A stretch of DNA of 41,265 nucleotides from Acidimicrobiales bacterium. Its GTDB lineage: Bacteria > Actinomycetota > Acidimicrobiia > Acidimicrobiales > UBA8190. This document shows, one piece after another, positions 1 to 41,265 of this stretch (positions are counted from its first letter, which is position 1; the number at the start of each line of letters is the position of its first letter). The stretch covers positions 1 to 41,265 of the forward strand of contig JADGOL010000195.1 of the NCBI GenBank assembly GCA_017882995.1. The letters run 5' to 3'. The position numbers and the translations under genes are program-made. Below the pieces are notes generated by a model. That model worked only from the letters and a program-made list of their open reading frames with translations. It was not told the origin of the DNA and did no database searches.

Positions 1-272
1 GCACCGACGGGCCGGGGTACCTGGGGGCCGGGCCCCTGGGCCAGTCCCGTCCCTACGCGGAAGCCACCCAGCGCGCCATCGACGAAGAGGTGAGCCGCCT
101 GCTGCTCGAGGCCGAGGCGCGGGCCACGACGTTGCTCACCGAGAACCGCGTCGCCCTCGACTGGGTGGTGGGGGTCCTGCTCGAGAAAGAGACCATCAGC
201 GGCCAGGAGCTCACCGACGCCGTCCGGGCGTCGCGCGCGCCCAGTCCCGACACCGCCCCCCGACCGGCCTGA
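1..272 (+). CDS. ftsH: ATP-dependent zinc metalloprotease FtsH, C-terminal fragment (truncated by window start)
   Basis: Frame open from position 3: TDGPGYLGAGPLGQSRPYAEATQRAIDEEVSRLLLEAEARATTLLTENRVALDWVVGVLLEKETISGQEL, typical FtsH peptidase C-terminal helices. Confidence 0.75.
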   Translation, partial: TDGPGYLGAGPLGQSRPYAEATQRAIDEEVSRLLLEAEARATTLLTENRVALDWVVGVLLEKETISGQELTDAVRASRAPSPDTAPRPA

Positions 273-411
273 CACCGGTCACTGCTCGGGCGTTCCCCCC
301 GGCGGGTGGCCGACGCCCCGTTGGCCTCGGGGTGCGCTGCCGGGAACACCACTGTGTGTTCTTGTCCACGCCGATCTCGACCAAGGTCCGCAGGTTCCGA
401 AGCTGCAGGGC

Positions 412-1074
412 GTGGGGGACGGCCTCTCTTACACTCGGCCTGTGCACGGCGCCTCCACACCCCTCGTCGTCGGCTTCGACCTGGACATGACCCTCATCGA
501 CCCGAGGCGCGGGGTCCGATCGGCTCTTCGCGCCCTGGCGCAAGAGACCGGCGCCGCCATCGACGTCGAGCTCGTCGTCTCGACACTGGGACCGCCGCTC
601 GAGACCGCCCTGTCACCGTGGTTCGACGGTGACGCACTCGACCGCGCCTGCTGGCGGTATCGCGACCTCCACGGAGCCATCCTCCTCGAGCAGACCGATC
701 CGATGCCCGGTGCGGTCGAGGCCGTGCGCGCCGTGAGCAAGCTCGGAGGGACGGTGATCGTCGTCACCGCCAAGTACGAACCCCACGCCCGGACCAGCCT
801 GGTGGCGGTGGGCATCGAGGCGGACGTCGTAGTGGGATGGAAGTACGGGCCGGCCAAGGGAGAGGTGCTCCGCGACCATGCGGCGCAGGTCTACGTCGGT
901 GACCACCCGGCGGACGTGATCGCCGCCCAGGTGGGCGGATCGCTGTCCGTGGCCGTCGCCACAGGCGAGGCGACGCCATCCGCCCTGCGCGCCGCCGGCG
1001 CCGACGTCGTCCTCTCGAGCCTCCTCGCCTTCCCGGCGTGGTTGGAGAACTGGCGGGCGTCTGGCTCTACCTGA
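412..1074 (+). CDS. HAD-superfamily hydrolase (phosphoglycolate phosphatase-like); GTG at 442 is an alternative start
   Basis: DLDMTLID motif I, VVTAKYEPH motif II region, K and GDHPADVIAA motif IV. Confidence 0.8.
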   Translation: MGDGLSYTRPVHGASTPLVVGFDLDMTLIDPRRGVRSALRALAQETGAAIDVELVVSTLGPPLETALSPWFDGDALDRACWRYRDLHGAILLEQTDPMPGAVEAVRAVSKLGGTVIVVTAKYEPHARTSLVAVGIEADVVVGWKYGPAKGEVLRDHAAQVYVGDHPADVIAAQVGGSLSVAVATGEATPSALRAAGADVVLSSLLAFPAWLENWRASGST

Positions 1075-1126
1075 CCGTCCCCGTCATGCCCCGGATCTCG
1101 GTGACGGGTGCGGGTCGGGCGACGGA

Positions 1127-1684
1127 TCAGGGGTGGCGACCGAGAAAAGCAGCGAGTCGAGCGGTCGCCGTTGCATCGGGACCGACGGTGACGATCTCCC
1201 CGAATGCCATGTCCGCACCCCGGTACTCGGGCGGCAGCGTCCGCTGCGCCCTCGCCAGGGTGTCACTGGACTCTTCTTCGGTGAACGGAATCTCCTGACC
1301 CGTGGCCACGGCGAGATCCCAGCCGTGGACCAGGTATTCCATGACCGTCATGTTGAACACCATCTCCCCCGGCATCTCACCGCTCATGACGCGCACCTGC
1401 CGGTCCAGTCCGTACTCTTCCCAGCCCGCCGAGAGGCTCCGGGCCGAGGCGCGAAACTCCTCGGCTGGATCGGCGCCGAACCGGTAGGCCGACGCATCGC
1501 CGTCGAACGTGCGGCCGTGGCATCCGGCCTCGAAGACTTGGATCCAACCGATGATGTGATTGGTCAGAGCCCGCACGTCGTACTCCGTGCAAGGGGTGGG
1601 AAGTTCCCACTGATCATCCCCGACGCCGGCGATGACGTCCCCCGTCTTCGTGAGAATCCCGGCCAGGAGCGTGTTCTCGTCCAT
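1127..1684 (-). CDS. TIGR03086-type / maleylpyruvate isomerase-like DinB-fold metal-binding protein
   Basis: WELPTPCTEYDVRALTNHIIGW and MVMEYLVHGWDLAVATGQ-type motifs; start placed at MDENTLLAG. Confidence 0.8.
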   Translation of the reverse strand: MDENTLLAGILTKTGDVIAGVGDDQWELPTPCTEYDVRALTNHIIGWIQVFEAGCHGRTFDGDASAYRFGADPAEEFRASARSLSAGWEEYGLDRQVRVMSGEMPGEMVFNMTVMEYLVHGWDLAVATGQEIPFTEEESSDTLARAQRTLPPEYRGADMAFGEIVTVGPDATATARLAAFLGRHP

Positions 1685-1780
1685 GGCGAGAGAGTACCGG
1701 AGTCCATCTCCGGCCTCGCCGGCTCGGTCGCCGTTGCCTTGGCTGCGCCGGCGACGCGAGAAGAGGTCAAACGCGGCAAA

Positions 1781-1819
1781 GGAGCCGACACCCAAGGGGG
1801 CCCTATAGGTGTCGACTCC
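1781..1819 (-). terminator. Hairpin in the leader of the TIGR03086 gene (terminator or attenuator candidate)
   Basis: Arms ggagccgacacc (1781-1792) and ggtgtcgactcc (1808-1819); the single mismatch becomes a G.U pair on the minus-strand RNA, followed by TTT. Confidence 0.4.
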
Positions 1820-2127
1820 TTCACCTCACCGAGGTCGGACAAGGACAAGGAGCGAACCTCATCCTCCCTCTGGGCGACCCGTCAAGTTGGCCGGAACGGT
1901 CGGAGGGCCCACCGTGTGATCGCCAGCGACACGCCAAGTCGTCGCACTAGGTCTCGCATGTTGCCCACGTCTCTCCTTCCCGTCTCAGTAGCTGCCGCTA
2001 CTTCAAAGGATACGGATGGGACGTGAACGGCAGGGGTCCGCGACATGACGGCTGCGTGAACGACGATCGACCATGTCACGGGGCCCGGACCGCGATGCGC
2101 GGTCACGGCGCGGCCGTGCCGCGATGA

Positions 2128-2171
2128 TGTCGCGGCGGTGTCGCGGTGGTGTCGCGGCGGTGTCGCGGTGG
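2128..2171. repeat. Four tandem 11-bp repeats TGTCGCGGYGG
   Basis: tgtcgcggcgg tgtcgcggtgg tgtcgcggcgg tgtcgcggtgg, contiguous. Confidence 0.9.
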
Positions 2172-2225
2172 GTACCGACACACGAAGGGCCCAGTCACGA
2201 CGGTCGTCGCGACCAGGACGGGGCG

Positions 2226-2450
2226 TTACCGGTTGATGCGGTCCCTCGCCCCCGCGATCCGCCTGATGCGCGCCTGGGTGTCGAGCCACTGGCTCGTACG
2301 AGCCAACTCACGTTCGCGTGGGGCGTGATTACCGTCGGGTCCGTCGGTGATGACCCCACATCGACGGCAGACCGACATCCGTCCGTTGGTCTCGGGACGA
2401 TGGTGCTCATCGAGGCGGCTGGCCAATTGCTGTTGCTCAGATGAAGCCAT
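2226..2450 (-). CDS. Small conserved-looking protein with a CRRCG motif
   Basis: MASSEQQQLASRLDEHHRPETNGRMSVCRRCGVITDGPDG...; sensible composition, ATG start. Confidence 0.5.
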   Translation of the reverse strand: MASSEQQQLASRLDEHHRPETNGRMSVCRRCGVITDGPDGNHAPRERELARTSQWLDTQARIRRIAGARDRINR

Positions 2451-2650
2451 GGTTTTCTCCCGGTCCGATCGGTCGTCGCCGGCCTCCGAACCAAGAGGGC
2501 CGCAATTCGCTCGAGGTGAGCGAACTCGCCCTCAGCCCCACTCTAGGGCGCGACACACCGCTACCACCCCGATCCCCTGGGCGCGGTGGCGCCGATGGCC
2601 CTGACTCGGTCGTCAGCGATCGGCCATACTGGCCCCGAGGAGGCGGGCGA

Positions 2651-3787
2651 GTGACGGTCATCATCGACTCGGACCAGCACCTGTACGAGAGTCGGACGCT
2701 GTGGGCGGAGCACATCGATCCCGCCTTCGCCGACGAGGCCCTTGCCATCGTCGACGACGAGATCGGCTATCCGTGGCTCACCTGGCGGGGCCAGCGCCTC
2801 GACATGGCCGACGTCCAGATACCGGGCGACACCGCTGTGCTCGGCCGCTATCGCCAGCGGTGTCGCAACCACCTACCGCCCGAGTACAACTACGACGAGG
2901 AGCTCCCCGCGCATTACTGGGACCCGTCGGCCCGGGCCAAGCACCTCGACGTCATGGGCCTCGACCAGGCCGTGGTGTTCCCGAATTTCGGGTTGCTCTG
3001 GGAGCGCCGCCTCTCGAAGGCGTTCCCCGCGCTGACCGCCAACATGGCGGCATGGAACCGATGGTGTGCAACGGTGGTGACAGAAGGAAAGGGTCGCCTT
3101 CATCCGGTCGCGCACCTGACCCTGCGAGACCCGGTGTGGCTCGATGCACAACTGACGATGCTGGAGGCGAGCGGGGTGCACCTCGCCATGATCGCCCCGG
3201 CTGCTATCGACGGGCGCCCCCTGTCACACCCCGATCACGACCGGATGTGGGCCGCCTTCGTCCACCACGGCGTCACCCCGGTGTTCCACGTGGCCGACCA
3301 GCCCCGCGTCCTCGATGAAGCCTTCTACACCGACCCCGACGACAGCTTCGTGCCCGTCATCGAGTCCATCTTCTTGTGGGTGCAGCCCGCCATCGCCGTC
3401 ACCGACCTCATCGTCAACGGCACGCTGGCGCGGCATCCGGGGTTGCGCATCGGGATCGTGGAGTTGTCGTCGATCTGGGTTCCGCAGTATCTGATGATGC
3501 TCGACGGCGGCTGGGACTTCACCACCGCGCTCAACGGGCGACCCCTGGCTCCACTCGAGCTCAGGCCCAGTGACTACTTCCACCGTCAGGTGCGCGTGGC
3601 CTCGTTCTCCTACGAACAGCCCGCCCGGCTCACCGCCAAATCCGGAGACCTGTTCATGTGTTGCAGCGACTTCCCCCATTCCGAGGGGACGTCCACCCCG
3701 CTCGAGGACTACGCCCGCACCGGATGTGTCCCGGAGCAGGCCGACGGGCTGTTCCACAGCAACGTCGCCACCCTCCTGGCGAACTGA
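2651..3787 (+). CDS. Amidohydrolase family protein (metal-dependent TIM-barrel hydrolase, amidohydrolase_2 type)
   Basis: IIDSDQHLYE N-terminus (DxxxH-like), HPGLRIGIVELSSIWVPQYL, CCSDFPHSEG near C-terminus; GTG start after gaggaggcgggcga. Confidence 0.8.
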   Translation: MTVIIDSDQHLYESRTLWAEHIDPAFADEALAIVDDEIGYPWLTWRGQRLDMADVQIPGDTAVLGRYRQRCRNHLPPEYNYDEELPAHYWDPSARAKHLDVMGLDQAVVFPNFGLLWERRLSKAFPALTANMAAWNRWCATVVTEGKGRLHPVAHLTLRDPVWLDAQLTMLEASGVHLAMIAPAAIDGRPLSHPDHDRMWAAFVHHGVTPVFHVADQPRVLDEAFYTDPDDSFVPVIESIFLWVQPAIAVTDLIVNGTLARHPGLRIGIVELSSIWVPQYLMMLDGGWDFTTALNGRPLAPLELRPSDYFHRQVRVASFSYEQPARLTAKSGDLFMCCSDFPHSEGTSTPLEDYARTGCVPEQADGLFHSNVATLLAN

Positions 3788-3814
3788 CCCTGGCACGGGC
3801 AGACGACCACTCGC

Positions 3815-5173
3815 ATGCCCGAGCGGATCGATGCCGATGTGTGTGTGGTGGGTGCCGGGTACGCCGGGCTGGCCGCCGCGCTGGGGCTGCATCAAGGCGG
3901 CAAGTCGGTGGTCGTCCTCGAAGCGCGCCCGCGGGTCGGAGGCCGAATCTGGACCGAACACCTGTCCGACGGCTCAGCAGTGGACCGAGGAGGGGCGTGG
4001 CTCGCTCCGAGACACGAGGCCATGCTCGGGCTCGCCCGCGACTTCGGCGTGTCGACGTACAAGACCTGGGTCGACGGCGCCCACCTCCTCGTCGACGAGG
4101 GTCGGATGCTGCGCTATCGAGGGCTCATCCCGAAGATCAGCCCGCTGGCCGTGGCCACCATCGCCCTGGCCCAGGCCCGCTTGGATTGGACCTCCAAACG
4201 CGTGCCCCTGGATGCCCCGTGGACAGCCAGACGAGCCCGAGTGTGGGACTCGCGCTCGGTGGCCTCGTGGCTGGAGCGTTCGGGAATCAGGACGGCCATC
4301 GCCCGGGACCTCTTCGACATGGCGGTGCGAGGCCTGTTCACGGGGAGTCTCGATGAGACGTCCTACCTCCATCTGCTCTTCCTGGTTCGAGCCCACGGAA
4401 GCATCAACAGGCTCTTCTCGATCAAAGGTGGTGCTCAGGAGAACATGATGGAAGGCGGCGCGGGGTTGATCGCGACACGCATCGCCGATTCCCTGGGTGA
4501 CGCCGTCCGCCTGGCCCAGCCCGTCGGTTCCATCACCCAGCACAAAGACCATGTCGAGGTCACCGCCACCGACGTCATCGTGTCGGCCCGCCACGCCGTC
4601 GTGTGCGTGCCTCCGGTCCTCGCCCTCGAGATCGCCTTCGACCCGATCCTCCCCCCAGACCGACGAGCCCTCTACACGAGCGCGATCGCGGGCCCGGAGT
4701 CGAAGACCCTCGTCGTCTACGACGAACCCTTCTGGCGGACCGAGGGCTTCAGCGGCCAGAGCGCCGAGCCCGGATCGGCCGCCGAGGTCACCCTCGACGC
4801 CTCACCGGCATCGGGGAAGCCCGGTGTGATCGCTTCGTTCACCTTCGGCCATGTGGCTGAGCGCGTCGCCACGCTCGACGAGGGCGAGCGACGGCGTGCC
4901 GTCCTCGACGCCCTCACGGCCAGGTTCGGAGCGTGCGCCGCATCACCGGTCGATTTCATCGAGACGGCGTGGTGGACCGAGCCGTGGACGCGAGGGTGCT
5001 CGATGGCACACTTCCCCCCCGGAGTCCTCACCCGCTACGGACCGCTGTTGCGCCAGCCCTTCGGCCGGGTGCACTGGGCCGGCACCGAGACCTCGACACG
5101 GTCCCACGGCGCCATCGACGGCGCGGTTCTGTCCGGGCAACGGGCGGCGGCTGAGATCCTCGGTCGCACCTAG
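3815..5173 (+). CDS. FAD-dependent flavin monoamine oxidase-like oxidoreductase
   Basis: VCVVGAGYAGLAAALGLHQGGKSVVVLEARPRVGGR Rossmann motif; C-terminal GRVHWAGTETSTRSHGAIDGAVLSGQRAA. Confidence 0.88.
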   Translation: MPERIDADVCVVGAGYAGLAAALGLHQGGKSVVVLEARPRVGGRIWTEHLSDGSAVDRGGAWLAPRHEAMLGLARDFGVSTYKTWVDGAHLLVDEGRMLRYRGLIPKISPLAVATIALAQARLDWTSKRVPLDAPWTARRARVWDSRSVASWLERSGIRTAIARDLFDMAVRGLFTGSLDETSYLHLLFLVRAHGSINRLFSIKGGAQENMMEGGAGLIATRIADSLGDAVRLAQPVGSITQHKDHVEVTATDVIVSARHAVVCVPPVLALEIAFDPILPPDRRALYTSAIAGPESKTLVVYDEPFWRTEGFSGQSAEPGSAAEVTLDASPASGKPGVIASFTFGHVAERVATLDEGERRRAVLDALTARFGACAASPVDFIETAWWTEPWTRGCSMAHFPPGVLTRYGPLLRQPFGRVHWAGTETSTRSHGAIDGAVLSGQRAAAEILGRT

Positions 5174-5278
5174 AGGAGTCCGTCGGCCCGGCCAGGCCTC
5201 TCCCGGCCTGGACTATCCCGGGCCCGCCCATCCTGGCCAGGACAAACGTGTCAGTACCCCCTGTCAGCACGTCATGGT

Positions 5279-5310
5279 AGGGTGACAACCCGCTGGTCAT
5301 CCCTCGTTTT
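5279..5310 (+). terminator. Candidate intrinsic terminator downstream of the FAD oxidoreductase
   Basis: gggtgac (5280-5286) pairs with gtcatcc (5296-5302, one G.U), followed by ctcgtttt. Confidence 0.45.
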
Positions 5311-5357
5311 CAGGAGCGTGTCTTGTCTGGCGACTCGTGGGGGGTGCGGGGGCAGCT

Positions 5358-5572
5358 CGCGACGGGGCGTAGGGACCGCCCGCCAAGGTCCCTACGCCCC
5401 GGTCGCGTATTCGATTTCGACACCACGTCGGCGCCCGCGCTCGACGATGCCGAGACGGCCGGTGGAGGGAGTCAGCGTCCGACGTGGGAGCCGCCAGGCC
5501 TTGTGACCTTGGGGGGCAGGGCCTGGCGGTTCCCGCATCGCTCTGTGCAACCCCCGTTCGAGAGCTGCACAG
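5358..5572 (+). ncRNA. Candidate structured RNA, several long stems, no credible ORF
   Basis: P1 5358-5377/5387-5407 (20 bp, one bulge); P2 5423-5434/5475-5487 (12 bp, one bulge); P3 5486-5500/5520-5534 (15 bp, one G.U); P4 5543-5549/5566-5572 (7 bp). Confidence 0.5.
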
Positions 5573-5827
5573 GCATCCTGACGGGAACGATCATGACCCG
5601 GTTGTCCCCCAAGTGGCATCGTCAACAATGATGAGCACGAAGGTCTGTCGCTCCGGCACGGGCCACTGACACCCTGCCAGTCCAATCCGTCATTTCAGGT
5701 CGTCGGTTGTACGGTATGACGCTCCGCCCGATGAGGAGCGGACCTCTCAGTGAGGCTCCGATGCAACGGTCCACGCGTACTGGTAGGGCGGAGAATGGAG
5801 TGGGCGGCCCCTTGAAAGCAGGCGTCT

Positions 5828-6511
5828 GTGGATAAGACACCCGGCGAGAGCCCTCCCTCATTGGCCGAAGACCAACAACGCCTGACACGGTCTCGGATCA
5901 GACGCGCCGCTATGGAGGTGGTGGCGCGACGCGGCTTCGACGCCACGGTCGACGAGATCGCCAAAGCCTCAGGCGTGAGCCCCAGGACCATCTTCCGCCA
6001 CTACTCGACCCACGACCTCTTGATCGTGACGACGGTCAAGGACATGTACGAGGCCTGCGGACGCCGCCCCATCGAGGGTCTCCCCACTCCCGACGAGGAC
6101 CTCGACGGCTGGATCGAGGGCCTGGCCCTGACGATCCATACCCGAAACGCAGAGATCCTGGGCGACGCGTTCTGGGACATCCATGCCCCCCGTCTCAATG
6201 CCTCCGAGGCGCTGCACGAACTGGACGGCTTCCGACGGGACTACCGCGTCCGGGGGGTGAATCACCTGGTGGGCCTCGCTTGGACGACAGCCGGTGGCAA
6301 GGGCGAACCCCCGGAGGACCTCGTACTGACATTCGCCCTCAACTTCTCGGCCTTCACCACCCAAGCCCTCATGGTCGACTTCGACCGGACGCCGAGCCAG
6401 ATCGGGGCATTGACCGCCGACCTCCTGAAGATGCACCTCCGACACGCCGTGCAGGCACAGGAATCGTCCCGGGGCGATGTCGGCCAGGACCCCGCTGGAC
6501 CCGGGCACTGA
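5828..6511 (+). CDS. TetR/AcrR family transcriptional regulator
   Basis: RIRRAAMEVVARRGFDATVDEIAKASGVSPRTIFRHYSTHDLLI helix-turn-helix; GTG start. Confidence 0.9.
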   Translation: MDKTPGESPPSLAEDQQRLTRSRIRRAAMEVVARRGFDATVDEIAKASGVSPRTIFRHYSTHDLLIVTTVKDMYEACGRRPIEGLPTPDEDLDGWIEGLALTIHTRNAEILGDAFWDIHAPRLNASEALHELDGFRRDYRVRGVNHLVGLAWTTAGGKGEPPEDLVLTFALNFSAFTTQALMVDFDRTPSQIGALTADLLKMHLRHAVQAQESSRGDVGQDPAGPGH

Positions 6512-6540
6512 TCGGCACGCGCCAGCGATCAAGGTCTACG

Positions 6541-7305
6541 TCAACGGGCTGTCGAGCCGGACACGATGCCCGAGAGCAGGTTCGCGACGAGGTCGGGGCG
6601 GCTCAGGAACGGGGAGTGCCCGGTCGGCCACTCCACCGAGGTCGTCGCTCGCCGGGCCAGAATGCGCTGCAGATCGGGGTGCACGATGTTGTCGAAGGCG
6701 CAGATCGCGTAGGTCGACGGCCGGTGACGCCAGGCGACGGCCCGCGGCGTTTGTGACAAGGTCTGCATCGGGTGGGGACCGAGCCGCGCCACCGCCCAGT
6801 CGGCCGTCGCAGCCGAACAGTCGTTGTAGAAGAGGATGCGAGCACCCTCGTCGTCGACCGTGCTGGTCCCGTCGTCGGCCACATGGATATGTCCAAGCGC
6901 GTCGGGGCGACCGGAATGGTCCAGAGCCGCCGCGTCGGACTCCGTGACAGCCGCGCTCATCGCCGACTCCCCCTCATCAAGGTTGAACGACGCGATGTAG
7001 ACGAGATGCGACACCATCGGGTGCAGCCCGGCCTCGGTGATGACCACCCCTCCATACGAGTGGCCGACCAGGACGACGGGCTCGCGACATGCGTCCAGGG
7101 CTTGGCGAACCCGTTCGGCATCACCGTGAAGATCGGACAGGGCACCGGGGTCGTTGCCGTGCCCGGGAAGGTCGATGGACAGCGTCGCGATGTCGCGCTC
7201 GGCGAGAACCGAGATGACCGGTCCCCAGCACCACGCACCGTGCCAGGCGCCGTGGACGAGGATGACAGAAGTCGTCTCGGCGGTCATCGCTGCGGGCTCA
7301 GTCAC
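6541..7305 (-). CDS. Alpha/beta-fold hydrolase
   Basis: VILVHGAWHGAWCW oxyanion region, VLVGHSYGGVVI nucleophile elbow (GHSYGG), C-terminal GHSPFLSRPDLVA. Confidence 0.88.
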   Translation of the reverse strand: MTEPAAMTAETTSVILVHGAWHGAWCWGPVISVLAERDIATLSIDLPGHGNDPGALSDLHGDAERVRQALDACREPVVLVGHSYGGVVITEAGLHPMVSHLVYIASFNLDEGESAMSAAVTESDAAALDHSGRPDALGHIHVADDGTSTVDDEGARILFYNDCSAATADWAVARLGPHPMQTLSQTPRAVAWRHRPSTYAICAFDNIVHPDLQRILARRATTSVEWPTGHSPFLSRPDLVANLLSGIVSGSTAR

Positions 7306-8290
7306 CCTGACAGTCGCGGATCGCCTGGTGGTCGAGTTTCGTCATCTCCACGGCACCGGACTTCGAGGGATGGATGCCGTCGGAATCCATCCACTGAGGC
7401 TTGCGGAACTCGATGTCCCCCCAATCGAGCAAATGGAAGTTGGGGTGGGTTGCGACCGCACCGGCGATGGCTCCATTGATCCCGAGCGCGATCGAGCCGA
7501 AATGGGGATTGACGGTCAGGAAGACCACACAACGCTGTGTCTGCAAGGCGGCAACCTCGTTGGCGAAGTCGGACGCCCAGTTCGGGTTCGGCGGCTCGGG
7601 CAGGGCGTCATTCGAGCCGAGCTCGATCACCCAGTCCCGAGGTTGCCCGTCGCTCTCGATCGCCTCGATCTTCTGTAGGTGCTCGGCCATGGTCGTGCCC
7701 CCGACCGCGTCGATGATGAGGCTGTAATGACGCAACGTGTGGGTCAGGTCGGATGTCGCCAGCGCGGTGATCGAGTCCCCGATAATGGCCACGTTGCCGG
7801 CGGGATTCGGAACCTCGGGGCTCGTGACAGCGGGACTCGTACCCCCCGGACTTTCGGGCACCGTCGTCGAGGGAGACGTGGTTGTCGACTCGAACGGTGA
7901 TGTGGTGGTCACCGACGGGAGTGTGGGGAAATCGGCATCCGACGAGAGTGAGGGTGACGCAGCCGTGTCATTGGTGGGAACGGGGGAGGTTCCTGAGTTG
8001 ACCAGGCTGATGACGAGCAAGATCGCAAGGATGAGAACGACGACTCCGACCGATGATCCGATGATCTTGGCCCGCCGGTCGATCTTCTTGGCGGTGACGG
8101 CCGGTGACGGACTCGGCGCTAACGACGGTGCCGGCTCGACGGTGAAGGGGGTGATGGCGTCGGACAGGTCGACCCACGCGACGCCATTCCAAAAAAGCCG
8201 CTGTCCCGTCTTGCGGTCGCGATACCAACCGGCTTTGCGACTGGTGGGTCCGGGAGCGGCCGGTTCCCTCGCCACGCCCTCGTCAGTCAT
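7298..8290 (-). CDS. DUF2510-like N-terminal motif + TM + SGNH/GDSL hydrolase
   Basis: AGWYRDRKTGQRLFWNGVAWVDLSD; hydrophobic segment VGVVVLILAILLVISLV; SGNH blocks NVAIIGDSITA, LGSNDA, DSDGIHPSKSG. Confidence 0.75.
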   Translation of the reverse strand: MTDEGVAREPAAPGPTSRKAGWYRDRKTGQRLFWNGVAWVDLSDAITPFTVEPAPSLAPSPSPAVTAKKIDRRAKIIGSSVGVVVLILAILLVISLVNSGTSPVPTNDTAASPSLSSDADFPTLPSVTTTSPFESTTTSPSTTVPESPGGTSPAVTSPEVPNPAGNVAIIGDSITALATSDLTHTLRHYSLIIDAVGGTTMAEHLQKIEAIESDGQPRDWVIELGSNDALPEPPNPNWASDFANEVAALQTQRCVVFLTVNPHFGSIALGINGAIAGAVATHPNFHLLDWGDIEFRKPQWMDSDGIHPSKSGAVEMTKLDHQAIRDCQGD

Positions 8291-8643
8291 CGTGCCACGA
8301 GCCAAGCTTCGGGACCAAAGGAATTGGCACGTCCCTCGTGACACACTGTCCCCGAATCCCCGCAGGGTCGGGACGCCAGCCATCTAGGACCATCGTGCCC
8401 CCGCCGAATTGAAGGGCTGCAAACCAAGATCAGCCCGACTTGGACAGGCAATGTACTCATGTTCTATGTGACCCGAAAGACGACGTCCCCGCCCACCAGC
8501 CTTCCCCCGTCCACTCGGGGCGAGGCCGGCCCGGGCGCCGCACCGCCGTGAACGGGCCGCCGGATCTGGACGTCCGCGCTTCGTCGTTGTCAACGTCCCG
8601 AGCTCTCGGTCCGTGAAAGGGGTATGCAGCGCATGGTCGATCG

Positions 8644-9573
8644 GTGAACTCCCCGCTGGCGTCCGGTGCCACTCGGAGGTCGGCGCAACCGGGATCTCAG
8701 TCGGGCGCCGCCGCTTCTGTCGCCTTGGCGATCTTGGTCATTGCGGTGGTAGCAGTGGTAGCGGTGGCCATCGCCTGGGACCCAGGGACCGCCCCACGCC
8801 GGTCGGACGGTGCGGTCGCCCGGCCCACGACACGAGCAATTCGCGACCGGTCCGCCGCGGCTCCCACCGGTCAAGGGCGGGGGCTTGCCCCGCTCGTGCC
8901 CACAACCGCCATGCCGCTGCGCGTACTCGAGATCGGTGACTCGCTCGGGATCGATCTCGGGGATCAGCTCAAGTCCCAACTCGATGCCACGGGCATGGCC
9001 CGCACCACGGTCGCCTCGGTCGGTGACTCGGGCCTGTCGAACACCACCTACTTCGACTGGCCGGGCCACCTCGCCGGCCTGTTGAACACCGATCGTCCCC
9101 AGATCGTCGTGGTCTTCATGGGAGCCAATGACGACCAGGGCTTGTATGTCAACGGCATCGCCTCCGCCCCGGGCACGCTGACCTGGGTCGAGGGCTATGC
9201 CCAACGGGTGGACGAACTGGTGCGGGAGGCCAGGAGCTCGGGAGCGCGGGTGGTATGGGTCGGCATGCCCCTCATGGCGAACCTCGATCTCGATGCGGCC
9301 ATGCAGCGTGAGAACACGATCTACGAACGCGAGACCGAGAGCTTCTCGGCGACGCTCTATGTGTCTTCCATCTCGGCGCTCGACGCGTCCGGGGTCTATG
9401 AGACCAATGGTGAGGACACCTCGGGCGGACACGTCGCTCTCCGCACCCCCGACGGGGTCCACCTGACGCCGGCGGGCGCCGGCGTGCTCGCCCGAGCGGT
9501 GATCAAGGCCGTCGACCAGCAGTGGGACCTGACTCTGGGGATACCGACGGTGCCTGAGCCCACCACGAACTAG
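8644..9573 (+). CDS. Membrane-anchored SGNH/GDSL hydrolase, DUF459-like
   Basis: N-terminal TM VALAILVIAVVAVVAVAIAW; LRVLEIGDSLGIDLGDQL, VVFMGANDDQ, TPDGVHLTPAG. Confidence 0.85.
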   Translation: MNSPLASGATRRSAQPGSQSGAAASVALAILVIAVVAVVAVAIAWDPGTAPRRSDGAVARPTTRAIRDRSAAAPTGQGRGLAPLVPTTAMPLRVLEIGDSLGIDLGDQLKSQLDATGMARTTVASVGDSGLSNTTYFDWPGHLAGLLNTDRPQIVVVFMGANDDQGLYVNGIASAPGTLTWVEGYAQRVDELVREARSSGARVVWVGMPLMANLDLDAAMQRENTIYERETESFSATLYVSSISALDASGVYETNGEDTSGGHVALRTPDGVHLTPAGAGVLARAVIKAVDQQWDLTLGIPTVPEPTTN

Positions 9574-9596
9574 CCGACGAGGACGAAAGCCACAGA

Positions 9597-9633
9597 CGCG
9601 CTAGCAATGGAACGGAACACCTTCTCTAGCGCG
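9597..9633. terminator. Inverted repeat between convergent genes (bidirectional terminator candidate)
   Basis: CGCGCTAG (9597-9604) / CTAGCGCG (9626-9633), overlapping the stop codon of the minus-strand gene. Confidence 0.45.
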
Positions 9634-10087
9634 GTGGTGACTGCTCACTTGGAGTGTGTCCGGTCCAACGACCGCCGTCCCACCATCGCAACGGATACTC
9701 GTGACTGGGATCTGGATACCACCCCGGTGCGGCCGCACCCGAATAGGGACCCGGAGCCGCGGGCCCGGGCACCCAGCCCGACACAGTCATCTGTCCGGGC
9801 CCGTATTGACCGGCGACCGCTGCCGCCTCGACGGCGATGAGCTTCTTGCGGATATTGAACCAGTAGATCAGTGCGGGAATGGCCAAGATGTTGACGAGGA
9901 TGACCAGCAAGAGCCAGAGGATCTTCTCCTGTCCGGCCAGCTTCCACTGCCAGTCCGGTCGCTTGACGATATCCACGATGGCGACGATGAACATCACCAA
10001 GGAGCCAATGCCGACTACGAACCAGGCCATGAAGAGGAGGAACAACCCAGCGCCGAATGCTCCGGAACTGTTCACGGCCTCCACCAT
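9626..10087 (-). CDS. PLDc_N-like membrane protein with C-terminal DUF2510 domain
   Basis: Two TM segments (FLLFMAWFVVGIGSLVMFIVAIVDIV; ILWLLLVILVNILAIPALIYWF) then APGWYPDPSHEYPLRWWDGGRWTGHT. Confidence 0.8.
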   Translation of the reverse strand: MVEAVNSSGAFGAGLFLLFMAWFVVGIGSLVMFIVAIVDIVKRPDWQWKLAGQEKILWLLLVILVNILAIPALIYWFNIRKKLIAVEAAAVAGQYGPGQMTVSGWVPGPAAPGPYSGAAAPGWYPDPSHEYPLRWWDGGRWTGHTPSEQSPPR

Positions 10088-10170
10088 GGGCCCATGCTAC
10101 GCAAGAGTGCAATCGCCGCGATCCTGGGTCTCATGGGTTTCGTCCAAGGCCCAATCTCGACCCGCATGCT

Positions 10171-11349
10171 TCAGGAAATGGTGATCGAGAGGACTTTCGT
10201 GGTGGAATTCTGTGTGTGGGGTCTAGTACTCGTCTTCTTGTCCAGCGCTTCCACCGTGAAGGTGAACGTCCCAGCATCTCTGTGGTTGGGCATTCCCGAG
10301 ATGACCCCGCTGTGTCTATTGAGCTTGAGTCCCTGAGGGAGCTTCGACGAACCCGGCGCCAGTTTCCAGATGTATGGGGGGTTTCCGCCCCCGGCGGTCA
10401 TGGTGGCTGAATATTCCTGCCCAATCCTTCCGTTGTGCAGCGAGGTCGTGGAGATGATCAGGGGAGTCGCCGCCACGGCGATCACTGGGAAGATGGGCGT
10501 GGAGTACGGGGCCGCCCGCACGATGCCCGACGGTTCGCTGTGATTGAGGTGCGCCGTGCAATTCAAGAGGAGCGAGCTGCCCGATACCTCCAGAGTCAAG
10601 TGGGTTCGCTCGTCCTGCTTGATGGTGATGCTCGTGCCCGATGCCGTGAAGGGCCCGACAGACGCTGCCGAGACCGGGAAGTTGATTGTGAGCCCTTGAT
10701 CGGGCACCGGCGACGGGATGGGAACGTCGAAGGACGCCGTGGACTTCGGGGCTGACGACGGTGATGCCCCGGTGGCGTCGACCTGGGTGGTCGCCGTCCC
10801 GCTGATGTCGCTATTACCCAAGGCGGCAGCAGCACCAACCACTGATGATGGAAGGACCAAGGTGGTCTGGTAGCCGGTCAACTGGAAGTGCTCTCCGGCC
10901 GCGGGGGCCGAAGGTGAAATCGTTCCCGAGGTGACCACGTCGTTGAACACGAGGTTCCCGACCGGGGAACCTGGGCAGTAGAGCTCGTACGGGGCACTGT
11001 CGGCGAAGGCCGGAGATCCCAACCCCTGAATCGACACGATCGCCAGTGTTGAGACGCCAAGCCCAAGGACGGTCACTCCTCGCCGGAGATCGAACAGCCG
11101 CCGAGCCTCTCCCGCCTGCAACCCCGCCGTCCGGTGCACCCGAACCCCCCGTCGCAAAGGCACCCGCCACCTCTGCGAACTCAAGGCTAAACGAGCCCTG
11201 ATGAGGTGTCCACCGACGAAATGACACACAGACGCTGGTCCTCGGTCCGGCGTGGTTGGCCTTCGCGGCTCGCAACCACTCAACGAAGGCAATCCGGCCG
11301 TCACCATGCAGAAATCCCGTCCTGCCCCCGGTCGGCATCCGAACGCCAC
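10171..11349 (-). CDS. Secreted protein with one YELYCPG domain and a C-terminal putative Ig (He_PIG-like) domain; true start uncertain (possibly GTG near 11076)
   Basis: Signal-like VTVLGLGVSTLAIVSIQGLGSPAFA; DSAPYELYCPGSPVGNLVFNDVVTSG...; NGRIGQEYSATMTAGGGNPPYIWKLAPGSSKLPQGLKLNRHSGVISGMPNHRDAGTFTFTVEALD. Confidence 0.75.
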   Translation of the reverse strand: MAFGCRPGAGRDFCMVTAGLPSLSGCEPRRPTTPDRGPASVCHFVGGHLIRARLALSSQRWRVPLRRGVRVHRTAGLQAGEARRLFDLRRGVTVLGLGVSTLAIVSIQGLGSPAFADSAPYELYCPGSPVGNLVFNDVVTSGTISPSAPAAGEHFQLTGYQTTLVLPSSVVGAAAALGNSDISGTATTQVDATGASPSSAPKSTASFDVPIPSPVPDQGLTINFPVSAASVGPFTASGTSITIKQDERTHLTLEVSGSSLLLNCTAHLNHSEPSGIVRAAPYSTPIFPVIAVAATPLIISTTSLHNGRIGQEYSATMTAGGGNPPYIWKLAPGSSKLPQGLKLNRHSGVISGMPNHRDAGTFTFTVEALDKKTSTRPHTQNSTTKVLSITIS

Positions 11350-11471
11350 AGAGTGTGACCAGACAATCCCTCGAGCACGGACGACGGAGTCGCCCCTACG
11401 CTCTAAAGCAGACGACTGGTGAGACCGATCTAAGCCGGTGGACTCGCACGACGGACCTGGAGGGTTGCGCC

Positions 11472-12044
11472 ATGTCCCTGCTGCGTGGCAGGAAGCTGAG
11501 ACAAGGGATCGACGGGTCTCGGATGCCCCTGGACTGGCGGCAGCGGGCCATGACCGTCGGCGTTCCCAAGAGCGGTCGAATCGTCTTGGAACAACTCGAG
11601 ACTCGGGCCACCTCAGAGACGGGGTTCGTGGAGCACGTGGCCGAGATCGTCAGAGAGTTGGAAGACGATCCCGCCATGCTGACCTTCGGACTCTTCCACA
11701 CGCCGGAGCACACCATGACGGGCGTGGTGATCGTGGTCGGGAAAGTTGGGCTCGTGCTGCTCGATGCCGAAGACAGACACCCGTTCGCGGATTTCCGGTG
11801 GGAGACGCTCTGTCGCTTCGATCTGAAGCGCGACCGTAGCTACCAGATCGTCGGCCTTGCCTGGTACGAAGGGGAAAGGGACATCACAGAGCGCATCGGG
11901 GAAGAGACTCCGCTCGAACTGTCAGAGATGCGGTTCGCCTACATGTACATGCATGCCGACGACGAGCTTCTGACCTTCGTCAAAGAAGCCTTTGATGAAG
12001 CCGCGATACCCGAGGCACTGCATCGCAGGCCACCGCTACTCTGA
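11472..12044 (+). CDS. Hypothetical protein
   Basis: ATG start MSLLRGRKLRQG; balanced composition; convergent with next gene and separated from it by a hairpin. Confidence 0.6.
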   Translation: MSLLRGRKLRQGIDGSRMPLDWRQRAMTVGVPKSGRIVLEQLETRATSETGFVEHVAEIVRELEDDPAMLTFGLFHTPEHTMTGVVIVVGKVGLVLLDAEDRHPFADFRWETLCRFDLKRDRSYQIVGLAWYEGERDITERIGEETPLELSEMRFAYMYMHADDELLTFVKEAFDEAAIPEALHRRPPLL

Positions 12045-12067
12045 CTACTGTCAGCGTCCGTAGTCAG
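12041..12067. terminator. Bidirectional terminator candidate between convergent genes
   Basis: CTGACTAC (12041-12048) / GTAGTCAG (12060-12067), perfect 8-bp arms. Confidence 0.5.
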
Positions 12068-12089
12068 CTACACAAGCCCGATCAGACAA

Positions 12090-12410
12090 CTACAGCTTGC
12101 GGCACTTGATCGCAGTTCCGTAGGCGCAGATCTCGGTCCAGTTCCCGCCCATCTCGGACGTGTCGAACCGCATGGCCAAGATCGCGTCTGCGCCTTTCGC
12201 CTCGGCCTCCTGCACCATCCGCTCGGTGACCTCTTGGCGACTGGCGATCAAGTTCTTGGTCATTCCTTTGAGCTCGCCACCAGCAAGGGACTTGAACGAC
12301 GCTCCAATCTGGGAGCCGACATTCCGACTCCGAACAGTCAGACCGAATACCTCACCGAGGACGTCAGTGACTTCGTAGCCCGGCAGGTCGTTCATGGTGG
12401 AGATCAGCAT
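12090..12410 (-). CDS. YbjQ/UPF0145 family (putative heavy-metal-binding) protein
   Basis: LPGYEVTDVLGEVFGLTVRSRNVGSQIGASFKSLAGGELKGMTKNLIASRQEVTERMVQEAEAKGADAILAMRFDTS. Confidence 0.9.
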   Translation of the reverse strand: MLISTMNDLPGYEVTDVLGEVFGLTVRSRNVGSQIGASFKSLAGGELKGMTKNLIASRQEVTERMVQEAEAKGADAILAMRFDTSEMGGNWTEICAYGTAIKCRKL

Positions 12411-12542
12411 CTCAGCCTCCGTTCGCCGCTGCGACGATGACTCAGACTACCCCCGCGCTCTCGTGCGGTGTGGGCCCATCTTGCACACTCCAACTCGATC
12501 TTCCGACCGGCGATCTCGTCTCGCTGATGGGCGGTCGCCAAC

Positions 12543-14390
12543 TCACAGATCCCACGCACGGCGGCGACCGCTGGCCTCGAAGGCCTGGCGCAGAGCATCT
12601 TCAGCTTGTGATGTGAAAACGCGATAGGAGTCGTGTGCTCCTGTGCGCACATAGATCGGGTCCCCACCGACGAGATCGGAGCGAAACCTTTGGCAGACGA
12701 GCGTGCGGGTGAGAACCTTGTTGGTCGGAGTGGTGGGAAGTGCCTTGCAGAGGCGAACGAAGCGCGGCCACCACTTGGGACTGAGATCGGTTTGCTCGGT
12801 CAACCAGGCAGCGAACGACCTGCCGTCGAACTCGGCGCCTTCTCGAAGCACCAGCGCCACCATAACCTGGTCGCCTGAGTCGGAATCGGGGACGCCGTAC
12901 ACCGACGCCATCACGACGTCGGGGTGACGAGCCACGATGGCTTCGATCGGGGCCGCCGGAAAATTCTCTCCGTCCACTCGCAACCAGTCCGTTGTCCGAC
13001 CCGCGAAGAACACCCAACCGTCGTCGTCGACATAGGCGAGGTCACCACTCCAGTACCAGCCGTTGCGTGTGGTTCGGTGCATGGCCTCCTCGTTGTGGTA
13101 ATACCCCTCGAATGGGCCCACGCCGAGAGTGTTCACGATTTCGCCGACGCACTCCTCGGCGTTCATGAGACGGCCAGCCCCGTCGAAGTTCGCTCTCGGA
13201 ACCTCGTCACCCCCGGAATCGACGACAAGGATCCCCTCGCGCAACTGTCCGACGGAACCGCGCGGAGGGCCTCCGGAGCGATCCAACGCGATCGCTCCTT
13301 CAGTTGATCCGAAGACGTCGACGATAGTGATCCCGAAACGCTGAGCGGCAGCTTCCACGACACGGGGCGAGCCTTCGTTACCGAAGGCGATTCTCAAGGT
13401 GTTGTTCGCATCGTCGTCCCGCTCGGGCGTGGACAACAGGTAGGCGAGCAACTTACCGGTGTAGTTGAACCACGTCGCGCCGTAACGTCGCACATCGGGC
13501 AGAAACCGCGATGCACTGAAGCGACGGGCGAGGGAAAGAGATGCGCCTGCGACCAGCGCGGGTGCCAGACCCGACATCAAGGAATTGGCATGGAACAGAG
13601 GCATGGCCGCGTACCCGACGTCATCAGGACCGACGCCGAGCATCGTCGCCATCCGCTGGCCCGTCGTGAGCAGTCTGCGCTGCGTGCATCGCACCGCCTT
13701 CGGTGCAGCTGAGGTACCGGAAGTGAACAGCAACGCCCACAGGGTTTCCAGTTCACACTCGAGCTCAGACCGACCTTCGGGGCTCTCGCCCCCTGGGTCA
13801 TCTCTTGCGGCGACGGCGACCGCATCATCCAACAACTCGCCCATCGACCTGGGCGGGTCATCAGCATCGACAAAGCGCTCAGAGACGAGGATGCCTCCCG
13901 ACAGATCCAACCCCTCAATGGCCGGGTGGAGCAAGGCTTGATGGCGAGGCTCGGTGATCAGAAGCTGTACATCGGTGTGTGAGATGTCGCGAGCCAGGTG
14001 CTCGTCGCGCCGCGTGTGGTTCAGCCCGACCACCGCCGCTCCCACAAGTCCCGCTCCGCACAGCGCAAACACATAGTCCGGGGTGTTGTCCAACAGTATG
14101 GCGACATGGGGAGGCCGATCGGGATCGAGTCGAGTGCGGTAGAGCGCGGCAAAACGCTCGGCCTCGACAAGGAGCTCCGCGTGAGTCCAGATCTGGTCGC
14201 CGAAGTGGAGGGCGGGGCGGCTGGAGTAACCCGCGTCGAGACCGTTGCGTCTCAGAAGGGCGGCGACGTTGCGAGCTGGGAGGGGCACTTCATGGAGGGG
14301 TGGAGCGAACACCAGTGGTTCGGCCACCTCAGTGGATTGCCGAGAGCGAGGGGCGGCACGCCTTTCGCTCGCCACTGTCTCTATGCGCAA
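12543..14390 (-). CDS. AMP-binding acyl-CoA synthetase (FadD17-like)
   Basis: LLFTSGTSAAPKAVRCTQRRLL AMP-binding signature; VDVFGSTEGAI; WYWSGDLAYVDDDGWVFFAGRTTDWLRVDGENF. Confidence 0.9.
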   Translation of the reverse strand: MRIETVASERRAAPRSRQSTEVAEPLVFAPPLHEVPLPARNVAALLRRNGLDAGYSSRPALHFGDQIWTHAELLVEAERFAALYRTRLDPDRPPHVAILLDNTPDYVFALCGAGLVGAAVVGLNHTRRDEHLARDISHTDVQLLITEPRHQALLHPAIEGLDLSGGILVSERFVDADDPPRSMGELLDDAVAVAARDDPGGESPEGRSELECELETLWALLFTSGTSAAPKAVRCTQRRLLTTGQRMATMLGVGPDDVGYAAMPLFHANSLMSGLAPALVAGASLSLARRFSASRFLPDVRRYGATWFNYTGKLLAYLLSTPERDDDANNTLRIAFGNEGSPRVVEAAAQRFGITIVDVFGSTEGAIALDRSGGPPRGSVGQLREGILVVDSGGDEVPRANFDGAGRLMNAEECVGEIVNTLGVGPFEGYYHNEEAMHRTTRNGWYWSGDLAYVDDDGWVFFAGRTTDWLRVDGENFPAAPIEAIVARHPDVVMASVYGVPDSDSGDQVMVALVLREGAEFDGRSFAAWLTEQTDLSPKWWPRFVRLCKALPTTPTNKVLTRTLVCQRFRSDLVGGDPIYVRTGAHDSYRVFTSQAEDALRQAFEASGRRRAWDL

Positions 14391-14427
14391 CCACGCTCTG
14401 CATCACCGTCACTCCTGCTGCGTGGGA

Positions 14428-17045
<2,618 letters not shown>

Positions 17046-17310
17046 CCGGCGTGGCCTTCGGGGCCGGGCCGGGCCCGGTCCGCAAGTCGCCACCGGCGAC
17101 GACGTCACGGAACGGGTAGCGCCGAACCGAGCCCCGACTTGGACACGAGACGCCAATCGGGTGAACATCGCCGGACCATGTTCGGCCCCCGACGATCAGG
17201 GCGGGGAAGGGATGTCGTCGCTCTCTCGGCCGAGTGTCAGTATTCCTTGGCAGACCTCGCGGTGGCGGCTCTCGTGTCCGTTCGCCACGGGCCGAGCACT
17301 CGGAGAAGCC

Positions 17311-18513
17311 ATGGCCAGCGAAGAGTCGTCCCGGGGAGAAGACGAGGGTCCCTCGGGTGATCCACAGGCACCGGGGCCGCTGGCGGGACTCCGCGTCATC
17401 GAGCTCGCCGGGCTCGGGCCCGGGCCATTCTGCGCCATGGTTCTGGCCGACCTGGGGGCGGAGGTCATGCGCGTGGAGCGAGTCAAGATGCCCGAAGCGG
17501 GCCCGGGCTCTGTCGACCGTCGGCAGGTCCTGACGAGAGGACGGCCGGCCATAGGGGTCGACCTCAAGCGCGAGCAGGGAATCGAGCTGGTACTCGACAT
17601 GGTCGAACATGCCGATGTGCTGATCGAGGGATTCCGTCCAGGTGTCCTCGAGCGGATCGGTCTCGGTCCGACTGTTTGCCTCGAGCGCAATCCCCGACTG
17701 ATCTACGGACGGATCACCGGATACGGGCGGGACGGACCTTTGGCCGCCGAAGCCGGCCATGACATCAACTACATCTCCATCGCCGGGGCCCTTGCCCCCA
17801 TCGGCCGGCGAGGCGAAGCTCCCGTCCCGCCGCTGAACCTGATCGCCGACTTCGGTGGCGGAGGGATGCTCCTAGCGATGGGAGTTCTCGCAGCAATCTT
17901 CGAGCGGACTCGCTCCGATCGTGGCCAGGTGGTCGACGCCGCCATGGTGGACGGCGCCGCATTGCTCACCACGATGTTTCATCAGATCCGCGCCCTGTCC
18001 CTCTGGCACGACGAGCGTGGGACCAATTCCATGGACACGGGCGCCCACTATTACAACGTGTATGAGACATCTGATGGTGAATTCGTGTCCGTCGGGGCCA
18101 TGGAGTCTCACTTCTACCATTCGTTCATGAAGGGACTCGGCTTTTCCGAGGAGGACATCCCTCCACAAGACGACCAATCACAGTGGGAGTCTCTGAAGCA
18201 GCGCGTCGCAGAGATCTTCCGAAGCAGGACACGGGACGAGTGGTTGGACACATTCCGAGGCACCGATGCCTGCGTGACCCCGGTGTTGTCACTGGGCGAA
18301 GCCCCCGGCCACCCTCACAACCTCCAACGTGGCACTTTTGTCGACGTCGGGGGCGTCTTGGAGCCGGCGCCGGCACCAAGATTCAGCCGCACCCCTCCCC
18401 CAGCTCCTTCTCCGGCACCGGGCCCGGGTGTCCACGCCCTCGAGGCACTCCTCGGGTGGGGGCTCATGCGGAACGAAATCGACCGCCTGGTCGAAGATGG
18501 GGTCATCGACTGA
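17311..18513 (+). CDS. CaiB/BaiF-type CoA-transferase (alpha-methylacyl-CoA racemase-like)
   Basis: PLAGLRVIELAGLGPGPFCAMVLADLGAEVMRVER; YGRITGYGRDGPLAAEAGHDINYISIAGAL. Confidence 0.92.
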   Translation: MASEESSRGEDEGPSGDPQAPGPLAGLRVIELAGLGPGPFCAMVLADLGAEVMRVERVKMPEAGPGSVDRRQVLTRGRPAIGVDLKREQGIELVLDMVEHADVLIEGFRPGVLERIGLGPTVCLERNPRLIYGRITGYGRDGPLAAEAGHDINYISIAGALAPIGRRGEAPVPPLNLIADFGGGGMLLAMGVLAAIFERTRSDRGQVVDAAMVDGAALLTTMFHQIRALSLWHDERGTNSMDTGAHYYNVYETSDGEFVSVGAMESHFYHSFMKGLGFSEEDIPPQDDQSQWESLKQRVAEIFRSRTRDEWLDTFRGTDACVTPVLSLGEAPGHPHNLQRGTFVDVGGVLEPAPAPRFSRTPPPAPSPAPGPGVHALEALLGWGLMRNEIDRLVEDGVID

Positions 18514-18598
18514 TCCGACCCGGGGGTCAACCAGCACGGTTGGGTCGGTTCGACAAGCACCGCCACGACGCGGCGCAGCGAGCAGAGAGCAAATCGCT

Positions 18599-19054
18599 AT
18601 GAGTCACACACAGCTCACAAGAAGGACCGTGGCCATGACCGTGGCCCTGGCAGTGTTGGGTGCTGCGTGTGCTCTCGTTGTGACCGATCAAAGGGGGCGT
18701 ACCGAGGTCCGCCGAACCACAGATGCATTGACGACGGCGGTCAATCGCCAACGACAAGAGAGCGGGCGACTCCTGAGCACCCGGGCGCAGATGCGAACGA
18801 CGGTGTCAGAGGCGCGAACGCTGCAGATGTCTATCTCGCGGACTCAGGCCTCTCTTGCCACCTCGAATGCGTCGATCTCATCGGTGGAAAAGGGCCTCGA
18901 GTTCGGGGGCTTCAACATCTCCGAACTCAACACGTGTCTCGGCGGCGTGACCCAGGCACTCGACCAGGCGGCAGTCGGACAGACCAAGGGCGCACTCTCG
19001 TCACTCGGGGCGGCAGCGGCGAGTTGCGAAGCGGCCAAGCCCGGCGGAGGGTAG
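18599..19054 (+). CDS. Membrane-anchored coiled-coil protein with C-terminal 'NxxxLNTC...C' module
   Basis: TM VAMTVALAVLGAACALVV; heptad-like region; FNISELNTCLGGVTQALDQAAVGQTKGALSSLGAAAASC. Confidence 0.7.
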   Translation: MSHTQLTRRTVAMTVALAVLGAACALVVTDQRGRTEVRRTTDALTTAVNRQRQESGRLLSTRAQMRTTVSEARTLQMSISRTQASLATSNASISSVEKGLEFGGFNISELNTCLGGVTQALDQAAVGQTKGALSSLGAAAASCEAAKPGGG

Positions 19055-19056
19055 GT

Positions 19057-20367
19057 GTGGGCCGCCATCGCGCGGGTCGGACCGTTGGATACCTGGTGAT
19101 CCTCTTGCTCCTCTGCCTCGGTTTGGTCGACGACCTTCTGACACAAGTGCGACTTCACCACGCGCAGGTCAGCCTGGCTGTCACCCGGAGAGCGCTGGAT
19201 CGGAGCTCGAGAGAACTGGACTCGGCGCAGCAGACATTGGCGGTAACCAATGCGGCGAAAGTGGCCGATCAGGCGGCACTGAGCCAGCTCTCCGGTGAAC
19301 TCGCTTCTGCTCAACAACGGCTCACTCAGGCCAAGCAGGGTCTGGAATTGCAGAACTACAACATCACCACCCTCAACACCTGCGTGTCTGGCGTGCTGCA
19401 GGCGGTGAAGGACATTCAGGCGGGCCAAGCGCAAGCCGCGATCAGTGCCATCAGCGGTGTGGCGCGCCCGTGCCAGAACCTCCAGGGGTCCAACCCGGGC
19501 GGGCCCGCCTACCCGTTCGACTTCCCCGACCCCGACGTCCTCGACGTTGCCGGGACGTATTTCGCGTACGCCACCAACTCGGCTGGCGGGAACATCCAGA
19601 TCATCAAATCGAATGATCTCTCGCACTGGAAGACGGTCGGAGATGCGCTTCCGAAACCGGCGTCCTGGGCGTCGACGGGGTATACGTGGGCACCAGGAGT
19701 TCTCCATCACCGGCGGCGGTTCCTCCTCTATTACTCGACCGTTCGCCACCACGGCCTCGTCTCGGAACAATGCATCTCCGTGGCGACGGCGCGTCACCCC
19801 GGGGGTCCCTTCGTCGACTCGTCCCAGGCACCGCTCTTATGTCAAGCCGCCCTCGGCGGGTCCATCGACCCCGCGCCGTACACCGATGCATCGGGCAAGC
19901 CCTACCTCACTTGGAAGTCGAACGGAGGAGCCGGCCAGCCGGCGACGATCTGGGCCGAGGCTCTCTCGCCATCGGGCATCACCATGGCGCCACATAGTTC
20001 ACCGACCACTCTGCTCCGGCCCACTCAACCCTGGGAGGGGTCGGTCGTGGAAGGCGCCTTCATGTGGTCTTCAGCGGGCTCCTACTACCTCTTCTACTCG
20101 GGGAACAACTGGAATAGTGCGTCCTATGCCATCGGGGTAGCTCTCTGCACGGGGCCACTTGGCCCCTGTACGAAACCCCTCGATGGCCCCTTCTACATAT
20201 CGAAATCGAATCTGGCAGGCCCCGGTGGCGCCTCGTTGTTTCGGGACCCTCAGGGCAATCCTTGGGTGGCCTTCCACGCGTGGCTGCCCGGTGCCGTCGG
20301 ATACCCAAACGCCCGCCTCCTCTTCGTGCGGCCCTTGGCTTCTCTGGGCAATCTGCCTCCGCCGTAG
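19057..20367 (+). CDS. Membrane-anchored coiled-coil + GH43-type glycoside hydrolase
   Basis: TM VGYLVILLLLCLGLVDDLL; YNITTLNTCVSGVLQAVKDIQ...C; FPDPDVLDVAGTYFAYAT, SIDPAPYTDASGKPYLTWKSNG, EGSVVEGAFMWSSAGSYYLFYSGNNW. Confidence 0.8.
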   Translation: MGRHRAGRTVGYLVILLLLCLGLVDDLLTQVRLHHAQVSLAVTRRALDRSSRELDSAQQTLAVTNAAKVADQAALSQLSGELASAQQRLTQAKQGLELQNYNITTLNTCVSGVLQAVKDIQAGQAQAAISAISGVARPCQNLQGSNPGGPAYPFDFPDPDVLDVAGTYFAYATNSAGGNIQIIKSNDLSHWKTVGDALPKPASWASTGYTWAPGVLHHRRRFLLYYSTVRHHGLVSEQCISVATARHPGGPFVDSSQAPLLCQAALGGSIDPAPYTDASGKPYLTWKSNGGAGQPATIWAEALSPSGITMAPHSSPTTLLRPTQPWEGSVVEGAFMWSSAGSYYLFYSGNNWNSASYAIGVALCTGPLGPCTKPLDGPFYISKSNLAGPGGASLFRDPQGNPWVAFHAWLPGAVGYPNARLLFVRPLASLGNLPPP

Positions 20368-20482
20368 CGCACGCCCGTCTGGGACGGTTCGGTTGGAGTG
20401 GCTGACAGGGACGACCGCGCTTCATGGTGTGGGTCACTCGGTATCACTCCTCAAGCTGGGTCACTCGACGAGACTGCGAACC

Positions 20483-20809
20483 ATGGCATTTGGTCAACAA
20501 GCTGGCCCACCTGCCTCGGCGAGCCAGGTGCGAGAGCTGCTGGCCCTCCTCAAGAACGCGGGCCACACCAGCTTCCGCGAGGCGCGCGGCCCAATGGGGT
20601 TGACTCAACGTCAAGCCTCGGGCAACTTCACTCGCGACGAGGCGACGGAGTTCATCGACCGGCTGCAGGATGCAGAGTTCACGGGGACAGCAGTTGCTGT
20701 AGTCCCGGCTTCTCGGCTGTCGGCAACAGAACAGTTGCTTCGGCGCATGCCCGCCGAGCAGCTCGCTGAGGAGCTTCACCGTCGGGGTTGGACGGCGTCC
20801 AAGCCCTGA
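20483..20809 (+). CDS. Small conserved-looking hypothetical protein
   Basis: MAFGQQAGPPASASQVRELLALLKNAGHTSFREARGPMGLTQRQASGNFTRDEATEFIDRLQ; full ORF with sensible composition. Confidence 0.7.
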   Translation: MAFGQQAGPPASASQVRELLALLKNAGHTSFREARGPMGLTQRQASGNFTRDEATEFIDRLQDAEFTGTAVAVVPASRLSATEQLLRRMPAEQLAEELHRRGWTASKP

Positions 20810-20898
20810 TCCCGGCCGGAGATGCGCGCCGCCTGGGGGTTGCCGGCCACGAAGTCTCGTCTCGAGACACTTGTCCCTGGCCTCACAGGTGATGCCCG

Positions 20899-21318
20899 AT
20901 GAGCTACGTTCGGCCGATGCGCAGGGTGAGCCCGAGGTTCATCGTCGGTGTGTTCGCGGGGCTGAGAGTGGCAATCGGGGTGGCCTTCATGATCGCCCCA
21001 GATCGGATGAGGGGATCGTCCGATAGATCATCTGGTGCCACACTCATGACGCGCAGCTTCGCGGTCCGTGAGGCGGTGCTTGGTGTCGGTGGGCTGCTCG
21101 CCGTGGCGGGCCGAGGCCATTCTCTCGCTGCGGTTCGGACGTGGGCCGGTCTGGGTGCACTGACCGACATCGGGGACCTCGGGGCTTCCCTGGCCGGTGC
21201 CAAAGAGAGAGGGCAATCGGTGCGCGGGCCGGCGCTGGTGGCGACGACTGGTCTTCTCCTTGAGCTATGGGCTCTCGCCGCTCCGTCTCACGTGTCAACA
21301 GAGTCTCAGGTGATCTGA
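20899..21318 (+). CDS. Small integral membrane protein, DUF4267-like
   Basis: FIVGVFAGLRVAIGVAFMIAPDRM; VREAVLGVGGLLAV; 1 nt gap to the next gene. Confidence 0.65.
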   Translation: MSYVRPMRRVSPRFIVGVFAGLRVAIGVAFMIAPDRMRGSSDRSSGATLMTRSFAVREAVLGVGGLLAVAGRGHSLAAVRTWAGLGALTDIGDLGASLAGAKERGQSVRGPALVATTGLLLELWALAAPSHVSTESQVI

Positions 21319-21319
21319 C

Positions 21320-22114
21320 ATGGGGCGACTGGACGACAGAGTCGCCATCGTCACCGGTGGAGGTGGTGGAATCGGAGGGGCAACGGCTCTGGCCTTGGCG
21401 AGAGAAGGTGCGTCTGTCGTCATCGTCGACATCGACGGCCCTCGAGCCGAGGAAGTCGCCCAGGCCGTCAACGCCGCGGACGGAAACGCCGTCAGCGTTT
21501 CGGCCGATCTCTCGGAGGAAGCCGAAGTGGTGGCGACGGTCACGGCGACCATGGCCCGCTATGGACGCCTCGACGTGCTCCACAACAATGCGGCGTTGAC
21601 GGAGTCCGATTTCTTGTCGCGTGACACCCAGGTGACCGATCTGTCGCTCGATGTCTGGGAGAGAACCATGGCGGTCAACCTGCGCAGCCAGATGCTGATG
21701 TGCAAACACGTCATCCCTGAGATGATCCGCGATGGTGGTGGATCAATCATCAACATGTCCTCGGGTGCATCGCTGAAAGGAGACCGCACTCGTACCGCCT
21801 ATGGCGTCTCCAAAGCGGGGGTCAACACGCTGACGATGTACGTGGCGGCTTCGCATGGCAAGCAGGGAGTGCGCGTCAACACGATCGTTCCGGGCCTCAT
21901 CATCACCGACGCCGTTCGTGCCCATCTGACCGAGCGAATGCTGGCCGGGCTCGGTCGGGCCACCCTCACGCCGTATGTCGGCCAGCCCGAAGACGTCGCC
22001 AACCTCGTCGTCTTTCTGGCCTCAGACGAGTCGCGCTACATCACGGGACAGATGATCGCGATCGACGGCGGCATGACCGCCCACGTCGGTGCCGTCGGCC
22101 AGGACGACAAGTAG
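21320..22114 (+). CDS. SDR family oxidoreductase
   Basis: VAIVTGGGGGIGGATALALA; NNAAL; YGVSKAGVNTLT. Confidence 0.93.
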   Translation: MGRLDDRVAIVTGGGGGIGGATALALAREGASVVIVDIDGPRAEEVAQAVNAADGNAVSVSADLSEEAEVVATVTATMARYGRLDVLHNNAALTESDFLSRDTQVTDLSLDVWERTMAVNLRSQMLMCKHVIPEMIRDGGGSIINMSSGASLKGDRTRTAYGVSKAGVNTLTMYVAASHGKQGVRVNTIVPGLIITDAVRAHLTERMLAGLGRATLTPYVGQPEDVANLVVFLASDESRYITGQMIAIDGGMTAHVGAVGQDDK

Positions 22115-22130
22115 TCCAGGCAGGAGCCCA

Positions 22131-22931
22131 TCAGGTCGGTCCGAGGATGTAGGAGCCGTTCTCGGGGTGGTGGTACCAGCCACTCGAGGCCTGGGTTCCG
22201 CCATCGACATGGATGGTCTGACCCGTGATGTAGCTCGAGAGCGAGCCGGCCAGGAAGACTGCGGCGCCCGCCATCTCGTCGACATGGCCGGGACGGCCCA
22301 TCGGAACGGTGAGGCCGAAACGCTCCTCGGCCCCAGGAGGCGCCACCGACGCCATGCCCTCGGTGAGAGTGATGTCGGGGGCCAACGCGTTCACCCGGAT
22401 GCCATGGGGCGCGAGCTCCAGTGCCGCGGTCTTCGTAAAATTGATGACACCGGCTTTCGCAGCCGCGTAGGCCGCGTATCCCGGTGCCGCTCGCACCCCC
22501 TCGATCGAGGTCACGCTGATGATGCTGCCCCCCTCCCCGTTCTCGACCATCGTCCGCGCCACTCGTTGGGTGCACAGGATCACGTGCTTGAGGTTGGCCC
22601 GGTAGAGGGCGTCCCATCCGTTCTCGGAGGTCTCGAGGATCGGCGACGAGAAGACACCCCCGGCGTTGTTCACCAGAATGGTGACCGGTCCGAGCTCTGC
22701 CGTCGTGCGAGCCAGGGCAGCATCCACCTCGGCTGAGTCGCGGACGTCGGTGGTCAGGCCGAGCCCACCGACTTCTTGGGCCGCCGACGCCGCCGTCTCG
22801 GCATCACGTTCCCAGATCGCCACCGAGGCGCCGAAAGCGGCGAGGCCGCGGGCGATACCCCGGCCGATTCCTGCTCCTCCGCCGGTCACGACAGCCACTC
22901 GATCGGTGAGCAGCACTGATGAAGGCTCCAT
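22131..22931 (-). CDS. SDR family oxidoreductase
   Basis: VAVVTGGGAGIGRGIARGLA; NNAGGV; YAAYAAAKAGVINFTK. Confidence 0.93.
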   Translation of the reverse strand: MEPSSVLLTDRVAVVTGGGAGIGRGIARGLAAFGASVAIWERDAETAASAAQEVGGLGLTTDVRDSAEVDAALARTTAELGPVTILVNNAGGVFSSPILETSENGWDALYRANLKHVILCTQRVARTMVENGEGGSIISVTSIEGVRAAPGYAAYAAAKAGVINFTKTAALELAPHGIRVNALAPDITLTEGMASVAPPGAEERFGLTVPMGRPGHVDEMAGAAVFLAGSLSSYITGQTIHVDGGTQASSGWYHHPENGSYILGPT

Positions 22932-23011
22932 GGACACGACAATCACCTGCCTAATAAGTTCGAGAGGACATCGAATACAGATCCGCTGTGCCGGCCGAGA
23001 GTAGGTATCCC

Positions 23012-23599
23012 ATGCCCAGGATAGAACCGATCCCCTTGGACCGGCTCGCCGACGAACCACGACGGATCATCGAGGAGGGCGTGGCGGACGGCACCTACGC
23101 CACTCCGATCCCACTTCAGATCTTCGCCTACAAGACCGCACAGATCCTGATGACCAACGCGGCGCGTGGCGCCATGGGGAAGCGGAGCCTCCTCGGGGCA
23201 CGGATCGTCGAGCTCATCCGAATCCGCAGCGCCCAGCTGGGCGAGTGCCAGCCCTGTATGCAGTCCCGCAAGCACGATTCGATCACCGACGAGGATGTCG
23301 CCTGTCTGATCACTCCGGGTGGCTCGAAACTAACCGAGCAGGAACGTCTGGCCGTGGCGTTCCTCGACCTACTTTCGGCCGACCACCACGCCATCGACGA
23401 CGAGGTCTACCGTGAGCTCGGAAGAGTCTTCACCGCCGCCCAGATCGTCGAACTCGGCGTTACCTGTGCCAGCACCATGGGCCTCCATCGGTTCATCCAC
23501 ACCCTCGATGTGTACGGAACGAGCCCTCCGGTGATCGCCTACAACCAGGACCAGGTCGACACCGCCTACTCCGATGTCTCCGAACAGGCGCCGGCATGA
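23012..23599 (+). CDS. Carboxymuconolactone decarboxylase (CMD/AhpD)-like protein
   Basis: ELIRIRSAQLGECQPCMQSRKHD with CxxC; LTEQERLAVAFLD. Confidence 0.8.
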   Translation: MPRIEPIPLDRLADEPRRIIEEGVADGTYATPIPLQIFAYKTAQILMTNAARGAMGKRSLLGARIVELIRIRSAQLGECQPCMQSRKHDSITDEDVACLITPGGSKLTEQERLAVAFLDLLSADHHAIDDEVYRELGRVFTAAQIVELGVTCASTMGLHRFIHTLDVYGTSPPVIAYNQDQVDTAYSDVSEQAPA

Positions 23600-24600
23600 G
23601 CGAGACGGTCCTCGTCACCGGCGCGACCGGGCTGGCCGGCGCCAACATCTGCAGACTCCTGATCGAGCGCGGAGACAGTGTCCGGGCCTTGGCTCGCCCT
23701 TCGGCTGACACGCAGCCACTCGTTGCCCTGGGAGCCCAGGTCATCAGTGGCGACATCACTGATGCCCACGATGTGCTGCGCGCTGGGACCGGCGCCGATT
23801 CGGCGATTCACTGCGCCGCGCTGCTGGGCGGCGCCAGCCAGAACCTGCCGGACTTCGAGGCCGTCAACATCCAAGGCACGAAACATGTCCTCGACGCCGC
23901 CGCGGCCCTCGGCATGCGCCGGGTCGTCGCTGTCAGTACCGGCACCTTCTTCGACACGACCGACGGTCTCGAGCGCGAGGACGCTCCGGTGATGAAGGAA
24001 CCAAGCTCGGATCCATACACGATCACCAAGATGGCGGCGTTCCAAGAGACCATGGCCCGGACGACGGCCGGTCAAGACGTAGTCACCACCCACCCGGGCG
24101 CGATCTTCGGGCCATCTCCGGTCGCCGGCAACGCTCTTGGTCGGACCAGCTTCAACCGCGTGCTTCTGTCCGCCCTACGTCAACGCATCACGCAGTATCT
24201 GACCTTTCCTGTGAGCTGGGTCTTCGCCGACGACATCGCCCGTGGTTGCATTCTGGCTCTCGATCGTGGTGTGTCGGGCGAGCGCTACATGCTCGACGGC
24301 CGTCCCGAAGACGTGGTGAGCACGGCCGAAGCCTGCAACCGAATCTGTGCCCTGGCGGGAATCGACCACCGGGTAGACGACGTCGAGCCGTCAGACGATC
24401 CTGAATTGCTAGCGGTATTCGGGCCGACGTTGATGGCGATCGCCTTCAAGTTGGCATCGGTCCGGACGCCTCGCCGCGACCTGACCGAATCGAAGACGTA
24501 CAAGAGACTCGGCTACGACCCCATCAGCCTCGATGAAGGTCTCCGATTCACCGCCGAGTGGCTCCGCAATATCGGCAGTCTCGACCGTACTCGCTCTTGA
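23596..24600 (+). CDS. NAD-dependent epimerase/dehydratase (extended SDR)
   Basis: VLVTGATGLAGANICRLLIERG; ATGA overlap with upstream gene. Confidence 0.88.
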   Translation: MSETVLVTGATGLAGANICRLLIERGDSVRALARPSADTQPLVALGAQVISGDITDAHDVLRAGTGADSAIHCAALLGGASQNLPDFEAVNIQGTKHVLDAAAALGMRRVVAVSTGTFFDTTDGLEREDAPVMKEPSSDPYTITKMAAFQETMARTTAGQDVVTTHPGAIFGPSPVAGNALGRTSFNRVLLSALRQRITQYLTFPVSWVFADDIARGCILALDRGVSGERYMLDGRPEDVVSTAEACNRICALAGIDHRVDDVEPSDDPELLAVFGPTLMAIAFKLASVRTPRRDLTESKTYKRLGYDPISLDEGLRFTAEWLRNIGSLDRTRS

Positions 24601-24632
24601 GAATTTCCCTTCCCGGAAACGGACCCGAATAC

Positions 24633-25064
24633 TCACATTGACGCCGGACGCTCACAGAAGTCCTTGAGTCGAGCCATCGACGAGACAACGTTCGCCTTCG
24701 CGAGTCGCACTGCGAGCCAACGCAATCCAGGGACCCGCGAACGCACCTCGTCGTCCGTCACCAACATCGTTCCACCGTCGGCCATTGGTGAGAGTCGGTA
24801 TTCCTCGTCGACGTGCACGAAGGCAAGGTCAATCGCCGCGGCCATGCACCGCGTCTCCTCGACCACACGGATGCGGTCATGCAAGGTGAGTCTCAGTGGT
24901 CCAAATGCACTGTGCCAACGGGCGTGCTGTCCGACCTTCGGATAGTCGACGGGCACGTCGAGCGGTACGACGCCGTCCCAGATGGTCACCTCGTCGGGAA
25001 CTGTCAATGCCCTCCATACCCTGTCGACAGGCGCCGCGATCCGGGTTGACGCACCGACGTGCAC
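24633..25064 (-). CDS. SRPBCC family protein
   Basis: STRIAAPVDRVWRALTVPDEVTIWDG... START-like N-terminus. Confidence 0.8.
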   Translation of the reverse strand: MHVGASTRIAAPVDRVWRALTVPDEVTIWDGVVPLDVPVDYPKVGQHARWHSAFGPLRLTLHDRIRVVEETRCMAAAIDLAFVHVDEEYRLSPMADGGTMLVTDDEVRSRVPGLRWLAVRLAKANVVSSMARLKDFCERPASM

Positions 25065-25113
25065 GCATCCAACCTATCGACGGCACTCGCGGCGAAGGAG
25101 GGACCGCCTTGGG

Positions 25114-25132
25114 CCGGTGAAGCGTTCACCGG
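25114..25132. promoter_or_regulatory. Perfect 19-bp palindrome CCGGTGAA-GCG-TTCACCGG between divergent genes (candidate operator)
   Basis: 8-bp arms 25114-25121 and 25125-25132; 50 bp upstream of the SRPBCC gene and 160 bp upstream of the surface-protein gene. Confidence 0.5.
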
Positions 25133-25291
25133 TTGATTGGCCCCCAATAGTGCATCAAGGGGGTGGGATTTCATCAGTATTGACGAGGTGCCTACACGGG
25201 CTTCTGGACCAATCTAGAAGTGGCGGGGTTGAGGCGTCCGCTGGATGAGCCTGGGGGGGCTTCAGGCGTCGGCCTGATCCTCAATGCCGAG

Positions 25292-27658
25292 ATGAAACGA
25301 GGCGCGATGCGTCGCCTGCAAGCACTGGCCAAACGACTAGTACTGGCAGGTCTCGCCGCGCTGTCGCTCGGCGTCGTCATGGTTCTTGCATCGTTGGTGC
25401 ACAACGCTGGCACGCCCGCCTTCGCGGGCTCGTCGCCCTACGAGCTCTACTGTCCGGGTACGCCCGTCGGCAACATCGCATTGAACGACGTCACCACGAC
25501 CGGAAGCATCACCCCGGCGGCGCCGGCCGTGGGTGATCAGTTCAACCTGACCGGGTTTCAAACCACAGTCGCCCTGCCCAGTTCGATCGCGGCAGCGGCG
25601 GCCGCGTTGGGGAACTCGGCAATCGCGGGCAGCGCTGCACTCAAGGTCGACGCCACCGGCGCCACCCCGGCGGCGGTCGCCGCCCCGCCCATCTCGATCG
25701 ACGCACCGATTCCATCCCCGGTGCCCGCGGCGGGCCTAGTGCTTACATTGCCTTCGACGCCCGCGACCGTCGGTCCATTCACCGCTTCGGGCGGGACCAT
25801 CACGCTCACGGTGGACCCAGCGGTCTCGTTGGTTCTCGTCGTTTCGGGCAGCAACCTGAGCCTGACGTGCACGCCCTATCCGAACAACAGCGCGACCACC
25901 GGCATCGTCAGTGTGGCGCCGACGACGGCGAAGGCGTCTCCGGTCATCGCGGTGGCTACTCCAGGATCGACGACATCGACAACCATCGAGAGCTCGACAA
26001 GCACCACCGCTGGGAACACGACGACAACGACGGCGCCGACGGCGCCACTAACTGGCGCTTACGAGCTGTATTGCCCCGGCACTCCCGTCGGGACCGTCGT
26101 CCTCAACGACGCTGTGACCTCGGCGTCGTTGTCGCCCCCAGCCCCGATCTCTGGCCAGCCATTCAGCGTGACGGGATACCAGACGACGGTGAATCTCCCA
26201 TCCGCCTTGGCTGGTGCGGCGGCTGCCGTCGGTGGACCGAACCTGACCGGATCCGCCACGACTCAGATCGACGCCAGTGGGGCCACCCCGGCCGCGCTCG
26301 CCCAGGGCCCGCTCGACTTCAACGTCCCCATTCCGAGCCCGGTCCCTGATGCCGGGGTGACGTTGTCGCTGCCTTCTACTCCCGCGACCATCGGCGGATT
26401 CACCGCCACATCGGGACCGATCACGATCGAGCAGGACTCTTCGGCCAGCCTGTCGCTGACGGTGGCAGGCAACGCCCTGGTGCTCACTTGCACGGCGTAC
26501 CCCAACGACTCGGTGACGCCCTCGGGCATTGCCACCACGATCCCGACCGCCAACCCGATCGCCCCGGTGATCGCCAGCGCGGCAGGCAGCTCCTCGACAA
26601 CCACGACGACGGCAGGTCCCACGACGACGACCTCAGCGCCGTCAACGACGACAACGTCAAGTTCTGGGATCACTACGACGACGACGGCGGTGACGACGGG
26701 CACCTCGAGCCCCACGTCAACGTCGACACCATCCGCGACGTCGTCCACTCAGGGGAGTTCTGGGAGCACGACCTCGACACCTCCGAAGCCGACCACCTCA
26801 ACCGTTCCGGCAACCAAGTCCGCCTCGTCGACCTCTTCCACAGCTCGGGCCGTCACCGCCTCTTCACGGTCCCTTGCATTCACCGGGCCTGGTCCAGGTC
26901 TCAAGACGATGACGTTGATCGGAGCCGTTGTCATCCTCTTCGGACTCTTGATGCTTCTCCTCGCAGACTTTCCTCGCCGGGTCATCAACCAGCTCACTTA
27001 CGCGAGTCCAAGACACAGGAAGATTCGAACGACTGGTGGCACAAGAGTCACGGGCAAGACGACCAACCAAGATGCCTTCCCGGAGGCTAGAGAATCGTGC
27101 CAAACGCTCTTCAGGCGGACTGAAACACTCAGAGTGCACGAGGACCTCTTCTTCTCACCGGGAGGGATCACGGCACTGGTTGGCGATGGCCCGGTGAAAT
27201 CTCACGGACCCACCGCTAGAGGAACCTCACATCCTGACGTCGATGAACCGAATTCACCGATCAGTACCGGCGAGCAATCGTCCCCACATGCAGATGCAAC
27301 CGATGAGGCTGGCTATCCCCCGCCGTATGAAGCCAACGCAACACTGCCTTGGTGGTTGGCATCAGACGGGGTGTGGTACCCACCCCAGCAACACCCTGAC
27401 TTCACGGGAGCCCTCGAGCCATCTCGCCCGGCTCTCGCGTTGGAAGTGGCCAGCGACACGGCGAACCCCTCCCCGGGCAGCCCACCTGCGGGGTGGTACG
27501 AGAACCCGCTCGGAAACGGTCTCCGCTATTGGGACGGTGCGAGTTGGACTGAGGAGTTCGCCTTCCGGCGATACGTGACAGCTCTTGACGAGCCTCCGCC
27601 CGGACAAGCTCAGCGCTTGGAGCTTCCCGGCTGGTGGTTGACGTCGGGTGACATCTGA
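25292..27658 (+). CDS. Large secreted/surface protein: signal peptide, two YELYCPG domains, Thr/Ser-rich linker, LAFTG + TM, then C-terminal region with DUF2510-like motifs
   Basis: SSPYELYCPGTPVGNIALND..., GAYELYCPGTPVGTVVLND..., T/S-rich 26590-26860, SLAFTGPGPGLKTMTLIGAVVILFGLLMLLLADFPRR, LPWWLASDGVWYPPQQHPDF, PAGWYENPLGNGLRYWDGASWTEEF. Confidence 0.8.
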   Translation: MKRGAMRRLQALAKRLVLAGLAALSLGVVMVLASLVHNAGTPAFAGSSPYELYCPGTPVGNIALNDVTTTGSITPAAPAVGDQFNLTGFQTTVALPSSIAAAAAALGNSAIAGSAALKVDATGATPAAVAAPPISIDAPIPSPVPAAGLVLTLPSTPATVGPFTASGGTITLTVDPAVSLVLVVSGSNLSLTCTPYPNNSATTGIVSVAPTTAKASPVIAVATPGSTTSTTIESSTSTTAGNTTTTTAPTAPLTGAYELYCPGTPVGTVVLNDAVTSASLSPPAPISGQPFSVTGYQTTVNLPSALAGAAAAVGGPNLTGSATTQIDASGATPAALAQGPLDFNVPIPSPVPDAGVTLSLPSTPATIGGFTATSGPITIEQDSSASLSLTVAGNALVLTCTAYPNDSVTPSGIATTIPTANPIAPVIASAAGSSSTTTTTAGPTTTTSAPSTTTTSSSGITTTTTAVTTGTSSPTSTSTPSATSSTQGSSGSTTSTPPKPTTSTVPATKSASSTSSTARAVTASSRSLAFTGPGPGLKTMTLIGAVVILFGLLMLLLADFPRRVINQLTYASPRHRKIRTTGGTRVTGKTTNQDAFPEARESCQTLFRRTETLRVHEDLFFSPGGITALVGDGPVKSHGPTARGTSHPDVDEPNSPISTGEQSSPHADATDEAGYPPPYEANATLPWWLASDGVWYPPQQHPDFTGALEPSRPALALEVASDTANPSPGSPPAGWYENPLGNGLRYWDGASWTEEFAFRRYVTALDEPPPGQAQRLELPGWWLTSGDI

Positions 27659-27808
27659 TTCAAACACCGGCACGCCACGGGACCTGACCCGGGATCCGGG
27701 GAGACAGCCCCGTAGCGGAGATCTGACCGACGCGGCATCGACGTCACCGACATGCGCCCGACGAAGCACCGCGAGGCCCCGGTTCGCGACGGCACCATAC
27801 GGCCTCTG

Positions 27809-28315
27809 TCACGCGTCGGGAAGCGCCCAATTCCGATCCGGGTGTTGAGGGGGCATGTTCATGGGCTCGCGAGGTACCCAACCACTCGCATCCAGGTCCT
27901 CGAGGACATGGACCATGTTGTAGGTGTCCTCCTCGTAGCTGAACTTCCCGTCACCTGCGTAACGCAGACGTGAGTAGGCCGACTGGGTGAAGGGCGTTCC
28001 GTCCGGCCGGGCCCCAGGAATGACCTGGGTCCACTTCACAACGACGTCATCTCCCTCGATGGCCGTGAACTCCACCGGGAACTTCCAATCCCCCAGGCCG
28101 ACCATCGAGTGCTCCAGCCAGTGAGCGATGGCCTTCTTGCCCTCGATGCGACCCCAGGCGCCGTCCACGTACACGGCGTCGTCGGTATAGAAGTCGGCCA
28201 GGGCACCAAAGCCCTTTGGCTCGAGGCCGTCGTCGATCCGACGGCGGAGCTCGTGGTAGCGGTCTACAACGGCCTGGATTTCGTCACGCGGGTGAGGTTG
28301 GGAGCTGGAAGTCAT
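27809..28315 (-). CDS. SnoaL-like / NTF2-fold protein
   Basis: IQAVVDRYHELRRRIDDG...ALADFYTDDAVYVDGAWGRIEGKKAIAHWLEHSM. Confidence 0.82.
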   Translation of the reverse strand: MTSSSQPHPRDEIQAVVDRYHELRRRIDDGLEPKGFGALADFYTDDAVYVDGAWGRIEGKKAIAHWLEHSMVGLGDWKFPVEFTAIEGDDVVVKWTQVIPGARPDGTPFTQSAYSRLRYAGDGKFSYEEDTYNMVHVLEDLDASGWVPREPMNMPPQHPDRNWALPDA

Positions 28316-28318
28316 CCA

Positions 28319-28630
28319 GTGACGGTAGCCCGAGACCGGCGAGCCTGGGGAGCGACGGGTTCTGCCATCTTTCTGCTGGGGCCGACCTTTGCCTCCGCGC
28401 TTGGCTTCGGCATTCTCCTGGATGCAACCATCGTGCGATCCATGCTGGTTCCCGCACTCGTCTCGATGTTCGGCGATTGGAACTGGTGGTTCCCACCGTT
28501 GGCAGCACCCCTGCTCCGGGTCCCAGCGTCACGTCCGAGCATCGAAACCGTGCCGGGAGACAACGCTCCGACCTCCACTCCGATGTGCCCCGTCCAGGAT
28601 CGAAAGGGAGCCCTTGTAGGCTCCAGTTGA
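28319..28630 (+). pseudogene. 3' remnant of an MMPL/RND-family transporter
   Basis: GSAIFLLGPTFASALGFGILLDATIVRSMLVPALVSMFGDWNWWFPPLAAPLLRV resembles the MMPL C-terminus (final TM + LVPA...GxWNWW); no upstream body of the gene. Confidence 0.65.
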
Positions 28631-28741
28631 CGCAAAGTTGGTCACGTCAGGGCCCCGAGTTGATTCAGTGGGGTCACGATCAGGGGTGTGAGCTCGCGAC
28701 AAGCCACGGTCTTTGGACCCACGTGCAGGGAGGAGGCAACC

Positions 28742-29677
28742 ATGCGGCGCTTCAGAAGCCAGAAGTCCGACGGCTCGCCTTCGGAGGGAAAAGGGGACAG
28801 CGCCAGCGAGGCTGGCGAGGAGACGCTGCCATCGCAACAGACGGCGACCCCCACCGCGGCTCTCGCCGACTACAACGCTTCGGTGCCGGCGGCATGGTAT
28901 CCCGACCCAGACGATCCGACGGCACTCCGATACTGGGACGGCGCCACGTGGGCCGAGCGAACCCAACCTCTCCCTCCCCCCCCTCCCCCGCCAGCTCCGC
29001 CACCTCCGCCAGCCCGAGAGGCGATCACGGATCGGTCCCAGGAAGCTGCCGAATCGGCCATTCCGCATGACGCCACACCCCAGGCAATCTCGGCCGACGG
29101 CAAGGCCGGAGAGGCAGCGGAAGGGACCGGCGGCCCTCCGGACGAGACACAGAAGGATGCCGGCGTTTGGGTCGGTGCGACTAAGACGGCTGTGGCGAAT
29201 GCCCTGGCCGTCGGCACGCCTGAAGCATGGCTGAACGCGGCGCAATCCGCCGTGGTGGTCGCGGAAATGGCTCACACCATGCAGATGGCAACGCACGCCC
29301 GCCAGATCGCCGAACAAGCGACCCAGGGTGCCCAAGTGGCAACGCACGAGGCCCAAGTGTTGGCCCAAGCTGCCGCCCAGGCGATGCGGACGGCTGAACA
29401 GACGGCGCAAGCTGCCGAAGTGGCCGCTCGAGAAGCTCGTGACGCTGCCAACGCAGCGACAAGTGCAAAGCAAAGGGCTGAACAAATGGCCGAGGCAGCC
29501 CCGAAGGCGGTCGATGACGCCCAGGTCGCGGTCGAAGCGGCTGCCAACGCCAGTGCCAAGGCGGAGGAACTTGACAAGGAGGTTGTGAAAGCGAGTCAAG
29601 CAAATTCGCCAGAAGCCTGGAGCGAAGCCCTGCGAGTTGTGACCGCAGCGTGGGAGAAGGGGACCGACCATACCTAA
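28742..29677 (+). CDS. DUF2510 domain + polyproline + Ala-rich helical repeat protein
   Basis: AAWYPDPDDPTALRYWDGATWAERTQ; PPLPPPPPPPAPPPPPA; long Ala/Glu/Gln-rich helix-forming C-terminal half. Confidence 0.75.
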   Translation: MRRFRSQKSDGSPSEGKGDSASEAGEETLPSQQTATPTAALADYNASVPAAWYPDPDDPTALRYWDGATWAERTQPLPPPPPPPAPPPPPAREAITDRSQEAAESAIPHDATPQAISADGKAGEAAEGTGGPPDETQKDAGVWVGATKTAVANALAVGTPEAWLNAAQSAVVVAEMAHTMQMATHARQIAEQATQGAQVATHEAQVLAQAAAQAMRTAEQTAQAAEVAAREARDAANAATSAKQRAEQMAEAAPKAVDDAQVAVEAAANASAKAEELDKEVVKASQANSPEAWSEALRVVTAAWEKGTDHT

Positions 29678-29689
29678 CCTGTAGGCGCC

Positions 29690-29711
29690 AACCTCGTGAA
29701 CACCCGAGGTT
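29690..29711 (+). terminator. Hairpin downstream of the DUF2510/Ala-rich gene
   Basis: AACCTCG (29690-29696) / CGAGGTT (29705-29711). Confidence 0.35.
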
Positions 29712-29717
29712 CGGGTC

Positions 29718-29745
29718 GGCAGGCAGGCAGGCTGGCTGGCTGGCT
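29718..29745. repeat. Tetranucleotide microsatellite (GGCA)3(GGCT)4
   Basis: ggcaggcaggcaggctggctggctggct read directly. Confidence 0.9.
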
Positions 29746-29789
29746 GAGCGGACAAGATCCGAGCAGCATTCGCGGTCCGGAGCGATGCC

Positions 29790-30083
29790 CTACGTACAGG
29801 GGCCTTTCAACGAGAGATTGTCGTCTTGAATGTCGTCGGGTTTGGTGCGAATCGTCTTGAAACCACATTCGCACTTGTACCGTTTGACCCGCACGCGTTT
29901 GCTCCGCCCATCCTCCGACCAAAAATGATGGTAACCGAGTTTGATCTCTCGCCGAATGTCCTTGACGGGGAGTAGCCGTCCCATACCACCGCTCACAGGG
30001 CGAACGAACGCCTGGTAGATATGGCTGTGCTTTGGGTCACCACCACTGGCACGGTCAACGCACATCACCAAGTAGTCAGTCAT
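29790..30083 (-). CDS. DUF3892-like small protein
   Basis: MTDYLVMCVDRASGGDPKHSHIYQAFVR...KCECGFKTIRTKPDDIQDDNLSLKGPC; C-terminal RTxPD...DNL signature. Confidence 0.6.
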   Translation of the reverse strand: MTDYLVMCVDRASGGDPKHSHIYQAFVRPVSGGMGRLLPVKDIRREIKLGYHHFWSEDGRSKRVRVKRYKCECGFKTIRTKPDDIQDDNLSLKGPCT

Positions 30084-30343
30084 CGAAGTCCTGGGTTGGG
30101 GTTTGTTCCCTGTGAAGAACTTTACTTGGTCACACCTGGAACTCCGTGCGAACGGACGAAGATTGTGTTGCTGAGCACGGCCGCTCGATGAACCACATCT
30201 CACGTTCCCAGCCCGGTCGTGACCAAGGAGCGCAAACTGGCTCGTGGCCCGAGGGGTTGATTGGCCCATGTCACGCCCCTGAAGATCTGGCGTTACCAAA
30301 GAGGCCGTGACAGAATCACGGCAACCGACAGAGGGAGGCCTCC

Positions 30344-30904
30344 GTGGCCGCCGTTACGGTCTTTGTTGACGATGCGGTCCTCGGACGACTTCCGGCCGTC
30401 TGCGTCAAGAATGGGACGTGGACCAATGATCGACTCACCTTCACGCAGGACGTGGGCGGAAGGGCTGGATTAGGTGTGGCGTGGCTCCTCGTACTGGCTG
30501 GACCTCTGGGGTGGATCGGCCTATTCATCATTGCGGCGACCCGGCAGAACAATGAACTGCTCACGGTGACGTTGCCGTACAGTGAAGCTGCACACCTTCG
30601 ATTGAGGCAAGCACTGCGAGCTCGCTCGCAGGCAATGTGGGTCATGATGGGCGCTCTCTTGGGAGCTCTTGTGTCGCTCCTCTTTCGGACAACCGATTCC
30701 AGATTGCTGGCATTGGCTTTGGCCGTGGTGGTGACGGGGGCTTTGATCAAATCGATCATGGAGGCAAACATCGTCAAGAACGCCATGGTTCGTTTGTCTT
30801 TAGATGCCTCCCGTCGATGGGTCACGTTGTCAGGGGTGCACCCGGACTTCGAGGCAGCGATCCACCAGGATCGACGCCAGTTCTCCAACACTCCGTTGAA
30901 CTGA
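30344..30904 (+). CDS. Membrane protein of unknown function
   Basis: VAWLLVLAGPLGWIGLFIIAA; MWVMMGALLGALVSLLF; LLALALAVVVTGALI. Confidence 0.65.
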   Translation: MAAVTVFVDDAVLGRLPAVCVKNGTWTNDRLTFTQDVGGRAGLGVAWLLVLAGPLGWIGLFIIAATRQNNELLTVTLPYSEAAHLRLRQALRARSQAMWVMMGALLGALVSLLFRTTDSRLLALALAVVVTGALIKSIMEANIVKNAMVRLSLDASRRWVTLSGVHPDFEAAIHQDRRQFSNTPLN

Positions 30905-31185
30905 GCCTTCGATCAGGGCAATGGCGCGGCAGCCGTGCCGTCACCAGGCGTACTGGAGAAACCAGAGAGACTCCCGTACGGCCAGACGTGAACTCCGTCG
31001 TTGGTCGGATCTCACGGGACACTGCCACCCCCCCATTTGCCCACCCCTTGGCAAAGGAGCCTGCGCACGGAGCCAGGAATGCCATATCCACGTGAATCGA
31101 CGCCCGTTACGACCTCGCAGCATCCCGACGGCCCAACAACTCAGCCGCGTTATCCAGGTTTCACTGTTCTCGCTACGCTGCAACG

Positions 31186-31389
31186 ATGAGCGACGAGTTC
31201 CTGGTGCTGCGCTTTTACCCACTAAGTGACACCGAAGAAGCACAGATCAAACTGCAGAAGGCTGCGGACGACGGCTTTGAGTTGGTCGATGTGGTCCCAT
31301 CGGCGGACTCAGCGATGGTGATCATGAAGCGACGGAAACGAGCGGCGAAATCGGCAGAGACAAACCCGTACCGACCAAGGGGTGAATAG
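31186..31389 (+). CDS. Small protein, DUF4177-like
   Basis: FLVLRFYPLSDTEEAQIKLQKAADDGFELVDVVPSADSAMVIMKRRKR. Confidence 0.5.
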   Translation: MSDEFLVLRFYPLSDTEEAQIKLQKAADDGFELVDVVPSADSAMVIMKRRKRAAKSAETNPYRPRGE

Positions 31390-31432
31390 AAAGACGTCGG
31401 TTCCCTGAAATCCCGTGTGGAGATCCATCGCC

Positions 31433-31570
31433 GTGCTCAACCCTCGTGCGTCAGCATTAGCCCCGGCGGAGGCCATGGCTCTGTTCCAGGAGCTTCAGGA
31501 TGTGGAACGGAGGCTGTGGACGCGCCACGAACTACGCACGCTGCTGGATGACGCCGTTCCGGGACATTGA
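31433..31570 (+). CDS. Very small ORF (45 aa), GTG start
   Basis: VLNPRASALAPAEAMALFQELQDVERRLWTRHELRTLLDDAVPGH*; GGAG upstream; below the length cut-off of the supplied track. Confidence 0.35.
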   Translation: MLNPRASALAPAEAMALFQELQDVERRLWTRHELRTLLDDAVPGH

Positions 31571-31676
31571 TTCGGCCTGATCGGCCAGAAAAACCATGAT
31601 CTCGGCGAAGTGCCACCCGCCACTCGTTCTGTCATCATTGTCGACTGTGACCAGGCCTGCGAGGCACCGAACCAAG

Positions 31677-31820
31677 ATGCGCCACCGTCGTGACCTGTGG
31701 GTTGCCTCATGTTCGTGCGACTGGTCCGAGGAGACGGTGTCGAGGTTCAGTGCGTCGATGGCACTACGACGTCATCAAGAGGTTCTGGAGCTACTGGATC
31801 AAACCCAGACTCAGGACTGA
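31677..31820 (+). CDS. Small Cys/His protein
   Basis: MRHRRDLWVASCSCDWSEETVSRFSASMALRRHQEVLELLDQTQTQD. Confidence 0.4.
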   Translation: MRHRRDLWVASCSCDWSEETVSRFSASMALRRHQEVLELLDQTQTQD

Positions 31821-32203
31821 CTCTCGTCGGGCTCCAACACCTGGACGAGCCCTTCGAGGTCGGCCACGGTGACTGTCAGAGCTGAATGGCCCTTTCGGCT
31901 AAGGGGCGACGGGACCTTCTCCGTGAAATGGACGCACACCCCTGCCTTCGTATTCGTCCCAAAGGTCAGACCATCATCGACAAACGAAGTCCGAGCTCCG
32001 ATGGCGGTCCACCACCGGTAGTCCCGAGTGATGTGGGCCCCGGTCACGTTGTCGAGTGGGGTCTCCAGCCGTAGGAAACCAAAACTCGCCTTGAACATGC
32101 CGTCCTCCGTGACGGTGACGCCGTCCTTCGATGGTCGAACACCGAATGGCAGCCACAGCGGAGCAAGCTTCATGTCGACGGCATATGGGAACCGCTGGCT
32201 CAT
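31811..32203 (-). CDS. Hypothetical protein
   Basis: MSQRFPYAVDMKLAPLWLPFGVRPSKDGVTVTEDGMFKASFGFLRLETPLDNVTGAHITRDYRWW...; beta-rich, sensible composition. Confidence 0.6.
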   Translation of the reverse strand: MSQRFPYAVDMKLAPLWLPFGVRPSKDGVTVTEDGMFKASFGFLRLETPLDNVTGAHITRDYRWWTAIGARTSFVDDGLTFGTNTKAGVCVHFTEKVPSPLSRKGHSALTVTVADLEGLVQVLEPDESQS

Positions 32204-32260
32204 CGTTGGACCTCAACCATTCCACGGGATTATGGGTATGTCCGCCCGTATCATGGGAGC

Positions 32261-32455
32261 ATGGCAGACGAAGAGTTCACACACGACCTCACATCCCTCT
32301 TGGTGATCGCCGAGGACATTCGAGACGGCAGGCGAACGGCACCGTTTACCAGCGACGAGCTTTACCGGCTGTGCAATGAACTGAAGCGAGCCATCGCACT
32401 TCTCGGTGCCAATGAAGGTGAGTTCATTGTGCTGGAGGGTGAGGGCGACCTCTAA
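32261..32455 (+). CDS. Small acidic protein
   Basis: MADEEFTHDLTSLLVIAEDIRDGRRTAPFTSDELYRLCNELKRAIALLGANEGEFIVLEGEGDL. Confidence 0.45.
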   Translation: MADEEFTHDLTSLLVIAEDIRDGRRTAPFTSDELYRLCNELKRAIALLGANEGEFIVLEGEGDL

Positions 32456-32831
32456 CGCTCCAGCAACAAGGTCTCGTGGAACTTGGCCAAAAGGACTCGC
32501 CTTGACGTAGTCAGACGACGAGGCGGTACGAACGCCGAAAACTGACCCACGACCATCCTTGGGTGCGACATGCACAGGCCCCCGGCGCCCCTGGATGCGA
32601 CCAGCGCCAGAAATGGTGGTTTCCAACCAGCCACCAGTGTGCTCTGGCCACTCGCCCATTGGAATCACTTGGACTCCGGCCACCAGGGTCTGCACTGGCT
32701 TCGTTGAACCGTGAGAGCTCGCTATCGCAGCTCCATGGCTGTCGGTACAAGTGGCTTGTACAAGAGATCCGATCCACACATGAAGAGATCGGCTAGTGGC
32801 ATGCTCAAGAGGGACTCAAGAGGAGAGCGAG

Positions 32832-33269
32832 ATGATTGACAATCCGATATCGAAGCCAGTCAAGACACGCCACCACATTGGTCAAGCGATCAGTGTTCGG
32901 GGTCTGCGAGCCGAGATCACTAGGGCCGACGGATTGAATGCGAAGATCGCAGTCTTTCTCACCAACATTGTTGGATCAATGTGGTGTGCCTATCTGTTTG
33001 CTGGCATCGCCTTGATTGGATTACCACCGGCACTCAAGCCCGGCGGCGAAGGCATCATCGCATGGATCGCACAAACATTCCTTCAACTGGTGTTGCTGTC
33101 GGTCATCATGGTCGGTCAGAACGTTCAGAGTGTAGCCAGCGATATCCGATCTCAGCGCACCTATGACGACACGGTGCAGATCCTGGACCGGCTCGATATA
33201 CATACCGACGGTGGGCTCAAGGATCTGGCTGACCGGATTGATGCCTTGGACGCGAAGATCCACAATTAG
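32832..33269 (+). CDS. DUF1003-like membrane protein
   Basis: ADGLNAKIAVFLTNIVGSMWCAYLFAGIALIGL; FLQLVLLSVIMVGQNVQ; SD gaggagagcga before ATG. Confidence 0.6.
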   Translation: MIDNPISKPVKTRHHIGQAISVRGLRAEITRADGLNAKIAVFLTNIVGSMWCAYLFAGIALIGLPPALKPGGEGIIAWIAQTFLQLVLLSVIMVGQNVQSVASDIRSQRTYDDTVQILDRLDIHTDGGLKDLADRIDALDAKIHN

Positions 33270-33435
33270 CACCCCGGAGGCAGCAGGACTGCACGGGTGC
33301 ATCGGTCTTGGGGCGGCTGGACTTGGCTACATCTCCCGACTCGGCCCATTCTCAGGGAACAACTCCTCGATCCGCTAACGCTCATGCTCTGGCGGCGATG
33401 GCAGATGGCAGATGGCCGCATCAAGCCCTTGGCGC

Positions 33436-33690
33436 TCAGGCCCTGCGGTGGGAGGAGCGAGCTGCCCTGCGAGACGCTGTCCGGGCAACGTGTACACACA
33501 GGTTGCCACCCAGGTGATCGTGAACGACACACAACGACCCGCGGTTGTACATCGACAACCGGGTGGAGCAGCCCTCGTGCTCGCACACCCTGTCGCGCGG
33601 GAAGGTCTTCACATGATGGGGCTCGGCACCGATGATCGGCCCACCGATTGCCTCGTCGTCCAGTGGCTGCATCAACGTGTGAGTCTGCAT
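33436..33690 (-). CDS. Small zinc-binding-like protein
   Basis: CEHEGCSTRLSMYNRGSLCVVHD (CxxxxC...LSxYN...CxxH). Confidence 0.6.
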   Translation of the reverse strand: MQTHTLMQPLDDEAIGGPIIGAEPHHVKTFPRDRVCEHEGCSTRLSMYNRGSLCVVHDHLGGNLCVHVARTASRRAARSSHRRA

Positions 33691-33780
33691 AAGAGCAGCG
33701 TAGAATGGGTCCGCTGAGTCGCCCAGAGACCAAGGTCCCGAATCCTGGACAGGCCCTTTCCTGCCAGCGTCACACGAACT

Positions 33781-35115
<1,335 letters not shown>

Positions 35116-35244
35116 AGTGACAGTGTCGCCCCTGGGTAACGGTCACAACAGGGACGATGGTCACATCCATCCCGCCTGCCCGAGCCCGCAGTCACCACCC
35201 GGTGGCCACCATCGCGTCCCGGGTCGGCGCGGCCGGCGGCAGGG

Positions 35245-35808
35245 TCAACCCACCCGGTGGAGGGTGTTGTTGTCGGTGTGTGCGAACGGTTCGTCGAACT
35301 CGTTCATCCGCAGCATTGTGGTCTCGTCGTAAGACCAGGCACCATCGCCAACGGTGATGGTCACCTCGTAACTCAATGTGCTGGCGTTCTTGGCGAGGTA
35401 CAGGTTCTCGCCGATGTCGTAATGGGGATGGCCGTGAGTGGCCTTGAGTGTGAACTGTGTGGCGTCGGCGGTCGAGATTCCGCCGGCGAGTACCGTGATG
35501 CCGCGAGGGACGACGAAACCCCGCATGACCTCACCGGTCGACGCATCCCACAGCCAGTAACCGACTTCGGTGTGGAAGGGGTTCTCCTCGTCGCCGCGCC
35601 ACATGGCGCTTCTGTAGTCGAGGCCGTAGAGGTGTTGGCTTCCGTTGTCGACCGGACCGAACGGCTTCAAACTGCATTTCTCCAGGTACGGCGTGCCGAG
35701 CACCTTGTTCTGGGAGTGCGAGAACGCCGTGTCGAGGCCGCCCTCGCCTTCCCACTCCCCAGCCAGAGGCCCGAGGGGGCCCCATTCATCAGTCATGGCC
35801 ATTCCCAT
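35245..35808 (-). CDS. Heme-binding beta-barrel (nitrobindin/THAP4-like) protein
   Basis: WGPLGPLAGEWEGEG; HTEVGYWLWDASTGEVMRGFVVPRG. Confidence 0.8.
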   Translation of the reverse strand: MGMAMTDEWGPLGPLAGEWEGEGGLDTAFSHSQNKVLGTPYLEKCSLKPFGPVDNGSQHLYGLDYRSAMWRGDEENPFHTEVGYWLWDASTGEVMRGFVVPRGITVLAGGISTADATQFTLKATHGHPHYDIGENLYLAKNASTLSYEVTITVGDGAWSYDETTMLRMNEFDEPFAHTDNNTLHRVG

Positions 35809-36027
35809 ACTCGACGGTTCGACGACCTCAGCCTATTCCGGCGACGGGCGCGGAGCAGAAGGAGCGTGTGTTCGGTTACGACGCCGCCTGGCCATAGGCG
35901 AACTCAGCCTGCGGGCTCCGAGATAACGAAGGACACGTGCAGTGACTTCGCGGCCTTCTTGGTGTGCCAGTAGGCAAGGGATCGGCGACTGCCCTGGCAC
36001 GATTCGGTGCTTTGCGCTGGCCCCTCC

Positions 36028-36345
36028 TCACGATGGAAGGAGCGTGAGCAGCATCACCGTTGGCTCGGTGGCCACGAGGGCGTGCGGAGTGCCGGGTGCC
36101 ATGTGGAGCCAGGAGCCCGGTGTGAGATCGAGTTCCTCGCCGTCCACGGTGAACCAAAGCCGCCCTGACAGGACCTGGACGACTGCGCCACGGCCGGCCT
36201 GGTGCTCTGTCAGACCTTCGCCTGCGTCAAAGCCGAACACGGTGACATTGAGGTTGTCAGCTCGGAACACGACCTTGGAGACGACAGCACCGGGCTGGAT
36301 GTCGACTTCGGCGGCTGGGGAGATGACGGTGTGCGACATGGGCAT
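36028..36345 (-). CDS. Cupin domain protein
   Basis: GLTEHQAGRGAVVQVLSGRLWFTVDGEELDLTPGSWLHMAPGTPHALVATE. Confidence 0.88.
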   Translation of the reverse strand: MPMSHTVISPAAEVDIQPGAVVSKVVFRADNLNVTVFGFDAGEGLTEHQAGRGAVVQVLSGRLWFTVDGEELDLTPGSWLHMAPGTPHALVATEPTVMLLTLLPS

Positions 36346-37038
36346 TCCTTTTCAACGTCTCAGAGAGCTCCCAAACCCTGACCGGTTGTCACTCCTAGGT
36401 ATCGGGCGCTGGGACGGTCGATCATCCTTCAACGAGCCGGAAAGCCCGAAGCGATGCCAACTCGAGCCGCCACCAGCAGTCCCCCCAAGCCACCACGCAG
36501 TTCAGGGGGGACGGGGGGTTCAGGCGGCACCGGGAACGGCGGCATCGGAGGTGGTGAGGGCGGAGGTGTCGGTTGTGGCGGAGGCGTAGGTTCTGGGGGA
36601 ATCGGGGGCGGCCAAGGAGGAATCGGGGGAGGCCTCGGCGGGATCGGAGGCGCCCTCCCCGGCCCGACACTCGGTCCCTTCGCCGCCTTCACGCCAACTG
36701 AGAGCGAACGTAGGCCCACAACGTCACTCTCCCTTCCGTCTCCAACCCGAGAACAGTGTCGCCCTCTCGCACTCGTCGCGCCAGGGACGATGGTCACAAC
36801 CGGATTGCGCGACAGACAACCGCTCGACGCCGACCTCCCGGGTGATCGATGCGCCCGGTCACGGTGCGGGGCCGGACCGACGTTCTTCCCCGCCGCCTGC
36901 CGATCCGGCGTCGCCATCAGGGACTATCACCCCGATGATCCGGAGCACGAGTGCGTGGCGGTATGGTCGAATGACGACCCGACGAGGTCGTCTTGGCGTT
37001 TCTCGTCGGTCGAGACGCGATCGAGACGGGAGACTCGC

Positions 37039-38283
37039 ATGAGCTATCCAGACCCCAGGGGCGAGATCTTCATCGACCCCACCGCCTACGCCGACCAGGA
37101 GCGCTGGCATGGCGTTGCCGCGGAGCTTCGCGCCCAGGCTCCCGTCCTGCGCGTCGAACAAGAGGGCTACACGCCGTTCTGGGCGGTGACCCGCTACGAG
37201 GACGTGTTCTTTGTGTCCCGCAACAACGAACAGTTCCTGAACACCCGGAACTCCGTTCTCGGGCCGGACGCCCAGTTGGAGCTCCTCAACACCCTCGGGA
37301 TCGAGCCCAAGACGCTCATCCACATGGACGGCGTCGAGCACCACGACCATCGTGGCCTGGCCAATGCCTGGTTCCGGCCGAGATCGGTGGCACAGCGCCA
37401 GGCCGGGATCGATGCGATCGCCGAAGACTTCGTGGCGAAGTTCCGCGATCTCGGAGGCAACTGTGACTTCGCCCAGGAGATCGCCGTGCCGTACACGCTT
37501 CGGGTGATCATGAGCATCTTCGGTGTCCCCGAAGAGGACGAGCCCACCATGCTACGGCTCACCCAGGGCCTCTTCGGGGCCGCTGATCCCGAATACCTGG
37601 GCGACCTGAGCGACCCCTTCGCCATGATCGTCGACACGATCGGGCAGTTCGACGACTACTTCCAGGCTCTCGCCGACGAGCGTCGAGCGCACCCCACCGA
37701 CGACCTGGCCACGGTCATCGCCAACGGCCAGGTGGGCGGCTGCCCCATGGACCACCATGCCACTTTGTGGTACTTCACCATCGTCGCCACCGCTGGTCAC
37801 GACACCACGTCCTTCGCCTTGTCAGGCGGCCTGGAGGCGCTTCTGCGGCACCCCGACCAGGTGATGGCGCTGCAGGCCGACCCAGGCCTCATCGTCAACG
37901 CCGTCGACGAGATGATCCGCTGGACGTCACCGGTCCGGCACTTCCTGCGGTACCTCACCGAGCCGGCCACGCTCTCGGGCGTCGAGATCCCGGCTGGCGA
38001 CCGGATGCTGCTCTCCTATCCCTCGGCCAACCGGGACGAGACCATCTTCGACGGGCCCATGGAGTTCTCTGTGTCGCGGCCCAACGCCAACCGGTTGATC
38101 GCGTTCGGTGGTGGCGAGCACTTCTGCCTCGGATCCACCTTCGCCCGGCGCGAGCTACGCACGCTCTTGCCCAAGTTGTTCGCCGCCGTCGAGACGATCG
38201 AACTCGATGGGGAGCCCCAGTGGGCGCAGGCGAACTTCGTCGGTGGGGTCAAGCACCTGCCGGTGGCGGCCACCTTCCGGTAA
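37039..38283 (+). CDS. Cytochrome P450
   Basis: TAGHDTTS I-helix motif; FGGGEHFCLGSTFARREL heme Cys loop; frame remains open 195 codons upstream but ATG 37039 fits the family start. Confidence 0.93.
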   Translation: MSYPDPRGEIFIDPTAYADQERWHGVAAELRAQAPVLRVEQEGYTPFWAVTRYEDVFFVSRNNEQFLNTRNSVLGPDAQLELLNTLGIEPKTLIHMDGVEHHDHRGLANAWFRPRSVAQRQAGIDAIAEDFVAKFRDLGGNCDFAQEIAVPYTLRVIMSIFGVPEEDEPTMLRLTQGLFGAADPEYLGDLSDPFAMIVDTIGQFDDYFQALADERRAHPTDDLATVIANGQVGGCPMDHHATLWYFTIVATAGHDTTSFALSGGLEALLRHPDQVMALQADPGLIVNAVDEMIRWTSPVRHFLRYLTEPATLSGVEIPAGDRMLLSYPSANRDETIFDGPMEFSVSRPNANRLIAFGGGEHFCLGSTFARRELRTLLPKLFAAVETIELDGEPQWAQANFVGGVKHLPVAATFR

Positions 38284-38301
38284 CCGCCAGACGCAATCGG
38301 A

Positions 38302-38346
38302 AAGTCAACGTCAACCCCCAAGTCAACATCAACACCAAAGTCAAGG
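38302..38346. repeat. 18-bp tandem repeat, ~2.5 copies, AAGTCAACRTCAACMCCM
   Basis: aagtcaacgtcaaccccc / aagtcaacatcaacacca / aagtcaagg. Confidence 0.8.
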
Positions 38347-38525
38347 GCACGCGTTCCATCGCCATCATGGGAATCCGTGGAGCGTTACCGGGCGGTCCTG
38401 CCCGCCCCCGCCCAGAGGGACTTTCGACTCTTGGCACACGGCCCGCGGGGAGCCATTCTGGTGTTGTACCAATCGGGCAGAGGGTCCCAAGAGACTGCGG
38501 GCCGAAGTGACAGGAGGTCTTGCCT

Positions 38526-38558
38526 ATGGTTAGTTTGATCTCCAGCGCCGCCGTGTGA
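38526..38558 (+). CDS. Candidate leader peptide MVSLISSAAV*
   Basis: AGGAGG at 38512-38517, 8 nt spacer, ATG 38526, TGA 38556-38558. Confidence 0.3.
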   Translation: MVSLISSAAV

Positions 38559-38939
38559 GTAGCTCCAGGCAGGCGTCCGGTGGTAGCGCATCGGGATGTT
38601 CCTCAGCGGTGACAGGTGCGATTGTCCGGGGCGCAGTGTCTCGGTCCGCACAAGGTCGAAGCGCCTAAGGCTTCGCTGAGTGTCCGTCTGTCGGTTCGGG
38701 GCTCACATGGAGTCGCTGACTACAACTGAATGATGGCTCGCCCGTCTTGCCCGTGAGTGGTGGGGCGGGCGAACTCGCGTCGGACGAGTGCGGCGGCGGG
38801 TTGACCCCCCTCAATGTGCGGTGAGTGAGCGCTCCGGTCCGAGGGTGCCCACTCGCAAATCCCGGCCCTGAGTGATCCCGGACACTTCGACCTGGCGACA
38901 CCTCGCCCGCCCCGCTCTCTGAGGTGCCAGGCTGACCCC

Positions 38940-40208
38940 ATGGCCGAGCTCCCGGGAACCGACGCACCCGAACCCTCCGGCGATTCGCCCGCCCCACGGG
39001 CGTGGTTGACTCGCAACCTCGTCCTCCTGTCCGCCATCTCGTTCCTCCAGGACACGGCGAGCGAGCTGCTCTACCCGATCCTCCCGATCTTTATCACCGC
39101 CGTCCTCGGCGCCCCGGCGGCTGTTCTCGGGAGCATCGAGGGCCTGGCCGACGGGATCAGTGCGATCGTCTCGCCGTTCGCCGGTCGGGCGGCGGACCGC
39201 CTGGGCCGCAAGCCCCTGATCGCCAACGGCTACGGCCTGGCCGCGGTGGGCAAACTACTCATCGCATTGGCCACCGCGTGGCCCACGGTGCTCGTTGCCC
39301 GCTGCGTCGACCGGCTCGGCAAGGGCGTGCGGGGTGCACCGCGCGACGCGCTCATCGCCGACGGAGTCCTGGCGGCTCAGCGAGGCAGGGCATTCGGCTT
39401 CCACAGAGCCATGGACACCTCGGGGGCAGTGGTGGGACCACTCATCGGGCTCGCCGCCTACGAGGTACTCGACCACCGGATCCGCCCCCTGTTGTGGATC
39501 GCCGTCATCCCCGCCCTATTGAGCGTCGGGTTGGTGGCGTTCGTACGCGACCCACGGCGTGACCGCGTCAGGATGCTCTCCGGTGAAGCGGCCAAGAACC
39601 ACTCGACCCGACCAGAGGCGGCCGCTCAGGCCCCGCTCCCTCCGACGTTCCGACGGGTGGCGGGCATCCTCACCGTCTTCAGCCTGGTGAACTTCCCGGA
39701 CGCGCTGTTGTTGCTCCGACTACACGCCATCGGGTTCTCCGTGGCCATGACGATCCTTGCCTATGCCTCCTACAACGTCGTCTACGCGCTCTTCAGCTAC
39801 CCCGCTGGGGCGTTGAGCGACCATCTGTCGCGTGCGCGGATCTATGCGGTCGGGCTCGCTTTCTTCTCCCTCGGGTACATCGGCCTTGGGTTGACCCGGA
39901 GCACATCCTTGGCATGGGTCATCTTGTGCGCGTACGGCATGTTCGCGGCGTGTACCGATGGGGTCGGCAAGGCGTGGGTGTCATCGCTCGTCGGCCCCGC
40001 CCTTCAGGGGCGGGCGCAGGGGATCTACCAGGGGCTCACGGGCATGGCCATCGTGTTCGCCGGGGTGTGGGCTGGGCTCCTGTGGCATGGCAGCGGCGTC
40101 GTTCCACTGCTCGTCTCGGGAACGGTGGCGGGTCTCTTCGCCCTGTGGCTCTTCGTCGCGCCCCCCGATCGACCCCGGGTAGGGGCCATGTCCACACCCC
40201 TGAGGTGA
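38940..40208 (+). CDS. Major facilitator superfamily transporter
   Basis: LADGISAIVSPFAGRAADRLGRKPLIANGYGL (GRxADRxGRK loop); multiple TM segments. Confidence 0.9.
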   Translation: MAELPGTDAPEPSGDSPAPRAWLTRNLVLLSAISFLQDTASELLYPILPIFITAVLGAPAAVLGSIEGLADGISAIVSPFAGRAADRLGRKPLIANGYGLAAVGKLLIALATAWPTVLVARCVDRLGKGVRGAPRDALIADGVLAAQRGRAFGFHRAMDTSGAVVGPLIGLAAYEVLDHRIRPLLWIAVIPALLSVGLVAFVRDPRRDRVRMLSGEAAKNHSTRPEAAAQAPLPPTFRRVAGILTVFSLVNFPDALLLLRLHAIGFSVAMTILAYASYNVVYALFSYPAGALSDHLSRARIYAVGLAFFSLGYIGLGLTRSTSLAWVILCAYGMFAACTDGVGKAWVSSLVGPALQGRAQGIYQGLTGMAIVFAGVWAGLLWHGSGVVPLLVSGTVAGLFALWLFVAPPDRPRVGAMSTPLR

Positions 40209-40515
40209 ATGCGCTCTCCTGTTCTTCCACGGGCAGGGTGTCCAGTAGCGCCGAGGCATCCGGTACGTGCACTCGGCTCGCCTGCCAAATGAACCTTCAC
40301 GAGATCCTGTACCTCGGGTCGGCTGCGATCGGGAATGGACACCGACCTTGAGTAGGCACATCGCCCTCTTCGCTCGGCGGCTTCTCTTGGTGGGTGATCG
40401 GTAGCCTTTGTCTACCCCTGCCAGGCGTGGGGCGGTTCGATGACCACCTAGCCGACCAACCCCTGAGTGCGCGCCAGGCGACTAGGCGTGCGTAGCCATA
40501 GAGAGGCAACCGGAC

Positions 40516-41211
40516 GTGAACGCGAGGCGAGACCCGCTCCACGGGTGGTGGGGGATGCTGATCGCGTTCGGCGTTGCCTTTTTCATGTTGATCGGCGTGA
40601 CCAAGGTGTGGGACTCGCTTGCTGAGCGCGGAGCGGTGCTGCGAGTGGATCGGAACTGGTTCTCATGGGTCACTTCGCACCGGACCTCCTGGATGGCGAC
40701 TGGCTTTCGATGGGTGACGTGGTTGGGAGACATTCGCGTCGTCTCGACCGTTGTCGTGGTGTCCACGGTCGTTCTGGTTCTAAGGCGCCGTCTGACCTAT
40801 GCCGCGTTGATCGCCGCCAGCACGTGGGGAACGGCGATCTTGGTGGCGGTGGCCAAATCAGTCCTTTCACGACCCCGACCGGCTCTTTCCCTTCACGTCG
40901 TCGCGGCCGGTGGATCCGCCTTTCCCTCGGGCCACTCGGCACAGGCGGCGGCCTGCTACGGCGCTGTGGCGTGGGTAATCACTGCGGAGACTCGTTCGAG
41001 GACGCGGCGAATCCTGGTTTGGATGGTGGCGGTTCTGTTCACTGTCGCTGTCGGAGTCTCCCGTGTCTACCTGGGGGTCCACTGGCCCTCTGACGTCGCA
41101 AGTGGCTGGGCCGTAGGAGCGGGGTGGCTCGCTGCCTGCGTCGCCATCTCGCTAGGCATCAGGGGCCAGTTGCAGGGACCATGGGTTCTTCCCTCTCGAC
41201 ACACTGAGTGA
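40516..41211 (+). CDS. PAP2-family phosphatase (membrane lipid phosphatase)
   Basis: KSVLSRPRP, FPSGHS, SRVYLGVHWPSDV catalytic motifs; GTG start. Confidence 0.9.
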   Translation: MNARRDPLHGWWGMLIAFGVAFFMLIGVTKVWDSLAERGAVLRVDRNWFSWVTSHRTSWMATGFRWVTWLGDIRVVSTVVVVSTVVLVLRRRLTYAALIAASTWGTAILVAVAKSVLSRPRPALSLHVVAAGGSAFPSGHSAQAAACYGAVAWVITAETRSRTRRILVWMVAVLFTVAVGVSRVYLGVHWPSDVASGWAVGAGWLAACVAISLGIRGQLQGPWVLPSRHTE

Positions 41212-41265
41212 ACGCCTTTGGCCGGGAGCGGATGCTCGATCGCAAAGTGCGATATCGGTAGAGGC

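What the first reader, a model, noticed from the sequence alone, without database searches (positions are those of the whole stretch)
25292..26580. Duplicated ~165-aa extracellular 'YELYCPG' domain of unknown function
The protein carries two copies: SSPYELYCPGTPVGNIALNDVTTTGSITPAAPAVGDQFNLTGFQTTVALPSSIAAAAAALGNSAIAGSAALKVDATGATP... and GAYELYCPGTPVGTVVLNDAVTSASLSPPAPISGQPFSVTGYQTTVNLPSALAGAAAAVGGPNLTGSATTQIDASGATP.... Both continue with a conserved IPSPVP..G..L.LPSTPAT(V/I)G.FTA(S/T)....I......SL.L.V.G..L.LTC..YPN. Two invariant Cys (YCPG and LTC) suggest a disulfide-stabilised beta domain. I cannot name a family for it.
Basis: partly seen in the sequence, partly recalled or inferred. Interest (0 to 1): 0.6.

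Follow-up and report, generated by a model that had tools for sequence, protein, structure and literature searches.

The report
Divergent DUF6801 wall-anchored surface protein
An uncultured actinobacterium (order Acidimicrobiales) encodes a cell-surface protein whose two repeated, probably disulfide-clamped beta domains are distant members of a catalogued but functionally uncharacterised family (DUF6801), probably attached to the cell wall by a class E sortase; it is a lineage-specific expansion of a known kind of domain, not a new kind.

Summary
The gene (window 25292/25307-27658, +) has a signal peptide, two 153-aa domains (25430-25888 and 26051-26509, 57% identical), Thr/Ser-rich linkers, an LAFTG motif, a transmembrane helix and a basic tail. 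The family can be named: a divergent branch of Pfam DUF6801 (PF20611, uncharacterised). Copy 1 scores just under the Pfam cut-off (25.2 vs 26 bits) and copy 2 misses it, but 34 of 42 related domains hit DUF6801, and profile-profile comparison with 31 actinobacterial DUF6801 domains gives 96.7% over 132 columns, with two cysteines, a proline and a glycine corresponding. The copies are not a recent local duplication: they sit in different supported clades, each shared with relatives. Relatives carry 1-5 domains per protein, with TIG, He_PIG, GDSL-hydrolase or BNR partners. Fifteen end in LA[F/T/S/D]TG-TM-basic; the genome has a single sortase, closest to class E. AlphaFold gives a confident all-beta fold for both copies; no reliable PDB match. 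Best explanation: a disulfide-stabilised Ig-like module of class-E-sortase wall-anchored surface proteins, acting as stalk/adhesin or coat. Anchoring is well supported by sequence; the domain's role is inferred.

The parts
25307..27658 (+). gene of the finding; most likely start ATG 25307 (alternatives ATG 25292, GTG 25220); the longest mechanical ORF is 25220-27658, 812 aa
   Evidence: GAGG at 25299-25302 before ATG 25307; the orthologue L029 begins with a similar MK...MRRL pattern
25307..25426 (+). signal peptide MRRLQALAKRLVLAGLAALSLGVVMVLASLVHNAGTPAFA (cleavage after AFA inferred)
   Evidence: sequence; no signal-peptide program was available
25430..25888 (+). divergent DUF6801 domain, copy 1 (Cys8 and Cys147 of the domain)
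   Evidence: AlphaFold2
25889..26050 (+). Ser/Thr-rich linker (49% S+T)
26051..26509 (+). divergent DUF6801 domain, copy 2
   Evidence: AlphaFold2
26510..26872 (+). Thr/Ser/Pro-rich region, presumed wall-spanning (59% S+T)
26873..26887 (+). LAFTG, class E sortase-type sorting motif
   Evidence: motif class from PMC5148588
26909..26980 (+). transmembrane helix followed by DFPRR (stop-transfer)
   Evidence: best 18-residue mean hydropathy 2.83
26981..27658 (+). extra cytoplasmic tail with a WW..DG.WYPP motif and a DUF2510 domain (27488-27562); the orthologue's tail ends about 45 residues after the membrane
   Evidence: (DUF2510 E 5.4e-08)
10543..10998 (-). third family member in the window, one domain
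10180..10464 (-). He_PIG (putative Ig) domain C-terminal to the third copy; no LAXTG motif in this protein
   Evidence: (E 3.1e-12)

Best explanation
The protein is exported by Sec; its two DUF6801-type domains fold outside the cell as all-beta sandwiches, each clamped by one disulfide joining the first and last strands (Cys8-Cys147); the single class E sortase of the genome cuts the LAFTG motif and joins the protein to the cell wall. The Thr/Ser-rich stretches carry the domains through and beyond the wall. The domain is a reusable Ig-like surface module (1-5 copies per protein, alongside TIG, He_PIG, GDSL and BNR-type modules) that most likely serves as stalk and/or adhesive or hydrophobic coat. 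Shown by sequence: homology to DUF6801, the two-Cys pattern, modular repetition, the LAXTG-TM-basic end, one class-E-like sortase. Inferred: the disulfide, wall attachment, the binding or coat role.
For: DUF6801: copy 1 E 2e-05, 25.2 bits; 34 of 42 members match, best 2.7e-10; two own-genome copies over the cut-off in the genome search; hhalign 96.7%, E 4.5e-10, 132 columns and 94.8% with both Cys in the aligned span. Landmarks: DUF6801 invariant C8, P31, C157 and near-invariant G37 against C8, P29, C147 and G35 here. Exactly two Cys in 43/44 family domains and 26/31 DUF6801 domains. Anchoring: 15 family proteins carry LA[F/T/S/D]TG + hydrophobic span + basic residues, never LPXTG; one sortase in the genome, nearest solved relatives 5go5/5go6, with GHR.TYG and LTLTTC shared; LAXTG is the class E signal (PMC5148588). 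The same signal ends at least three further proteins of the genome that lack this domain. A true DUF6801 protein of a distant actinobacterium also ends in LASTG-TM-basic (L066). Fold: pLDDT 86.4 and 86.2, all-beta plus one short helix.
Against: No ligand, phenotype or partner is known for any DUF6801 protein (no paper in the library). The tails after the membrane (about 20-75 aa, ~230 in the window protein) are longer than in textbook sorting signals. The closest PDB match of copy 1 (3lso_A, prob 1.00, TMq 0.60, E 0.01) does not recur in the top 50 for copy 2, so the Ig-like assignment is not secure. Several relatives have no LAXTG end.
Confidence: 0.68

Rival explanations
1. The domains form a hydrophobic coat, as long chaplins or CwpA/CwpB do: class-E-sortase-anchored, hydrophobic beta domains that alter surface wettability rather than bind a ligand or act as a stalk.
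For: Domain GRAVY 0.58 and 0.34, almost no Lys/Arg (1 in 306), no Trp, His or Met; family mean 0.32 and 0.9% K+R against 0.11 and 6.4% in actinobacterial DUF6801. SrtE-anchored hydrophobic proteins control surface properties in Actinoplanes (PMC13251363).
Against: Low Lys/Arg is shared by the TIG and GDSL domains of the same genomes, so it is lineage-wide. A 153-aa folded domain is unlike the short chaplin repeat. Nothing is known of the growth form of this uncultured organism.
Confidence: 0.2
2. The domain binds lipid or another hydrophobic ligand inside the beta sandwich, like ML-domain proteins (GM2 activator, Der p 2, MD-1).
For: GM2-activator, Der p 2 and MD-1 structures recur among the weak matches of copy 2.
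Against: All with TM about 0.2-0.3 and E above 0.07, i.e. not significant; not leading for copy 1.
Confidence: 0.06
3. The two copies are a recent local duplication of an orphan sequence with no family behind it (first impression).
For: 57% identity within one gene.
Against: Copies 1 and 2 are in separate supported clades with domains of related genomes; dozens of relatives exist.
Confidence: 0.02

Closest known systems
Pfam DUF6801 (PF20611)
   Same: End-to-end profile match; invariant first and last Cys, Pro near position 30 and Gly near 36; exported or surface proteins; multiple copies per protein in some genomes; at least one member with an LASTG class-E-type anchor.
   Different: A distinct YELYCPGTPVGN start and YPN end, IPSPVP and GPFTA motifs; almost no Lys/Arg; most single domains score near or below the Pfam cut-off; strongly expanded in one Acidimicrobiales family with TIG, He_PIG, GDSL and BNR partners.
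Class E sortase (SrtE) substrates of Actinobacteria (long chaplins ChpA-C, CwpA/CwpB)
   Same: LAXTG - hydrophobic span - basic residues; a class-E-like sortase in the genome; hydrophobic beta domains, with two Cys in chaplins, in tandem.
   Different: No sequence similarity was tested; the domain is several times longer than a chaplin domain; the tail after the membrane is longer.
PDB 3LSO, membrane-anchored protein of Corynebacterium diphtheriae with Ig-like domains
   Same: Top Foldseek match of copy 1 (prob 1.00, TMq 0.60, 16% identity); called Ig-like in PMC10034466.
   Different: E-value only 0.01; not in the top 50 with copy 2 nor found by sequence profile.

Membership tests
DUF6801 (PF20611) | Pfam profile score over the curated cut-off (26 bits) | tested here: inconclusive
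   Copy 1: 25.2 bits, 22 bits in a longer stretch; copy 2: no hit. Same-family domains of the same genome pass in the genome search, L001 39.6 and L002 28.0 bits, though L002 (the window's third copy) gets 25.2 as a whole protein. L031 32.8 and L045 40.7 pass. 34/42 members hit at E<=1.
DUF6801 (PF20611) | Full-length profile-profile homology | tested here: met
   hhalign 96.7%, E 4.5e-10, 132 of 153 columns; 94.8% on a second alignment.
DUF6801 (PF20611) | Invariant N-terminal and C-terminal Cys plus early Pro/Gly | tested here: met
   C8/P31/G37/C157 in DUF6801, C8/P29/G35/C147 here; exactly two Cys in 43/44 and 26/31 domains.
Class E sortase substrate | LAXTG + transmembrane span + basic residues at the C-terminal end | tested here: met
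   LAFTG at 26873, hydropathy 2.83, then RR; but a ~230-aa tail follows in this protein.
Class E sortase substrate | Class E sortase in the genome | tested here: met
   One sortase, nearest to 5go5/5go6 with GHR.TYG and LTLTTC shared; class assignment by similarity only.
Class E sortase substrate | Demonstrated cleavage and wall attachment | not testable with these tools
   needs an experiment
Ig-like fold | Beta-sandwich topology with a significant match to a solved Ig-like domain | tested here: inconclusive
   All-beta with one helix; best match 3lso_A E 0.01 for copy 1 only.
ML-domain lipid-binding proteins | Significant structural match | tested here: not met
   GM2A, Der p 2 and MD-1 at E > 0.07, TM about 0.2-0.3.

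The most novel reading that the evidence does not exclude
The Acidimicrobiales branch of DUF6801 has a fold not represented in the PDB, and its expansion (four proteins in this genome, about a dozen in the sister genome) is the main building block of a so far undescribed class-E-sortase-anchored surface layer in these uncultured bacteria.
Probability: 0.15. Interest if true: 0.5.

Novelty: new variant of a known kind. Interest (0 to 1): 0.27.

Why it matters
It connects an unnamed, repeated surface domain to an existing but uncharacterised family, adds a two-cysteine signature that holds across both, and suggests a testable role (wall-anchored surface module displayed by class E sortase) for DUF6801 in a lineage represented here only by metagenome-assembled genomes.

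Tried and rejected
NCBIfam: no match. PDB by sequence profile: none for this family, only chance-level for DUF6801. BFVD viral structures: nothing significant. Viral contigs, phages and plasmids: no relatives, so no sign of a phage or plasmid origin. Weak Pfam names (Herpes gp350_B, RPN1_C, Peptidase_S8, Nis1) each in 1-3 of 42 members: scattered, taken as chance or composition. 3LSO as proof of an Ig fold: not accepted, because copy 2 did not reproduce it. Low Lys/Arg as a domain-specific adaptation: rejected, since TIG and GDSL domains of the same genomes share it.

Full report
OBSERVATION. The two copies exist in one open frame on the + strand. The most plausible start is ATG 25307 (GAGG four bases upstream) or ATG 25292; the frame is open from GTG 25220 to the stop ending at 27658. 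After a signal peptide ending in AFA, copy 1 is at 25430-25888 and copy 2 at 26051-26509 (153 aa each, 57% identical). The similarity is far beyond chance (score 468 against a shuffled mean of 59, maximum 104). Downstream come a Thr/Ser-rich stretch, LAFTG (26873-26887), a transmembrane helix, DFPRR, and a tail with a DUF2510 domain.

FAMILY. A search of 60 genomes found matches in 8 (the own genome included), with 20 matches in the sister genome G001. An iterated profile collected 50 matches from the window and 20 fetched regions. Forty-four near-complete domains show Cys8 (98%) and Cys147 (100%) with well-conserved Gly14, Pro29, Gly35, Pro50, Gly67 and Gly77. A profile search of 298 genomes of the order found it in 12, so the distribution is patchy. 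Named records with close relatives are all Acidimicrobiales/Acidimicrobiaceae MAGs.

NAME. The domain is a divergent DUF6801. Pfam gives 25.2 bits (cut-off 26) for copy 1 and nothing for copy 2, but 34 of 42 family members match DUF6801 while other Pfam names occur in only 1-3 members each; two domains of the own genome pass the cut-off in the genome search, as do relatives such as L031 and L045. I collected 31 DUF6801 domains from other actinobacteria; the 26 aligned as A4 all match PF20611. Profile-profile comparison: 96.7% probability over 132 columns, 94.8% with the second alignment. The invariant columns of DUF6801 (Cys8, Pro31, Cys157, near-invariant Gly37) correspond to Cys8, Pro29, Cys147 and Gly35 here. 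Exactly two cysteines occur in 43 of 44 family domains and 26 of 31 DUF6801 domains. DUF6801 has no literature in the library.

HISTORY. The tree places copy 1 in a six-domain clade (98/91) and copy 2 in a nine-domain clade (99/97); both include domains of the sister genome. The pair is therefore an old combination, retained in the orthologue L029/L048, which also keeps the divergently transcribed SRPBCC-type (Polyketide_cyc2) gene upstream.

ARCHITECTURES. Relatives carry one to five domains per protein (five in L034 and in C24 of the own genome, where one domain is split by an insertion). Partners by Pfam: GDSL lipase, TIG, He_PIG, PSII_BNR repeats. Fifteen proteins of the collected set have LAXTG with X = F, T, S or D, followed by a hydrophobic span and basic residues; some of those without it are cut by contig ends and others seem simply secreted.

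ANCHORING. The genome has one sortase gene (the assembly is 88% complete, so others could be missing). Its best solved relatives are 5go5/5go6, with shared GHR.TYG and LTLTTC motifs. In SrtE1 a Tyr of the beta3/beta4 loop is proposed to select Ala at P3 of LAXTG (PMC5148588); the Tyr of GHRTTYG is a likely counterpart (inference, not aligned to SrtE1 here). At least three further proteins of the genome without this domain end with the same LAFTG signal. A true DUF6801 protein of a distant actinobacterium ends in LASTG-TM-RRRARRD (L066), so the link between DUF6801 and class E sorting is not confined to this lineage, although most DUF6801 proteins looked at there lack such a signal.

FOLD. AlphaFold2 with 22 sequences: pLDDT 86.4 / pTM 0.73 (copy 1) and 86.2 / 0.76 (copy 2); about ten strands and one short helix; Cys8 is in the first strand and Cys147 in the last. 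Foldseek against the PDB: for copy 1 the top match is 3lso_A, a membrane-anchored protein of C. diphtheriae (E 0.01, prob 1.00, TMq 0.60), whose domains are called Ig-like in PMC10034466; for copy 2 it is not in the top 50 and nothing is significant. BFVD: nothing significant.

MECHANISM. Best supported: a disulfide-clamped, Ig-like surface module, used in repeats on Thr-rich stalks of class-E-sortase-anchored proteins. Whether it binds something, spaces other modules or coats the cell hydrophobically cannot be decided from sequence; combination with other Ig-like modules (TIG, He_PIG) and tandem repetition favour stalk/adhesion, while the high hydropathy and the resemblance in design to long chaplins and CwpA/CwpB (PMC13251363) leave room for a coat role.

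TAIL. The window protein has about 230 residues after the membrane, including DUF2510; the orthologue stops about 45 residues after it. Third-position GC falls to 0.48-0.70 in this stretch, and the tail's relatives elsewhere are short DUF2510-type motifs in other proteins. A loss of the original stop, joining a former downstream DUF2510 frame, is the simplest reading; an assembly error is not excluded.

VERDICT. Real and ordinary in kind, but not previously described in detail: a divergent, expanded branch of DUF6801. Interest 0.27.

Noticed in passing
window 26981-27658: The protein's C-terminal end carries a DUF2510 domain fused after the sorting-signal membrane span; absent from the orthologue, with weak coding signal between. 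Possible stop loss or fusion.
   Followed up: partly
window 28688-29677 (+): A second DUF2510 protein, followed by a long Ala-rich coiled-coil-like region, lies just downstream.
   Followed up: no
window 10174-11349 (-): Third family member with a He_PIG domain and no LAXTG motif; its 64% identical counterpart in the sister genome (L038) has the same architecture.
   Followed up: yes
window 12543-20367: AMP-binding ligase, Rieske ring-hydroxylating oxygenase alpha subunit and CoA-transferase family III genes, then SDR, epimerase and SnoaL-like genes: looks like an aromatic or steroid degradation region; a 566-aa protein with a C-terminal GH43 domain (18667-20367) sits among them.
   Followed up: no
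L043:5683-7641 (sister genome, - strand): Family domain fused to a GDSL/SGNH hydrolase on an LAFTG-ended protein, i.e. a probable wall-anchored esterase.
   Followed up: partly
L115 (own genome, contig C316): LAFTG-ended protein with a secreted repeat (GFALYTFPQDHNGISACTGPCIPVWPAL), an apparent class E sortase substrate without the DUF6801-type domain.
   Followed up: no
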